Source: Caldibacillus debilis DSM 16016
Lineage (GTDB): Bacteria > Bacillota > Bacilli > Bacillales > Caldibacillaceae
Assembly: GCF_000383875.1 (NCBI RefSeq)
Contig: NZ_KB912880.1
Coordinates: 76,108 to 140,107 of the forward strand
Length of the DNA: 64,000 bases
Direction of reading: 5' to 3'
How positions within the stretch are numbered: position 1 is the first letter of the stretch; the number at the start of each line of letters is the position of its first letter. Below the pieces are notes generated by a model. That model was given only the letters and a program-made list of their open reading frames with translations, was not told where the DNA came from and did not search any database. A program made the translations under genes and the position numbers. Positions 1 to 64,000 of this stretch are shown here, piece by piece.

Positions 1-159
1 ATTCTGCTGCACAACTGCGCCGTACCCAACGCCGCCGAACCGGATCGCCCGGCCTGCTCCGGAAAACCCTTCTGGCCGCTCTGTTGCTGCGCAGAAACGC
101 CGTGCCGCCGGTACCGGGCCTTGCCTTTTTTTCCCGACCGATCAATTTTCCCTATTTTA

Positions 160-187
160 TTGAAAGAGCAAAAAGCTATGTTATAAT
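160..187 (+). promoter_or_regulatory. Sigma-A promoter of tig
   Basis: TTGAAA at 160-165 and TATAAT at 182-187 are separated by 16 bases, about 95 bases upstream of the trigger factor start. It is the only good housekeeping promoter in the first 280 bases, and I see no gene in that stretch. Confidence 0.7.
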
Positions 188-280
188 GTAATGGTTGAGT
201 GATTCGAAATTTTACATAGACCGGGAAAACATCGATATAAAAGACAAACGGATGAAAACATAAGCTGGAGGGAAAAATAA

Positions 281-1567
281 ATGTCAGTGAAATGGGAAGT
301 TTTGGAAGGAAGCCGCGGGGAATTGACCGTGGAGGTGGATGCTGCCGAAGTCAATAAGGCCCTGGATGCGGCTTTCAAAAAAGTCGTAAAAAGCGTCAGC
401 GTTCCGGGGTTCCGGAAAGGAAAGGTCCCGCGGACCATTTTCGAAAAACGCTTCGGCGTGGAAGCATTATACCAGGATGCCTTGGATATCCTGCTTCCGG
501 ACGCCTACGCCAAAGCGGTGGAGGAAGCCGGGATTGAACCTGTATCGAGGCCGGAAATTGACATCGAACAGCTGGAAAAGGGAAAACCTCTCATCTTTAA
601 AGCGGTCGTCACCGTAAAACCGGAAGTCAAACTCGGGGAGTACAAAGGCCTGGAAGTGGAAAAAACGGATACGGAAGTCACCGACGAAGAAGTGGAAGAA
701 GAATTGAAAGCCCTGCAAAACCGCTATGCCGAGCTCGTCCTTAAGGAAGAAGGGGCGGCGAAGGAAGGGGACACGGTCGTCATCGATTTTGAAGGGTTTA
801 TCGACGGCGAGCCCTTTGAAGGCGGAAAGGCGGAAAATTATTCGTTGGAACTCGGTTCGAACCAATTTGTCCCCGGTTTCGAAGAACAATTGGTCGGAAC
901 TTCCGCGGGAGAGGAGAAGGAAATCGAAATCACCTTCCCGGAAGATTACCGCGTTTCCGAGCTGGCCGGGAAAAAGGCGAAATTCAAAGTCAAAGTCCAT
1001 GAAGTAAAGGAAAAGGTGCTGCCCGCCTTGGATGACGAATTTGCCAAAGACGTGGACGAAGAAGTGGAAACGCTGGAGGCCTTGAAGGAAAAAATCAAAA
1101 ACCGCCTGAAGGAAGACAAAGAACACCGGGCGAAACACATGCTGGAAAACGCGGTGATCGAAAAGGCCGCGGCCAACGCGGAAGTGGAAATCCCCGAGGT
1201 CATGATCGAAAACGAAGTGGAACGCATGTTCAATGATTTCAAACAAAGGCTGCAAATGGACAACATCAGCCTGGAACTTTATCAGCAGCTGACCGGCCAA
1301 AGCCCGGATGACATCAAGAAGCAAATGCGGGAGGATGCGGAAAAACGGGTCCGCGCCAATCTCGTGTTGGAAGCCATCGTGAAGGCGGAAAATATCGATG
1401 TCACGGAAGAAGAGCTGGAAAAAGAAGTGCAAAAAATGGCGGACCTCTACCGCATGACGGCGGATCAAGTGAAAGAGGCGCTCGGTTCGCTCGATTTCCT
1501 GAAAGAGGATATCAAGCTGAACAAAGCGGTTCAATTGCTTGTCGAACACAGCAAAACCGTGGCATAA
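281..1567 (+). CDS. tig: Trigger factor, ribosome-associated chaperone and prolyl isomerase
   Basis: Cytosolic chaperone that docks on the ribosome exit tunnel and assists folding of nascent chains. The 428-residue length is normal. The ribosome-binding signature GFRKGK is at residues 43-48. The central FKBP-type peptidyl-prolyl isomerase domain runs from about residue 160 to 245, including the stretch [20 protein letters not shown]. The rest is the helical C-terminal chaperone domain. The ATG is preceded by GGAGGGAAAAATAA. It lies upstream of clpX, as in B. subtilis, with a 260-base spacer containing a long hairpin, so the two are probably separately transcribed. Confidence 0.97.
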
Positions 1568-1585
1568 TTTTCCACGGGGAATATG

Positions 1586-1634
1586 GGGATAACAACAGGG
1601 CGCGAGATGGATTTCGTGCCTTGTTTTATCCTTG
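1586..1634 (+). terminator. Hairpin after tig
   Basis: An imperfect stem pairs GGATAACAACAGGGCGCGA with TCGTGCCTTGTTTTATCC just after the tig stop. There is no long T-run, so it is a weak terminator candidate or a processing hairpin. Confidence 0.4.
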
Positions 1635-1757
1635 AAACCCTTTGCCCGGGGCCGGACCTCCATTGAATATTTTACCTTCATCCCGGTCGAGGGAATTGCG
1701 CAAGATATACATAACATCATTTTCCGGGAGCGTATGTTTTCTTTTATTCCGAAAAAT

Positions 1758-1767
1758 GTGATACAAT
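1758..1767 (+). promoter_or_regulatory. Extended -10 promoter of clpX
   Basis: TGATACAAT at 1759-1767 is an extended -10 element located about 75 bases upstream of the clpX start. No good -35 is visible at the usual distance, as is common with extended -10 promoters. Confidence 0.5.
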
Positions 1768-1840
1768 GCAAATACATAAACCGTGAGCATTTTTCCGGTT
1801 ACCGTGACCTCCAGGCAAAAATTTTGAAGGGGTGAATATT

Positions 1841-3094
1841 TTGTTTAAATTTAACGATGAAAAAGGTCAGGTGAAATGTTCCTTTTGCGGAAAAACCCAG
1901 GACCAAGTGCGTAAGCTCGTTGCCGGCCCGGGCGTTTATATATGCGATGAATGCATCGAACTGTGCACGGAGATCGTGGAGGAAGAACTTGGGAACGAGG
2001 AAGAATTCGATTTCAAGGAAGTGCCCAAACCTGCAGAGATCTACGATATTTTAAACGAATATGTCATCGGTCAGGACAGGGCGAAAAAGATCTTGTCGGT
2101 GGCCGTTTATAACCATTACAAACGGATCAGGACGAAAAGCAAGATCGACGACGTGGAACTTTCCAAAAGCAACATCTGCCTGATCGGGCCGACGGGAAGC
2201 GGGAAGACGCTTCTGGCGCAGACACTGGCCCGGATTTTGAACGTCCCCTTCGCGATCGCCGACGCCACCTCCTTGACGGAAGCGGGCTACGTGGGCGAAG
2301 ATGTGGAAAACATCCTGTTGAAGCTGATCCAGGCGGCCGATTATGACGTGGAAAAGGCCGAAAAAGGGATCATTTACATCGACGAGATCGATAAAATCGC
2401 CCGCAAATCGGAAAACCCGTCCATTACCCGGGACGTGTCGGGCGAAGGCGTCCAACAGGCTTTGCTGAAAATTTTGGAAGGCACCATCGCCAGCGTTCCT
2501 CCGCAAGGCGGAAGGAAACATCCCCATCAGGAATTCATCCAAATCGATACGACGAATATTTTGTTCATCTGCGGCGGCGCCTTCGACGGCCTGGAACAGA
2601 TCATCAAGCGCCGCATCGGCCAGAAGGTCATCGGTTTCGGCACGGAATCGACCAAAAACGTGGACGACAAGGATTTGCTTTCGAAGGTGTTGCCCGAGGA
2701 CTTGCTGAAATTCGGCTTGATCCCCGAATTTATCGGCCGCCTGCCCGTCATTGCCACGTTGGAAAGCCTGGACGAACAGGCGCTGGTCGACATCTTGACG
2801 AAGCCGAGAAATGCCATCGTGAAGCAATTCCAAAAGATGCTCGAACTCGACAATGTGGAACTGGAGTTCGAAAAGAGCGCGCTGCAGGCCATTGCCAAAA
2901 AGGCGATGGAACGGAAAACGGGCGCCCGCGGTTTGCGTTCGATCGTCGAAAATCTCCTCTTGGACGTCATGTTTGAACTTCCGTCGCGGAAAGATATCGT
3001 CAAATGCGTCATTACCGAAGAATGCGTAACCGAGCAAAAACAGCCGCTTCTCGTGATGAAAGACGGAACGGTGGTCAATAAGGAATCGGCTTAA
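1841..3094 (+). CDS. clpX: ATP-dependent unfoldase ClpX
   Basis: AAA+ unfoldase that feeds substrates to the ClpP peptidase. The N-terminal zinc-binding domain has Cys13, Cys16, Cys35 and Cys38 (CSFC and CDEC). The Walker A motif GPTGSGKT and Walker B YIDEIDKI follow, then the AAA small domain. I choose the TTG at 1841, giving 417 aa. It gives the conserved start MFKFN, and the Shine-Dalgarno sequence AAGGGGTGA lies just upstream at 1828-1835. A GTG at 1832 would fall inside that ribosome-binding site. It sits between tig and lonB as in B. subtilis and ends at a strong terminator. Confidence 0.97.
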
Positions 3095-3112
3095 GCCTAA
3101 AAAATCAGAATT

Positions 3113-3140
3113 CGGCCAAATCGGCCGCTTTTTTTTTTCG
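3113..3140 (+). terminator. Rho-independent terminator of clpX
   Basis: CGGCC and GGCCG form a short GC stem with loop AAATC, followed by an uninterrupted run of about ten T, 20-45 bases after the clpX stop. Confidence 0.85.
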
Positions 3141-3260
3141 CCGCCACCGATCGGAAAGAAGAAAAAGGCCCCGCGGGCCATTCCCCGGATCCCTTGGCGG
3201 GCGGAATCGGGGCCGTCCGTTCCCCGTTCTATTTTCAGAAAGTTTCCCTTTGGAGCTTTT

Positions 3261-3290
3261 GTTTATTCCTTTCCCTCCGGGGGGATACTA
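3261..3290 (+). promoter_or_regulatory. Sigma-F promoter of lonB
   Basis: GTTTA at 3261-3265 and GGGGATACTA at 3281-3290 are separated by exactly 15 bases. This fits every position of the B. subtilis sigma-F consensus GYWTA-N15-GGNRANAMTR. It lies 37 bases upstream of lonB, whose B. subtilis ortholog is a forespore sigma-F gene. The match is seen directly; use in the forespore is inferred. Confidence 0.8.
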
Positions 3291-3326
3291 TCGGATAAAA
3301 AGGAATTCGGGCTGGAGGGAAAAGGA

Positions 3327-5003
3327 ATGGATATTGCAAGCGTCGCGTTATTGATCCAACTTTTTTTCGGGATCGTCATCGGTTTATATTTTTGGAACTT
3401 GTTAAAAAACCAGCGCACGCAAAAAATTACCATCGACAAGGAATCGCGGAAAGAGATGGAGCAGCTGCGGAAAATGCGGGCCATATCGCTGACGATGCCG
3501 CTTTCGGAAATGGTGCGGCCGTCCCGTTTTTCGGAAATCATCGGCCAGGAAGACGGGATCAAGGCGCTGAAGGCGGCCCTGTGCGGTCCGAATCCCCAGC
3601 ATGTGATCATCTACGGCCCGCCCGGCGTGGGAAAAACGGCGGCCGCCCGGCTCGTTCTCGAGGAAGCGAAAAAAAACGAAAAATCCCCCTTCGGAGAAAA
3701 TGCCGCCTTTGTTGAATTGGATGCGACGACCGCCCGATTCGACGAAAGGGGAATCGCCGATCCGTTGATCGGCTCCGTCCATGATCCGATCTACCAGGGG
3801 GCGGGGGCGATGGGCCAGGCGGGGATTCCCCAGCCGAAACAGGGGGCGGTGACCCATGCCCACGGCGGCATCTTGTTTATCGATGAGATCGGGGAATTGC
3901 ATCCGATCCAAATGAATAAATTATTAAAGGTTTTGGAAGACCGGAAAGTGTTTTTGGAAAGCGCCTACTACAGCGAGGAAAACACGCAGATCCCCAATTA
4001 CATCCACGATATCTTCCAAAACGGCCTTCCCGCCGACTTCCGCCTGGTCGGCGCCACGACGAGAAGCCCGGAAGAAATCCCTCCCGCCATCCGCTCCCGG
4101 TGCATGGAAATCTTTTTCCGGGAACTGGAACCGGATGAAATTCTCGAAGTGGCAAAGAAGGCGTTGGACAAAGTCCAATTGACGGCGGGCGAAAAGGGCT
4201 TGCGCCTGATCTCCCAATACGCGAAGAACGGAAGGGAAGCGGTCAATATCGTCCAGATCGGGGCCGGGCTGGCCATCAACGAAGGGCGGAACTTCATCAG
4301 GGACGACGACATCGAATGGATCATCCACTCCAGCCGCCTCGCCCCGAGGGTGGAAAAACGGATCCACGGGCGCCCCGAAGTCGGCTTGGTCAACGGCATG
4401 GCCGTTTACGGGGCGAGCGGCGGGACTTTGCTGGAAATCGAAGCGACGGTCATCCCCGCGGTGAAAAAGGGGACGGTGAACATCACCGGCATCGTGGAAG
4501 AGGAGAGCATCGGCGAGCAGGGAAAATCGGTCCGGCGGAAGAGCCTGGTGAAGAGTTCCATCGAAAACGCGATCACCGTTTTGCGCACCTTCGGCGTCCC
4601 CGCGGACGAATACGACATCCACGTCAATTTTCCCGGCGGGATGCCCGTGGACGGCCCTTCCGCGGGAGTGGCCCTGGCGTCGGCCATCTATTCCGCGATT
4701 TATAAGATCCCCGTGGACAACCGGGTGGCGATGACCGGAGAAATCAGCGTCCACGGCAAGGTCAAACCGGTGGGCGGCATTTACGAAAAGGTAAGGGCGG
4801 CGAAGAAGGCGGGCGCCAAAAAGGTCATTGTCCCGAAAGGGAATGATCAGGCCCTTTTAAAAAACATAGACGGCGTGGAAATTGTTCCTGTGGAAACGAT
4901 CACGGAAGTTTTCAAACACGCCTTCCCCATGACAGGGGAGAAGCCGGGGACGGAGGTCCGCGACGCCTTTTCCGCCCCCGATCCGCACAAAAAAACGATT
5001 TAG
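3327..5003 (+). CDS. lonB: Forespore Lon-type protease LonB
   Basis: ATP-dependent serine protease of the Lon family, membrane-tethered and made in the forespore in B. subtilis. It has a hydrophobic N-terminal segment (about residues 5-27) instead of the large LON substrate domain. The AAA module has Walker A GPPGVGKT at 97-104 and Walker B FIDEIGE at about 184-190. The C-terminal protease domain has the Ser-Lys dyad at Ser445 (in DGPSAG) and Lys488 (in GGIYEK); the 43-residue spacing is that of E. coli Lon. The length of 558 aa matches LonB (about 550), not LonA. The ATG follows GGAGGGAAAAGGA. It has its own sigma-F promoter and terminator, so it is a monocistronic insert between clpX and lonA. 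Confidence 0.95.
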   Translation: MDIASVALLIQLFFGIVIGLYFWNLLKNQRTQKITIDKESRKEMEQLRKMRAISLTMPLSEMVRPSRFSEIIGQEDGIKALKAALCGPNPQHVIIYGPPGVGKTAAARLVLEEAKKNEKSPFGENAAFVELDATTARFDERGIADPLIGSVHDPIYQGAGAMGQAGIPQPKQGAVTHAHGGILFIDEIGELHPIQMNKLLKVLEDRKVFLESAYYSEENTQIPNYIHDIFQNGLPADFRLVGATTRSPEEIPPAIRSRCMEIFFRELEPDEILEVAKKALDKVQLTAGEKGLRLISQYAKNGREAVNIVQIGAGLAINEGRNFIRDDDIEWIIHSSRLAPRVEKRIHGRPEVGLVNGMAVYGASGGTLLEIEATVIPAVKKGTVNITGIVEEESIGEQGKSVRRKSLVKSSIENAITVLRTFGVPADEYDIHVNFPGGMPVDGPSAGVALASAIYSAIYKIPVDNRVAMTGEISVHGKVKPVGGIYEKVRAAKKAGAKKVIVPKGNDQALLKNIDGVEIVPVETITEVFKHAFPMTGEKPGTEVRDAFSAPDPHKKTI

Positions 5004-5114
5004 TTTCCCGCTTCAAGAAAAGGGATGGATCGCGGGGAAAGGCGGACTTTTCCCGGAAGGCGGGTCCGGGCCGGACCGGGCGGACCGGGAAAAGGGGCGC
5101 CGGACTGGTTTTTC

Positions 5115-5158
5115 GACGGCTGACGAAGGGGAGAAACCCGTCAGTTCGTCCTTTTTTT
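5115..5158 (+). terminator. Terminator of lonB
   Basis: GACGGCTGACG pairs with CGTCAGTTCGTC across a 13-base loop and is followed by seven T. Confidence 0.8.
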
Positions 5159-5281
5159 GCGGCGTTTTTTCGGGTGTTGTAAATAGACAGTTTCCAAAGA
5201 ATCAGTTAATATTTGTATAAAGAAAGACGGAGGAAATGAAGGGAAGATCGATTTTTTCGACTGTTGAATGGAGGTTTTCAA

Positions 5282-7600
5282 ATGAGTTCGCAACAAAAGA
5301 CCATAGTACCCCTTCTTCCGTTGAGAGGCATCCTCGTTTTTCCGGCGACTGTCCTGCACCTGGATGTCGGCAGGGAAAAATCGATTCAAGCGCTGGAAAG
5401 GGCGATGATCGGCGAGCATTTCATCTTTCTGACGACGCAAAAGGAAGTCTCCATCGACGACCCGACGAAAGACGACATGTACCCGGTCGGGACGTTGTCC
5501 AAAGTGAAGCAGATGCTGAAACTTCCGAACGGCACCATCCGGGTGCTCGTGGAAGGATTGAAGAGAGGAAAAATCGAACGGTTTTTAAAAACGGATAGAT
5601 ATTTTGAAGTGGAAATTACCACCTATGAGAACGAAGGCGGGCACGATCTGGAAGAAGAAGCGTTAGTGCGCACGGTGCTCGATTATTTCGAACAATACAT
5701 ACGCCTTTCGAAAAAGATTTCCTTCGAGACCTTCACCTCGATCCAGGACATCGACGAACCCGGGAGGATGGCCGATCTCATCGCCTCCCACATGCCTTTG
5801 AAATTGAAGGAAAAACAGGAGCTGCTGGAAACCTTCGACGTGAAAGAGCGGCTGCAGCGGCTGGTCAATATTTTGCACAACGAGAAGGAAGTCATCCAGC
5901 TGGAGCGGAAAATCGGCCAGCGCGTGAAAAAGGCGATGGAGCGGACCCAGAAGGAGTATTATTTGCGCGAGCAGATGAAGGCCATTCAAAAGGAGCTGGG
6001 CGAAAAGGAAGGAAAGTTCGGGGAAGTCGAAGAGCTGCGGGAAAAGATCATGAAGGCCGACATGCCCGAACATGTGTTGAATACGGCCTTGCGGGAACTG
6101 GACCGCTATGAAAAGATGCCGAGCACTTCCGCGGAAAGCTCCGTCATCCGCACCTACATCGATTGGCTCATTTCCCTACCGTGGAAAAAGATGACGAAGG
6201 ACGACCTCGATCTGAAAAAGGCGGAACGGATTTTGAACGAGGACCATTACGGATTGGACAAGGTCAAGGAAAGGGTTCTCGAATATTTGGCCGTGCAGAA
6301 ACTGACCCGGTCGTTAAAAGGCCCCATCCTTTGCCTCGTCGGTCCTCCCGGGGTCGGGAAAACCAGCCTCGCCCGCTCGATCGCCCGGGCCTTGAACCGC
6401 AATTTTGTCCGCATTTCCCTCGGGGGCGTCCGCGATGAATCGGAGATCCGCGGACACAGGAGGACCTATGTCGGCGCGATGCCGGGCCGGATCATCCAAG
6501 GGATGCGGAAGGCGGGAACGGTCAACCCGGTCTTCCTGCTCGATGAAATCGACAAAATGGCCAGCGATTTCCGCGGGGATCCGGCCGCCTCCCTTTTGGA
6601 AGTCCTGGACCCGGAACAAAACAAGAATTTCAGCGACCACTATATCGAAGAGCCCTATGATTTGTCGAAGGTGATGTTTATCGCGACGGCAAACAATGCG
6701 GCCGCCATTCCCGAACCGCTGCTCGACCGGATGGAAGTCATTGCCATTCCCGGCTATACGGAGATCGAAAAATTACATATCGCCAAGGATTATCTGCTGA
6801 AAAAGCAATTGAAGGAACACGGCCTGACCAAAGGGCAGCTGCAAATCCGCGAAGACGGGATCCAGCAGATCATCCGCTATTATACGAGGGAGGCGGGCGT
6901 CCGGGGATTGGAGCGGCAGATCGCCTCCATCTGCCGGAAGACGGCCAAGATCATCATCGCCGGCGAGAAAAAGCGGGTCGTTGTCACGAAGAACCGGGTT
7001 GCCGAGTTTTTGGGCAAACCCCTCTACCGTTACGGCCGCGCCGAACAGGAAGATCAGGTCGGGGTGGCGACCGGCCTCGCCTTTACGGTGTTCGGCGGCG
7101 ACACGCTGCAAATCGAAGTCTCTTTGGCGCCCGGAAAAGGCAAATTGGTGCTGACGGGAAAGCTCGGGGACGTCATGAAGGAGTCCGCCCAGGCCGCTTT
7201 GAGCTACATCCGTTCCTCGGCGGAAAAGCTCGGTGTGGATAAGGATTTTTATGAAAAATATGATATCCACATCCACGTGCCGGAGGGCGCCGTGCCGAAA
7301 GACGGCCCTTCCGCCGGCATCACCATCGCCACCGCCCTCGTCTCCGCATTGACCGGAAAGAAAGTGCGGAAAGAAGTCGGCATGACCGGGGAGATCACGT
7401 TAAGGGGAAGGGTGCTGCCGATCGGCGGACTGAAGGAGAAAACGCTGAGCGCCCACCGGGCGGGGCTTTCCACCGTCATCCTGCCGAAGGATAACGAAAA
7501 GGATTTGGACGACATCCCCGAAAGCGTCCGCAACGATTTGAACTTCATCCTCGTTTCCCATGTGGATGAAGTGCTAAGGCATTCCCTGCTGGAAAATTAG
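5282..7600 (+). CDS. lonA: ATP-dependent protease La (LonA)
   Basis: Cytosolic Lon protease that degrades misfolded and regulatory proteins. The N-terminal LON substrate domain covers about residues 1-200, followed by a coiled-coil stretch. The AAA domain has Walker A GPPGVGKT at 354-361. The protease domain carries Ser677 (DGPSAG) and Lys720 (GGLKEK). The ATG at 5282 is chosen because GGAGG lies at 5271-5275; a TTG 18 bases upstream would precede that site. This gives 772 aa, close to B. subtilis LonA (774). ysxC follows within about 45 bases, so the two are probably co-transcribed. A possible promoter is TTCCAA-N18-TATAAA ending at 5221. No CtsR operator is evident. Confidence 0.97.
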
Positions 7601-7645
7601 CTTCCGCCCCGAAGGGCGAAGATGGAGAAGCGGTTGGTGAAAACG

Positions 7646-8230
7646 ATGATCGTAAAAGATGCCCAATTTATTATCAGCGCGGTATCGGAAAAACAGTATC
7701 CCGAAGGTTCCCTGCCCGAAATCGCCATGGCCGGACGCTCCAACGTCGGGAAATCGTCCTTTATCAATCGGATGACCAACAGGAAAAAATTGGCGAAAAC
7801 CTCATCCAAACCGGGCAGGACGCAAACCTTGAATTATTATTTGATCAACAACCGGTTTTATTTCGTCGACGTCCCCGGCTACGGCTACGCCGCCGTTTCC
7901 AAAAAGGAGCGGCGGTCCTGGGGGAAGATGATCGAAAACTACCTGCTGGGGAGAAAACAGCTGAAGGGCGTCGTCCTTCTGCTCGATATTCGCCACGAAC
8001 CCACCGGGGATGACTGCCTGATGTATCAATTTTTAAAACATTGCCGCATCCCCGTCGTCGTCATCGCCACGAAGGCGGATAAAATTTCCAAAGGAAAACA
8101 TGCCAAGCACGTCAAGATCATCCGGGAAAAGCTGCAGGCGGACCCGGAGGACATGGTCATCCCCTTTTCCGCCGAAACGGGGATCGGAAAGGACGAGGCG
8201 TGGAAAGCGATCGAGAACTTGCTGGATTGA
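7646..8230 (+). CDS. ysxC: Ribosome biogenesis GTP-binding protein YsxC/EngB
   Basis: Essential small GTPase needed for late 50S ribosomal subunit assembly. The G1 loop GRSNVGKSS, the G3 motif DVPGYG and the G4 motif TKAD are all present in order. The ATG at 7646 (start MIVKDAQF) gives 194 aa, the usual length, with GGTGA upstream. An earlier in-frame ATG at 7622 would add eight residues and cannot be excluded. It directly follows lonA, as in B. subtilis. Confidence 0.95.
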
Positions 8231-8688
8231 GGCGGCACGATACGTTTCCGGAAGCGGTCCGCCCGGCCCTCCGGCGCAGGCGCATCCAGGCGGGGCGGAA
8301 GACATCCCCGACCCGGTTTTCCCGGGGATCCTTTCCGGCGCAAAAGGGTTGCTCCTCTCCCTTCCCGCCGCTTCTGAAGCGCCCGGGTTTCCCGTGTTAA
8401 ACAGCCGTTTTTCTTTTTTGCCGGACGGGAAGGGGTCCGAAGCCGGCCGCAAAGGGAAGGGCTCCTTCGCCGTCCGGTCCGGCCATGCGCCTGACAAAAC
8501 CGATCGCTTTGACCGGAAAACCCCGAAGCCGGTTTTTATTTCATAAAAAAACCGGATCCGGGAAGCGGGAGCCCCGTATTCCGGCTTCATAAGCATTCAT
8601 CGGTGAAAGGTCCGGCGCGGACCTTTGGAGAAGATTGGGCAGGCCGGCGAGCGGACGTCCCGCTCCCGGCTTTCCTTTTTCCACCTGT
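8231..8688. other. Gene-free spacer with one symmetric hairpin
   Basis: About 460 GC-rich bases between ysxC and the minus-strand membrane gene. The only structure I can support is CCGGTTTTT at 8529-8537 facing AAAAAAACCGG at 8544-8554. It has an A/T-rich stem top and could act as a bidirectional terminator between convergent genes. No convincing coding potential. Confidence 0.5.
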
Positions 8689-9171
8689 TCATTTTCTCTT
8701 GAAGAGAAGGAAATAGAGCCCGATGGCGATCAAAGCCAAGGGCAAAAAAGAGGAAAGCTGGACGATTTGATTTTCGATCCTGCCGAAGAGATCCAAAATT
8801 TTTCCGTAGAAAAGCTGAAAGACGGCGATCGTAAAGAACAGCCAGCCGTAAAGCAAGCCCTTTTTCGTTTTCAAATGGAGCAGGAAAAATCCGAAGGCGA
8901 TGATCAGGAAATAGATGCCGGTATCATTCGCCTCCAGGGAAAAATAGCGGGCGGCGTGGAAATGGGCGCCGATCCCGGCGAGGATCACCCCGGGCAGGAT
9001 CATCTCGTAATCTTTTCCCGAATAGGCGTGGATCAAAAAGGCGGCGCCGATGATCAATAAAATCGTGGGCCAAGTAAAAACGGGAAAGGGCGGGTGGTAG
9101 GATGAATGCTGAAAGAAGGCATAAAGTCCGAAACCGATGAGCACGGCGCCCGGAAACCAATTTCCTTTCAT
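8689..9171 (-). CDS. Small multi-pass membrane protein, LiaF/DUF5668-like N-terminus
   Basis: Predicted integral membrane protein of 160 aa with about five or six hydrophobic segments. It starts MKGNWFPGAVLIGFGLYAFF and ends in the basic tail FKRK. The N-terminal pair of short helices resembles the LiaI/LiaF-type transmembrane module found in Bacillus envelope-stress proteins; this family link is tentative. The ATG at 9171 is about ten bases from GGAAAGG. A TTG three codons upstream is too close to that site. It is divergent from hemA and convergent with ysxC. I cannot assign a function. Confidence 0.75.
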   Translation of the reverse strand: MKGNWFPGAVLIGFGLYAFFQHSSYHPPFPVFTWPTILLIIGAAFLIHAYSGKDYEMILPGVILAGIGAHFHAARYFSLEANDTGIYFLIIAFGFFLLHLKTKKGLLYGWLFFTIAVFQLFYGKILDLFGRIENQIVQLSSFLPLALIAIGLYFLLFKRK

Positions 9172-9560
9172 TTGCGACAAACCTTTCCGTTAAAATGGGG
9201 TTGCTTCTTTCTTTTGGAAAAATAAAGGATCTGTCCTCCATTTGTCAATGGGCGGCCATAGGCTTTCCCGTGCGCGGCCGCCGCGGCGGCTTTATGAAAG
9301 CCTTTTCGCGGATCCGGATCTCTCCGGACCGGCAGCCCGGGGACAAGTGCCGATTTAGAGAAAAGCTATTTCTATTGCCGGGACGGTCCGGAAACCGGCG
9401 GTCGCCGGATCCGACTTTAACAGAAAAAGATATTTTTATTATAGTCCTTCTGTTTTTTCCGGCAACCCGCTTTTCTCGCTTCCGCCCTTTTCCCGGCCGG
9501 GGACGGCGGACGGATCATTCGGGTTCGATTTTGAAAAATTTTCATAATCTGTTCATAAAC
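9172..9560. other. Divergent spacer upstream of hemA
   Basis: About 390 GC-rich bases with no supported gene, including a run of CG-rich palindromes (GCGGCCGCCGCGGC at about 9277-9290). The last 100 bases before hemA turn AT-rich and hold the promoter described separately. Confidence 0.5.
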
Positions 9561-9569
9561 TTGTAAAAA

Positions 9570-9593
9570 TAATAATGATTTTAATGTTATACT
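9570..9593 (+). promoter_or_regulatory. hemA promoter with PerR-like box
   Basis: TGTTATACT (extended -10, TATACT at 9588-9593) lies 55 bases upstream of hemA. Immediately upstream, TAATAATGATTTTAA at 9570-9584 matches 12 of 14 defined positions of the PerR box TTATAATNATTATAA. It matches a Fur box at 11 of 14. PerR represses the hemA operon in B. subtilis, so peroxide control of haem synthesis is probably conserved here. Confidence 0.7.
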
Positions 9594-9647
9594 TACTATT
9601 GATTGAGGTTGAACAACGGAACAGGACGAACTACGGGGTGATTGAAA

Positions 9648-10991
9648 ATGCAGATTTTGGCCGCGACCGTTCACTATAAAACGGCGCCCGTCGAGGTCCG
9701 GGAACGCCTGTCCTTCACGGACGAGAAGATGCTGGCGGAAGGAATGGCGGCATTGAAAGAAAAGAAAAGCATTTTGGAAAACGTCATCCTTTCCACCTGC
9801 AACCGGACGGAAGTATATGCCGTTGTCGATCAGATTCATACGGCCAGATATTATATCAAAGAATTTTTGGCGGAGTTTTTCGGGCAGGATTTGGAATCAA
9901 TCGCCCCTTATATCCGTTTCCATGAAAATGAAGAGGCCGTCCGCCACCTGATGAAAGTCACGTGCGGCTTGGATTCGATGGTCCTCGGGGAAACGCAAAT
10001 TTTGGGACAAGTCCGCACCAGCTTTTTCATCGCCCAAAAGGCCGGAGCGACCGGGATCATTTTTAACCGCCTGTTCAAAGACGCCATCACCCTCGCCAAA
10101 AAGGCCCATACCCGGACGGAGATCGGCAAACACGCGGTTTCCGTCAGCTACGCGGCCGTGGAGCTCGGGAAGAAGGTTTTGGGCGGTCTGCAGGAAAAAA
10201 AGGTTCTGGTCATCGGCGCCGGGAAAATGGGCGAATTGACTGTGGAAAATCTCTATAGCAACGGTGCCAAACATATTACCATTGTCAACCGGACTTATGA
10301 AAAGGCGAAGGAATTGGCGGAAAAATTTTCCGGTAAGGCCCGTCCCGCGGAGGAATTGGCGGACTGCCTGACGGATGCGGATATCGTCATCAGCTCCACC
10401 GGTTCCGAAGAATATATACTGACCAAACCGATGATCGAACCGATCGTCAAGGAAAAGGAAGGCCCCCTGTTCATGGTGGATATCGCTGTCCCCCGGGACA
10501 TCGACCCGGAAATCGGCGGATTGCCGTCCGTACATTTATACGATATCGACGACTTGGAAGACGTGGTAAACCAGAATCTGGAGGAACGGAAAAAGGCCGC
10601 CGGAATCATTTCCGGCTGGATTGACGAAGGGACGGAACAATTTTACCAATGGATCCAAACGCTGGGGGTCGTCCCGCTCATTGCCGCCCTCCGGGAGAAG
10701 GCGTTGAAGATCCAGGAGCAGACGATGGAAAGCATCGTACGGAAGATCCCCGATTTGACGGAACGGGAGCGGAAAGTGATCAGCAAACATACGAAAAGCA
10801 TCATCAATCAGATGCTGCGCGACCCGATCCAGCAAATCAAGGAATTGGCGGGGCGTCCGGACGCGGATCAGGCCTTATATTATTTCAGAAAGATTTTCAA
10901 TTTGGAAGACATGACCCCAGGGGAAGACGACGGGGAGCAAACGGAGATGGAGGCAGGCCGGACCAAACAGAAGCAGGCGGTTCAGGGGTGA
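9648..10991 (+). CDS. hemA: Glutamyl-tRNA reductase
   Basis: Catalyses the first committed step of tetrapyrrole synthesis, NADPH-dependent reduction of glutamyl-tRNA to glutamate-1-semialdehyde. The catalytic cysteine is Cys51 in STCNRTE. The region around GLDSMVLGETQILGQ and the nucleotide-binding VLVIGAGKMGE are intact, and the helical dimerisation domain ends the protein. The ATG at 9648 has GGGGTG eight bases upstream; an in-frame TTG two codons earlier is less likely. Length 447 aa is normal. Unlike B. subtilis, no hemX follows. A strong terminator stands 90 bases downstream instead. Confidence 0.97.
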   Translation: MQILAATVHYKTAPVEVRERLSFTDEKMLAEGMAALKEKKSILENVILSTCNRTEVYAVVDQIHTARYYIKEFLAEFFGQDLESIAPYIRFHENEEAVRHLMKVTCGLDSMVLGETQILGQVRTSFFIAQKAGATGIIFNRLFKDAITLAKKAHTRTEIGKHAVSVSYAAVELGKKVLGGLQEKKVLVIGAGKMGELTVENLYSNGAKHITIVNRTYEKAKELAEKFSGKARPAEELADCLTDADIVISSTGSEEYILTKPMIEPIVKEKEGPLFMVDIAVPRDIDPEIGGLPSVHLYDIDDLEDVVNQNLEERKKAAGIISGWIDEGTEQFYQWIQTLGVVPLIAALREKALKIQEQTMESIVRKIPDLTERERKVISKHTKSIINQMLRDPIQQIKELAGRPDADQALYYFRKIFNLEDMTPGEDDGEQTEMEAGRTKQKQAVQG

Positions 10992-11079
10992 CGGCTCCGG
11001 CGCAAAACATCCGGGAAAACCGCCGTTTGCGGGCCGTTTTTCCATGCTGCCGGCAAAAGGGCTTCGTCATGGGGGATTC

Positions 11080-11115
11080 GGGGAAAATGGCCTATCGGGC
11101 CGTTTTCCCCTTTTT
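11080..11115 (+). terminator. Strong terminator separating hemA from hemC
   Basis: GGGGAAAATGGCC at 11080-11092 pairs perfectly with GGCCGTTTTCCCC at 11098-11110 (one G-T pair), followed by five T. It makes hemA effectively monocistronic, in contrast to the single hemAXCDBL operon of B. subtilis. Confidence 0.85.
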
Positions 11116-11170
11116 CCCGTAAACCGGAAGGCCTGCTTTCTTCCGGCCGCCATTTTCCGGGAAATGGAAT

Positions 11171-11198
11171 TTGGCGAAAACGTGATATACTGTATATG
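11171..11198 (+). promoter_or_regulatory. Probable hemC promoter with palindromic operator
   Basis: TTGGCG at 11171-11176 and TATATG at 11193-11198 are 16 bases apart. The perfect palindrome ATATAC-T-GTATAT at 11185-11197 overlaps the -10. This would drive hemCDBL after the upstream terminator. The regulator is unknown. Confidence 0.45.
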
Positions 11199-11217
11199 GC
11201 CGGGTTCCGGCAAGGGC

Positions 11218-11296
11218 GATCGGGATCCGTCATCGCGCCGGCGGTCGCCGGGGCATCGGGATGTCCGGCGAACGGTTGATGATCGGGATCCGTCAT
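11218..11296 (+). repeat. 16-bp direct repeat in the hemC leader
   Basis: GATCGGGATCCGTCAT occurs at 11218-11233 and again, identically, at 11281-11296, exactly 63 bases apart, between the predicted promoter and hemC. The intervening bases are GC-rich and contain GCCGG-type short palindromes. Confidence 0.7.
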
Positions 11297-11381
11297 TAGC
11301 GGCGCCGGATCCGGCTATGGAGAAAAGTCGGTTTTGGGCTTTGCCGCCTACGGCGGCCTGAGGCCCGGACGGGAGGATTCT

Positions 11382-12320
11382 ATGCGAAAAATTATCGTCG
11401 GATCACGAAGAAGCAAGCTGGCATTGGCGCAAACCCGTTGGGTGATCGGCCGGTTAAAGCGGCTCGGCTGCCCATGGGAATTCGAGATTCGGGAGATCGT
11501 CACAAAAGGGGACCAAATTCTAAACGTGACCCTGTCGAAAGTTGGCGGAAAAGGGCTTTTTGTAAAAGAAATCGAGCAGGCCCTTCTCCGGGAAGAGATC
11601 GATATGGCCGTACATAGCATGAAGGATATGCCGGCGGTGCTGCCGGCGGGTTTAACGATCGGTTCGGTGCCGGAAAGGGAGGATCCGAGGGATGTGTTCC
11701 TCGCCAAAGGGGGAATTTCTTTCCGGGAACTTCCGGAAGGGGCGGTGATCGGGACGAGCAGTTTGCGCCGCAAAGCCCAATTGCTCGCCCTTCGCCCGGA
11801 TTTGGACATCCGATGGATCCGGGGAAACATCGATACGAGGCTGAAGAAGCTGAAAACGGAAAATTACGACGGGATCATTCTGGCCGCCGCCGGCCTCTCC
11901 CGGCTCGGTTTTCCCCGGGAGGACATCACGGAATATTTCAACGAGGATGACATGGTCCCCGCCGTCGGGCAAGGCGCCCTGGCCGTGGAATGCCGGGAGG
12001 ATGACAACGGCCTGCTCGAATGGCTTGCGAAACTGACCTGCCGAAGGACGGAAAGGGCGGTCATCGCGGAACGGGAATTTTTGAAACAGGTCGGGGGAAG
12101 CTGCCAAGTTCCCGTCGGGGGGCATGCCAAAACGTCGGAAGACGGCGGCATCCTCTTCACCGCCTTCGTCGCCTCCCCTGACGGCCGGCAGGTTTTCAAA
12201 GAGAGGGTGGCCGGAAAGGATCCGGCATCCGTCGGCAGGGAAGCGGCGGAACGCCTCTTCAATCAGGGGGCGAAACCATTGATTGAAGCATTGGCGCAAG
12301 GGATCGATGAACATGAATGA
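11382..12320 (+). CDS. hemC: Porphobilinogen deaminase (hydroxymethylbilane synthase)
   Basis: Condenses four porphobilinogens into hydroxymethylbilane. The N-terminal motif [12 protein letters not shown] is typical. Cys241 in [10 protein letters not shown] carries the dipyrromethane cofactor. The ATG at 11382 follows GGGAGG, giving 312 aa. The next gene, hemD, overlaps its end, which indicates translational coupling. Confidence 0.97.
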
Positions 12321-13116
12321 ACGGCCATTGCTGGGGAAAACTTGCCTCATTCCGCGGCAAGGCGGACAGGGAAAGGATTTGGCGGAGAAGATCCGGCGCT
12401 TGGGCGGGGAGCCCCTTTCCATTCCCCTGATCGATTTCAAGGAAGCGGAGCCCTCGGAAGCGGAGCTTGCGCGCCTGAAAGGGGCGAACGGCTACGATTG
12501 GTTTGTTTTTACCAGCAAAAACGGGGTGGATTATTTCTTCCGCCTCTTAAAAAAATACGGCATCCCCTTCCCGGAAGGGAAGAAGGCGGCCGTCGTCGGG
12601 AAAAAAACGAAGGAAGCGGCGGAAAAGCACGGCTGGGAAAGGATCTTTGTCCCGTCGGCATTCACAGGGGAACAGATGGCGAAGGAATTGCCGGAAGCCG
12701 TGAAGAAAAATGAACGGGTACTCATCTGCAAAGGAAATCTGGCGGGGGACGTCATCTTCCGGGCGCTTTCCCGTCGAGGGTTCCGGGCGGACGAAATCGT
12801 CGTTTACGAGACCTTTTTCCCGGAAGAAAGCGGGAAAATGCTGGTGGAAAAGGTAAAAAGCGAAAAATTGGACATTCTTTTGTTCACGTCCCCCTCCACC
12901 GTCGAACATTTCATGTCCGCGGTCAGGAGGGCGGGCCTGGAGAAACGGGTCAAGGACGCTGTCGTCGCGGCGATCGGCCCGGTCACGAAAAAAAAGGCGG
13001 AAGAATACGGGTTTGACGTTAAGGTTTGTCCCTCCGTCCATTCGACGGACGATCTGGTAAAGGAACTGATTGAAACGATTTCCCATCGCGAGGAGGAAAG
13101 CAAATGGAAACGTTAA
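12307..13116 (+). CDS. hemD: Uroporphyrinogen-III synthase
   Basis: Cyclises hydroxymethylbilane with inversion of ring D. The sequence diverges as is usual for this family. The two-lobed pattern, the [13 protein letters not shown] motif in lobe one, [11 protein letters not shown] in lobe two and the late [15 protein letters not shown] stretch identify it, together with its place between hemC and hemB. Start candidates are ATG 12307 and ATG 12313, both preceded by AAGGGATC; either overlaps the hemC stop. Length is about 269 aa. Confidence 0.93.
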
Positions 13117-14081
13117 ATTTTCGCCGCCACCGCCGGTTAAGGAAGAGCGCCTTTTTACGGGATTTGGTGAGGGAAAATCATCTGTCTGTCGACGATCTCA
13201 TTTACCCTCTGTTTGTCGTGGAAGGAAACAAGGTGCGCAATCCGGTTCCATCGATGCCGGGAATCGAACAGCTTTCTCCGGACAATCTGTTGGATGAGAT
13301 CGGGGAAGCGGCCGCCCTGGGCATTAAAGCCGTCCTGCTCTTCGGGGTTCCCCGGCACAAGGATCCCGTCGGTTCGGCGGCCTACCATCCCCACGGCATC
13401 GTCCAGGAAGCGATCCGGGCGATCAAGGCGGAATACCCGGACCTTCTCGTCATCGCCGACACCTGCCTGTGCGAATATACGGATCACGGCCATTGCGGAG
13501 TGGTGGAAAACGGCGATGTCCTGAACGACGCTTCGTTGGAGCTTCTGGTGAAAACCGCCGTCAGCCAGGCGGAGGCGGGCGCCGACATCATCGCCCCTTC
13601 CAACATGATGGACGGTTTTACCGCCGCCATTCGGAAAGGGCTGGACGATGCCGGCTACGCCTATGTGCCGATCATGTCCTATGCGGTCAAATACGCCTCC
13701 GCATTTTACGGACCGTTCCGGGACGCGGCGGAAAGCGCGCCGAAATTCGGGGACAGGAAAACCTATCAGATGGATCCGGCCAACCGCAGGGAGGCCTTGC
13801 GGGAAGCCCAATCGGACATCGAGGAGGGGGCCGATCTGCTGATCGTCAAACCCGGCATGCCCTATTTGGACATCATCGCCGATATCCGGCAGCATTTCCC
13901 CGTTCCCGTCGTCGCCTACAATGTCAGCGGGGAATACGCGATGGTGAAGGCCGCGGCGCAAAATGGCTGGCTCGATGAAAAAAGCGTCGTCCTCGAGATG
14001 CTCACCGGGATGAAACGGGCCGGGGCCGACCTCATCATTACCTATTTCGCGAAAGATGTGGCCCGGTGGCTGAAAGAATAG
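13104..14081 (+). CDS. hemB: Delta-aminolevulinic acid dehydratase (porphobilinogen synthase)
   Basis: Condenses two 5-aminolevulinates into porphobilinogen. The zinc-type cysteine cluster is present in [14 protein letters not shown]. The Schiff-base lysines are in [13 protein letters not shown] and [11 protein letters not shown]. Length 325 aa is standard. The ATG has GAGGAGG just upstream and overlaps the end of hemD by 13 bases. It belongs to the hemCDBL transcript. Confidence 0.97.
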
Positions 14082-14364
14082 GGAAAAATTTCATCCTTTG
14101 CGAACCGGTCAAAAAGGGGTCCGTTCAATGACCGTTTGCGAAGGCCATGGCGAAAATCTTCCGGGGATGGCGGGACCAAAAGATACACGAAGGCAAAAGT
14201 TGCGGCGGACCGTTTCCGGAACGTAAAGTACCGGACAAGGATCGAACGGGATCGGGAGTTTTTCCGTTCCGGGGCGATCCCGGAAAAAGGAGGCAAAGGG
14301 CTGAAAAAGCGGCCGGATGCGAAATAACGGGTATGGAACATTGAATGGAAGGTGGGAGATCTTT
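14082..14364. other. Leader between hemB and hemL
   Basis: About 280 bases without a supportable gene. No strong terminator or promoter is visible, so hemL is probably read from the hemC transcript. Confidence 0.4.
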
Positions 14365-15660
14365 TTGCGTACCTTTGACCGATCGAAGGAAGCCTATCAA
14401 AAGGCGTTGACGCTGATGCCGGGGGGCGTAAACAGCCCGGTCCGCGCCTTTAAGGCCGTCGGCATGAACCCGATTTTTATGGAAAGGGGAAAGGGTTCGA
14501 AGATTTACGATATCGACGGCAATGAATATATCGATTATGTCCTGTCCTGGGGCCCCCTTATCCTGGGCCATGCCCACCCGGACGTCGTGGAAGCGCTGAA
14601 AAGGGCAGCGGAGACGGGGACGAGCTTCGGGATGCCGACCTTGATCGAAAACCGCCTGGCCGAACTGGTGAAGGAGCGGGTCCCGTCCATTGAAATCATC
14701 CGCATGGTTTCGTCGGGTACGGAGGCGACGATGAGCGCCCTTCGTCTGGCGAGGGGGTTTACCGGAAGAAACAAGATTTTGAAGTTCGAGGGCTGCTACC
14801 ACGGACACGGGGACGCATTGCTCATCAAGGCCGGTTCCGGCGTGGCCACCCTCGGCCTTCCCGACAGCCCGGGGGTCCCCGAAGGGGTGGCGAAGCATAC
14901 GATTACCGTCCCCTACAACGATTTGGATGCGGTGAAACTCGCCTTTGAAAAATTCGGGGAGGATCTCGCCGCCGTCATCGTGGAGCCGGTGGCCGGCAAC
15001 ATGGGGACCGTGCCCCCGGTCCCGGGATTTTTGGAAGGATTGCGGGAAATCACCAGCCATTACGGCGCCCTCCTGATTTTCGACGAAGTGATGACCGGGT
15101 TCCGGGTGGATTATCATTGCGCCCAAGGATATTTTCACATCGAGCCCGATTTAACCTGCCTCGGGAAAGTCATCGGCGGCGGGCTGCCCGTCGGTGCCTA
15201 CGGCGGAAGGGCGGAGATTATGGAAAAGGTCGCCCCGAGCGGTCCCGTGTATCAGGCCGGCACCTTGTCCGGGAACCCGATGGCCATGACGGCGGGATAC
15301 GAAACGCTGAAGCGGTTGGCGCCGGAGGATTATAAGGAGTTTGAGCGGAAAATCGACCGTTTGGAACAAGGCTTTATCCAAGCCGCGGAAAAATACGGCG
15401 TCCCCCTGACCTTCAACCGGGCCGGCGCCATGTTCGGGTTTTTCTTTACCCGGGAGAAGGTCGTCAATTATGAAACGGCGAAAACCGCCGATTTGGAATT
15501 TTTCGCGAAATTCTATCGGGAAATGACGTCGCAAGGAATCCTCTTGCCCCCGTCCCAATTTGAGGCCCTGTTCCTGTCCAAGGCCCATACGGATGAGGAT
15601 ATCGAACGGACGGTTCAGGCGGCCGAAAGGGCTTTTGCCAAGCTGACGCAAGGGGAATGA
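14365..15660 (+). CDS. hemL: Glutamate-1-semialdehyde 2,1-aminomutase
   Basis: PLP-dependent enzyme that turns glutamate-1-semialdehyde into 5-aminolevulinate, the step after HemA. The PLP lysine is Lys268 in [16 protein letters not shown], and the [18 protein letters not shown] motif binds the phosphate. The TTG at 14365 is chosen: GGTGGGAG lies seven bases upstream and the resulting start [11 protein letters not shown] aligns with B. subtilis HemL. Length is 431 aa. It is the last core gene before the accessory island. Confidence 0.96.
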
Positions 15661-15669
15661 ATCAATGCG

Positions 15670-15793
15670 TGCGGCCGCAGGCTTTTTCGGGGCAATGTCT
15701 TCGCTTCGGCCAAGAACTCGGAATTGTTTCACCCCCTGCGGCCGCAAGTTTTTAGAGTCTGCCTCTTGCCACCGGCCAAAAACGCGGAATGAA
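15670..15793 (+). repeat. Imperfect tandem repeat, about 67-bp unit
   Basis: Two copies begin TGCGGCCGCA at 15670 and 15737. Shared blocks are GCGGCCGCA, TTTTT, CGGCCAA, AAC and CGGAAT in the same order and at the same spacing. It lies immediately after hemL and before the first IS relic. Confidence 0.6.
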
Positions 15794-15943
15794 TGATCGC
15801 AAGCGGCGGCAAACCGCGCGGAAAGCCGCCCGGAACGTTTGACGTTTTTCATGGAGGCGGCCGCCCGCCCTTCGCCCGCCGGGCAGGTGGGAGCAGGAAG
15901 CGCAGGGGCTGTCCGACTTGCCCTGCCCGGCGGAAATGACATT

Positions 15944-16960
15944 TGTCGACAACGATTTAAAATTCCCCATTTTCAACGAAATGAATTTCCCCATTATGAA
16001 CGTTGAATTAAGCAACTGGGCAGGATAAACTCCTGCTTTTTTCTTTTCTCGTAGACGATAAGAATCGCCTTTGATATTAAAGGTAATGGCGTGTTGTAAC
16101 AGGCGATCTAAATGGCTGTCGCCAGTACATCATCACCGAATACCTTCCCCATTCAAGACGGGATTTATTCGATGTAAGAATCATTGAACCCTGTTCATAC
16201 CGTTTCGATACAACGTGAAAAAAACATTGGCCGTTAAATCATCAAAAGGAAAGTAACCGACCTCATCAATAATGGGTACGTTTGGACGACTCCAACGATT
16301 TACTGATCGCTGGAGAGTGCTTTTTCGTTTGCCTTTCGGCATTCGGCCACTAAATCGTCTGCGGTTAAGAATAAAGCGGTATATCCTTGCGTGATGGCTT
16401 CCACCGCAAAGGAAACCGCTAAATGCGCAGGCATATACCTCTTGGTATTGACCATCTACCAAATACTTCCCCACATGGGCCCAGTCCATTTGAGCTTGTT
16501 TGCCCGGTGGTGTTTCATGCCGTAAGGCGGCTTGTTTCTTTGGCTGTTCCCGATAGGGACGAACAAAATCTCTTCATATCGTCATCTTCCCTGTGTATCC
16601 CATGGCCTGTATCTCTTCCAAAAGAACAACACAATTGTTCGTTCCTTCTTTTATTCTTTGAAGCAGATCGTTTTTATAAGGAATCCAGCTCGCTCGTTTT
16701 CTTTTTCTCACTCCCTTTACGCTCTGGAAGCTTGTCCCCCTTTAGATACTTACGGATCGTTTTACGATCAAATCCTGTTTCTTTGGCAATCGCTGTTTGA
16801 GTCTGGGCTTTCTGATCCAACTCTCGAATCATAAAAAAACTCCCCAATCTTCAGCAGCGTTTCTCCACTTCATCTACGATGTTGTTTTGAAACGATTATC
16901 TGTTGTTTTTGGGGAATTTTTATACCGCTATTATTGGGGATTTTATCACAGTTGATTACA
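15944..16960 (-). mobile_element. Internally deleted IS21-family element
   Basis: Both ends are recognisable: TGTCGACAACGATTTAAAAT at 15944 and, on the opposite strand from 16960, TGTAATCAACTGTGATAAAA, followed in each case by CCCC-containing terminal repeats (repeated ATTCCCCA and ATCCCCAATA blocks). This layout is typical of IS21. Between the ends is a decayed istA-istB pair on the minus strand. At 1,017 bp it is about half of a full element. No clear target duplication remains. Confidence 0.8.
16181..16834 (-). pseudogene. IS21 istA/istB transposase remnants
   Basis: Reading leftwards, istA begins near 16830 (MIRELDQKAQTQ, then a helix-turn-helix with TGFDRKTIRKYLKG) and stops early. A later piece, TPPGKQAQMDWAHVGKYL (about 16510-16450), is from the IstA catalytic region. 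It passes by deletion into IstB fragments: EAITQGYTALFLTADDL in one frame and IIDEVGYFPFDDLTANVFF (near 16260-16200) in another. Several frameshifts and at least one internal deletion make it non-functional. Confidence 0.8.
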
Positions 16961-17093
16961 AATAGATTATTGTATACTTATAGTAATAGTATTATTTCCC
17001 AAAAAACTTAGATAAAACATACTGAAAGAATTAGATATAATGATTATTAATATTTATTTATTTTAGAAATAAAAGAGAGGGTGAATAAAAATC

Positions 17094-17636
17094 ATGAATA
17101 ATAAAGAATTAGAAATTGCTAAATCCCTATTTAATTTGCAGCGAATAAGAATTTTACAAGCTGTAAAAGAAAAAGAAAAGACGGTAAAAGAAATTGCCGA
17201 AATTCTGAATGAAAAACCTTCCCGTCTCTATTATCATGTACACCAATTAGAGGATCTTGGATTATTGGAAGTTGTACGTGAAAAGCAAGTAGGAAATCTG
17301 ATTCAAAAATATTATAAATCAGTAGATAAAGACACATTCCCAGATGAGTTTACATTTACGGGTAAAGAGGCTTATGATAATGCTGACTACATAATTTCTC
17401 AACTTTACGCTTTCATCGATGAAGCACTTTCGAAAATTTACACAGATTTAAATAAAAAAGATTATAGAAAAGTTTCATCTGAAGCTAGTATTATAAATGT
17501 ACAATTAACAAAAGATGAATGGAGAGAGGTTAATAAAAAGATTAGAGAAGTTATTTCTACACGAAATAGTGAAGAAAAAGGTGTAAAAGAGTGGAATGTT
17601 AGATATATTATTATGAGTTATTTAGATGATTTATAG
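17094..17636 (+). CDS. HTH transcriptional regulator, ArsR/HTH_20-like
   Basis: Predicted DNA-binding regulator of 180 aa. A winged helix-turn-helix covers about residues 8-75 (RIRILQAVKEKEKTVKEIAE, then PSRLYYHVHQLEDLGLL), typical of ArsR-type regulators that relieve repression of an adjacent exporter. The C-terminal 100 residues are lysine- and glutamate-rich and not recognised. The ATG has GAGAGGGTGA upstream. Codon use is strongly AT-biased, unlike the flanking hem genes, indicating transfer. It converges on the MFS exporter gene, its likely target. An inverted repeat, ATACT and AGTAT at 16974-16992, lies in its upstream region. Confidence 0.85.
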   Translation: MNNKELEIAKSLFNLQRIRILQAVKEKEKTVKEIAEILNEKPSRLYYHVHQLEDLGLLEVVREKQVGNLIQKYYKSVDKDTFPDEFTFTGKEAYDNADYIISQLYAFIDEALSKIYTDLNKKDYRKVSSEASIINVQLTKDEWREVNKKIREVISTRNSEEKGVKEWNVRYIIMSYLDDL

Positions 17637-17650
17637 TTATATAACTCCAT

Positions 17651-17682
17651 AAAAAACTAAGCAGAAATCATATCTGCTTAGT
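17651..17682 (-). terminator. Terminator of the MFS gene
   Basis: ACTAAGCAGA at 17656-17665 and TCTGCTTAGT at 17673-17682 form a perfect 10-bp stem. On the minus strand it is followed by six T. The stem overlaps the stop codon of the MFS gene and may also stop the convergent regulator transcript. Confidence 0.8.
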
Positions 17683-18919
17683 CAGAAAAAAGATGTTTAT
17701 ATTCAAGTGCATCCGTTATAGGCAAATTTCTTAATGTAGGGATTAATAACCAATATATAGAAACGAATACCATGGCAATACTGCCAAAAATAAAGATAAT
17801 CCAACTGCCAATAAAAGGAGCCATTGTCCCTCCGGTTAAAGATCCTAATGGTGCAGCAATCGATGTTGCCCCCACAATAAAAGAGAAAACCCTTCCTAGT
17901 AAATCACTAGGTACATTTTTCTGCAGAGAAGATAGGAACAAGACATTTGTTATTCCTATTGCTATATAACTTCCTCCAAACAAAATAACAGAAAGTGAAT
18001 GAATATTGGTAATCCCTGCCAAAAACCAGCTTAATCCTGAACAGAAAAATCCGATAATGGTTACCTTACCTAAAGGAAATTGACTAAAAAACGAACTAAT
18101 TGTAGACCCCATCAATAACCCAAAAGACATTGCCGCCAAATACCATCCATAAATATCACTTCCCCCACGATTAACAGCGTATTCCGGTAATATGGCTGAT
18201 ACAGCCCCGATGATAAAATTTGCTAAAATTGAAGCTAACAAAAATTTGGGGATCAATGAACCTTTTATAAACTGGTATCCTTTTTTCAAATCCGCTTTAT
18301 AGTTTTCCCACTTATCTTTTAAAGAAAAGTCCCTTTCAAAATCCTTCTCTTCTAAATCTGTTTTCGGTATTTTTATGTAAAAAAACAAAAGCATGGCTAT
18401 AAAAAATGTTACTGAACCTAACATATAAACAAACACAGTTCCAATAAGTGCAATAATCGTTCCTGATATTCCTAATAAAATAACATCGAGTAGTTGATAG
18501 GTTGCATTCATTATTGAATTAGCTTCTGTTAAATATTTTTCTTCGACAATCGTCGGCAATATGGCTGCATGTGTCGGATAGACAAATTGCTGAATGATAG
18601 ATGCAATCGGATTAATAATCAGGACGAGCCAAACAGAAAGTACTCCCAAAAAGTGTGCAAGAGGAATTACTAGTAACAATATCGCTTGAATCATTTGCGT
18701 GTAAATAAGTATGGACTTGTATCTTTCTTGCTTAATCAACGGACCAATGAAAAATTGGAGGATTAATGGCGCCATCGTTAAAAAGCCGCCCAAACCAGTA
18801 TAGAAACTATTTTGCGTTAAATCATAAATCAACCACATCGATGCGACTGCATATAAACTATCCCCTATATTCGTAAAAATTCTTCCGGAAACCAAGAATG
18901 CGAAATTTTTATTCCACAC
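17678..18919 (-). CDS. MFS efflux transporter
   Basis: Twelve-helix major facilitator permease of 413 aa, probably a drug or metabolite exporter. The N-terminus FAFLVSGRIFTNIGDSLYAV has the helix-1 pattern of the macrolide-efflux-like MFS group. The helix 2-3 region and a cytosolic central loop rich in charged residues (about 185-215) follow. It starts at a GTG preceded by AAGGAGGG. The gene is AT-rich. Its own promoter lies on the minus strand at 18946-18974. The substrate cannot be told from sequence. The convergent HTH gene is a plausible regulator. Confidence 0.88.
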   Translation of the reverse strand: MWNKNFAFLVSGRIFTNIGDSLYAVASMWLIYDLTQNSFYTGLGGFLTMAPLILQFFIGPLIKQERYKSILIYTQMIQAILLLVIPLAHFLGVLSVWLVLIINPIASIIQQFVYPTHAAILPTIVEEKYLTEANSIMNATYQLLDVILLGISGTIIALIGTVFVYMLGSVTFFIAMLLFFYIKIPKTDLEEKDFERDFSLKDKWENYKADLKKGYQFIKGSLIPKFLLASILANFIIGAVSAILPEYAVNRGGSDIYGWYLAAMSFGLLMGSTISSFFSQFPLGKVTIIGFFCSGLSWFLAGITNIHSLSVILFGGSYIAIGITNVLFLSSLQKNVPSDLLGRVFSFIVGATSIAAPLGSLTGGTMAPFIGSWIIFIFGSIAMVFVSIYWLLIPTLRNLPITDALEYKHLFSD

Positions 18920-18945
18920 ACTATCCCTCCTTAATCACTAAAAAT

Positions 18946-18974
18946 ATTTTAACGAAAAACAAATTTTATTACAA
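18946..18974 (-). promoter_or_regulatory. Sigma-A promoter of the MFS gene
   Basis: On the minus strand, TTGTAA (18974-18969) and TAAAAT (18951-18946) are separated by 17 bases, about 27 bases before the start codon. Confidence 0.65.
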
Positions 18975-18984
18975 TGGATTGATT

Positions 18985-19314
18985 GACACTATTCAAACTT
19001 GTGTTTATTATTGACAAATACAGAAAATTCGTTTTTGAAGATAGGGCTTAAATGGATCCAATTTGCTTTTTTTTGTTTTCGCTTGGATTTGGAAGGGGGA
19101 TTGGGGGAGTGAATATATTTTCGGACGGTTTTCCGACCGATCCCCAATTCCCTCGCGATATCGGAAACTAATTCCCCTTTCATACATCTCTTTGATCATG
19201 AAAAATTCCCCTCTCGTAATCAAAAACCTAGCCCCTCTCATTTACACTATGGTTCTATTGTAAGTGGGGAATTTTATTCCGGCTATATTGGGGATTTTAT
19301 CACCGGCTTGAACA
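18985..19314 (-). mobile_element. Left-end remnant of a second IS21-family element
   Basis: Only one end survives. It carries ATTTTATCACCGGCTTGAACA at 19294-19314 and the CCCC-containing internal repeats seen in the first IS21 relic, plus the first part of istA on the minus strand. The istA remnant starts with ATG at 19199 (MIKEMYERGIS), shifts frame, then reads SDIARELGIGRKTVRKYI, the IstA helix-turn-helix. Everything beyond about 18985 is lost, which places the break directly beside the MFS promoter. Confidence 0.75.
18989..19199 (-). pseudogene. istA N-terminal fragment
   Basis: A frameshifted N-terminal fragment of an IS21 transposase. The helix-turn-helix ARELGIGRKTVRKYIHSPN is intact; the catalytic domain is missing. 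Confidence 0.7.
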
Positions 19315-19317
19315 AAC

Positions 19318-19646
<329 letters not shown>

Positions 19647-19912
19647 CCATATTTTCGATTACCGGAATTTGTTGCATTTATTATTGTAATTTAAGAAGGT
19701 GGATGGTAAATTTTAGAACAAGAAGAGATCCAAAGATGAAATATATAATAAATTGACAAAATTTGAAATTTCTTAAAAACTAATTAAGTTAAACCGAATA
19801 TTATAATAATTTGTAAGTCACTAGTACCTGGTCATCAATATAACGATTTATTATCTAATGTTTTGAGGATTGTTAATGATAATATGTTTGTCGAAATAAT
19901 GGAGTGAATATC

Positions 19913-20896
19913 ATGATTAGCTTCAAAAATGTAAGTTTTTCCTACAAGTCTTTTAAAAAGCAAGTTGGGATTCGTGGAACATTAAAGGATTTATTTAAGA
20001 GAGAACATGTAAACCATACTGCTTTAGAAAATATTACTTTTGAAGCAGAAAAAGGTGAGATTCTGGCTTTAGTAGGACCTAATGGAGCAGGAAAAACTAC
20101 ACTTATAAAATTATTAGTCGGATTGATAGAACCTTCAACGGGAAATATCGATGTACTTGGATTTAATCCTTATAAAAAGAGCAATAAATATTTATCACAG
20201 ATCGGTCTTGTAATGGGACAAAAAAGTCAGCTTACATGGGAATTACCGGCAATAGATACACTACATCTTATAAAGGCAATATATAGGATTGATTCTAAAG
20301 ATTTTACAGAGAGATTAAATTATTTTTTAAACCTGTTAAATTTGAAAGATAAGGTTGCTGTTCCTGTAAGGAAATTGTCTCTAGGAGAAAGGATGAAGTT
20401 TGAGCTAATAGCATCAGTAATCCATTATCCTAAATTACTTATTCTTGATGAACCTACAATTGGTTTAGATATTGAGAGTCAGAGAGCAATACATAAATTT
20501 TTGCTGCATTTAAATCAAACCGAGAAAACAACAATATTGATTACGAGCCATTATATGCGTGATATCGAAGCTTTGGCTAAAAGAATAATGATATTAATTA
20601 ACGGTCAAATTAAATACGATGGAGATATTAAACAATTAGTAAATACATTTAATAAGGGTAACACGATTATAGTAAAAACAAAGAGTGAACTTCCTGATGA
20701 AATACTGGGATATAAGATTAAAAGGGGTTCAGAAGAAAATAGTTGGGAGATATTGTTACAAGCAGGAGAATCTTATTATGAATTATTATCTTATCTTACT
20801 AATAATTTCCAGATTGAGAGTTTTCATATGAAAGAAACTCCATTTGAGGACATCATTTTCAATATCTTTACTGAAACGAAGGAGAGTTCAAGTTGA
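19913..20896 (+). CDS. ABC transporter ATP-binding protein, COG4586-like
   Basis: ATPase subunit (327 aa) of an ABC-2 type exporter. Walker A GPNGAGKT is at residues 55-62, the signature is LSLGE rather than LSGGQ, Walker B is LLILDEPTIGLD, and the switch histidine is in LITSHYMRD. The sequence around residues 20-36 (KDLFKREHVNHTALENITF) and MGQKSQLTWELPAIDT is characteristic of the COG4586 group, always paired with two DUF990-type permeases. The ATG at 19913 lies seven bases after GGAGTG; a GTG at 19904 overlaps that site. It is strongly AT-rich. The permease gene overlaps its stop codon. Confidence 0.9.
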   Translation: MISFKNVSFSYKSFKKQVGIRGTLKDLFKREHVNHTALENITFEAEKGEILALVGPNGAGKTTLIKLLVGLIEPSTGNIDVLGFNPYKKSNKYLSQIGLVMGQKSQLTWELPAIDTLHLIKAIYRIDSKDFTERLNYFLNLLNLKDKVAVPVRKLSLGERMKFELIASVIHYPKLLILDEPTIGLDIESQRAIHKFLLHLNQTEKTTILITSHYMRDIEALAKRIMILINGQIKYDGDIKQLVNTFNKGNTIIVKTKSELPDEILGYKIKRGSEENSWEILLQAGESYYELLSYLTNNFQIESFHMKETPFEDIIFNIFTETKESSS

Positions 20897-21672
20897 GTAA
20901 ATACTTATATGTTTTTAGAAACGAGATTTTACTAAATTTGACTTATAAAGGTAATATCATTTCGAGTTTTATTGTTCAAATAATTCAAATGATAACGACG
21001 GTTTTTGTGTGGAGAGCTTTATATTCGGGGGAGAATGATATTGGTAATTATAACATATCAGAAATGACTACTTATTTAATCTTAACATCCTTATTAAGTG
21101 TAATATTTTCTCCTAACAGTGCTTTTAGATTATCCAATCTTATTAGCAGCGGAAAACTTTCAATTTTATTAATAAGACCATACTCTTATTTTTTTGAAAG
21201 CTTTTCAGTTTTTTTAGGACAAAAAGTAGTTCAGATTTGTGTAGTATTCATCATGATTATTTGTTTTTTTATGTTAGGCTTATTTCAGTTTTCGTTTCCA
21301 AATATTGTTTCTATATTATTGGTTCTAACTAATTTCATTTTATTATTTATTTTTTTATCAGTTATGGGAGAATTAAGCTTTTGGTTAATTGAAATGTGGC
21401 CATTACGCCCAATTTATAATGGTTTACTCTCACTATTTGGGGGAGTAATGTTTCCTTTGGATTTACTCCCGGAAAGCATATTGAATATAATACAATTTAC
21501 ACCTTTCTCGCTCTTTGGTTATGTAAATACAAAAGCGATTATGGGAGAGTTGTCTACTGACGCAATGTTTAACTTCTTAATAGCTTCTATGTTATGGATA
21601 ATATTTTTCCAAATTATTTATATTATTTTATGGAAAAAGGGATTAAAGAAATACGAAGGAGTGGGAATATAA
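20893..21672 (+). CDS. ABC-2 type permease, COG4587-like
   Basis: Integral membrane subunit of 259 aa with six predicted helices. It starts at a TTG that overlaps the stop of the ATPase gene, with GGAGAG 7-12 bases upstream. The hydrophobic pattern and the region WPLRPIYNGLLSLFGGVMFP, a conserved Gly-rich stretch before the last helices, fit the DUF990/COG4587 permeases. It should form a heterodimer with the next gene product. Very AT-rich. Confidence 0.85.
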   Translation: MSKYLYVFRNEILLNLTYKGNIISSFIVQIIQMITTVFVWRALYSGENDIGNYNISEMTTYLILTSLLSVIFSPNSAFRLSNLISSGKLSILLIRPYSYFFESFSVFLGQKVVQICVVFIMIICFFMLGLFQFSFPNIVSILLVLTNFILLFIFLSVMGELSFWLIEMWPLRPIYNGLLSLFGGVMFPLDLLPESILNIIQFTPFSLFGYVNTKAIMGELSTDAMFNFLIASMLWIIFFQIIYIILWKKGLKKYEGVGI

Positions 21673-22448
21673 TGTTTTTCAATTACCTAAAAATTGTATG
21701 GAGTTTAAGTATTTCCCAATTTTTTATATATAGATTAACTTCTGTTTTCGTATGTTTTTTCGGTGTGTTATTTACAGCAATTGAAGTTATAACTCTTTTT
21801 GTCCTATATCATTATACAGACTCAATAAATGGTTGGGACTTTTATAGTTTTCTTACACTTTCTGCCACTTATACATTAATATCATATATTTATCAATTTT
21901 TCTTTACCCTATCTCATGAAAAATTAATAGATAAAATAGTAGAGGGAGATTTGGACTATGATCTAGTAAGGCCGATAGATTCGCAATTGATTAATAGTAT
22001 CAAACAATTGGATATTCCAAGTTTGATTAACATTGTTATCGCAATTGTATTACTCTGTTTTTCAGTTCCTCATGTATTAACTGGACATATTTTTGGAATA
22101 GTTATGTACATATTATTTGTATTGATGGGTGTTTACTTTTATTATTTAGTTAATCAATTTTTTATAAACTTTGCTTTTTGGATCGAACGGCCCTATCAAA
22201 TAGCAGCTATTCCTGAATATTTATTAGATATAGCAAGTCGTCCAAGGAATGTTTATCCTCCTATTTTACATGTGCTATTTGTATGGGTTTTTCCAATTCT
22301 ACTTAGTACAAATTTACCTGCTGAAATATTAAGAGGCGATTATAGTGTGGTTACATTAGTGTACTATTTATTTTTTATTATATTGTTTTCATTCTTAGTT
22401 AGAATACAGTGGAAACAAGCATTAAAGAAATATCAATCTGCAAATTAA
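21672..22448 (+). CDS. ABC-2 type permease, COG3694-like
   Basis: Second membrane subunit, 258 aa, six predicted helices. The ATG shares one base with the preceding stop (TAATG), so translation is coupled. The motif EGDLDYDLVRPIDSQ after helix 2 is the counterpart of SGKLSILLIRPYSYF in its partner and is typical of this permease pair. Near residue 155-160 FWIERPYQIAAIPEYLLD is conserved in COG3694. The exported substrate is unknown. Confidence 0.85.
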   Translation: MFFNYLKIVWSLSISQFFIYRLTSVFVCFFGVLFTAIEVITLFVLYHYTDSINGWDFYSFLTLSATYTLISYIYQFFFTLSHEKLIDKIVEGDLDYDLVRPIDSQLINSIKQLDIPSLINIVIAIVLLCFSVPHVLTGHIFGIVMYILFVLMGVYFYYLVNQFFINFAFWIERPYQIAAIPEYLLDIASRPRNVYPPILHVLFVWVFPILLSTNLPAEILRGDYSVVTLVYYLFFIILFSFLVRIQWKQALKKYQSAN

Positions 22449-22466
22449 TAGTAAATTGAGATGATC

Positions 22467-23463
22467 GAGTCCATCGTTGTGTGTAAATTTTCCCTCGGTT
22501 AGAATGCCCGCTTCAAGTGGAAGATGGAACATTTCGCGTCTTTGAGAGGCTGCGACAGACGCTTTTTAGCCGATACTTATGATCTTGTTGTTTTTGTTCA
22601 CGGCCTGGGATTTACGCCACTCCAGATAGCGGTCCATATCCAAATACTTTCTGCCGCCGGCCCATTTCTCGTCGATTTCCATGAGTTATGCTCCCATCAG
22701 CCGTTTGGCCGATTCCCGATTGGGAAAGATGCGATCACCCGTTCCCGACGGCGGATTTCCTCGTTCAAGCGCGCAAGGGCTGGTTGTGCGGAGACGCCTG
22801 CGGTACTTTTCCGGCAAAAGCGGGACCGCCGTCGCATCTTCAAAACCGGCTTCCAGGATTGCCATGGCTTTCGGCGCTTTCGTTTTGTATGCCTCCAGAA
22901 CCTGATTCAAGCGTAGCCGCGCCGCATCCAGATCCGGTGCGTCGAAAATGGCCCGTACTCGGCTATGTATTTCATCTTACATAGCTTTCGGCGTGGCATC
23001 CAGAATATTGCGCAGGAAGTGGGTCTGACACCGCTGCCAGGTGACGCCTTGGAAGGGTTTACGGATGGTCCGCACCAACCCGCCGTGGACATCCGACACA
23101 ATCCGATCGACGCCTCGGAGCCCGCGGCTTTTCAGCCAGCTAAAAAATTCACCCCAACTAGATTCGTACCGTTTCGATATCCTTTCGTTCTTCCGTCCGT
23201 TCGTAGGGCTCTGCCCTCAATTGTTCCGTTGCCTGGGCTTGTAACACTTGGTTCAGTACGGATTCCGGCAGCTTGGCTACTCCCGCATCCTGGGTGTTAC
23301 CGAGAAAAGTTGATGCAAAAGTTGCGAATCTACGGTAATCTGATTTTGAGCCATTTCACCCCCCCTCTCTTTGGAATGTTTTCTCGACGACTACATTCAA
23401 CCGAGGGGATTTGAAAATGGCTCATTTTTTTTAGATTCCTTTTTACACAATTTTACGGACTTA
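22467..23463 (-). mobile_element. Decayed IS256-family element
   Basis: Imperfect terminal inverted repeats face each other: GAGTCCATCGTTGTGTGTAA from 22467 and, on the minus strand from 23463, AAGTCCGTAAAATTGTGTAA. Inside is a transposase broken by frameshifts and an internal deletion. The element is about 300 bp short of a full IS256 copy. Confidence 0.8.
22566..23354 (-). pseudogene. IS256-family (mutator) transposase remnant
   Basis: Reads leftwards from ATG 23354 (MAQNQITVDSQLLHQLF) and stops early. It resumes as SWLKSRGLRGVDRIVSDVHG, then WQRCQTHFLRNILDATPK, and ends with EIDEKWAAGRKYLDMDRYLEW, all hallmark blocks of IS256 transposases. The first DDE aspartate region has been deleted, and several stops and frame changes are visible. 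Confidence 0.85.
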
Positions 23464-23529
23464 ACTTCCTAACGTACGACTCTTGTTTATATTAGAATAA
23501 GGACTTGTTCTTGTAATTTTTCCAAAGAA

Positions 23530-23580
23530 CGGTCGTAAGTATTTCTTTTCTTCCTGAAATACTTCGACCGGTCTTTTTTT
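23530..23580 (+). terminator. Orphan strong terminator beside spoVID
   Basis: CGGTCGTAAGTATTTC pairs with GAAATACTTCGACCG, followed by seven T. It lies on the core side of the IS256 relic and points rightwards, with no intact gene ending just before it. Confidence 0.75.
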
Positions 23581-23828
23581 GGTCGTGTTGCGGATTTTAT
23601 AATTAGCGGTTCGATTTAACCAGTCCCTGAAAGAATGGAAGAAGCCGCGGGCCGGGAAATTTTGTTCGAACGTCCCGTTCCCTCAGGGATCCGCCGGGCC
23701 GATGGGAGGCGTTTCTCCTGTCCCGCGGGTATTTCCTGTCTTGAACATAATTCCCCTCTTTTTTTCATAAAGTATATTGATCATGGCCGTCACGATCATC
23801 GAATGTTTGAAAGGGAGGGGGATTGCGG

Positions 23829-25196
23829 ATGGCTGAGGAAAGGCCGTCGGCATTGAGATTTTCTTTGGCAGATGTGGTACGCTTCCGCAAAGGAGAAGAG
23901 ATCGAGGAATTGATCAGCTTATCTTTGGAACCGGAAATCCTCGTCCAGGAAAGGGACCATTACTATTCCATCCGGGGATCCCTGAACATGTTCGGGGAAT
24001 ACAGGGTCGCACCGGGCGAGGAGGAAGACGGGGAAGAAGATTTCTTCAACTTTTCCGGGCTGCGGTATGTGGATGTCATCGAAACGAGGGAGGAGGGGAT
24101 TAACGAGTTCCGCCACGATTTCCCCGTGGACATCTCCGTTCCGAAGTACCGGGTGAGGAATATTGAGGAATTGAATTTGGATATCGATTCCTTCGACTAT
24201 GAAATCCCCGGAAAAGGGGAATTAAGGCTGAGGGCGGAAATTTTGATCTCCGGCATCTACGATGAGGACGAACGGGAGGAAGAAGGGGAAGCGGAAGAAA
24301 CGGAAAGGCCCGGGGAAGAGGGCTTGGAAGCGGAATTCGGATTGTTGAAAGAACTGAACGGCGATCAAAAGGAAGACGATGATTACAACTTTTTCGTGGA
24401 AGCGAGGAAATCCGCCCGCCTGGATGAAGGGGAAGGGAAAGGTCCGGAGGAGGAATTTGTCTCGATCCAGATTTTTTCCAACGAAGAGGCGGATGACGAA
24501 ACGAAGAAAGAGGTTCCGTTCGATGGAGAGGAGATTTCCGCCCCGGGCGGGGAGCCCGCATCTTCACGGAAAGAGGGAGAGATTTTCGCCGCATCCGAAG
24601 CCACAGCCGTGAAGGCGGGAACGGAATCTTCCCCGGCGGAGAAGGAACGGCCTGCCCTTTCCGGCCTTAGGGGAGAAAATCCGCCGGCGGACGGTGCAAA
24701 GGAAGATGCCGGGCATCCATCCGGACCTCCGGAATGGGGGGAGGAGCGCGGGAAAGGGGAAAGGACAGCCGCTTTTTTTGAGGAGCCTGAGGTAAAAGGA
24801 AAAGCATCGGAAGGGACGGAGGCAAGGCCGGGAGAAGGAAACGATTTGCCGGAGCAGCCGGATGGCGGACCGGACCGTTTGCCGGAAGCGGAGGAACAAA
24901 ACGGACCGGACACGCAGCCCCGGGAGATCCATTACCAGGCGAACGAGGAACCGGTCCAGGAAAAGAGCGTCATTTCGCTGGCGGATATTTTCGCCCATAA
25001 GGATGCGGAGACGAAACTGACGAGATGGAAAGTGTATTTCGTTCAAGAGGAGGATACGCTGCAGGACATCGCCGAGAAATACGAAACGAACGTGTCCCAA
25101 TTGCTGCGGGCCAATGGCCTCGAATCGGATCATGAGGTTTACCCGGGGCAAGTGCTTTACATTCCCGAAACGAAGGGACATTTGACCAATTCGTGA
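23829..25196 (+). CDS. spoVID: Stage VI sporulation protein D, spore coat morphogen
   Basis: Mother-cell protein that drives encasement of the spore by the coat through contacts with SpoIVA and SafA. The N-terminal domain (residues 1 to about 140, with RGSLNMFGEY) resembles B. subtilis SpoVID. The middle (about 145-385) is highly acidic and low-complexity. The C-terminus carries a LysM domain from about 408 to 452 (WKVYFVQEEDTLQDIAEKYE, ending GQVLYIPE). The ATG at 23829 follows GGGAGGGGG. It is followed by a strong terminator. Its usual upstream neighbour hemL has been displaced by the island. Length is 455 aa, shorter than the B. subtilis protein of about 575. Confidence 0.92.
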   Translation: MAEERPSALRFSLADVVRFRKGEEIEELISLSLEPEILVQERDHYYSIRGSLNMFGEYRVAPGEEEDGEEDFFNFSGLRYVDVIETREEGINEFRHDFPVDISVPKYRVRNIEELNLDIDSFDYEIPGKGELRLRAEILISGIYDEDEREEEGEAEETERPGEEGLEAEFGLLKELNGDQKEDDDYNFFVEARKSARLDEGEGKGPEEEFVSIQIFSNEEADDETKKEVPFDGEEISAPGGEPASSRKEGEIFAASEATAVKAGTESSPAEKERPALSGLRGENPPADGAKEDAGHPSGPPEWGEERGKGERTAAFFEEPEVKGKASEGTEARPGEGNDLPEQPDGGPDRLPEAEEQNGPDTQPREIHYQANEEPVQEKSVISLADIFAHKDAETKLTRWKVYFVQEEDTLQDIAEKYETNVSQLLRANGLESDHEVYPGQVLYIPETKGHLTNS

Positions 25197-25246
25197 GGCT
25201 GCTCCGAAGAGCCTTGACCGGAAGGCTTTCAGGCAGCCCTTTTTTT
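25197..25246 (+). terminator. Terminator of spoVID
   Basis: Two-tier hairpin: outer stem GGCTGC / GCAGCC and inner stem AGAGCCTT / AAGGCTTT, followed by seven T directly after the spoVID stop. Confidence 0.85.
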
Positions 25247-25442
25247 CGCCCGTTTTTGGCAAACGGCTGGAGCAAAGGATTGCGGCCATCGGGCTGATCG
25301 CTGCGGCACGGCTTCCAAAGCCGCCGCAAGCTGGCAAGAAACCGCGGCTCCGGAAAGACCGGTCAGGCGCCTTAGGTCCTCCCATCGGGAAAGTTTACAC
25401 TTGAAAAAAGGGCTAATCTGGAAATGGGCAGGCGAAAGCGAG

Positions 25443-26471
25443 ATGGATGCGGAGAACAGGCAAAGGATACGGACCGTTTTGCGGGAATACGGGTTGGAGG
25501 CGGAACGGATCGAAGCCTTTGGAAAAATGCATAAAGTGTACGGGAAAAGGGGAATTTTCGGGCTGAAGGAGACGACGGAGCAAAAGGGGAGGAACATGCT
25601 CCGCTCCCTGACGGTCCTTTATGACAAGGGCTTTTTCCACGTCGTCCCTGTCTGTTTGACAAGAAGGGGGTATCCTGGGGTCCGTTTTCCGGGGAAATTT
25701 TTTTATTTGCTGCCCTGGATGGAGGGAAAAAGCGGCGGACAACAGGGGAAGACCGGGGACAGGATGTTCCGGGAACTGGGGAAAATGCATTACTTTACCG
25801 CCCGGGAGATCCCACTCGACAAAAGGCGGGCGGAGAATGATTACTTGCGGGCCAAGGAGCGGATCGAAAGGGAAAAGGAAGAATTGGAGAGATTCATGGA
25901 TCTTTGCGAACAAAAAACCTATTTGTCCCCTTTCGAGTGGATCTTTACGGATTATTTTTTCGAGATTTGGCAGGCCTATGAATTTGCCGGCGCAAAGCTG
26001 GAGCGATGGTTCACGGAAACCGTGAGCCGCGGAAGCCTGCGCAGCGTCCTCATCCACGGGCGTCTGTCCTTGGATCACTTCATCTTTGACGAACGGGGAA
26101 CCGGCCGTTTTATCAACCTGGAACACAGCCGGCGGGCCTCCCCCGTTTTTGATCTACTGCCGTTTTTTCGGGAGATTTTGCAGACTCGGGACGGTGAAGC
26201 GTTCCATTGGATGAATCACTATTGGAAATATTTCCCATGGCGGGAGGAGGAGCAATTCCTGCTCCAAGCCGGACTGGCATGTCCGCATCCGTTGATGAAG
26301 CTTGTCAAAGCCTATTCCCTTCCGGAGAAAAAAATGGGGGAATATGATGCCGCCAAAGGGATGATGCAGGAAATCCGGCGGCTGCTCCATATCAAAGGGT
26401 TCGTTTTGGAATTGGAAAAAGGGCTGCCGGCCGGCGGAACGGATGCCGGAGATCAAGGGGACCCGGAATGA
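25443..26471 (+). CDS. ysxE: Spore coat protein YsxE, CotS-type kinase fold
   Basis: Member of the CotS/YsxE family of coat proteins built on an aminoglycoside-phosphotransferase-like fold. The family pattern is visible in KMHKVYGKRGIFGLKET (nucleotide-binding lysine region), YLLPWMEG (hinge) and LIHGRLSLDHFIFD (catalytic loop). The loop has Arg where active phosphotransferases have Asp (HGD), so it is probably a pseudokinase. ATG 25443 gives 342 aa; a TTG at 25401 would add 14 residues and no strong ribosome site decides. Its place after spoVID is conserved. Confidence 0.85.
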   Translation: MDAENRQRIRTVLREYGLEAERIEAFGKMHKVYGKRGIFGLKETTEQKGRNMLRSLTVLYDKGFFHVVPVCLTRRGYPGVRFPGKFFYLLPWMEGKSGGQQGKTGDRMFRELGKMHYFTAREIPLDKRRAENDYLRAKERIEREKEELERFMDLCEQKTYLSPFEWIFTDYFFEIWQAYEFAGAKLERWFTETVSRGSLRSVLIHGRLSLDHFIFDERGTGRFINLEHSRRASPVFDLLPFFREILQTRDGEAFHWMNHYWKYFPWREEEQFLLQAGLACPHPLMKLVKAYSLPEKKMGEYDAAKGMMQEIRRLLHIKGFVLELEKGLPAGGTDAGDQGDPE

Positions 26472-26507
26472 AAGGCGGCCGGTGATCCTGAAAGACTTGC
26501 CGCCCCG

Positions 26508-26699
26508 TCAGAAGAATTCGAAATGAAAGGCGATCGCGATGAGAAGAAAGAGCAGAAGCAAAATGACATCGAAGGTGGTGGGCAAAAAAACCGTCCGGAT
26601 CGCCTGGAAAATGCAAAAGGGAATGATCAATTGACGGGCGATCTCCCTCGCCGTCCGCAGCCGGGGAGGCAAAGTGTAAGGGTTAAATCTTCTGCGCAA
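26508..26699 (-). CDS. Small conserved membrane protein
   Basis: A 63-residue basic protein with one or two hydrophobic segments. It starts RRRFNPYTLPPRLRTAREI and ends in a long hydrophobic helix FDVILLLLFLLIAIAFHFEF. The TTG start is preceded by a perfect AAAGGAGG ten bases upstream, which is the main reason to call it. It is convergent with ysxE and divergent from the valS leader. I recall similar short proteins near valS in other Bacillaceae but cannot confirm a family. Function unknown. Confidence 0.7.
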   Translation of the reverse strand: MRRRFNPYTLPPRLRTAREIARQLIIPFCIFQAIRTVFLPTTFDVILLLLFLLIAIAFHFEFF

Positions 26700-26804
26700 A
26701 GCCGGAAAACCTCCTTTACGGAAACGGGATTACTATTATTTTTATGTCCCCGCCGGCAAAATAGTGATTGAAAGGTATTTTTCCCGGGAAATCGGAAATA
26801 ATGA

Positions 26805-26834
26805 TTGACGAAAAAGATTGGTATCGAATAAAAT
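26805..26834 (+). promoter_or_regulatory. Sigma-A promoter of the valS leader
   Basis: TTGACG at 26805-26810 and TAAAAT at 26829-26834, 18 bases apart, just upstream of the T-box leader. Confidence 0.7.
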
Positions 26835-26841
26835 ATAAGAT

Positions 26842-27118
26842 AAAACCTGACCCTTTTAAACATGACAAAGCCATATGCGTTGAACGGGAGGAGTACAATC
26901 CCCACTGCATTCAAGAGAGGGAATCGGCTGGTGGAAGATTCCTATGCAGCGGATTGGAAGGTCGCCCGGGAGCAGCTTTTGCGAAAGACGTCGCCGTCGA
27001 TTAGCAAAAGCCGGCGGATGCCGTTAACCGAAGGAGTGCCGGATGCAGCCGTCTGCATCCGTGAAAAAAGGTGGTACCGCGAATCCCATTCGTCCTTTTG
27101 ACGTTTGGGATTTTTTAT
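26842..27118 (+). promoter_or_regulatory. T-box riboswitch of valS
   Basis: tRNA-sensing leader. The stem I AG-bulge region AGAGAGGGAATCGG and GCTGGTGGAAG are visible at about 26912-26939. The probable specifier codon is GTC (Val) at 26961-26963, in GGAAGGTCGCCC. The antiterminator T-box AAGGTGGTACCGCG is at 27068-27081. The competing terminator pairs AATCCCA (27082-27088) and CGTC with GACG and TGGGATT (to 27112), followed by a T-run. Uncharged tRNA-Val should stabilise the antiterminator and allow valS transcription. Confidence 0.93.
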
Positions 27119-27138
27119 TTTGGAAAGGAGGAGATCGC

Positions 27139-29781
27139 ATGGAAGAGCTCGAGATCAAAATGCCGACCAAATATGATCCGAAAACGGTGGAACAGGGCCG
27201 TTACGAATGGTGGCTCCGCGGAAAATATTTCGAGGCGAAAGGAGAACCGGACAAAAAACCGTTTACGGTCGTCATTCCTCCGCCGAACGTCACCGGAAAA
27301 TTGCATCTCGGCCACGCCTGGGATGCGACCCTTCAGGACATCATCGTCCGGATGAAGCGGATGCAGGGGTATGACGTTTTGTGGCTCCCCGGCATGGACC
27401 ATGCGGGCATCGCCACCCAGGCCAAGGTGGAGGAAAAGCTGCGGAAGGAAGGAAAGACGAGATACGATCTGGGCCGGGAAAAATTTGTCGAAGAAACGTG
27501 GCGCTGGAAAGAGGAATATGCCGGCCACATCCGGAAACAATGGGAAAAACTCGGCCTTTCCCTCGATTACACGAGGGAGCGTTTCACCTTGGATGAAGGG
27601 CTCTCCAGGGCCGTCCGCGAAGTGTTCGTCTCCCTATACCGGAAGGGCCTGATCTACCGGGGGGAATATATCATTAACTGGGATCCGGAGACAAGGACGG
27701 CTTTATCCGACATTGAAGTGATTTACAAGGAAGTGGAAGGCGCCCTCTACCACATCAAATATCCGTTAAAGGACGGAAGCGGCCATATCGAAGTGGCCAC
27801 GACGAGGCCGGAAACGATGCTGGGGGATACCGCCGTCGCCGTCCATCCGGAGGATGACAGGTACAAGGACCTGATCGGCAAAACGGTCGTCTTGCCCTTC
27901 GTTGGCCGGGAGATTCCGATCATCGCCGATGAATACGTAGACAAGGAATTCGGAACCGGAGCGGTCAAAATTACCCCCGCCCATGACCCCAACGACTTCG
28001 AGGTCGGAAACCGGCACGGGCTCCCGCGGATCCTGGTCATGAATCCGGATGGGACGATGAATGAAAATGCCGGCAAATACCAGGGATTGGACCGTTTCGA
28101 ATGCCGGAAGCGGATCGTCGAAGATCTTCGGGAGCTCGGGCTGCTGGAAAAAGTCGAAAAGCATGTCCATTCCGTCGGCCATTCGGAAAGAAGCGGCGCC
28201 GTCGTCGAACCGTATCTGTCCACCCAATGGTTCGTCAAGATGGAACCGCTGGCCAGGGCAGCCATCGAACTGCAAAAGGGCGAAGGAAAAGTCCGTTTTG
28301 TGCCCGAACGTTTCGAAAAGACCTATTTGCACTGGCTGGAAAATATCCGGGATTGGTGCATTTCCCGCCAGCTTTGGTGGGGACACCGGATTCCCGCCTG
28401 GTATCATAAAGAGACCGGCGAGATTTACGTGGACACCGAACCGCCGAAGGACATCGAAAATTGGGAGCAGGATCCCGATGTTTTGGACACTTGGTTCAGC
28501 TCGGCGTTATGGCCCTTTTCGACGATGGGATGGCCGGACACGGAAAACCCCGATTACAAGCGGTATTATCCGACGGACGTCCTGGTGACGGGCTATGACA
28601 TCATTTTCTTCTGGGTGTCGCGAATGATTTTCCAAGCCCTGGAATTTACTGGTACGAAACCGTTCAAGGATGTATTGATCCACGGCCTCGTCCGCGACAG
28701 CCAGGGAAGAAAAATGAGCAAATCCCTCGGAAACGGCGTCGATCCGATGGAGGTCATCGACAAATACGGGGCCGACTCCCTGCGCTATTTCCTGGCAACC
28801 GGTTCTTCCCCGGGGCTGGATTTGCGCTTCAGCACGGAAAAGGTGGAAGGGGTCTGGAATTTCGCCAACAAAATTTGGAACGCGTCCCGCTTCGCCTTGA
28901 TGAACTTGAACGGCATGACCTATGATGAAATCGATTTGGGCGGGGAGAAATCCGTCGCCGACCGATGGATCTTGGCGAGATTGAACGAGACGATCGAAAC
29001 GGTCACGAAGCTTGCGGAAAAATACGAATTCGGCGAAGCCGGGCGGACGTTGTACAACTTTATCTGGGATGATCTTTGCGATTGGTACATCGAGATGGCC
29101 AAGCTCCCGCTCTACGGCGATGACGAAGGGGCGAAAAGGACGACGAGGTCCGTTCTCGCCTGCGTTTTCGATCAAACCTTGCGTTTGTTGCACCCGTTCA
29201 TGCCGTTTATTACCGAGGAAATATGGCAGCATCTGCCCCATCAGGGAGAGACGATCACTTTAAGCAAATGGCCCGAGGTCCGCAAAGAATGGGATGATCC
29301 GAAGGCGGTCAAGCAGATGAAAATCCTGATGGAAATCATCCGTTCGGTAAGAAACATCCGCGCGGAAATGAACACGCCGATGGGCAAGAAAATCGATGTC
29401 CTGATCAAAGCAACGGACGATGAAACGCTGGAAACGTTAAAGGAAAACGAAAAATATCTCCGGCGCTTTCTAAATCCGAAGACCCTCGTGATGGCCAAGG
29501 ACCTGGCGGCGCCGGAAAAATCGATGAGCGCCGTCGTCACCGGCGGGGAAATCTTCCTGCCCCTTGAGGGGCTCATCGACATCGAAGAGGAGATCGCCCG
29601 GCTGGAAAAAGAGCTGGCAAAATGGGATGCGGAAGTCTTGCGGGTGCAAAAGAAACTGGCCAATGAAAATTTCCTGAAAAAAGCGCCGGCCCAAGTGGTC
29701 GCCGCCGAAAGGGAGAAGGAGAAGGAATATTTGGAAAAAAGGTCTCTTGTGGAGCAGCGGCTGAAAGAGTTAAAATCTTGA
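27139..29781 (+). CDS. valS: Valyl-tRNA synthetase
   Basis: Class I aminoacyl-tRNA synthetase that charges tRNA-Val and edits misactivated threonine. The HIGH motif is HLGH at residues 56-59, the KMSKS motif is at 525-529, the CP1 editing domain lies between, and the C-terminal coiled coil (about 815-880, rich in K/E heptads) binds tRNA. The ATG follows AAAGGAGGAG. Length 880 aa is the same as in B. subtilis. Expression is governed by the upstream T-box. A terminator follows, so folC has separate transcription or read-through. Confidence 0.98.
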
Positions 29782-29796
29782 TGGACGGATTTTCCA

Positions 29797-29829
29797 GGAC
29801 GGATCTACTTCGTTAGATTCGTCCTCTTT
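29797..29829 (+). terminator. Terminator of valS
   Basis: GGACGGATCTA pairs with TAGATTCGTCC around a short loop and is followed by TCTTTTT. Confidence 0.8.
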
Positions 29830-29927
29830 TTGAACAAGAAGCGGGAAAACGGGATTTCACCGATCGGATCTTTCCCGGTCGTCGACAGATATTTGAACCG
29901 GGATCGAAAAAACGGGGGGAAAGCGGC

Positions 29928-31229
29928 ATGTTTGAAACACCGGAAGAAGTCATCGGATGGTTGGACAACCGTTTGAAATTCGGCATAAAACCCGGGCTGG
30001 AACGGATGGAGCGTCTCATGGCCGCGCTGGGCCATCCCGAAAGATATATCCGTGCGGTCCATGTCGGGGGGACGAACGGAAAGGGGTCAACCGTCGCCTT
30101 TTTACGGGCGATTGTTGAAGAAGCGGGTCTGGAGGCGGGCACCTTCACCTCCCCCCATATGGATCATCCTTGCGAACGGATCGCCGTAAACGGCAGGCCC
30201 ATCGGCGGAAAGGATCTGATCGCCTGCGCCGAAGCGGTCCTTCCCGCCGTCGAAAGGTTGGACCGCGAGGGCAATCCGCCGACGGAATTTGAGATCTTGA
30301 CGGCGATGGCCTTGCATTATTTCGCCTTCGTTCATCCCGTCGACGTCGCCATTTTTGAAGTCGGGCTCGGCGGCCGGCTCGATTCGACGAACGTCCTCCA
30401 TCCCCTTGTCTCGGTCATTACCAACGTCGGCCACGATCATATGAACATTTTGGGTTCCACGTTAAAAGAGATCGCCGCGGAAAAGGCGGGGATCATCAAA
30501 AACGGGGTGCCCCTGGTCACCGCGGCGCGAGGGGAAGCGTTGGAAACGGTTGCCGGAACGGCCAAAGAGAAGCGCGCTGCGGTCTACCGGCTGGGAAAAC
30601 AATTTCAATATACGGATCTCGGCCCCGCGGAAAACGGGGAAAGATTTTCGCTGCAGCTGGTCTTTAAGACCTTTCCGGATCTGGAGATCGGCATGTTCGG
30701 GCGCCATCAGCTGGAAAATGCTTCCCTCGCCGCGATGGCCGCTTACCTGTTGCAGACCTACTATTCCTTTTTCATCGAAGACGAGCATATTGCCGAAGGT
30801 TTGAAGAAAGCGGAATGGAAAGGGAGATTCCAGATCGTCTCCCGGCGCCCCCTGGTGATATTGGACGGGGCCCACAATCCCGAAGGGACAGCGAGTCTGT
30901 CAGAAACATTCCAACGGCATTTTCCGGACAAAAAAGCGACCGTCCTCTTTTCCGCTTTAAAAGACAAACCGCTGGCGGAAATGATCGCCATCCTCGATCA
31001 ATTGGGCGGAAAACTCGTCTTTACCGAATTTTCCCATCCCCGCGGGGAAAGGGCGGAACGGCTGCTTTCCCTTTCCCGCGCCGCCGATAAGCGGGCCGTG
31101 AAGGATTGGAAGGGGGAATTGGCGCGGCTGATCGGGGGCTTGACCGGGGAGGAGGCCCTGATCGTGACCGGCTCCTTGTATTTTATCGCGGCCGTCCATC
31201 CTGTTGTGCAAAAAATATTAAAATTGTAA
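29928..31229 (+). CDS. folC: Folylpolyglutamate synthase / dihydrofolate synthase
   Basis: Adds glutamate to dihydropteroate and to reduced folates. The P-loop GTNGKGST is at about residues 47-54. The Mur-ligase-like motif EVGLGGRLDSTN and the DGAHNPEG motif of the C-terminal domain are intact. Length 433 aa is normal. Its place after valS is conserved in Bacillus. Confidence 0.96.
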   Translation: MFETPEEVIGWLDNRLKFGIKPGLERMERLMAALGHPERYIRAVHVGGTNGKGSTVAFLRAIVEEAGLEAGTFTSPHMDHPCERIAVNGRPIGGKDLIACAEAVLPAVERLDREGNPPTEFEILTAMALHYFAFVHPVDVAIFEVGLGGRLDSTNVLHPLVSVITNVGHDHMNILGSTLKEIAAEKAGIIKNGVPLVTAARGEALETVAGTAKEKRAAVYRLGKQFQYTDLGPAENGERFSLQLVFKTFPDLEIGMFGRHQLENASLAAMAAYLLQTYYSFFIEDEHIAEGLKKAEWKGRFQIVSRRPLVILDGAHNPEGTASLSETFQRHFPDKKATVLFSALKDKPLAEMIAILDQLGGKLVFTEFSHPRGERAERLLSLSRAADKRAVKDWKGELARLIGGLTGEEALIVTGSLYFIAAVHPVVQKILKL

Positions 31230-31236
31230 AAATAAA

Positions 31237-31265
31237 ATGACAAAAAATCCGGTTTTTGATAAAAT
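31237..31265 (+). promoter_or_regulatory. Promoter of the diguanylate cyclase gene
   Basis: ATGACA at 31237-31242 and TAAAAT at 31260-31265 with a 17-base spacer, in a short AT-rich gap after folC. Confidence 0.6.
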
Positions 31266-31324
31266 ATGTTTAATATGAAAGCTGAAAAAATGAGGGATTT
31301 GCCAAGTCATGGGAGGGGAGCAAT

Positions 31325-33043
31325 ATGGTGATCGGCCGGAAAAAGAAATGGATCATTTGGTTGGCGTGGGCGGTTGTTGTTCCTGCCAGTTTCCTTTACG
31401 CCTCCCAGGTTTCTCCCCTGCCATCGAGTTTCAACGCCGGGGACTTTATTATTTTAGTCCTGCTTATGATCCCCGCCGCCTTATTGCCGGTCATTATCAA
31501 CCAGACGCCGATCTCCTTTACCCAATGGATCGTCCTCGTGGTATTTTTGCAATTCGGCCTGCTGGCGGAAATGATTTTGACCCAGTTCTCCATCCTCATT
31601 ACCATGATCCGCCTTCGCTTGTCGAGGGACCAATATTTTCGTTTTCCCTTAAATTCCGCCATGTTTTCCGCCGTATCGGTTTTAAGCGGGACGGTCTACT
31701 ATCTTTTGGGCGGAACCCACAATCCGGGGGCTTCCGTCGACGTTTCATTCTTTTTGCTGGCGTTTGTCTATGTCTTCGCCTATTATCTTTTGAACCAGCT
31801 GTTTTTCAATTTCATCCATTCATTTATTTATTCGGTCAAAATTTCATTTTTTTCAAAGGATTTGGTTTGGGAGACCCTTTCCTTGTTCGTCGCCTATCCG
31901 ATCGGCGTGATCTTATACATTTTGTACAATTCGGCCGGAAACATCAGCGTGCTCCTGGTGGGCATTCCCGTCATCCTGATGCTGCTCGTTTTGCATAACT
32001 ACAACCGGGCGAGCATCATGAACGAATATTTGCAGAAGGCCGTGGAACTGGGACACCGGCTGACGGAAAAATTAAAATTCGATGAGGTGCTCGAGATTTT
32101 CGTTAAAAACGTGCTGAAAATGTTTCCCGCCAATTACTTGTACATTCTGGAAGTCGTGGACGATGAACGGCTGGAATATATCCGCTGCTATGAAAAAGGG
32201 GAATTTGCTGAGGTGAAGCCGCCGCCGCTGAAAAAGAACGAAGGGATCGGCGGCCTCGTCTGGTCGGCGAAAAGAGGGATGCTGTTCCATGAAAGAAGGG
32301 AATGGCAGCAGATGGAGAAGGAAGGGTTTCCCGATGACCTGGAAAGCCTTCTCGCCGTTCCCATGATGAAAAACAATCGCGTCACCGGCGTGATCCTTTT
32401 GGGATCGAAGAGGAAAAGGGTATATGACAAGTTTCAACTGGCCATTTTCGACATCCTCTGCTCCTATTTGGCCATCTCGCTGGATAACGCCAAACATTAC
32501 GAGAAGACAAAGGATGAAAGCATCAGATGCCCGTTGACGAAACTGTACAACGCCCGCTATTTTCACGACAAGCTGGAGGAAATTTTCGAAAAGTTAAGAA
32601 ACGGGGAGATGCCATCCGTTTCCCTTTTATTGATCGATATCGACCATTTTAAAATGGTCAATGATACTTACGGGCATCAAAGCGGAAATGAAATATTGTG
32701 CCAAATGGCGGATCTGCTGAAATCGATCATCCAATCGAAGGGAATCGTGGCAAGATACGGCGGGGAGGAGTTTGCGGTCATCCTGCCCGGCTACAAGAAG
32801 GAAGAGGCCAGTTCCTTTGCCGAATACATCCGCAAGACGATCGAGAGCCGTTCCTTCGTCATGTACAACGATCTGGCGGAAGTCAGGCGGAAATTGAGCG
32901 TGCGCGTTACCGTGAGCATCGGCGTTTCAGCCGCCCCCGCGGATACGGACGAACCGATGGCCCTGCTGCGCTGCGCGGACCGGGCCCTGTATATCGGCGC
33001 AAAGCGGGTCGGCCGCAATAAAGTGGCCAAATACGTGATTTAG
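31325..33043 (+). CDS. Membrane-bound GAF-GGDEF diguanylate cyclase
   Basis: Predicted to make cyclic di-GMP from two GTP. Seven or so hydrophobic segments fill residues 10 to about 225. A GAF-type sensor domain follows (about 240-400), then a GGDEF domain (about 405-572). The active-site motif is intact, GGEEF at 479-483, with the metal-binding DIDHFKMVND upstream. The allosteric inhibitory site is missing: the four residues normally RxxD, five before GGEEF, are QSKG, so product inhibition is unlikely. The ATG lies after GGGAGGGGAGCAAT. It has its own promoter and terminator. Its position next to the pilus genes suggests that it serves them. Confidence 0.92.
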   Translation: MVIGRKKKWIIWLAWAVVVPASFLYASQVSPLPSSFNAGDFIILVLLMIPAALLPVIINQTPISFTQWIVLVVFLQFGLLAEMILTQFSILITMIRLRLSRDQYFRFPLNSAMFSAVSVLSGTVYYLLGGTHNPGASVDVSFFLLAFVYVFAYYLLNQLFFNFIHSFIYSVKISFFSKDLVWETLSLFVAYPIGVILYILYNSAGNISVLLVGIPVILMLLVLHNYNRASIMNEYLQKAVELGHRLTEKLKFDEVLEIFVKNVLKMFPANYLYILEVVDDERLEYIRCYEKGEFAEVKPPPLKKNEGIGGLVWSAKRGMLFHERREWQQMEKEGFPDDLESLLAVPMMKNNRVTGVILLGSKRKRVYDKFQLAIFDILCSYLAISLDNAKHYEKTKDESIRCPLTKLYNARYFHDKLEEIFEKLRNGEMPSVSLLLIDIDHFKMVNDTYGHQSGNEILCQMADLLKSIIQSKGIVARYGGEEFAVILPGYKKEEASSFAEYIRKTIESRSFVMYNDLAEVRRKLSVRVTVSIGVSAAPADTDEPMALLRCADRALYIGAKRVGRNKVAKYVI

Positions 33044-33383
33044 CTTACGGGGAGGGGGGTGCCGGATTTCTCCGCCGTGGAGAAGACGGCAGGAAGACGG
33101 CCATCGTTTCTCTCGGCTGTCCGGAATGATGGCGCCGGGAAGCTACGGTTCCCCCCGTGGATTGCGGACCGGGCAACGGAAACCGGCGGCTATTCTTTTT
33201 CCAGCAGGCTCGGAAAAATACAGATCGCCATGCACCGGAGTTTATTCTTCCGGCGCATGGCGATTTTTTGTCCTGAGCGCGAAGGATTTTCTTCTTCGGC
33301 GCCGTCGGGCCGTTCGCCGCGCTGAATCCGCTGGCCGGATCCCGAGAAGGATTTTTCCTCTTCGGCAGTCCGGGACCGGCTGA
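33044..33383. other. Convergent spacer between cyclase and minor pilin operon
   Basis: About 340 bases with no supportable gene. The only clear element is the terminator at 33224-33269. Confidence 0.5.
33224..33269 (+). terminator. Terminator of the diguanylate cyclase gene
   Basis: ATCGCCATGCACCGGA at 33224-33239 pairs with TCCGGCGCATGGCGAT at 33249-33264 (one mismatch), followed by five T. Confidence 0.85.
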
Positions 33384-35144
33384 CTATTCCCCCGGCTTCC
33401 GGTCGAGGAGGATCGGAAAGTCCACGTCCGTGATGACCGGCTCCTGGGATTTGATGTCGGAGTAAGTGTTGATGATTTCCGGATCGTAGACGATTTGCAG
33501 GCGGGACGGCCTCGTCCGCTGGCCTTCGACGCCTTCGTAGTAATCGTTGCTGTATTTCTGAGCATTTTCGAATCTTTGATTGCTCGCCCTGCCGCGGATG
33601 GCGTTCAAAACGATCTTGCGCGCCGATATTCCGCCTTCAATCCGGATATTGGATCCGACCCCGTACATTTCCAATTCCTTTTCCGAATAAAAGAATCCTT
33701 TGATCTGGCTTGGCTCATCTTGATAGAGACTGTTGTTTTGGATGTTGATTTTTCCGGTGGCGAAGATGATCAATGAACCTTCCCTTCCGTTCTTGTTCAA
33801 CCCGTTGATCCGGGAATATTCGATGAGGACATCCCCGTCAACGTACATGATGGAGTTGAACTGGGCGTCGGCCCCCCTGATGGTGACATCGCCGTCCACG
33901 AAGATGGGGCCGTCGATTTGGATCCGGTCATAATTGTTCGGATTAGAGGATGTGCTTCCGTTCCCGACCGTTAAATCCCCGCCGACATAGGCGCCGTTAA
34001 GAAAGGTGGTCTTTCCGAAGTTTTTATAGCTGTTTTTGATCTCGAGATCGCTGTTTGTCGCAAATCTTCCGAAGGTGTTATTTCCGTTGAACAGACAAGT
34101 ATTGGTGATGATCCAATTGCAATCCGCATAGATTTTTTTATCCGGATAAGATTCATTTTCGAAAGGCACGAAGGGCAGCCATTTTCTTATGACCGTTACC
34201 CCCGGAGAATTTTTCTCATACTTGAACGCATTCCGCTGCGAAGTGATGGGAATCGGTTCCCGGGACATCGCCCGCCTGACCAGCTTCGGGGCTTCGCCGG
34301 GGAAAAAGACGTCTTCGATCCGGTCCGTCTTCTTCGTGAAGCCGGCGCCGAAGTTGACGGTCTTGAGGTATTTATCGTAGTCGCCCGGGGTCTGATTCAA
34401 GGCGTAAACCTCCCCTCCCAAGACGAGCTGGGCCCGGTCCTTTCCGTCCGCCGGGCGGGCGCTCGGGTAAAGGGAATTGATCCAATATTCCCGTCCGTCC
34501 AAGACGGCCCGGGCCTTATTGCTTATAATAAGATTTCCGTCCACCTTCATGTCGCCGGTGATGGAGACGGCCCCGTGCAGGAACATGTTCCCTTCTCCCG
34601 GTTCACAGCCCCCCGTCCCGCCGCATGCCTTATTGGCGCCCAGCGCATATTGCAGCGGCTCCGGAACCGCTTGGGAGCCGACTTCAAAGGTGGCGGTCAT
34701 CTTCTTTTCCTCGCCGCTGGCGTTTCCGGTGCTGACAAAGGTGACTTTTTTCCGCAGGGGATTCGGTTCGCCGTTTGCATCCGTCACGTCTTCGATTTTT
34801 GTGATGCAGGCCGCATATTCGCCGGTCCGGTTCGCTTTCCGGATCCCGCTCCCGTCGCATTTGTAGGCGTTTAACGTTTGATTCAGCCGTTCGATGAATT
34901 CCGAACGGGGAAGCCCCTCCTCTCCCAGGGCTTCGTTCAGCTCCCGGTAGATCTGGTTGGTAAGATGGTCGATCCCCTTTGCCGACAGTTCCCTCGCCTG
35001 GACGATATTTTCCGATGTTTGGCTGCGCTTGACGCCGCTCAACGTGACGGACAACAGGGACAGGGCCAGGACGGCAAACAGCAAGGAGATGAACACGGTG
35101 ATCAAGAGCGCATAGCCGTCTTCCCGGCGGAACCGCGCATTCAT
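33384..35144 (-). CDS. PilX-like large pilus assembly protein
   Basis: Surface or pilus-tip component, 586 aa. It has a class III-like prepilin N-terminus: MNARFRREDG, then a 24-residue hydrophobic helix beginning YALLITVFIS. The usual Glu at +5 is replaced by Ile, as in PilX/GspK-type tip pilins. The large C-terminal part (about 190-500) alternates short beta-rich stretches such as GAVSITGDMKVDGNLIIS and DGPIFVDGDVTIRGA, resembling a beta-helix or polymer-forming repeat domain. It overlaps the preceding minor pilin gene by four bases and is the last gene of a three-gene operon. PilX naming rests on the N-terminus and context. Confidence 0.8.
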   Translation of the reverse strand: MNARFRREDGYALLITVFISLLFAVLALSLLSVTLSGVKRSQTSENIVQARELSAKGIDHLTNQIYRELNEALGEEGLPRSEFIERLNQTLNAYKCDGSGIRKANRTGEYAACITKIEDVTDANGEPNPLRKKVTFVSTGNASGEEKKMTATFEVGSQAVPEPLQYALGANKACGGTGGCEPGEGNMFLHGAVSITGDMKVDGNLIISNKARAVLDGREYWINSLYPSARPADGKDRAQLVLGGEVYALNQTPGDYDKYLKTVNFGAGFTKKTDRIEDVFFPGEAPKLVRRAMSREPIPITSQRNAFKYEKNSPGVTVIRKWLPFVPFENESYPDKKIYADCNWIITNTCLFNGNNTFGRFATNSDLEIKNSYKNFGKTTFLNGAYVGGDLTVGNGSTSSNPNNYDRIQIDGPIFVDGDVTIRGADAQFNSIMYVDGDVLIEYSRINGLNKNGREGSLIIFATGKINIQNNSLYQDEPSQIKGFFYSEKELEMYGVGSNIRIEGGISARKIVLNAIRGRASNQRFENAQKYSNDYYEGVEGQRTRPSRLQIVYDPEIINTYSDIKSQEPVITDVDFPILLDRKPGE

Positions 35145-35650
35145 TTTTCTCCCCCTTTCGTATCGTCGATCAAGCTGAGAATGCTCGTTAATTCCAAATG
35201 CTCCTCAAACTTTTTTGATTTCAGGCTCAACGTAATGCGGAATTTTCCGTCGCCCAGGCTTTCGGTCCGCGAATCCTCATCGAGGCGGACGCCGTCGTTC
35301 AAAGGCGGGAGCGCGCGGCCGTTCACCACCGCCTTTCCGTCGATGAAACCGGTCTTTTCCCCGTTTTTCTTTTGAAAATAGTAGTTGTTCGTCCCGCTTT
35401 CGGGCAAAGCCGTTTTTTCCACTTCGCTCGCCTTTAGGGTGAAGATCCCTTCGATGAAATTCGCCATGATGTAGTCGGCTTCATCCCGCAGTTTCGCCTC
35501 TTCCATCGACCGGCCGTACGCCTGGATTCCCCCGTACAGGACGGAAAAGACGACGAGCAGGATCACGGACATCAGCGCCAGGCTGGCGACGGTTTCGATG
35601 AGCGTGAGGCCTTCGTTATTTTCCCATCTTTTCCGGATCCTACGGTTCAT
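35141..35650 (-). CDS. Minor type IV prepilin
   Basis: Pilin-like protein of 169 aa. The leader MNRRIRKRWENNEG is followed by LTLIETVASLALMSVILLVV, with Glu at +5 of the mature protein, the signature of substrates of the prepilin peptidase. The ATG at 35650 has GGAGGGG ten bases upstream. It overlaps both operon neighbours by a few bases. The mature part is mainly polar and not further recognised. Confidence 0.85.
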   Translation of the reverse strand: MNRRIRKRWENNEGLTLIETVASLALMSVILLVVFSVLYGGIQAYGRSMEEAKLRDEADYIMANFIEGIFTLKASEVEKTALPESGTNNYYFQKKNGEKTGFIDGKAVVNGRALPPLNDGVRLDEDSRTESLGDGKFRITLSLKSKKFEEHLELTSILSLIDDTKGGEK

Positions 35651-36122
35651 AGCGGACAAACCCCTCCACCGTCGAAGTGATCCCCTTGTCTTCCAATCGG
35701 GCCTGGACGGCAACGTTGATCAGGTTGAGCCTGCGGTCGGACAAATCCTGGTAGACGTAGAGATAGATTTCGTAGGTTTTTCCGTTCACCAAGGGCAAAT
35801 AAAGGGTTTCGCAGTCCCGGAAGTTTTTAGCCTTGCAAACGTCGTAGGAATACACATACGGGTCGTCTTTCGTTTTCCCTGCATAGGGAGGCGGCGCCGC
35901 CGAATCGGGAGGATCGATATAGGATAAGGGATCGGCCTTGACCCGTTCCAGCGTCGCCTTGGCCAAATAGGTGCCGATCAGCTTGTCCTGGCTGGAATGG
36001 GCGGCCTTGTTCGTGAACACAAAGAGGTTGAAGAACGTCAACAAGAGCACCGACAGGATGAGGAGGGAGGCGACGACTTCCACGAGGGAGGCTCCGCCGG
36101 AATCCTTCATGAAATGATCCAT
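35640..36122 (-). CDS. Minor type IV prepilin (PilV-like)
   Basis: First gene of the minor pilin operon, 160 aa. The leader MDHFMKDSGG precedes ASLVEVVASLLILSVLLLTF, with Glu at +5. The ATG at 36122 follows AAAGGAG with good spacing. The C-terminal part is short and polar. Its promoter should lie in the divergent spacer that contains the palindrome at 36260. Confidence 0.85.
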   Translation of the reverse strand: MDHFMKDSGGASLVEVVASLLILSVLLLTFFNLFVFTNKAAHSSQDKLIGTYLAKATLERVKADPLSYIDPPDSAAPPPYAGKTKDDPYVYSYDVCKAKNFRDCETLYLPLVNGKTYEIYLYVYQDLSDRRLNLINVAVQARLEDKGITSTVEGFVRYEP

Positions 36123-36259
36123 GACTGGCAATCTCCTTTTCTCGGAAAAACAAACTCTTTCTTCGTCCGGTTTGTAAAATATGGCATAAAATTGAAAAAT
36201 CATCCAAAAAATAAATAAAAAGTCCCAGGAATGCGTTGCTATTCATTATTGTTATCATT

Positions 36260-36283
36260 AAAATAGTAATAGATTACTATTTT
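36260..36283. promoter_or_regulatory. Perfect palindrome in the divergent pilus spacer
   Basis: AAAATAGTAAT at 36260-36270 and ATTACTATTTT at 36273-36283 are exact reverse complements around AG. The half-site AAAATAGT recurs at 36314-36321. Lying between two divergent pilus-related transcripts, it is a candidate operator for a dimeric regulator. It is not followed by a GC stem, so a terminator is unlikely. Confidence 0.6.
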
Positions 36284-36383
36284 TTGTATTCATTTTCCAA
36301 TAATATTATAGCTTAAAATAGTTCTTTTTTCCTGTATCCATCGGAAAAAATTCGATGATTTTTTTCTTTAGGGTGGGAATTCC

Positions 36384-37727
36384 ATGAAATGGAGGAAACG
36401 GTTTGGAGTCATCATCCTGGCCCTTTTTTTGCTGACGGCGGGCACCGCGCTGGCGAAGTCGGTCTCGGCCGCCGGAAAAATCCCGGCGGGCTCGACCGTC
36501 GGCGGGGTCGAAGTGGGCGGGATGGACCTTTCGGAAGCGCAGCGTCTGCTTGCGGAAAAGGCCGCCGAGTGGAAAAGGGAGGGCCGGCTGGTCGTTTCTT
36601 TTTCCGGCGATGACCTGGTCATCCCGAATGAAAACGTCGTTTTCGACATTCGGCAGACGATGGAAAATGTAAAACAGCGGATCGAACGGCCCTGGTACAA
36701 ATTTTTCGGCAAAGGGGAAGAATTCCACATCCCCTTCGTCGTGGAGATCCAAATGGAAAAGGAAGAGCTCGCCGGCTGGCCGCCGGCGGTTGACGCGGAA
36801 AAAACGTTGGCCCTGGCCGAAGAACAGGCCGGCGTGCTGGGGGACAAAACCATTCGGGCCGTAATGAATGAAAAAGCGGAAACGAAGACCGTCGCCTCCG
36901 CGCGGTGGGATGTCCCGGAGGAGTTTTTTCTGGAAAAATGGGTGAATAAACTGAACGGTTTAGAAATCGGGCCGAAAGAAAAATTTTCCTTTAACGAGAA
37001 CCTCATGAAAAAGGTCCCCGCGGCGAACGCGAAAGAAGGAAGCTATTTGGCTACGATGATGTACGCCCTGTTTTTAGAGACCAATGTGGAAATCCTGGAA
37101 AGGCATCCCCACCGGACATTCCCCGATTATGCGGAACCGGGGATCGACGCCTATGTGGACGAATCATTGCAAAAAGATTTCATCGTCTATAATCCCAATG
37201 ATTTTTCCTATACCTTACGGGCGGAGCTTTCGGGACCGAAGCTGACCTTGTCCCTTCTTTCCGTCGAGCAGCCGGCGGTTTACGAATGGGAAACGGAGAA
37301 GGAGGTTTTGCCGTTCCGGACCGTTTACCGCTACAGCAAGGATCTGCATCCGGGGGAGGAAATCACGGTTCAGAAGGGGCAAAACGGGGCCCGGATCATC
37401 GTCAACCGCCTGTGGAAAACGCCCGACGGGGAAACGCTCAAAACCGAGCGGATCAGCCGGGATTATTATCCCCCCGTGCCGGAAATTATCTTGCGTCCGG
37501 CTTCGGACCTGAACGAAACAAGCGGTGAGGAGGCCGAACCGGCCGGCGAACCGCAGGGGAACGGCGGACCGGAAGGAAATCAGGCGCCCGAAGCGGAAGG
37601 AACCGGCGGTGAAACGGGGACGAGCGCCCCGGAGGGAAATGAAACGGCGGACCAAGCCCCGGACGGCAAGACCGGCGATGCGGCCGGAGAGGAGCCTTTG
37701 TATGAGGATCCAAACTATGTGAAATAA
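36384..37727 (+). CDS. VanW-family secreted protein with G5-like domain
   Basis: Extracytoplasmic protein of 447 aa. A signal peptide or N-terminal anchor spans residues 1-29 (ending KSVSA). A putative peptidoglycan-binding N-terminal module with GGVEVGGMDLSEAQRLL is followed by a VanW domain (about 195-300, with EGSYLATMMYALFLETNVEI and DFIVYNPNDFSYTLR). A G5-like module then runs to about 370. The last 75 residues are a Pro/Gly/Glu-rich tail. It heads the rightward pilus cluster and could anchor or pass the pilus through the wall. That role is inference. Confidence 0.82.
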   Translation: MKWRKRFGVIILALFLLTAGTALAKSVSAAGKIPAGSTVGGVEVGGMDLSEAQRLLAEKAAEWKREGRLVVSFSGDDLVIPNENVVFDIRQTMENVKQRIERPWYKFFGKGEEFHIPFVVEIQMEKEELAGWPPAVDAEKTLALAEEQAGVLGDKTIRAVMNEKAETKTVASARWDVPEEFFLEKWVNKLNGLEIGPKEKFSFNENLMKKVPAANAKEGSYLATMMYALFLETNVEILERHPHRTFPDYAEPGIDAYVDESLQKDFIVYNPNDFSYTLRAELSGPKLTLSLLSVEQPAVYEWETEKEVLPFRTVYRYSKDLHPGEEITVQKGQNGARIIVNRLWKTPDGETLKTERISRDYYPPVPEIILRPASDLNETSGEEAEPAGEPQGNGGPEGNQAPEAEGTGGETGTSAPEGNETADQAPDGKTGDAAGEEPLYEDPNYVK

Positions 37728-37802
37728 AAGGCGGACGGCCGGAACGCCGGCATCCGCCGGCTTAAAGACGCGAATGATGCCAATGGAAACGCGGTGAAAC
37801 CG

Positions 37803-39458
37803 ATGTTGAGAAAACGTTTGGGCGATCTGTTGATCGAAGCGGGACTGATCACGGAAGAACAATTGAATCACGCCTTGAAGAACAAATCTCCCGATGAAAA
37901 GCTGGGCGACGCCCTCCTCCGCGAGGGGTTCATTACGGAACAGCAGCTGATCGAGGTACTGGAATTCCAGCTGGGCATTCCCCATATCAATGTCAGCCAG
38001 TTTCCCATCGATCAGGATCTCATCCAGCTCGTCCCGAAGGAATTGGCCAAGCGGCACAACGCCCTGCCGATCCGGAAGGAAAGGAACAAGCTGTTCGTCG
38101 CCATGTCCGATCCGCTGGATTATTTTGCCATCGAGGAGTTGCGGATGGCCACCGGCTGCCAAATTGAACCCGGGATCGCGGCGAAAGACGAGCTGTTCCG
38201 CGCGATTACCAAGTATTACGATCTCCAGGAATCGATGGAAGAAGCGATCAATGATCTGACGCCGGAGGAGAATTTGGATGAAGTCCGGATTACCGATGAA
38301 GATTCCCCGGTGGTCCGGCTCGTCAACCAAATCATTGCCAACGCCGTCGCCCAACGGGCGAGCGACATCCACTTGGACCCGCAGGAGACGGAAGTGCGGG
38401 TCCGCTACCGGGTGGACGGGATGGTCCGTTTGGAGCGGACGCTGCCGAAGCATCTGCAAAATATGATCACCGCCCGGATCAAGATCATGGCCGATCTGAA
38501 CATTACCGAAAACCGGATCCCCCAGGACGGGAGGATCAAGACGACCGTCAACTTCAAGCCGATCGACATCCGGGTCTCGACGCTGCCGACGATATACGGC
38601 GAAAAGGTGGTCATGCGCATCCTCGACTTGAGCAGCGCCTTGAACCGGCTCGATAAATTGGGTTTCGCCCCGGAAAATTTGGCCCTTTTCCGGAAAATGA
38701 TCGAAAGGCCGAACGGCATCGTGCTCATCACCGGGCCGACCGGATCGGGAAAGTCTTCCACCCTGTACGCGGCACTCAACCATCTGAACCGGGAAGAAGT
38801 GAACATCATCACGATCGAAGATCCGGTGGAATACCAATTGGATGGCATCAATCAAATGCAGGTCAACGAAGACATCGGCTTGACCTTCGCCAGCGGCCTG
38901 CGTTCGATCCTGCGCCAGGACCCGGACATTATCATGATCGGGGAAATCCGCGACGTGGAAACGGCGCAAATCTCCATCCGCGCCTCCTTGACCGGCCACC
39001 TCGTCCTGAGCACGCTGCATACGAACAGCGCGATCGCCACCATCACCCGCTTGAATGATATGGGGATCGAGCCCTTCTTGGTCGCCGCCTCCTTGGCCGG
39101 GGTGGTCAGCCAGAGGCTGGTCCGGAAGGTGTGCCGGGACTGCGGGGAAACGGTCGAGGCGACGGAACGGGAAAGGCGGATCTTTTCCGAAAGAGGGATC
39201 GAAATTGAGCGGATCAGGCGGGGAAAAGGCTGCCCGAGCTGCAACATGACCGGATACCGGGGACGGATCGCCATCCATGAGCTGCTTTACGTGGATGAGG
39301 AAATCCGGAAGTTCATTTTGCGGGAGGCCGATTCGGCGGAAATCCGCCAATATTTGCGGGAGAAGGGCATGAAGTTCCTGATCGACGACGGATTGATGAA
39401 GGTGAAGGAAGGCTTGACGACGACGGAAGAAGTCCTGCGGACGGTAACGATCGAATAG
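37803..39458 (+). CDS. pilB: Type IV pilus extension ATPase PilB
   Basis: Hexameric cytoplasmic ATPase that powers pilus polymerisation. Two MshEN-type repeats fill the first 60 residues: RLGDLLIEAGLITEEQL and KLGDALLREGFITEQQL, each matching the RLGxxLxxxG pattern known to bind c-di-GMP. The GspE core has Walker A GPTGSGKS at 311-318, an Asp box (TIEDPVEYQ), Walker B and His box. A tetra-cysteine zinc motif is present (CRDCGE and CPSCNM). ATG 37803 gives 551 aa; a GTG at 37794 is also possible. It is 75 bases after the VanW gene and starts a tight pilBTC block. Confidence 0.95.
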   Translation: MLRKRLGDLLIEAGLITEEQLNHALKNKSPDEKLGDALLREGFITEQQLIEVLEFQLGIPHINVSQFPIDQDLIQLVPKELAKRHNALPIRKERNKLFVAMSDPLDYFAIEELRMATGCQIEPGIAAKDELFRAITKYYDLQESMEEAINDLTPEENLDEVRITDEDSPVVRLVNQIIANAVAQRASDIHLDPQETEVRVRYRVDGMVRLERTLPKHLQNMITARIKIMADLNITENRIPQDGRIKTTVNFKPIDIRVSTLPTIYGEKVVMRILDLSSALNRLDKLGFAPENLALFRKMIERPNGIVLITGPTGSGKSSTLYAALNHLNREEVNIITIEDPVEYQLDGINQMQVNEDIGLTFASGLRSILRQDPDIIMIGEIRDVETAQISIRASLTGHLVLSTLHTNSAIATITRLNDMGIEPFLVAASLAGVVSQRLVRKVCRDCGETVEATERERRIFSERGIEIERIRRGKGCPSCNMTGYRGRIAIHELLYVDEEIRKFILREADSAEIRQYLREKGMKFLIDDGLMKVKEGLTTTEEVLRTVTIE

Positions 39459-39470
39459 GAGCGGAACATC

Positions 39471-40508
39471 ATGGCGTACCATATCTTGGATTTGCTGAGA
39501 AAGGCTTATGAGGAAAAAGCGTCGGATCTTCATCTGACCGTCGGTTCGCGGCCGATCCTCCGCGTCCACGGCCAATTGCGGGCCTTCGGGACCGAAGCCC
39601 TGACCCCTTTCGATACGGAGGAAATGGCGCGGCGTTTGGTTCCCGACGACCGGTGGGAAACCTTTCTGACCGAGCGGGAGATGGATTTGAATTTTCAGCT
39701 GGATGATGCGTGCCGCTTTCGGATCAATGTGTTCCATCAGCAAAATTACATCAGCCTCGCGATCCGGATGATCCCGACAAAGATCCCCACTTTGGAACAG
39801 TTGAACATGCCGCCGGTCATCGAAAAATTGTTGGTCAAACCCCAAGGGCTGATTTTGGTGACGGGACCGACCGGGTCGGGAAAATCGACGACTTTGGCGG
39901 CGATGATCGATTACATAAACGGGCGTTTTGCCAAACATATCATCACCCTGGAAGACCCGATCGAATATGTCCACGAACATAAGCGTTCGATCATCAACCA
40001 ACGGGAGGTCGGCAAGGATACGAAAAACTTTGCCAGCGGGCTCCGGGCCGCCCTCCGCCAGGATCCCGACGTCATTTTGGTGGGGGAAATGCGGGATTTG
40101 GAGACGATCGCAACGGCGGTCACCGCCGCGGAAACGGGCCACCTCGTTTTGGCCACCCTGCATACGGTGAGCGCCGCCCAAACGATCGACCGCATCATCG
40201 ACGTGTTCCCTCCCCATCAGCAGGGACAGATCCGGCTGCAGCTGGCGTCGGTCCTGCAGGGGGTCATCTCCCAGCGGTTGCTGCCGAAAAGGGGGTTGGA
40301 CGGCCGGATCGCGGCGACGGAAATCTTGGTCAATTATCCGTCGGTCGCCAATTTGATCCGGAACGGGAAAACCCACCAAATCCCGAACATCTTGCAGACG
40401 GGCAAAGCCCTCGGCATGCACACGCTGGAAATGTCGGTCCAATCCCTCCTTTCCAAAGGGGAGATCTCCGAGGAGACCGCAAAAGTCTACATCGGTGCAG
40501 GTGAATGA
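39471..40508 (+). CDS. pilT: Pilus retraction ATPase PilT
   Basis: Hexameric ATPase that depolymerises pili and powers twitching or uptake. The family start MAYHILDLLRKAYEEKASDL, Walker A GPTGSGKS, Asp box TLEDPIEYVHEH, Walker B VGEMRDLET, and a PilT-type C-terminus with the AIRNLIRE-like motif (here SVANLIRNGKTHQI) separate it from PilB. Length 345 aa is typical. It follows pilB by 12 bases and overlaps pilC by four. The B. subtilis com system has no PilT, so this machine differs from the ComG pseudopilus. Confidence 0.94.
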   Translation: MAYHILDLLRKAYEEKASDLHLTVGSRPILRVHGQLRAFGTEALTPFDTEEMARRLVPDDRWETFLTEREMDLNFQLDDACRFRINVFHQQNYISLAIRMIPTKIPTLEQLNMPPVIEKLLVKPQGLILVTGPTGSGKSTTLAAMIDYINGRFAKHIITLEDPIEYVHEHKRSIINQREVGKDTKNFASGLRAALRQDPDVILVGEMRDLETIATAVTAAETGHLVLATLHTVSAAQTIDRIIDVFPPHQQGQIRLQLASVLQGVISQRLLPKRGLDGRIAATEILVNYPSVANLIRNGKTHQIPNILQTGKALGMHTLEMSVQSLLSKGEISEETAKVYIGAGE

Positions 40509-41719
40509 TCGTGGCCGTTTACAAATATGTGGGCAGAACAAAAAAGGGGATGATGAAGAAGGGGACGATCGAAGCCGCGAACAAAAACCAGGCGATCAGC
40601 CGGCTCGTGGAGCAGGGCATCCGGCCGCGGGAAGTGACGGAAGCGAAGGGGCTGCTGTACCGGGAAGTGACGCTCGGGAGGCCGGTCAAACATCAGCACT
40701 TCGTCATCTATTGCCGCCAATTCGCCACCCTGATCCGGGCCGGGATCCCGATCGTGAAGGCGACGAATATTTTGGCCCGGCAGACGGAAAGCAAGCATTT
40801 GCGGAAGGTGCTGCTGCAGATCGAGGACGAACTGCGGTCCGGCCGCTCCTTTTCGGAGGCGGCGGAAAAGCATGCGAAGGTCTTTCCGCCGATGTTCACG
40901 AACATGATCCGGGCCGGGGAGGCGACCGGCAGCCTGGATGAAACCTTGGACCGGCTCGCCGCCCACTTCGAAAAGCAGTATTATACGGCGAAAAAAATCC
41001 AATCCGCCTTGACCTATCCGGTTTCGATCCTCATCATCATGATTTTCGTCGTCGTATTTCTCATGATTTTCATCGTGCCGCGGTTTACCGACATGTTCCG
41101 GCAGTTCGGCGCCGAACTGCCGCCGGTGACGAAAATGGTGATGGGAATGAGCCATGCCGTCGCCAATTACTGGTGGATCGGGCTGCTCGTGCTCCTTGCG
41201 GCAGCCGCGCTGTTCGGCTATTTCATGAAAAACAGCAAAAAATTCCATTACGGCGTCCATTGGTTCCTGCTTAGGATGCCGGTTTTCGGGAATTTGCTGC
41301 AAAAGGCGGCCATCGGCAGGACGGCCCGGACCCTGTCGTCCCTCGTTTCCAGTTCCGTCCCGATCTTGGAGGCCTTGACGATCACGGAAAGGGTCGCCGG
41401 AAATCCGGTGATCGGAAAAGTCATTTTGGAAGCGCGGGAAAGCCTGGCGAAGGGGAATCGGCTATCGGAACCTTTCGAAAAAAGCTGGGTGATGCCGCCG
41501 CTCGTGACCCAGATGATCGCCGTGGGCGAGCAGTCCGGTTCCCTTGACTTCATGTTGGGCAAGATCGCCGATTTTTACGAAGCGGAAGTCGACCGCACCG
41601 TCGATACGTTAAAATCCCTGATCGAGCCGGTGATGATCATCCTGCTCGCCGGCGTCGTCGGCACGATCGTCGCATCGATTATCATTCCCCTGTTCTCCAT
41701 CTATCAGCAAGTGTTATAG
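40505..41719 (+). CDS. pilC: Pilus inner-membrane platform protein PilC
   Basis: Polytopic platform protein that couples PilB/PilT to pilin movement. Two GspF domains (about 70-190 and 270-395) each carry the FCRQFATLIRAGIPI-type motif, here YCRQFATLIRAGIPIVKA and RTARTLSSLVSSSVPILEA. There are three membrane helices, at about 168-195, 218-240 and 372-398. Length 404 aa is normal. The start overlaps the pilT stop (ATGA). Confidence 0.95.
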   Translation: MIVAVYKYVGRTKKGMMKKGTIEAANKNQAISRLVEQGIRPREVTEAKGLLYREVTLGRPVKHQHFVIYCRQFATLIRAGIPIVKATNILARQTESKHLRKVLLQIEDELRSGRSFSEAAEKHAKVFPPMFTNMIRAGEATGSLDETLDRLAAHFEKQYYTAKKIQSALTYPVSILIIMIFVVVFLMIFIVPRFTDMFRQFGAELPPVTKMVMGMSHAVANYWWIGLLVLLAAAALFGYFMKNSKKFHYGVHWFLLRMPVFGNLLQKAAIGRTARTLSSLVSSSVPILEALTITERVAGNPVIGKVILEARESLAKGNRLSEPFEKSWVMPPLVTQMIAVGEQSGSLDFMLGKIADFYEAEVDRTVDTLKSLIEPVMIILLAGVVGTIVASIIIPLFSIYQQVL

Positions 41720-41817
41720 AAAAAAAATTTCCCTTCGGGGGGTGGTCCGACGGAAAAAAAGCCAGTCGTTCCTGAAATTTGGAACAGGAAAAAATCATGA
41801 TATGAGGAGGAAATGAT

Positions 41818-42285
41818 ATGATTCAAAAATGGAAGAAGCTGAAGAAGAACGAAAAAGGGTTGACGCTGATCGAGCTCCTGGCCGTGCTCGTCATTTTGGG
41901 CATCATCGCGGCGATTGTCATTCCGCTGATTGCAAATGTCATTAGCGATTCGCGGGATAAAGCGATTTTGGCGGATGCTTCGAACATTATTTCTGCCGCA
42001 AAACTTGCTCACGCTAACGGAGAAGGGACAGAGGATAATACTGCAGGAACAATAACTTTTAATAAGGACATATTAAGTAAATATATGGATAAAAAGGTTA
42101 AACTAGCAAACGATGATAAGGTAACTTATACAAAAAGCAGTGGAGAATGGACGATAAAATATAGTAATCTTAAAAAAATTAAAAATGAAGATCTTAAAAC
42201 CGGTTTAGGGATTAGTAATAATGATGATGAAACTACGGATGATCTGATTAATGACTACTTAGATGACAATGCTTTTACCAAATAA
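41818..42285 (+). CDS. pilA: Major type IV pilin, mosaic gene
   Basis: Prepilin of 155 aa. The leader MIQKWKKLKKNEKG is followed by LTLIELLAVLVILGIIAAIV, with Glu at +5 and a classic pilin helix. GAGGAGGAAATGAT gives a strong ribosome site, fitting a highly made subunit. The C-terminal half (from about codon 56) is rich in Lys, Asp and Asn and has no Cys pair. Its DNA is sharply AT-rich, while the leader-helix part has the GC-rich usage of its neighbours. The composition change continues to about 42365, just before the terminator. Confidence 0.92.
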   Translation: MIQKWKKLKKNEKGLTLIELLAVLVILGIIAAIVIPLIANVISDSRDKAILADASNIISAAKLAHANGEGTEDNTAGTITFNKDILSKYMDKKVKLANDDKVTYTKSSGEWTIKYSNLKKIKNEDLKTGLGISNNDDETTDDLINDYLDDNAFTK

Positions 42286-42371
42286 AGGAAATAATGGTGG
42301 TGGAGGAGGGGAATAATACACGAACCCTAACTATCCTATAATTCTTGCTTTATTTCAACATTCTCAACAAC

Positions 42372-42410
42372 CCCAGGCGCTCCCCGGCGCCTGGCCCCTC
42401 TCATTTTTTT
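42372..42410 (+). terminator. Terminator after the major pilin gene
   Basis: CCAGGCGC pairs with GCGCCTGG around CTCCCC-type loop bases at 42372-42393, followed by a stretch ending in seven T. It probably reduces transcription into pilMNO relative to pilA. Confidence 0.8.
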
Positions 42411-42505
42411 CGGGAAGGGGCCAAGCTTTGGCCTTTTCCCGAGGAAAATGAACGGTTCCCCCGGCGGAACCGGTTTTCATTTCGGCACAGGACGGTGAAC
42501 CAGCC

Positions 42506-43492
42506 ATGATCTTGAAAAAGAAAACCGTGAACCTGATCGTTGACGATTATGCCATCCGATGCGCGGAACAAAGGGGTTCCGGGCTCGAAGAGATCACCTT
42601 GATGGAAAAACCGGTCCCGGAAGGGATGGTGGAACAGGGCCGGATCGCCGACGAGATCGCCTTCTATGAATTTTTCAAAGGGACGGTCCAGGAATGGGGG
42701 ATCAAACGGAGGAAGGTCCGTTTCTGCGTCCCGGATTCCCTTGTGAGCATGAAAAAGGAGACGGTGCCCGAACATGTGAAAGAGAATGAACTTAAGGCCT
42801 ATTTCCATATGGAGATCGGGAACAGCATCTATCTCCCCTTTGAAAATCCGGCCTTCGACGTTTGCCTGTTGCCGGAAAGGGACGCGAACGACGGAAAGCG
42901 GAAGGCCCTGCTTTTTTCCGTCCCTCTGGAAGAATTGAACAAATACTCGGAGATCTTCATCGACGCGGGATTGAAACCGGTGCAGTGCGATATCCGCTCC
43001 CTGTCCGCCTACCGGTATTTTGCCGCCGTCGAGGGGGCGAAGCCGGGGAAAGTCTATTTGTTCCTCGAAGTCAATTTAAATTGGCTCGGGATCACCATTT
43101 TTTCCGATGACCTGCCCGAATTTATGCGCTATCAGGATTTGGACATCCCGTTGAAAAACTGGAGATGCGTCCCCGCCGGGGAAAATGCGTTCACTTGGGA
43201 ATATGCCGGGGATGAAACCTATCTGTCCGGGCTGTTGGAAGACCAGATGGTCGAATTGGAGCGGATCATGAATTTTTACCGTTATTCGATCCATAAAGGG
43301 AGGCGAACGGTAACGGGCATCATCCTGTACGGCGACTATCCGGATTTGGCGAAGGTCCGGGAACGGATCGAAGAGAACTTCACCCTTCCCGTCACGATTT
43401 TAAACGGCTATGCTTCCCCGGAAAAAATCGCTGCCCTGCCCCGTTCCTTCATTCCCGTCCTGGGGCTGGCCTTGAAAGGGGAGTCGTCATGA
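42506..43492 (+). CDS. pilM: Pilus assembly protein PilM
   Basis: Cytoplasmic actin-like protein that binds the N-terminus of PilN. The divergent PilM/FtsA-like fold is indicated by length (328 aa), the phosphate-loop-like start LIVDDYAIRCAEQRG, LKAYFHMEIGNSIYLPFENP and the late LPRSFIPVLGLAL. Its stop overlaps the pilN start (ATGA). The order pilM-pilN-pilO supports the call more than any single motif. Confidence 0.88.
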   Translation: MILKKKTVNLIVDDYAIRCAEQRGSGLEEITLMEKPVPEGMVEQGRIADEIAFYEFFKGTVQEWGIKRRKVRFCVPDSLVSMKKETVPEHVKENELKAYFHMEIGNSIYLPFENPAFDVCLLPERDANDGKRKALLFSVPLEELNKYSEIFIDAGLKPVQCDIRSLSAYRYFAAVEGAKPGKVYLFLEVNLNWLGITIFSDDLPEFMRYQDLDIPLKNWRCVPAGENAFTWEYAGDETYLSGLLEDQMVELERIMNFYRYSIHKGRRTVTGIILYGDYPDLAKVRERIEENFTLPVTILNGYASPEKIAALPRSFIPVLGLALKGESS

Positions 43493-44079
43493 TACCTGAT
43501 ATCAATCTCTTGCCCGAATTCGAGCGGGAGCGGCCGAAAACGAAGCTCATCTTCCTTCTTTTGGTCCTATTGTGGCTATTGCTCTTTGCCGGGCTGTGCT
43601 TGATCTATTGGCAAATGAAAAACGACAATGCCTTCTTGCGGACCGCGGAACAAAATTTAACCATGGAAAAAGCCGCCCTGGAAACGAAGCTGTCGCAAAA
43701 CGGCCAGCAGGAGGGCCCTTCCCTGGAAAATCTCGTGGCGTACGCGGAGGGCTTAACGGCGCCCGCCTCCCTTTTGATTGAACATTTAAAGGAGCTTTTG
43801 CCCGAGAACGGCTATCTCGTTCAGTACAGCTATAATGACGGCCAGCTGACGGTCGTCACGGATTTCGAAACGTTGACGGACCTGTCCGCCTATGTGGAGA
43901 AGCTGGGCGTCTCCGAATTCTTTTCCGATGTGAAAGTAAACGAGGTGAGCGCATTCCGGCTGGAAGAAGGCGAGGAGGAGCAGACGGATTTTGCCGTCGT
44001 CCCCCGCTATGAAGCGACGATCCAATTGAACGTGAACCGGGGGGCGCTGAAAAAGTCGGGAGGGGAACAGGGTGAATAG
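43489..44079 (+). CDS. pilN: Pilus assembly protein PilN
   Basis: Bitopic alignment-complex protein of 196 aa. The PilM-binding motif is at the N-terminus (MIPDINLLPEFER, matching the INLLP core). One membrane helix at about 22-44, a coiled-coil segment and a periplasmic-like alpha/beta domain follow. It overlaps pilM and pilO, indicating tight translational coupling. Confidence 0.93.
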   Translation: MIPDINLLPEFERERPKTKLIFLLLVLLWLLLFAGLCLIYWQMKNDNAFLRTAEQNLTMEKAALETKLSQNGQQEGPSLENLVAYAEGLTAPASLLIEHLKELLPENGYLVQYSYNDGQLTVVTDFETLTDLSAYVEKLGVSEFFSDVKVNEVSAFRLEEGEEEQTDFAVVPRYEATIQLNVNRGALKKSGGEQGE

Positions 44080-44809
44080 TTTTCTGGAAGAAAGGAAAAA
44101 ACTCGTCTATTTTATCCTCGTCATTCTTTTCTTGCTGCTCGTCCTCCTTTTCGTCCGCTTTATCCTCCCGCTGAAGGAAGAACAGGCGGCGAAGAAGGCG
44201 GAGGTAAACCGGCTGGAGCGGGAGATCGGGGCCCTGGAGGACCGGCTGGCCGAGCCGGAGGAAGGTTCCGCCGAAAACGAAGAACAATTGAAAAAACGGA
44301 TCCCGGATCGGCGGGCGATCGATCAATTGCTCCTTTCCGTGCAGGAGGCGGAATACGCCAGCAATAGCCAGGTGAACTCGATCAGCTTCACCAATTACGA
44401 CGGGGAGCCCGCAAGCGGCGAAACGGAAACCGCCCCTTCCCCCGGCGGCGGGGATGCGGAAACCGGCGGCAAAACGGAGGAAGGAGGCGCGGCGCAATCC
44501 GACGGTTCCGCCGGTGCGGAAGAGACCGCGGAAAGCCCGGAAGAAGGGACGGCGGAACCGGCCGATGGGCCGGCCTCCCTTCCGGACAAGCCGGAGAATT
44601 TAAAAACGATCACCTTCACCGTGGACGTCGTTTCCCCGGATTTCGACAGCCTGCTGAAATTTGTGAAGGAATTGGAAAAATTGGAACGAATCCATACAAT
44701 AGATACGGTCAGTTTTTCCCTGCCGGGGGAAAAGGAGCGGCTGACGGAGGAGGAAGCCGAAACCGTATCCGCGAAGATCCAGGCAACGACGTTTTACTAT
44801 CAACCTTGA
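44072..44809 (+). CDS. pilO: Pilus assembly protein PilO
   Basis: Partner of PilN, 245 aa. A GTG start follows GGGAGGGG and overlaps the pilN stop. One membrane helix (about 10-34) is followed by a coiled coil (about 38-75) and a C-terminal domain from about 170 (TFTVDVVSPDFDSLLKFVKE). Between them, residues 110-165 form a Gly/Glu/Ala/Pro low-complexity insert that is not typical of PilO. Confidence 0.88.
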   Translation: MNSFLEERKKLVYFILVILFLLLVLLFVRFILPLKEEQAAKKAEVNRLEREIGALEDRLAEPEEGSAENEEQLKKRIPDRRAIDQLLLSVQEAEYASNSQVNSISFTNYDGEPASGETETAPSPGGGDAETGGKTEEGGAAQSDGSAGAEETAESPEEGTAEPADGPASLPDKPENLKTITFTVDVVSPDFDSLLKFVKELEKLERIHTIDTVSFSLPGEKERLTEEEAETVSAKIQATTFYYQP

Positions 44810-44836
44810 ACGAAATCGAGAGAAAAGGTAGGGCCT

Positions 44837-45595
44837 ATGGAGTACATTTACGCAGTTTTCGTCCTGTTGTACGGCATGGTTTTCGGATCCTTTTTCAATG
44901 TCGTCGGCATGCGGACGGCCAAAGGGCAATCGGTCATCCGGCCCCGTTCCTCTTGCCCGGCCTGCCGCACCCCGTTGACGTGGAAAGAGCTCGTTCCCCT
45001 CTTTTCCTATCTTTTTTTAAGGGGCCGGTGCCGGACATGCGGCGCGAAGATTTCCTTCCTTTATCCCGCAACGGAGCTTTTGACGGGGCTCCTGTTTTCC
45101 CTGTCCTACCTGCAATTCGGTTTTTCCTGGGAGTGGCTGCAAGCCCTCGTTTTCCTTTCCTTATTGATGATCGTGACCGTTTCCGACCTGGATTCCATGA
45201 TCATCCCCAACCGGGTGTTGCTCGTTTTTTCCCTTTTGTTCCTCGTCATCCGGCTGGCCGACCCGCTCGTTCCGTGGTGGGATTCCTTGGCCGGTGCCCT
45301 TCTCGGCTTTTCCGTGCTGTATCTGTTGGCCGCCGTCACCCGGGGCGGCATGGGCGGCGGCGATATCAAGCTGTTTTTCGTCCTCGGCCTGTTTCTCGGG
45401 ACGAAAAAGGTATTGCTCACCCTGTTTTTTGCTTCCTTCCTCGGGACCCTTTTCGGACTGCTGTTGATCGCCTTGAAGAAATTCCGGCGAAAAAAACCGG
45501 TGCCCTTTGCCCCCTTTATCGGCGCGGGCGCTTGGATCGCCTATCTTTACGGCGACCGGCTGCTGGCATGGTATTTGTCCACATTTCTACAATGA
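44837..45595 (+). CDS. comC: Prepilin peptidase / N-methyltransferase (ComC/PilD)
   Basis: Aspartic peptidase of family A24 that cleaves prepilin leaders and methylates the new N-terminus. The zinc-binding CPAC and CRTC pairs are near residues 40-75. The catalytic aspartates are in VSDLDSMIIPN and GMGGGDIKLF. About eight membrane helices. Length 252 aa is standard. It is the last gene of the pilus cluster and sits in the comC position next to spoIIB, so it probably also processes ComG-type pseudopilins. Confidence 0.95.
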   Translation: MEYIYAVFVLLYGMVFGSFFNVVGMRTAKGQSVIRPRSSCPACRTPLTWKELVPLFSYLFLRGRCRTCGAKISFLYPATELLTGLLFSLSYLQFGFSWEWLQALVFLSLLMIVTVSDLDSMIIPNRVLLVFSLLFLVIRLADPLVPWWDSLAGALLGFSVLYLLAAVTRGGMGGGDIKLFFVLGLFLGTKKVLLTLFFASFLGTLFGLLLIALKKFRRKKPVPFAPFIGAGAWIAYLYGDRLLAWYLSTFLQ

Positions 45596-45630
45596 TCAAT
45601 CCCTGCGGCGAAATTTCCCGAATTCCCCGA

Positions 45631-45667
45631 AGGACAAGGCGACAAAAGTCTTGTTCTTTTTTTTTCG
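45631..45667 (+). terminator. Terminator of the pilus operon
   Basis: AGGACAAG pairs with CTTGTTCT around an 11-base loop, followed by nine T. Confidence 0.8.
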
Positions 45668-45713
45668 ATCTGTGATAGGATGAAACAAAGCTTCGGAAGG
45701 GGAGGCAGGCAGT

Positions 45714-46643
45714 ATGGACAAACTTCCGGAAAAAATCGTCATCAAAATCAACGGGGAAGCAAAAAATGATTCGGAAGGCGGATCCCTTTCCCAAACGCCG
45801 GAGAAGGAAATCGCCGCAGGGAAAGCGGAGGCGCCGGCAACGGACGGACGGAAAACAAGAAAAATGCCGCCGGCGATTTGGCGCAATTCTTACCGCCCGA
45901 AAAGAAAAACGGGGACGGGCGGCCGGAAAAATGCCCCTTACCCGGCTTTCGCCGCCGTCGGAGCGGCGGTGGCCGCCGGCATTTTGATCGGCTTTTTCCT
46001 GCTGAACCTCATGCTCAAGGAAGAGCAGCCGAACCGGGAAAACGCGGCAGCCCCCAAGGAACCGGCGGCGGAGGCGGCGGAAACGGCCGAATTGCCGGAA
46101 ATGGCCTTCTATATCTTCCAAGCCGGTTATTTTAAAAATGAAGATTCCTTGAACAAGATGGTGGAAGATTTAAAGGGTAAAAATCTGTCGGCAAAAACGG
46201 TGAAGGATGCGGACCATTACCGGGTATTCATCGGGGTTGCCGATTCCTTGGAAAGGGGAAAGGAGATGCGGAAAAGCCTCTCCCTTTATTCGGAAACGTG
46301 GCCGGCGGAGGTGAAGGCGGGGGAAAAACGGATCGCCCGGCTGACCCGGGAGGAGAAAATCTTTTTGGAAAAGGCGCCGAAGATTTACAAACGGCTGGTG
46401 GAAAAAGCGGTGAGCCGGTATTTGAACTCCCCGTCCGCCGTATCCGACGCGGAGATCCTCCGGGACATGGAAGAGATCCGGGCGATGGAATTGAAAAACG
46501 AAAAGGTGCTGCGGCTGAGGAATGCCCTTGTGAACGCTTATCAGCAATGGGAAGGGTTCGAAAAAGCGGGGAAGGAAAAAGCGTGGCGGCACATCCAGGA
46601 AAACTTGACGGATTTTGTTGAAGCCTATTTTCATCTTTCATGA
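45714..46643 (+). CDS. spoIIB: SpoIIB-like SPOR-domain protein
   Basis: Septal sporulation protein of 309 aa. A cytoplasmic basic segment (1-80) is followed by one membrane helix (about 81-103), an Ala/Glu-rich linker and a SPOR-type domain (about 128-200, FYIFQAGYFKNEDSLNKMVE and YRVFIGVADS). SpoIIB of B. subtilis has this layout and occupies the same place after comC. It helps localise peptidoglycan hydrolases during engulfment. The last 100 residues are helical and not recognised. The ATG follows GGGGAGGCAGGCAGT. The extended -10 TGATAGGAT at 45673-45681 is a likely promoter. Confidence 0.85.
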   Translation: MDKLPEKIVIKINGEAKNDSEGGSLSQTPEKEIAAGKAEAPATDGRKTRKMPPAIWRNSYRPKRKTGTGGRKNAPYPAFAAVGAAVAAGILIGFFLLNLMLKEEQPNRENAAAPKEPAAEAAETAELPEMAFYIFQAGYFKNEDSLNKMVEDLKGKNLSAKTVKDADHYRVFIGVADSLERGKEMRKSLSLYSETWPAEVKAGEKRIARLTREEKIFLEKAPKIYKRLVEKAVSRYLNSPSAVSDAEILRDMEEIRAMELKNEKVLRLRNALVNAYQQWEGFEKAGKEKAWRHIQENLTDFVEAYFHLS

Positions 46644-46962
46644 GGCGGGTTCGGACTTTTCTCCCGGCAGAAGGGCGGGATTTTCCCTTTATTTCCGCGG
46701 AAAAATGAAAAGATTTAATGGAGACGTAAAGGAAAAGTAAAATTTGTGTCGTTGTTTGTCGAGGGCGGCTTTGATAGGATTATGTTACGCAATCTTTTTT
46801 CGGGAAGATCCGTGAAACGGCGGATCGGCCCGCTGCCGCAAAAGCATCGTTTTCTGTTCATCGGCGGGGCTTAACGCCTTTTTTCTTTGCCATTTTTACC
46901 TGAAAAAAACTGTAACACGGAATGCAAAGGGTATAGTAAAATCAAAGGGGAGGGAAGAGCCT
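46644..46962. other. Spacer where maf is expected; possible small transcript
   Basis: Holds no gene, although maf lies between spoIIB and radC in B. subtilis. A promoter TTGTTT-N17-TAGGAT (46752-46780, extended by TGA) and a short hairpin GGCG/CGCC at 46864-46878 with a T-run could bracket an RNA of about 95 nt (46787-46884). Confidence 0.35.
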
Positions 46963-47649
46963 ATCAAGCAAGCGCTCATGATCCGGGACGTTCCGAAAGA
47001 GGAAAGGCCGAGGGAGCGATTTATCCGGTACGGCCCGAAAAGTTTATCGAATCAGGAATTATTGGCGATTCTCCTCAGAACCGGAACAAGATCCGAATCG
47101 GTGCTTCAGCTTGCCCAGCGGCTCCTGATTCGCTTCGAAGGCTTGCATCTCCTGAAAGATGCCACCCTGGAAGAATTGACAAAAATTGAAGGGATCGGAG
47201 AAGCGAAGGCGATCCAGATTTTGGCCGCCATCGAACTGGGGAGAAGGATCGGCAATATCGCCCAGCAGGAGCGGTACGTGATTCGTTCCCCCGAAGACGG
47301 GGCAAGATATTTAATGGAAGAGATGCGTTTTCTCACCCAGGAACATTTTGTCTGCCTGTATTTGAACACGAAAAACCAGGTGATCCACAAGCAGACGGTA
47401 TTCATCGGCAGCTTGAACGCCTCCATCGTCCATCCCCGGGAAATTTTTAAAGAGGGATTGAAGCGGTCCGCCGCCTCCATCATCTGTTTCCACAATCATC
47501 CGAGCGGGGATCCCACGCCCAGCCGCGAGGATATCGACGTCACGAAAAGGCTGAAGGAATGCGGGAAGATCCTCGGCATCGAATTGCTGGACCATATCAT
47601 CATCGGCGACAGAAAATATATCAGCTTGAAAGAAAAAGGCTACTTGTAA
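46963..47649 (+). CDS. radC: RadC-family JAB/MPN protein
   Basis: Homolog of B. subtilis YsxA/RadC. An N-terminal helix-hairpin-helix region (LTKIEGIGEAKAIQILAAIE) precedes the JAB-type metalloprotein domain with HNHPSGDPTPSREDI. The family role is unsettled. The first ATG in frame is at 46978, but the ribosome site AAAGGGGAGGGAAG ends at 46958, about 20 bases away, too far. The in-frame ATC at 46963 has ideal spacing and would add IKQAL, matching the extra residues of the B. subtilis start MAALMIRD. Initiation at ATC is therefore possible. Confidence 0.9.
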   Translation: MKQALMIRDVPKEERPRERFIRYGPKSLSNQELLAILLRTGTRSESVLQLAQRLLIRFEGLHLLKDATLEELTKIEGIGEAKAIQILAAIELGRRIGNIAQQERYVIRSPEDGARYLMEEMRFLTQEHFVCLYLNTKNQVIHKQTVFIGSLNASIVHPREIFKEGLKRSAASIICFHNHPSGDPTPSREDIDVTKRLKECGKILGIELLDHIIIGDRKYISLKEKGYL

Positions 47650-47660
47650 CACTAGGATTT

Positions 47661-47690
47661 TTGGCAAGTCTCATGTATAATAATTATTAT
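47661..47690 (+). promoter_or_regulatory. mreB promoter
   Basis: TTGGCA at 47661-47666 and TATTAT at 47685-47690 are 18 bases apart in an AT-rich gap after radC. Confidence 0.5.
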
Positions 47691-47799
47691 GGATTTTTCA
47701 TCTTTTTGACCGAAACAGGAATACTTTTTCCCAAAAGCGCAAATGCAGTCAGAAAGCGTGCATCATGAGAAAATTGGATCGGAAAGGGAGATACGGACA

Positions 47800-48822
47800 A
47801 TGTTCGGATTAGGCACCAAAGATTTGGGAATCGATTTGGGAACAGCCAATACCCTCGTCTATATAAAAGGGAAAGGAATTGTCGTGAGGGAGCCCTCCGT
47901 CGTGGCCATCCAAACGGATACGAAGCAGATCGTCGCCGTCGGGAACGATGCGAAAAACATGATCGGCAGAACCCCGGGGAACGTGGTCGCATTAAGGCCG
48001 ATGAAGGACGGGGTGATCGCCGACTATGAAACGACGGCGAAGATGATGAAGTATTTCATCAACCGGGCGTTGAAAGGGAAGAACGGTTTTGGCCGCAAAC
48101 CGTACGTGATGGTGTGCGTTCCTTCGGGAATCACCGCCGTGGAAGAGCGGGCGGTGATCGATGCGACCCGCCAGGCCGGGGCGCGGGATGCTTACACGAT
48201 CGAGGAACCCTTTGCCGCCGCCATCGGGGCGGACCTGCCCGTCTGGGAGCCGACCGGGAGCATGATTGTGGACATCGGGGGAGGCACGACGGAAGTAGCC
48301 ATCATCTCCCTCGGGGGGATCGTCACGAGCCAGTCGATCCGCGTCGCCGGCGACGAAATGGACGAGGCGATCATCAATTACATCCGGAAAAATTACAATT
48401 TGCTGATCGGTGACCGTACGGCGGAGACGATCAAATTGGAGATCGGTTCGGCAGGCATGCCCGAAGGCATCGGAAGCATGGAGATCCGCGGCCGGGATCT
48501 CGTCACCGGCCTTCCGAAAACGATCGAAATCACGGCCGAGGAGATCGCCCAAGCCCTCCATGATACGGTGTACGCCATCGTGGAAACGGTCAAGCTGACG
48601 CTGGAAAAGACGCCGCCCGAATTGGCGGCCGACATCATGGACCGGGGCATCGTTTTGACCGGGGGAGGCGCCCTGTTGAGAAATTTGGATAAAGTGATCA
48701 GCGATGAAACGAAGATGCCGGTTTTAATTGCGGAAAATCCGCTGGATTCGGTGGCCATCGGCACCGGGAAGGCCCTCGAAAATATCGACCTGTTCAAAAA
48801 CAAGGTCAGAAACTCGCGGTGA
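47800..48822 (+). CDS. mreB: Cell shape-determining protein MreB
   Basis: Actin homolog that guides lateral wall synthesis. The family start [20 protein letters not shown] contains the phosphate-1 loop. The phosphate-2 [18 protein letters not shown] and the late adenosine motif [11 protein letters not shown] are intact. The ATG at 47800 follows GAAAGGGAGAT. Length is 340 aa. It heads mreBCD-minCD. Confidence 0.98.
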
Positions 48823-48843
48823 TGCAATTAAGAGGTGTACATC

Positions 48844-49716
48844 ATGCCGCAATTTTTCACAAATAAGCGCTTGATCCTTTTATTTGTCGGGATTATTTTA
48901 CTCGTGGCGTTGATCGGTTTTTCGCTGAGGGAGAGGGATCATCTGTCATGGCCTGAGCAGTTTGTAAAAGACACTGCCGGCTTTGTGCAATATCTCGTAG
49001 CAAAGCCCGCACATTCGGTTGCGGGTTTTTTTGAAAACATCCGGGACATTCAAAACACCTACAAAGAAAACGAAGTCCTGAAAAAACATCTTGAAGAATA
49101 TGCCCAACTGAAGGTGGAAAACGACCGGCTGAAAAAGGAAAACGAAGAGCTGAAGGCGATCTTGGAAACGGAGAAGGATCTCTCTTCCGTAAAGACCATC
49201 CACGCTTCCGTCATCGCCCGGAATCCCGAACGTTGGAACGAAAGCCTCATCATCAACAAGGGGGAAGTCCACGGGATCAAAAAGGATATGGCCGTCGTCA
49301 CCGCGGGAGGCATGATCGGAAAGATTTCCAGCACCGGCAAAACCACGTCGACGGTCCAGCTTTTGACGACCCTTGACCGGACGAACCGGATCCACGTCGC
49401 CATTCAAGGGAAGAAGGATGTTTACGGTCTGGTGGGAGGCTATGACGAAGAGACGCAAATGCTTCTCGTCAAGGAAATCCCCAAGGATAAAAAAGTGAAA
49501 AAAGGGCAGAAGGTGATCACCTCCGGATTTGGCGGGGTATTTCCGAAAGGCCTTTACATAGGGGTTTTGGAAAAGGTCGAACCGGACCAATACGGCTTGA
49601 CGCAAACCGGGTACATAAAACCCGCGGCCAATTTTTACAATATCGAAAATGTGCTCGTCGTTGAGCGGCTCATGGAGATGCCCGACAACGAAGAAGACCG
49701 GGTGGACGGATCATGA
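48844..49716 (+). CDS. mreC: Rod shape-determining protein MreC
   Basis: Bitopic elongasome scaffold of 290 aa. One N-terminal helix (about 9-28) and a coiled coil (about 66-108, ENEVLKKHLEEYAQLKVEND) are followed by the double beta-barrel MreC domain (ARNPERWNESLIINKG and VQLLTTLDRTNRIHVAIQG). ATG 48844 lies at good distance from AGAGGTG; a GTG three codons upstream lies inside that site. It overlaps mreD by four bases. Confidence 0.97.
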   Translation: MPQFFTNKRLILLFVGIILLVALIGFSLRERDHLSWPEQFVKDTAGFVQYLVAKPAHSVAGFFENIRDIQNTYKENEVLKKHLEEYAQLKVENDRLKKENEELKAILETEKDLSSVKTIHASVIARNPERWNESLIINKGEVHGIKKDMAVVTAGGMIGKISSTGKTTSTVQLLTTLDRTNRIHVAIQGKKDVYGLVGGYDEETQMLLVKEIPKDKKVKKGQKVITSGFGGVFPKGLYIGVLEKVEPDQYGLTQTGYIKPAANFYNIENVLVVERLMEMPDNEEDRVDGS

Positions 49717-50249
49717 AGAAATGGCTGATCGTTCTGGTTGCCTGCCTGCTGTTTGCCGTTGACGGAAATTTTGCCAACTTTTTCCCTGGCCATCTGTTTT
49801 CCGCATACGGACTGGCTGCCCCCCGGTTTTTATTCGTTTTTATCCTGCTTGTCGCCATCTATTACGATGCGAAAACGGCCCTGGTTTACGCTGCCGTTTT
49901 CGGGCTGATCACCGATTTCGTGTTCACGGAAATTTACGGGATCTACCTGTTCTGGTATCCCGCGGCCGTTTATCTCGTTTCCAAAATCATGAAAGTCCTC
50001 CATTCCAATTGGTTCATCGTCATGGTCGTTACCCTTTTTGCCATTTCCGTTCTCGAAGGAGGCCTTTATTTGTTTTACTCCATCCTGACCCCGCTTTCCT
50101 TTTCGGCGGAAGAATTTTTCCGGTACCGATTTTTCCCCACCTTATACGTGAATCTCGTTTTCTATTTGGTTGCCGCTTTTCCGCTTCGGAAAGGATTGTC
50201 GGTGTTAAAAAGGGAAAAGGATGAGGAAAGAAGCATTTTTGATGCCTAG
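49713..50249 (+). CDS. mreD: Rod shape-determining protein MreD
   Basis: Polytopic membrane partner of MreC, 178 aa with five or six helices. The stretch FGLITDFVFTEIYGIYLFWY is the conserved core of Gram-positive MreD. The start overlaps the mreC stop. Confidence 0.95.
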   Translation: MKKWLIVLVACLLFAVDGNFANFFPGHLFSAYGLAAPRFLFVFILLVAIYYDAKTALVYAAVFGLITDFVFTEIYGIYLFWYPAAVYLVSKIMKVLHSNWFIVMVVTLFAISVLEGGLYLFYSILTPLSFSAEEFFRYRFFPTLYVNLVFYLVAAFPLRKGLSVLKREKDEERSIFDA

Positions 50250-50539
50250 TTTCGCGCACGCTGGCTGCCTTTCCCCCGGGAAAGGAGGAAAATCCGGTTT
50301 CGCCGGTTCCCGTCCCTTTCATTTTCTGTTTTTTGGCGGCTTTTCCGAATCCCGCAGGAGGAAGGCGCGGCAGGGCCTTTTCATGGTTTCCGGCCGGACG
50401 GGGGCAGAGCTCCTTTCCGGACGGCGGAAGGATGATGAAGAGGGCTGCCATTCGAGGTTTTTTGCGGCAATTGTGGCAAGGAAAAGAGGATTCACCCCGG
50501 CTTTTGTTGAAATTTATTTTGTTGAGGTGAACTTCTAGC
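50250..50539. other. Spacer between mreD and minC
   Basis: About 290 bases. I see no supported gene or strong terminator, so mreBCD and minCD are probably linked as in B. subtilis. Confidence 0.4.
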
Positions 50540-51220
50540 ATGATCAAATCGCAGAATGTGATGATAAAGGGGACAAAAGACGGGATTCTTTTGCGCTTGG
50601 ACGATTCCTGTTCCTTTCAGGATCTGATGCGCGAACTGGAAGCGAAGCTTTCCTTCCAAAGATGGGAAGAGGAAGAGTCCCATAAGATCAGCGTGCGCGT
50701 CCACACGGGGAACCGGTATTTGTCGGAGGATCAGAGGGAAGAGCTGGAGAAACTGATCCGCAGCGCCAAACATTTGATCATCGAATCGATCGAATCCGAC
50801 GTCATGCTGAAATCCGAATGGGAAAGAAAAAAAAGGGAGTCGGAGATCAGCCTCGTGAACAAAATCGTCCGTTCGGGGCAGATTTTGGAAACGCCCGGGG
50901 ATCTTCTCCTGGTTGGCGATGTCAATCCCGGCGGCGTCGTCCGCGCCGGTGGAAATATTTTTATTCTCGGGGCATTGAGCGGAACCGCCCATGCGGGCTG
51001 CTACGGAAACAGCGAGGCGGTGATTTGCGCCGCAAAGATGAATCCGTCCCAACTGCGGATTTCCGAATATGTTTCGCTCGCTTCCGACCTTGCGGGGGAA
51101 CACGGCCGCGAAACGGCATGCGCCTTTCTCGGTCCGGACAACGAGATCGTGATCGAAGGTCTGCACGCGTTAAAGGGTGTACGGCCGCAATTGAACCGTT
51201 TTATGGAAGGGGGATTCTAA
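50540..51220 (+). CDS. minC: Septum site-determining protein MinC
   Basis: Inhibitor of FtsZ assembly at the poles. The N-terminal FtsZ-binding domain (1-100) is followed by the C-terminal beta-helix that dimerises and binds MinD (about 115-215, with GDVNPGGVVRAGGNIFILGA and CYGNSEAVICA). Length 226 aa is normal. The ATG follows GAGGTGAACTTCTAGC. minD starts three bases after the stop. Confidence 0.96.
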   Translation: MIKSQNVMIKGTKDGILLRLDDSCSFQDLMRELEAKLSFQRWEEEESHKISVRVHTGNRYLSEDQREELEKLIRSAKHLIIESIESDVMLKSEWERKKRESEISLVNKIVRSGQILETPGDLLLVGDVNPGGVVRAGGNIFILGALSGTAHAGCYGNSEAVICAAKMNPSQLRISEYVSLASDLAGEHGRETACAFLGPDNEIVIEGLHALKGVRPQLNRFMEGGF

Positions 51221-51222
51221 TC

Positions 51223-52026
51223 GTGGGTGAGGCGATTGTGATTACTTCCGGAAAAGGCGGCGTCGGAAAGACGACAACTTCGGCCAATATCGGAACGGCC
51301 TTGGCGCTGCAGGGAAAGAGGGTCTGTCTTGTCGATACGGATATCGGTTTGAGGAATTTGGACGTCGTCATGGGCCTGGAAAACCGGATCATTTACGACT
51401 TGGTCGACGTGGCGCTGGAGCGCTGCAAACTTCATCAGGCGCTGATCAAGGATAAGCGCTTCGAAGACAGGCTGTATTTATTGCCCGCGGCCCAGACGAG
51501 CGATAAGACCGCCGTAACCCCGCAGCAGATGAAAAAGATCATCCAGGAACTGAAGCGGGATTTCGATTATGTGATTATCGACTGCCCGGCGGGCATCGAA
51601 CAAGGGTTTAAAAACGCGATATCCGGTGCGGACCAGGCCCTTGTCGTGACGACGCCGGAAGTTTCGTCAGTCCGGGACGCCGACCGGATCATCGGCCTTT
51701 TGGAAAAGGAAGAGATTGAACCGCCCAAATTGATCATCAACCGGATCCGCCCCCATATGGTCAAAAACGGGGATATGCTGGACATCGAGGAAATTACGAG
51801 CCATCTGGCCATCGATTTGATCGGCATCGTCGCCGATGATGAAGAAGTCATCAAAGCCTCCAACCAGGGGGAACCGATCGCCTTGAATCCCAATTCCAAG
51901 GCCGGGATCGCGTACCGGAACATCGCCAGGAGGATCCTGGGCGAATCGGTGCCGCTCCAGTCTTTGGAAAGTGAGAAAACGGGGGTCTTTACAAAAATCA
52001 AAAGATTTTTCGGCGTGAAGGCTTAA
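51223..52026 (+). CDS. minD: Septum site-determining ATPase MinD
   Basis: ParA-type ATPase that recruits MinC to the membrane. The deviant Walker A KGGVGKTT is at about residues 11-18. The sequence VDTDIGLRNLDVVMGLENRI and the Walker B-like DYVIIDCPAGIE follow. The C-terminal amphipathic membrane-targeting helix is present (FTKIKRFFGVKA). A GTG start follows GAAGGGGG. Length is 267 aa. The reading frame stays open upstream into minC by chance. Confidence 0.97.
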   Translation: MGEAIVITSGKGGVGKTTTSANIGTALALQGKRVCLVDTDIGLRNLDVVMGLENRIIYDLVDVALERCKLHQALIKDKRFEDRLYLLPAAQTSDKTAVTPQQMKKIIQELKRDFDYVIIDCPAGIEQGFKNAISGADQALVVTTPEVSSVRDADRIIGLLEKEEIEPPKLIINRIRPHMVKNGDMLDIEEITSHLAIDLIGIVADDEEVIKASNQGEPIALNPNSKAGIAYRNIARRILGESVPLQSLESEKTGVFTKIKRFFGVKA

Positions 52027-52366
52027 ATTTCCCCGGCTTGCGGCATGGCCGGGAGAACCTGCCTTTTCGCCACGGAAAAGGCGGGCTGCGGCATACCGGT
52101 TTCCCGGCCCTTTGCGGCCAGTTTCCGTCGGGTGCCGGTTTGCCGTCCCCGCTTTTTCGGCTTATCCGCGGGAAACGCCCCTTTCCGGATTTGACCGGAT
52201 GTTCCGGTCTTGGCGGGAAGGGGTTTTTTATTTCCGCCGGCTGGGCAATGTCTTTCCCGTCCTTTGGTTCCCGGTCCCTTGCCGAAGGGGTTTTCCCGCG
52301 GCCCGCGGGATTTTTCCTTCTCCGGGAAAACCGGGTTTCGGCCCGATGCCTTTTTCCCCGATTTCG
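52027..52366. other. GC-rich spacer after minD
   Basis: About 340 bases rich in CCGG-type short palindromes. A weak CCCGGC/GCCGGG hairpin lies near 52032-52052. No gene can be supported. The sigma-E promoter of spoIVFA lies at its right edge. Confidence 0.4.
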
Positions 52367-52395
52367 TCATACCCGGAAAGGACAGGTCATACACT
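52367..52395 (+). promoter_or_regulatory. Sigma-E promoter of spoIVFA
   Basis: CATACACT at 52388-52395 matches the sigma-E -10 CATACAHT at all positions. TCATACC at 52367-52373, 14 bases upstream, matches five of seven in the -35 KMATATT. spoIVFAB is a sigma-E operon in B. subtilis. Confidence 0.65.
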
Positions 52396-52423
52396 GGTAT
52401 AAAAAACAAAAGGGCTGATTTCC

Positions 52424-53158
52424 ATGGGGAACCGGAGAAAAGAATTGTTGAAAAGGATGGAGAAAAGGCGCCGGGAAATGATGCGCCGGCAAGGAAGAAC
52501 CGTCGCCCAAATGCCCGTTCCTGATTATGAAGACCCCTTTTTCGCCGGAGGAAAGGAGAAATCCTTCCTGCCCAGAAAGGAAGTTTTTCTGTTTAAAATT
52601 TTTGCCTCGGTGCTTCTCGTTTTTTTAACCGCCTTCATCTTCAAGCACCCGTCGGAAAAACTGGAACCGGTCCGCCGCGGGATCGGAAAAGCGATGGAAA
52701 CGGAATTCCGGTTCGCCGCCGTTTCCCAATGGTACGAAAAAACCTTCGGAAATCCTTTGGCTTTGCTTCCCGACGGGAACGGGAAGAAGGATTCCGCCGG
52801 GCAGTACGCCCTTCCGGCCAGCGCGCGGATCGTCGAAGGGTTTCAGCAAGATAACCGGGGTGTGATCATCCGGACGGAAAAGGAAACGCCGGTGGAGGCG
52901 ATCAAAAAAGGGGTCGTCATCTTTACCGGAGAAAAGGACAACCTCGGAAAGACGGTGATCGTCCAGCATCCCGACAATACGGAAAGCTGGTACGGGCACC
53001 TGGGTGAGATTTCCGTGCGGATCTATGAAGAGGTGGAGGCGGGGGAGGCGGTCGGCGCCGTCTCCGCCGCGGAGAATGAAGACTCGGGCGAATTCTACTT
53101 CGCCCTGAAAAAGGGCGAGCAATTCATCGACCCGATCCAGGTGATCAAATTTGAGTAA
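52424..53158 (+). CDS. spoIVFA: Stage IV sporulation protein FA
   Basis: Membrane protein of 244 aa that holds SpoIVFB and BofA in an inactive complex in the outer forespore membrane. A very basic cytoplasmic N-terminus and one membrane helix (about 52-70) precede an M23/LytM-like domain (about 135-240) with TVIVQHPDNTESWYGHLGEI. The zinc ligands of active LytM enzymes are not all present, so it is probably a non-catalytic scaffold, as in B. subtilis. The stop overlaps the start of spoIVFB. Confidence 0.93.
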   Translation: MGNRRKELLKRMEKRRREMMRRQGRTVAQMPVPDYEDPFFAGGKEKSFLPRKEVFLFKIFASVLLVFLTAFIFKHPSEKLEPVRRGIGKAMETEFRFAAVSQWYEKTFGNPLALLPDGNGKKDSAGQYALPASARIVEGFQQDNRGVIIRTEKETPVEAIKKGVVIFTGEKDNLGKTVIVQHPDNTESWYGHLGEISVRIYEEVEAGEAVGAVSAAENEDSGEFYFALKKGEQFIDPIQVIKFE

Positions 53159-54011
53159 AATCCTCCCCCTTTTCATGAAAGTGAAGATCCACCCGCTCTT
53201 TTGGCTGGTGGCCGTCCCTGCGGCCTTGACCGCCCGTTTTTACGAATTGATCCTCCTTTTCCTCCTCGTTTTTATCCATGAATGGGGCCACGCGTTGGCG
53301 GCCTCTTTTTTTTCCTGGCGGGTGAAGGCGATCCTGATCCTCCCCTTCGGGGGGTTGGTGGAAACCGATGAATTCGGGGGCCGCCCGATCCGCCAGGAAG
53401 CTTTGGTGGCCTTGGCGGGCCCGCTGCAGCACCTATGGCTGGGCGGCCTCTTTCTCGTGCTCCACCGTTTCTCCCTGTTGTCCGATGCCGACCATGCGCT
53501 GCTGCAAAAATACAATTGGATGATTTTCTTTTTCAATTGTCTGCCGGTATATCCGCTGGACGGGGGGAAGATCTTCTACCTGGCCGCCGCCCTCGTTTCC
53601 CCGTTTTTTACGGCGTTCAAGCGAACGCTCGTCTCTTCCTTCGTGATTTTGACCATCCTTTTTGCCGCCATGCTCTTTTTTGCCCCGTACCATTTCAACG
53701 GCTGGGTCATCGCCCTTTTTTTGTACGCCGTCCTGTGGAGAACTTGGAAAAATCGGAATTACATATTCCTGCGGTTTTTGCTGGCGAAATATGCCGGGGC
53801 AGACGGGGCGAAGATCGGGCGTGAAAAGGGGATCACCGCAAAGGCCAGCGAAAACATGCGGGCCGTGCTGGAAAAATTCCATCTCGGTTTCCGCCATACG
53901 GTCATTGTGAAAGGAAACGGCGAAGTGCTCGGCACTTTTGGAGAAAGGGAGCTGCTCGAGGCGTTTTTTACCGGCCCTTTTCGAAAGACGTTGAAAGATA
54001 TGCTAAAATAG
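53151..54011 (+). CDS. spoIVFB: Intramembrane metalloprotease SpoIVFB
   Basis: Site-2-type protease that cleaves pro-sigma-K. The zinc motif HEWGH has His43, Glu44 and His47; the third ligand is Asp137 in PLDGG. These positions are identical to the B. subtilis enzyme when the TTG at 53151 is used. That TTG overlaps the spoIVFA stop and has AGGTGATC upstream. Six membrane helices are followed by a C-terminal CBS-like region (about 215-285). Confidence 0.96.
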   Translation: MSKILPLFMKVKIHPLFWLVAVPAALTARFYELILLFLLVFIHEWGHALAASFFSWRVKAILILPFGGLVETDEFGGRPIRQEALVALAGPLQHLWLGGLFLVLHRFSLLSDADHALLQKYNWMIFFFNCLPVYPLDGGKIFYLAAALVSPFFTAFKRTLVSSFVILTILFAAMLFFAPYHFNGWVIALFLYAVLWRTWKNRNYIFLRFLLAKYAGADGAKIGREKGITAKASENMRAVLEKFHLGFRHTVIVKGNGEVLGTFGERELLEAFFTGPFRKTLKDMLK

Positions 54012-54040
54012 AAAGAAATTCCTGCTAAAGGTTGGTAATC

Positions 54041-55459
54041 ATGCATCGGCTGATCATCAATGCCAATGGAAAGGAACGGCGTTTTGCCGTCCTCGAGGAA
54101 AACCGGATGACGGACTATTTTATGGACCGTGTTTCCCGGCAGTCGAAAATCGGAAACTTGTATTTGGGGATCGTGGACCGGGTGCTTCCCGGCATGGACG
54201 GCGCCTTCGTCCGGATCGGAAACAAAGAGAAGGGCTTCCTTTCCCGCGAAATGATCCCTTCCTACATCCGGGACGAGCGTGAAGACAAGAAGGAAAGGCC
54301 CTTGTCCTCCTATATTCGCCAGGGGGAAAAGCTCATCGTGCAGGTGAAGAAGGATGAGACGGGCTCCAAATATTGCCGTTTGACCGGCCTTTTGGAACTT
54401 TCCGGCCGCCTGCTCGTTTATCTGCCCGAGAGCGGCTATATCGCCGCGTCCAAAAAAATGGCCGAGGAGGAACGGAAGAAATGGAAGCGATGGTCCCAAA
54501 CCCGGCTGAAGGAGGGGGAAGGGCTCATTATCCGCACCGCCGCCGAGGGGACGAAGGAGGAAGAAATGGATGCGGAACTGGAGGCGCTGCGGGACAAATA
54601 CGAGGAATTGAAAAGGCGTTCCCGGCGGGTCAAAGCGCCGTCGCTCCTCATGGGGCAGGACGCCTTTTTGGAAAATATCATCCGCAAGGCGGAGAAGTGG
54701 GAGGTCGGCGAAATCATCGCCGATGACAGGGAATTGATCCTGGCGCTGCAAAAGCGGCTGAAGGATATCCCCGTCCATTTTTACGGCGGAAAAGAAAATA
54801 TTTTTTCCCATTTTCAGTTGGACGGGGAATTGGAGAAGCTCGGAAAAAAGGTCATCTGGCTGAAAAACGGGGCCAACATCGTGATCGAAGAAACGGAAAG
54901 CGCCACGATCATCGATGTCAATACGGCGAAATTCACGAGCAAGGATCGCCACGGGGAAACAATTTTTGAAACGAACCGGCTGGCCGCCGGGGAAATTGCC
55001 AGACAAATCATGCTGCGGAACATCGGCGGCATCATCCTGATCGATTTCATCAATATGGAAAGGGACGAGGAGCGCCGGCGGATCATTGACATTTTGCAGA
55101 CCGGTTTGGCGCGGGACGATTCCCCGGCAAAAATCTACGGGTTTACCGCCCTCGGGCTTTTGGAAATGGCCCGGAAAAGGACGACCCCTTCCTTGCGGGA
55201 GCAGACGGAGGAGAGCTGCCGCCTTTGTGGCGGAACCGGCCGGGTCCGGTCCGCGGAGACGGTTGCCCACCAGCTGGAAAGGGAATTGATGGAATATGCG
55301 GGATCGGGGATCGAGGAAGCGGCGGTCGAGGCGACGGAGGACGTGATCCGCTATTGTTTGGCTTCCATCCGCCTGAACGAATCCTTGCCGTTTTCCCTGA
55401 ATTTCCATCCGGTTCCCGGAGACGCCCCATATTACCGTCTGAAAAGGGTCGGTAAATAA
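54041..55459 (+). CDS. rng: Ribonuclease G/E family endoribonuclease
   Basis: Endoribonuclease of the RNase E/G family, 472 aa. The S1 domain is near the N-terminus (LYLGIVDRVLPGMDGAFVRI). Catalytic Asp292 (IDVNT) and Asp335 (IDFINME) coordinate magnesium, and Cys393 and Cys396 (CRLCGGTGR) form the zinc link. ATG 54041 follows AAAGGTTGG. B. subtilis itself has no RNase E/G at this place to my knowledge (RNase Y does that job), while Geobacillus-type relatives do have one. Confidence 0.94.
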   Translation: MHRLIINANGKERRFAVLEENRMTDYFMDRVSRQSKIGNLYLGIVDRVLPGMDGAFVRIGNKEKGFLSREMIPSYIRDEREDKKERPLSSYIRQGEKLIVQVKKDETGSKYCRLTGLLELSGRLLVYLPESGYIAASKKMAEEERKKWKRWSQTRLKEGEGLIIRTAAEGTKEEEMDAELEALRDKYEELKRRSRRVKAPSLLMGQDAFLENIIRKAEKWEVGEIIADDRELILALQKRLKDIPVHFYGGKENIFSHFQLDGELEKLGKKVIWLKNGANIVIEETESATIIDVNTAKFTSKDRHGETIFETNRLAAGEIARQIMLRNIGGIILIDFINMERDEERRRIIDILQTGLARDDSPAKIYGFTALGLLEMARKRTTPSLREQTEESCRLCGGTGRVRSAETVAHQLERELMEYAGSGIEEAAVEATEDVIRYCLASIRLNESLPFSLNFHPVPGDAPYYRLKRVGK

Positions 55460-55842
55460 GGCCCGTTCCGGCGCGGCGCAAGCGGGAAATGCAATCGGAA
55501 ATCCTCCGCTCAAAGATCGTTGGCCGGCTTCGCCGTCAAAACACGGTTATAAACCGGAAGACGGTGCCGGTGAATCATTGTCAGGCACGAAAAGCGGCAT
55601 AGCAGCGGTGGGTGCGCCCCCCTTTCCTGTCCGCCGTTTACCGCCGGCCCTCTCCCGTTTTTTCTTCCCTCCTTTCCCCGAAACCGTGCCATATGGCCGG
55701 AGGGACGACAAAACGGCCGTTATTCATAACTTTTTGCAGGGAAAATCCCCTTCATCAGGGACGAGGGTCCGTTGGGACATTCGTCCGATGGGGACCCGGG
55801 AAAATTTTTGCAGGCAAAAAAACCCTCTTCATCCGCTTGCGG
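55460..55842. other. Spacer between rng and the rplU promoter
   Basis: About 380 bases with no coding pattern that I can support and no obvious repeat or hairpin. Confidence 0.4.
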
Positions 55843-55871
55843 TTGACACAAACCTTTTCCTATGTTAAGAT
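55843..55871 (+). promoter_or_regulatory. Sigma-A promoter of the rplU operon
   Basis: Consensus TTGACA at 55843-55848 and TAAGAT at 55866-55871 with the optimal 17-base spacer. Confidence 0.85.
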
Positions 55872-55877
55872 GCAAAT

Positions 55878-55979
55878 GTTATGGACGGGAGCACCCGTGC
55901 TGCAACCGCGCATGGAAGGTTTTTAAGTTTTGCTTTCGGCAAAACACCTTCCGTGGCGAGTCTGAGTCTGAGGGAGGTG
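55878..55979 (+). ncRNA. L21 leader of rplU-prp-rpmA
   Basis: Structured ribosomal leader. It has a first hairpin (ACGGG/CCCGT near 55884-55897). The main stem pairs GGAAGGT (55914-55920) and GTTTTG with CAAAAC and ACCTTCC (55946-55952). Such an L21 leader precedes rplU throughout the Bacillales and is thought to mediate autoregulation by L21. Confidence 0.8.
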
Positions 55980-55985
55980 CAAGAA

Positions 55986-56294
55986 ATGTACGCGATTATC
56001 GAAACCGGCGGCAAACAATACAAGGTGGAAGAAGGCCGTGAAATCGTCGTGGAAAAATTGGATGCCGGCGAAGGCGAAACGGTCACCTTCGACAAGGTCT
56101 TGCTCGTCAAGGGGGATTCCCTCAAAGTGGGCAATCCTTATGTGGAAGGTGCCAAAGTGACCGGCAAGGTGGAAAAACACGGCCGCGCCAAAAAAATCAT
56201 CGTCTTCAAATACAAACCGAAGAAAAATTACCGCAAAAAACAAGGCCATCGCCAGCCCTTTACGAGAATCCGCATCGAAAAAATCGAGGCGTAA
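55986..56294 (+). CDS. rplU: Ribosomal protein L21
   Basis: 50S subunit protein that binds 23S rRNA, 102 aa. The start [20 protein letters not shown] and the end [14 protein letters not shown] are diagnostic. The ATG at 55986 follows GGGAGGTG. It is first in rplU-prp-rpmA. Confidence 0.98.
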
Positions 56295-56305
56295 GGCGGC
56301 ACGCG

Positions 56306-56641
56306 ATGATTAAAGTAACGGTTCATCAATCGGAGAGGGGCGAGATCGCCGCCTTTACCGTGGAAGGGCACGCCAATTTTGCCCGATACGGTTCCGATCT
56401 CGTCTGTGCGGGCGTCTCCGCCGTCGTCTTCGGCGCATTGAACGGGATTGTCGAATTGACCGGCGTGGTGCCGAAGGTGGAAGAGGGCGGAGAAGGGGGA
56501 TATCTCTATTGCGAAATCCCCGGGGATGTTCCGGAAGAAAAACGGCCCGAAGTGGACCTTTTGCTGAAAGCGATGGTCGTCTCATTGCGAACGATCGAAA
56601 AGGATTACGGGAAATATATCCGGATTACCTTCCAACGTTAG
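56306..56641 (+). CDS. prp: Ribosomal-processing cysteine protease Prp
   Basis: Homolog of B. subtilis YsxB, 111 aa. It cleaves the N-terminal extension of L27. The active-site pair is the His in GHANFARYGSDL and the Cys in DLVCAGVSAVVFG. It lies between rplU and rpmA, its substrate gene, as in all Firmicutes with this system. Confidence 0.96.
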   Translation: MIKVTVHQSERGEIAAFTVEGHANFARYGSDLVCAGVSAVVFGALNGIVELTGVVPKVEEGGEGGYLYCEIPGDVPEEKRPEVDLLLKAMVVSLRTIEKDYGKYIRITFQR

Positions 56642-56653
56642 GAGGTGGCAGTC

Positions 56654-56944
56654 ATGTTTCGATTGGATCTTCAATTCTTCGCGTCCAAAAAAGGTGTCGG
56701 CTCCACGAAAAACGGCCGCGACTCCATTTCCAAACGCCTCGGCGCGAAACGGGCGGACGGACAATTCGTAACGAGCGGTTCCATCCTGTACCGCCAACGG
56801 GGAACGAAAATCCATCCGGGCTTGAACGTCGGACGCGGCGGCGACGATACCTTGTATGCGAAAGTGGACGGCATCGTCCGTTTTGAACGGATGGGACGCA
56901 ACCGGAAAAAAGTGAGCGTATATCCGGTGGCAAAAGAAGCGTAA
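56654..56944 (+). CDS. rpmA: Ribosomal protein L27
   Basis: 50S subunit protein near the peptidyl-transferase centre, 96 aa. It begins with the cleavable extension [20 protein letters not shown]; Prp cuts after FF to expose the Ala-Ser-Lys-Lys start. The ATG at 56654 follows GGAGGTGGCAGTC. Confidence 0.98.
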
Positions 56945-56969
56945 CGGATCAAGCGCCGAACTTTCCAGG

Positions 56970-57006
56970 AAAAACTCTGACCTTCCCAGGTTGGAGTTTT
57001 TTCTTT
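56970..57006 (+). terminator. Terminator of the rplU operon
   Basis: AAAACTC and ACCT pair with AGGT and GAGTTTT around TCCC, followed by a T-run. Confidence 0.85.
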
Positions 57007-57191
57007 TCCGGGATTCCCCCGTATCCCGCTGGCGGTTCATCCTTCAAAAATCCCGGGAAGGGGCCGCCAAACCGTTCATCCTGCAAATCCCCGCCAAAGG
57101 GGGCGGCTTGCCCCTCCATGGTTACCTGCGGCATACTTTGTGGTATACTTTTTGATAACCGATGAAAGGGAAACGGGGGAAGAAATTTTTC

Positions 57192-59032
<1,841 letters not shown>

Positions 59033-59039
59033 CCCGATC

Positions 59040-59070
59040 GCGCAACGGGATGGGCCTGTTGCGCTTTTTT
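59040..59070 (+). terminator. Terminator of spo0B-obg
   Basis: GCGCAAC at 59040-59046 and GTTGCGC at 59058-59064 form a perfect stem followed by six T. Confidence 0.9.
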
Positions 59071-59328
59071 CATCCGAACGGGCTGCGGCCGAACGAGGCG
59101 ATGGGCCTGGCGAAGGCAGCCGGATTCGGCAAGCCGGTGAGGGCGGGGAATCGGGAATCGCAATAAGCGGTCCGCCTGCCCTTTAAGGGAGAGGGGTTCC
59201 CCTTTCAAGGCCCCCTGGAGCTTCCCTCATAATTTTTTTCCTTCCGTCATAAGTTTTTATGAGAATGGTTAGCAATTCACCCATATTTTCATAAAATATA
59301 GGGACATTTACATCAGGAGGGAAGCCCA
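59071..59328 (+). promoter_or_regulatory. Upstream region of safA-like gene
   Basis: No gene. The right half is AT-rich and holds CATAAT with CATAAGTT at 59248-59255, a possible sigma-E promoter. A perfect inverted repeat, ATATTTT-CAT-AAAATAT, is at 59283-59299. Either could control the coat gene; neither is strong evidence. Confidence 0.3.
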
Positions 59329-60660
59329 TTGAGAATCCACATCGTCCAGAAAGGGGATACCCTTTGGAAAATCGCCCAAAAATATAATGTTGATTTTGAA
59401 CAATTGAAACAGCTGAATTCCCATTTGGCCAATCCGGATTATATTTTGCCGGGGATGAAGATCAAAATCCCGGCAAAAAAGGAAACCCATATGCAGAAAA
59501 AAGAATATCCGGAAGCGGTGCACCCGTTTAAAGAACATATTCAGCCGGCCCATCCGGTGCAGAAGGAACAGCCGATAAAGGAAGCGCCGAAGAAGGAAAT
59601 CCCGAAAAAGGAAGCGCCCAAACCGGCTCCGAAACCTTATTATTTCCCCAAACCCCCTTTGACCATTTCGCCGGAAATCGACGTCAATCAATATTATTTG
59701 TTCAACATGGCGAATCTGGCCAACCTGAAATTTGAACAGCCGGCGCCCCACGTTCCCCATGTCCCGCCGATGCCGCCCGTTCCTCCAAAGGTGGAGCACA
59801 AGGTCAAGGAAAAGCCGGTGGAAAAAGAAAAGAAAAAGGAAGAACCGAAAATGGAGGAGCAGCCGGTATATGTTCCCGCGCCGGTGCCGACCCATTGGTG
59901 CGTGCCGGTTACTCCGATATTGCCCGGTTCGGGATTCCCGTGTTTTCCGCAAGGGGGATGGCCCACGGCCGGCTTCGCCTTCCCGGGCGCGTGGCATCCG
60001 GCAGGTTACGGCGGCCATCCGATGATGCCCCATCATTGGCCGGGTGGCGAAGGCCAGGAGCAGGAAATGCAAGTTTCTCCCGGATTGCCTACGGAAGAAT
60101 ACACCGACCAGACGTTTCCGTTCCTGCCGCACATGGAATCCTTGGACGCTTTCCACGGCGGCGGTCCCGGCATGACCGAGGGGAAAGTGCAGGCGGCCGA
60201 GAAAGGAATGCCGCAGCCTTTTGCACCCGCTGCACTGCCGCATATGGTGCAACCCGGCTATTATCCGGGCTTTCCGGCTTCGTTCCCGGGGGCATCCGAT
60301 TGCGGCTGCGGCGGATCCGGTGGAACGGCCGGCGTCCAAGCCCCCTACGGCGGAACCTTCGGGCAGCCACCCTTTTTTGCCGGCCCCTATGGCCAACCGA
60401 TGACCCAAGGGAGCGTTTCGCCAAGCGACGGCTCCCAATGGCAGCAAACGGGAGCCATGCCCTATCCGGCGGGATGGGGCGGACCGCAAGCGGGAGGAAT
60501 CTCCGGCCCGCCTCCGTTCATGCCGGCGGGCGCGCCCTACGGAGCGGATCCCTTCGGCGGATATTACGGCCCCGAAGCTATCGATCCGGACGATTATATG
60601 GCAAAACCGTGGCATCCCGCCCATTATCCGCCGCGGGAGGATGAAGGGGAAGAAAACTGA
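59329..60660 (+). CDS. safA: SafA-like spore coat morphogenetic protein
   Basis: LysM protein that builds the inner coat and binds SpoVID. The N-terminal LysM domain covers residues 2-48 (RIHIVQKGDTLWKIAQKYNV to GMKIKIPA). A Lys/Glu/Pro-rich linker (50-180) contains PKKEIPKKEAPKPAPKP. The C-terminal half is rich in Pro, Gly, Tyr and Met, with several GGY/PGGW-type repeats. Length is 443 aa. The TTG start at 59329 follows AGGAGG. It stands alone between two terminators. coxA, usual downstream neighbour in B. subtilis, is absent. Confidence 0.88.
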   Translation: MRIHIVQKGDTLWKIAQKYNVDFEQLKQLNSHLANPDYILPGMKIKIPAKKETHMQKKEYPEAVHPFKEHIQPAHPVQKEQPIKEAPKKEIPKKEAPKPAPKPYYFPKPPLTISPEIDVNQYYLFNMANLANLKFEQPAPHVPHVPPMPPVPPKVEHKVKEKPVEKEKKKEEPKMEEQPVYVPAPVPTHWCVPVTPILPGSGFPCFPQGGWPTAGFAFPGAWHPAGYGGHPMMPHHWPGGEGQEQEMQVSPGLPTEEYTDQTFPFLPHMESLDAFHGGGPGMTEGKVQAAEKGMPQPFAPAALPHMVQPGYYPGFPASFPGASDCGCGGSGGTAGVQAPYGGTFGQPPFFAGPYGQPMTQGSVSPSDGSQWQQTGAMPYPAGWGGPQAGGISGPPPFMPAGAPYGADPFGGYYGPEAIDPDDYMAKPWHPAHYPPREDEGEEN

Positions 60661-60662
60661 AG

Positions 60663-60690
60663 GAGACGGTCGATCTGATCGTCTCTTTTT
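60663..60690 (+). terminator. Terminator of safA
   Basis: GAGACGGTC pairs with GATCGTCTC (one G-T) around GATCT, followed by five T, directly after the safA stop. Confidence 0.85.
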
Positions 60691-61038
60691 CCTGTTTTTT
60701 GGAGGACCTCTGCCCCAAAAGATGGAAATTTTCCGGCTGGGACAAGCGGAACGGAAGGATTTTACAGGTTTCCGTGCGTGAGGGCGGCGTCCATCCGTGA
60801 TGAAATTTCTCTGGCGATTCAGGAAGCCTTGCCCCGCCCGGGCCCTTCCTTTAAAGTTTCGAAAAAACGGAAAAGGCCGGCCGCCGAACCGTCCTTTTCT
60901 GCGGCCAACCGCCCCTTTCCCTTTCCCATCCTGTTTATTTTCCGGCCGCACATTCCGTGTTATAATTATAAGGCTGAAAAGGCAACCGCTCTTATTTCCT
61001 TCCTTTCTTGAAAATCTTGCTTGAGAGGAGATTTCAAT
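60691..61038. other. Spacer between safA and yebC
   Basis: About 350 bases without a supportable gene. An AT-rich patch at 60958-61010 (TGTTATAATTATAAGG) contains a good -10, TATAAT at 60960-60965, that may start yebC transcription. Confidence 0.4.
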
Positions 61039-61764
61039 ATGGCAGGACATTCCAAATGGAAAAATATTCAGAGGAGAAAAAACGCCCAGGATGCCAAAAA
61101 GGGAAAACAATTCATGAAATTGGCGAAGGAGATTTACGTGGCGGCAAAGGCCGGCGGAGGGGATCCCGCGGCCAACCCGGCCCTTCGGCTCGTCCTTGAA
61201 AAAGCGAAAAACGCCAACATGCCCAATGAAAATATTCAGCGGGCGATCAACAAGGCGACGGGAAACCAATCCGCCGACCATTATGAAGAAATCGTCTACG
61301 AAGGATATGGCCCCGGCGGCGTCGCCGTTATGGTCACCAGCCTGACGGATAATAAAAACCGTACCGCCGCCTCCGTCCGTCACGCCTTTGCGAAAAACGG
61401 CGGGAATTTGGGCGAAGACGGCTGCGTGTCCTACCTGTTCGATAAGAAGGGGTATTTGGTCATCGACCGGAGCCAACACCCGGTCGATGAGGATACGATG
61501 CTTCTGGAGGCCATCGAAGCCGGGGCGGAAGAAATGGAAACGGAAGAAGAAGTGTTCGAAATCTATACCGAACCGGATCAATTCATGGCCGTAAAAGAGG
61601 CGTTGGAACAAAAGGGCTATTCTTTCGTCAACGCCGAGATTACCATGGTTCCGCAGACCTATGTCTCTTTGGACGGGGAACAGGCGGAAAAGATGGAAAG
61701 GCTTTTGGATATGCTGGAAGATAACGATGATGTGCAAAACGTCTACCATAACTGGGAAGAATAA
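61039..61764 (+). CDS. yrbC: YebC/PmpR-family regulator (YrbC)
   Basis: Widely conserved 241-aa protein of the YebC/TACO1 family. Members act as transcriptional regulators or ribosome-associated factors that relieve polyproline stalling. The start [20 protein letters not shown] and the middle [13 protein letters not shown] with [12 protein letters not shown] are diagnostic. ATG 61039 follows GAGAGGAG. It is located upstream of bofC and ruvA as in B. subtilis. Confidence 0.96.
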
Positions 61765-61866
61765 GGGGAAAGGGCGGGTGTTCGCCGTCCCGCGCTTTCG
61801 CGGCAGGGACCCCGCTCCGTTTCTCTTTCTTCCGCACGAGGTTTTCCGGACGGTTCGGGCACCCTT

Positions 61867-62421
61867 TCATTCGGGTCGTGGGGCTTGTAAAGTGAGATAC
61901 AGGAAGCTGAAGCGGCTGGCATGTTCCATTTCATCGGTCATGGCGAGAAAAAAGGTGTCTTTGATGAGGGCGTCCGTCGTGGAAAGCTGCACGTCCCGGT
62001 AGGCTTCTGCCGCCTCCAGCTCGTCTTTGTAGGCCTTCAGCAGCCCCTCTTGGTAGGACGCATACCGGACCGGCTCGAATTGATATTGGGGTTCTTGCCC
62101 CGTGAAGTGGATATAGAGGCGGGTAAAGGCCTGCAAATGTTTTTGCTCGTCTTCGTAGGCGTGGCGGATGAATTCCTTGTGCAGGCCGTCGGGCGCATCC
62201 TTCAGCAATTTCGAATAAAAGTCTATGGCCGTTGCTTCACCGATGATCGCCTGATACAGCACCCAAATGAAATTGGCCAGCGACTGCTTTCCTTCAATGG
62301 GAAGGAAGGGGATGTTGCTCGTGTCGTTCCTGACCGCGGGAGGGAAGGTACCTCCCGGGACAAAGTTCACCCCCGGATAATGGTCGAATCCGGGATAAAG
62401 AAACATTGGATGGGGATACAT
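61867..62421 (-). CDS. Ferritin-like domain protein with proline-rich N-terminus
   Basis: A 184-aa protein with a Tyr/Pro/Phe-rich N-terminus (about 1-35) and a four-helix ferritin-like domain. Candidate metal ligands are EATAIDFY, EDEQKH, EAAEAY and DEMEHA, the ExxH pattern of rubrerythrin-like diiron proteins. ATG 62421 is seven bases from AGGAGG; ATG 62427 is too close. It is convergent with yebC and divergent from bofC. The N-terminal composition resembles coat-associated proteins, so a spore role is possible but unproven. Confidence 0.85.
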   Translation of the reverse strand: MYPHPMFLYPGFDHYPGVNFVPGGTFPPAVRNDTSNIPFLPIEGKQSLANFIWVLYQAIIGEATAIDFYSKLLKDAPDGLHKEFIRHAYEDEQKHLQAFTRLYIHFTGQEPQYQFEPVRYASYQEGLLKAYKDELEAAEAYRDVQLSTTDALIKDTFFLAMTDEMEHASRFSFLYLTLQAPRPE

Positions 62422-62515
62422 GGGCATTCCTCCTCATATCTGTTCCTTTTATCAAGCTATGCCGGAGATCCCGGTCGGTGAACCGGAAATGCCTTTCCCC
62501 GCCCGAAGGGTCCCC

Positions 62516-62544
62516 GTTTAATTCCCCCTTTTTTGGCCAAAATA
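62516..62544 (+). promoter_or_regulatory. Possible sigma-G/sigma-F promoter of bofC
   Basis: GTTTA at 62516-62520 and CAAAATA at 62538-62544 are 17 bases apart, close to the sigma-G pattern (CATNHTA -10). bofC is a sigma-G gene in B. subtilis. Confidence 0.35.
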
Positions 62545-62584
62545 GGAAGGAAGGGAAAAGATTCTGTCAAACGGGGGCAGCAGC

Positions 62585-63076
62585 ATGAAAAGGAAAAAGC
62601 GTATCGGAGCGTTGACAGGCATCCTTCTCATTTTTTCCTGCTTTTCCGTGCTTTTCTGCGGGGAGGAATCGGCCGTTGCGGCAAAAAAGGAAGGGTTCCC
62701 GGCGGAAAAAAGCGGCGTCCGCCCGGCGGAAGTTCCTGCCGCCAAGATGCGAATCATCTTGCGATGCGATTATGCCGACGGGGACAGAAGCGAAACGGTC
62801 GTTGAAGAAAAGGGGCCGTTTCACCGGTGGCTGGGGGATTACCGCGGCTGGGACTTGTCCGATATGGGAACGGATCACATGATTTTGACGAAAAAGATGG
62901 GCGGGCATTCCCCTTTGCATTTTTCCTTCCCCGGAAAAGGACGGGATCTTTTTCAAGGCCTGTCCGAACTGTTTAATCATCCTCCCTTCCTTCAATTCGA
63001 TCCGGAATGGCTCGAGGCGAAAGAGGGCCGGGAAGATCCGGCCGGTTCCGGAAAAACGGCCGTCCGGCAAGGTTGA
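62585..63076 (+). CDS. bofC: BofC-like forespore protein
   Basis: Secreted forespore protein that restrains SpoIVB signalling in the sigma-K checkpoint. A signal peptide covers residues 1 to about 33. The BofC core is recognisable in the ILRCDYADGDRSETVVEE and RWLGDYRGWDLSDMG region. The C-terminal part (from about residue 120) is short and poorly conserved and lacks the full B. subtilis C-terminal domain. The ATG follows ACGGGGGCAGCAGC. The call rests on the core motif and the yebC-bofC-ruvA order. Confidence 0.8.
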   Translation: MKRKKRIGALTGILLIFSCFSVLFCGEESAVAAKKEGFPAEKSGVRPAEVPAAKMRIILRCDYADGDRSETVVEEKGPFHRWLGDYRGWDLSDMGTDHMILTKKMGGHSPLHFSFPGKGRDLFQGLSELFNHPPFLQFDPEWLEAKEGREDPAGSGKTAVRQG

Positions 63077-63599
63077 AGAAAGAGAATTTTTTCCGGGAAG
63101 GAAGGAACTTTTCCTGAAGCATCCTCCGCGGACCGGGGACCCCCGCGGGGTTTCCGGAAGCGGGAGAACCTTCCCTTGGGACATCATCTCCCAAGGCGGG
63201 ACCATGGCTGCAGCGGACAAGGCGAAGTCCGCCTTCCCTTGAGACATCATCCGTTGAGGGCGGCCTCTTTCCCCCGCGGAACTTTTCCGAATCTTCCCGA
63301 TCATGACCTTTTTTCAAGCGCGCACGGATGAAACGGCCGTGCCTTTTCTTTTCCTGAGGATGGGGCGGAAGCGCCGGGAGGCTTTTTCCTCTTGGCCGCA
63401 TCGGGAAGCTCAAAGCCGCTTCGGCGCGGCAGGGGATCTCCGGGGTGGGCGGCTTTTTCCGGAGTGGCGGAATCCACCGGTTTTCCTTAGCCGCCATGCC
63501 CACGCGGCCCAATCTTTCGATTCCCGGTCAGGCGGAATGGATACAGAAAACCGGAAATATGATAAAATGGTTTCGAACAACCGGTAGGGAGAGAGAAAA
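63077..63599. other. Spacer between bofC and ruvA with a near-repeat
   Basis: About 520 bases without a supportable gene. CTTCCCTTGGGACATCATC at 63170-63188 recurs with one change at 63233-63251. In the first copy, CCTTGGGA at 63174-63181 and TCCCAAGG at 63189-63196 form a perfect 8-bp hairpin with loop CATCATC. Confidence 0.6.
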
Positions 63600-64000
63600 T
63601 TGTTTGAATATATCATCGGTACGGTTGAATACGTGGGGCCGCAATACATCGTCGTCGAAAACAACGGCATCGGCTACCAGATTTACACCCCGAACCCGTA
63701 CGCCTTCCGGAAAGGAAGCGAACGGGAAAAGGTCTATACATATTTGTATGTCCGGGAAGATGCGAACATATTGTACGGCTTCAAAACGCGGGAAGCGAAA
63801 ATGCTCTTTGAAAAATTGCTCACCGTATCGGGCATCGGGCCGAAAGGCGCGCTCGCCGTTTTGGCGTCCGCCGATCCCGGGCAAATCATCCGGTCGATCG
63901 AGGGAGAGGACGAGGAGTTTCTGATGAAATTTCCCGGCATCGGGAAAAAAACGGCCAGGCAGATGATTTTGGACTTAAAAGGAAAATTCAAGGAATTTCA
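63600..64000 (+). CDS. ruvA: Holliday junction DNA helicase subunit RuvA, partial
   Basis: Tetrameric Holliday-junction-binding subunit of RuvAB; the window ends inside the gene after about 133 codons. Domain I (OB fold) reads [18 protein letters not shown]. Both helix-hairpin-helix motifs are present: [14 protein letters not shown] and [13 protein letters not shown]. The TTG start is preceded by GGGAGAGAG. The C-terminal RuvB-binding domain lies outside. Confidence 0.95.

Follow-up and report, generated by a model that had tools for sequence, protein, structure and literature searches.

An AT-rich, probably swappable head cassette in the type IV pilin gene of Caldibacillus debilis and its counterparts in other Bacilli

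In Caldibacillus debilis DSM 16016, the type IV pilin gene pilA changes from host-like to strongly AT-rich codon usage within its own coding sequence. We consider it likely, with a probability of roughly 0.8, that the 3' part of this gene is a swappable cassette for the pilin head within an otherwise core gene, and that its AT-richness is a standing property found across Bacilli and not the scar of a single import. The unusual composition appears to be the signature of an exchangeable module, not of one recent import. Low GC content in part of a surface gene need not, therefore, point to recent import, and in the surveyed Bacilli such a composition belongs to the swappable module. The exchange of pilin heads described below suggests a candidate mechanism for varying the pili of Gram-positive bacteria, perhaps as a defence against phages.

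The pilin locus and its composition switch

The window, i.e. the whole stretch of 64,000 nucleotides that was analysed, contains a type IV pilus locus (Table 1). pilA sits between pilC and pilM, and Pfam matches place pilN, pilO and a prepilin peptidase gene in the same cluster. The pilA product carries the prepilin motif and the hydrophobic N-terminal helix by which type IV pilins are recognized, and scores 27.8 bits against TIGR02532 (cut-off 16.3). A profile constructed from 41 pilins matches PilE1 of S. sanguinis (8pfb, E 4.7e-15). Based on these matches, pilA encodes a type IV pilin that is probably the major subunit.

An AlphaFold2 model of the product (mean pLDDT 88) has a single long helix at residues 17-66 and a head at residues 67-155; the AT-rich part is thus predicted to span the end of the helix and the entire head. 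The best VIA-align match of this model is C. difficile PilA1, with a Z of 4.7 that is low and not decisive (rmsd 3.7-3.8, 91 residues aligned), followed by T. thermophilus PilA4 (Z 4.3) and the PAK pilin (Z 3.5). Foldseek against the PDB returned nothing below E 1. Gram-positive pilins are matched both by the family profile (PilE1) and, at low Z, by the model (PilA1).

Table 1. Features of the pilA region, in window coordinates.
Feature	Coordinates	Strand	Evidence
pilC (T2SSF), GC-rich 5' flank, GC3 0.77	40505..41719	+	Pfam PF00482, E 1.4e-68
pilA, probable major type IV pilin, 155 aa	41818..42285	+	Pfam N_methyl PF07963, E 3.4e-08
pilA codons 1-58, leader and most of N-terminal helix, host-like codons	41818..41991	+	GC3 0.64
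AT-rich cassette, helix end and head (residues 67-155)	41992..42285	+	GC3 0.21; AlphaFold2 model
AT-rich 3' spacer, GC 0.37	42286..42371	+	base composition
GC-rich stem-loop of 9 bp, terminator-like, T run from 42404	42373..42394	+	folding
pilM, GC-rich 3' flank	42506..43492	+	Pfam PF11104, E 8e-12
pilN (43489-44079) and pilO (44072-44809)	43489..44809	+	Pfam PF05137, PF04350
Prepilin peptidase	44837..45595	+	Pfam PF06750, PF01478

In sliding windows of 200 nt, as proposed in an earlier note on this DNA, GC content is 0.57 in late pilC, drops to 0.29 at 42000-42299 and is back at 0.525 at 42300-42499. Expected GC3 was derived from the amino acid-specific codon usage of the 308,548-base contig. 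With amino acids controlled in this way, codons 1-58 of pilA have a GC3 of 0.64 against 0.66 expected (z -0.2), and codons 59-155 have 0.21 against 0.61 (z -8.6). The same note had claimed a change from GC-rich to AT-rich usage near codon 56. The change itself is real, but its edge is less sharp than claimed, as the change in GC3 is placed best at codon 37 and almost equally well at codon 56 (log-likelihood gains of 16.2 and 15.8). A return of the composition just before the terminator, also claimed, is borne out: the spacer is still AT-rich, and GC content is regained near the stem-loop, about 90 nt beyond the pilA stop codon. The stem-loop region (42360-42420) has a minimum free energy of -26.8 kcal/mol (z -2.9); a consensus terminator scan did not list the stem-loop, and an Rfam scan of 41600-42700 gave no match.

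Amino acid content is ruled out as the cause of the AT-richness, because the amino acid-based expectation is 0.61 for the window cassette and 0.57 for the cassettes of 57 GC-rich loci (see below). The bias in pilA is strong, but it is not unique in the contig. When ranked by the lowest segment of 95 codons, pilA comes eighth among 255 crudely called ORFs, some of which are surely spurious. Four of the seven more extreme ORFs sit in an AT-rich cluster at 17094-22448 of the window, which encodes an ArsR-like regulator, an MFS transporter, an ABC transporter ATPase and an ABC-2 permease.

AT-rich pilin 3' parts across Bacilli

pilC-pilA loci were collected in two surveys, a first one with 133 of 136 loci and a larger one with 172 of 175, of which 153, including that of the window, are non-redundant. 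L012, L034 and L107 were left out of both; the 153-locus set retains L124, the second locus of the genome that carries L017. From one search with 80 loci, the first 20 were surveyed (L021-L040, Bacilli) and L041-L100 were left out. An order-level search matched 274 of 397 genomes, and 30 plus 60 loci from it were used, all of them best matches to a Geobacillus pilin; the sample therefore leans towards such matches, and two genera are strongly represented in its GC-rich set. For all loci, the cassette was taken to begin with codon 50 after the prepilin glycine and to include everything up to the stop codon, and the 5' part was taken as the first 45 codons.

The loci are not phylogenetically independent. 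The cassette has a lower GC3 than pilC in 151 of 153 (the exceptions are L035 and L125) and a lower GC3 than the 5' part of its own gene in 141. Among the 57 loci with a pilC GC3 above 0.5, the cassette lies below the 5' part in 56, by a mean of 0.26 for the set. Regressed on pilC GC3, the 5' part has a slope of 0.86 and the cassette one of 0.28; the 5' part tracks the composition of the host, the cassette barely does. When amino acids are controlled, cassettes of the 57 GC-rich loci have a GC3 of 0.25 against 0.57 expected, with a deficit in every one of them, and their 5' parts have 0.51 against 0.60. Thus, an AT-rich pilin 3' half is not particular to the window strain, whose cassette has the 11th lowest residual of the 153 loci, low but no outlier.

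Block exchange of the cassette between relatives

Close pairs of loci were prefiltered by common 14-mers in pilC. With L017/L124 taken out of 30 pairs, 29 remain in which pilC is at least 90% identical. In 23 of these the cassettes are less than 60% identical at the nucleotide level, and when the 29 pairs are grouped into 17 clusters, a swap is found in 15. In 20 of the 29 pairs the cassette exceeds pilC in synonymous difference (p<0.01), in 1 it falls significantly below pilC, and in 8 the two do not differ significantly. For example, L160 and L162 differ at 23 of 378 synonymous sites in pilC and at 27 of 49 in the cassette. The identity profiles of L160/L162, L135/L138, L029/L031 and L011/L186 stay mostly at 85-100% in the flanks, drop inside pilA and are regained directly after it. 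In the 23 swapped pairs, identity is 0.96 at helix codon 16, has dropped to about 0.5 by codon 64 and is regained about 40 nt past the stop codon; along these codons the GC3 of the GC-rich set declines too, and GC content is regained over the same spacer. Identity per 8-codon bin follows the GC3 of the GC-rich set (Spearman 0.84, 16 bins), although only the edges of the curve are informative, because the 23 pairs were picked for low cassette identity.

Exchange can also be read in the opposite direction. L113 and L135 share a cassette with 99% protein identity and no differences at 110 synonymous sites, but differ at 82 of 358 sites in pilC; by this comparison, a nearly identical cassette on a diverged pilC is the product of transfer. 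As read from these alignments, the comparisons show that block replacement in the relatives has affected the 3' part of pilA and has left the helix codons and the flanking pilC and pilM genes in place. In a further pair from two species, L234/L235, the cassettes are 85% identical in protein and differ at 9 of 71 synonymous sites, with 163 of 355 in pilC, and a cassette transfer is likely here as well.

Fast point substitution under positive selection, with no recombination, might also lead to diverged heads on conserved helices. Surface exposure of the head is to be presumed, and a significant synonymous excess in the cassette is missing from 9 of the 29 close pairs. However, the far greater synonymous difference of the cassette in the other 20, the sharp edges of the diverged block, and the nearly identical cassettes of L113 and L135 beside differing flanks make substitution alone highly improbable.

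In the relatives, the stretch that is replaced between close species begins at roughly helix codon 30-60 and ends some 40 nt beyond the stop codon. Incoming DNA would be anchored by pairing at the conserved helix codons and on the pilM side, and exchange within these two anchors would bring in another head without touching the part that forms the core of the filament. The pilA gene of the window would have been shaped by the same process at some time.

Relatives and possible donors of the window cassette

The sample of relatives comprises 8 genomes of the window's family, none of them another member of its genus. In a BLAST search among the non-redundant cassettes, two homologues of the window cassette were found, one in L002, which belongs to a sister genus, G001 (protein identity 43%, E 2.8e-15), and a weaker one in L013 (36%). 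The nearest relative of the cassette is in the sister genus, at 43-46% protein identity, and this genus is AT-rich (pilC GC 0.41). For pilC of the window, the nearest sequence is that of L021, an Aeribacillus composti record (69%), and five loci of its own family (L002, L003, L004, L005 and L008) are 64-66% identical; of these five, L002 alone gave a cassette match. This pattern of matches would fit exchange or uneven loss, and it dates nothing. Because the window cassette is homologous to that of G001, it may also have arisen by plain descent and fast divergence.

The earlier note regarded pilA as a mosaic with an apparently imported surface-exposed part, a likely outcome of recombination under phage or immune-type selection. 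If this import was a single event, an AT-rich donor would have supplied the head half of this strain, and its low GC content would be unameliorated donor composition. In support of such a one-off import, the GC3 of the window cassette is far below expectation and low even for its host, the nearest cassette relative is in an AT-rich genus, and swaps are common in relatives. The deficit is present in all 57 GC-rich loci, however, and composition therefore cannot single out an import. G001 is also no recent donor, given the low protein identity and synonymous differences at 21 of 38 sites in the cassette and 156 of 247 in pilC. The note had further proposed a search for the donor of the C-terminal half, and none was found at E 0.01 among 72,556 plasmid and 50,697 phage records. 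We therefore regard a single import as unlikely. Recombination of the kind proposed is supported by the block replacement seen in relatives; AT-richness as evidence of import is not, since AT-rich cassettes are found in 151 of the 153 loci.

Standing composition or import scar

In several relatives, a homologous cassette has diverged at synonymous sites about as far as pilC has. L116 and L215 differ at 12 of 79 synonymous sites in the cassette and at 60 of 376 in pilC, L128 and L141 at 26 of 59 and 164 of 362, and L117 and L119 at 29 of 66 and 134 of 364. The cassettes have a GC3 of 0.26 and 0.21, 0.16 and 0.18, and 0.22 and 0.21, respectively. AT-richness is thus kept where the cassette has diverged about as much as the flanks, which argues for a standing property of the module and against a mark of the donor. 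A shared AT-rich half with flank-like synonymous divergence is the observation that the earlier note had set against its own mosaic, and it is present in several relatives, such as L116/L215 and L128/L141. A standing property is the favoured, not proven, reading.

Amelioration was estimated for 15 pairs. If the cassettes were relaxing towards the composition of their hosts, nine of these pairs, which share genomes, would require an ancestral GC3 no higher than 0.11 (upper bounds 0.02-0.25): L025/L109, L117/L119, L117/L122, L119/L122, L128/L141, L116/L216, L215/L216, L033/L126 and L123/L151. For L116/L216 and L215/L216, where the cassette is of more recent origin than pilC, the clock taken from the flank makes the conflict with import look stronger than it is. 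For L116/L215, L138/L139 and L038/L039, the ancestral GC3 is estimated at 0.14-0.22 (upper bounds 0.26-0.39), and for L027/L030 at 0.34, which is compatible with import. L151/L226, with a saturated flank that makes its value meaningless, and L234/L235, with a cassette much younger than the flank, are uninformative. The lowest cassette GC3 in any host is 0.07 (L021), and import is therefore disfavoured.

Among 36 GC-rich loci with at least 3 near relatives, unmatched cassettes have a GC3 of 0.18 (n=8) and shared ones of 0.24 (n=21). This trend (rho 0.31, p 0.064; 0.18, p 0.30 when corrected for host GC3) is weak, and in the direction expected of import followed by slow amelioration. As a source of the AT-richness, import with slow amelioration is disfavoured.

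Possible causes of the AT-richness

Selection for AT-ending codons, or for weak mRNA structure, might keep the cassette AT-rich, and the AT-richness does look stationary in several lineages. In the same genome, however, a stretch of ribosomal-protein genes has a GC3 of 0.60 (pilB, pilT and pilC together, 0.76) and uses mostly ATC for isoleucine, with ATC, ATT and ATA counts of 46, 22 and 2 against 0, 3 and 3 in the window cassette. Translational preference is thus probably not the cause. AT-richness is also absent from the 5' part of the same transcript, and a similar drop is found in the middle of Geobacillus flagellin genes. Taken together, selection on codons or mRNA is quite unlikely. A raised mutation rate is weakly disfavoured, as shared cassettes (e.g., L116/L215) show flank-like synonymous divergence.

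Five loci contain a second pilin gene, the 3' part of which has a GC3 of 0.51-0.63 (0.59 in L027, L028 and L030); the pilin fold itself is thereby ruled out as a cause. The C-terminal parts of the second pilins are 97-99% identical among the Geobacillus loci L027, L028 and L030, 81% identical to that of L033 and 53-55% to that of L025. The cassettes of L027, L028 and L030 have protein identities of 48-58%.

A flagellin control was carried out in one genus, Geobacillus, with 30 loci, of which 5 had no ORF, 2 were cut and 13 lacked a complete middle of at least 30 codons. GC3 is lower in the middle than in the N part in all 10 usable genes, and lower than in the C part in 8 of the 10 (means of 0.54, 0.37 and 0.50 for N part, middle and C part). 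AT-richness seems to go with hypervariable blocks. The flagellins of this set (L258-L287) range in length from about 240 to over 600 aa.

A tentative explanation, which we consider more doubtful than credible, is that the cassette is too diverged for internal recombination. GC-biased conversion, or some other recombination-dependent gain of GC, would then act on the helix codons and flanks alone, and synonymous sites in the cassette would lie near an AT-biased mutational equilibrium. According to PMC4450053, GC and/or GC3 is raised in recombinant core genes in 11 of 14 groups; exceptions are Helicobacter pylori and, in overall GC only, the Bacillus anthracis/cereus group. Core coding DNA is higher in GC than accessory DNA according to PMC5303225. 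In contrast to such work on AT-rich accessory genes and GC-biased conversion, the difference here lies inside one gene. The two halves of pilA share strand, location and presumably transcript and expression, and differ in exchange and GC3, so the AT-richness of accessory DNA becomes testable in a single gene. If conversion were the cause, one gene would provide a within-transcript control for why accessory DNA has this composition.

Relation to known pilin variation

Exchange of pilin heads is itself known. In Pseudomonas aeruginosa, the major pilin is subject to allele-like replacement at a fixed locus; here, it is the 3' part and a short spacer that are replaced. In Neisseria, where pilE undergoes antigenic variation and class exchange, this gene likewise has a conserved N-terminal helix and a variable C-terminal part that is changed by recombination, as described in PMC4023411, the main text of which does not contain the term 'GC content'. 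Unlike pilE variation, the exchange described here is seen between species. PMC3244431, a survey of Gram-positive type IV pili, lists Geobacillus genomes, and its retrieved text contains neither 'variab' nor 'GC content'. An AT-rich swapped pilin half in Bacilli was not found among titles and the beginnings of abstracts, in a search with subscription journals mostly outside its scope.

The layout of a conserved 5' and a variable 3' part might point to a dedicated generator of diversity, such as silent copies of the kind that pilE variation uses or a diversity-generating retroelement. The genome of the window strain (95% complete, 40 contigs) contains no second or silent pilin copy, however; the whole pilin and the cassette gave one match each, and N_methyl genes number five in all. 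We regard a dedicated generator as extremely improbable.

Further observations

In L017 (genome G016), two pilin genes follow pilC, and more pilin matches are found elsewhere in that genome. Outside the window, at G000:C2:297342-298559, three more N_methyl matches lie together and perhaps form a competence pilus cluster. On the minus strand of the window, three adjacent ORFs at 33384-36203 read like minor pilins or pilus-tip proteins. One of them (35141-35713) contains an N_methyl match at about 35546-35620, and another (35640-36203) matched no Pfam family.

At the end of pilA, a short open stretch in the +1 frame (42269-42316) encodes a glycine-rich tail (MLLPNKGNNGGGGGE, followed by a stop codon). 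The tail of the L002 sister pilin is longer than that of the window pilin, which may therefore have been shortened by a slip of 1 nt in the T run, real or introduced in assembly. The short open stretch may equally be due to chance.
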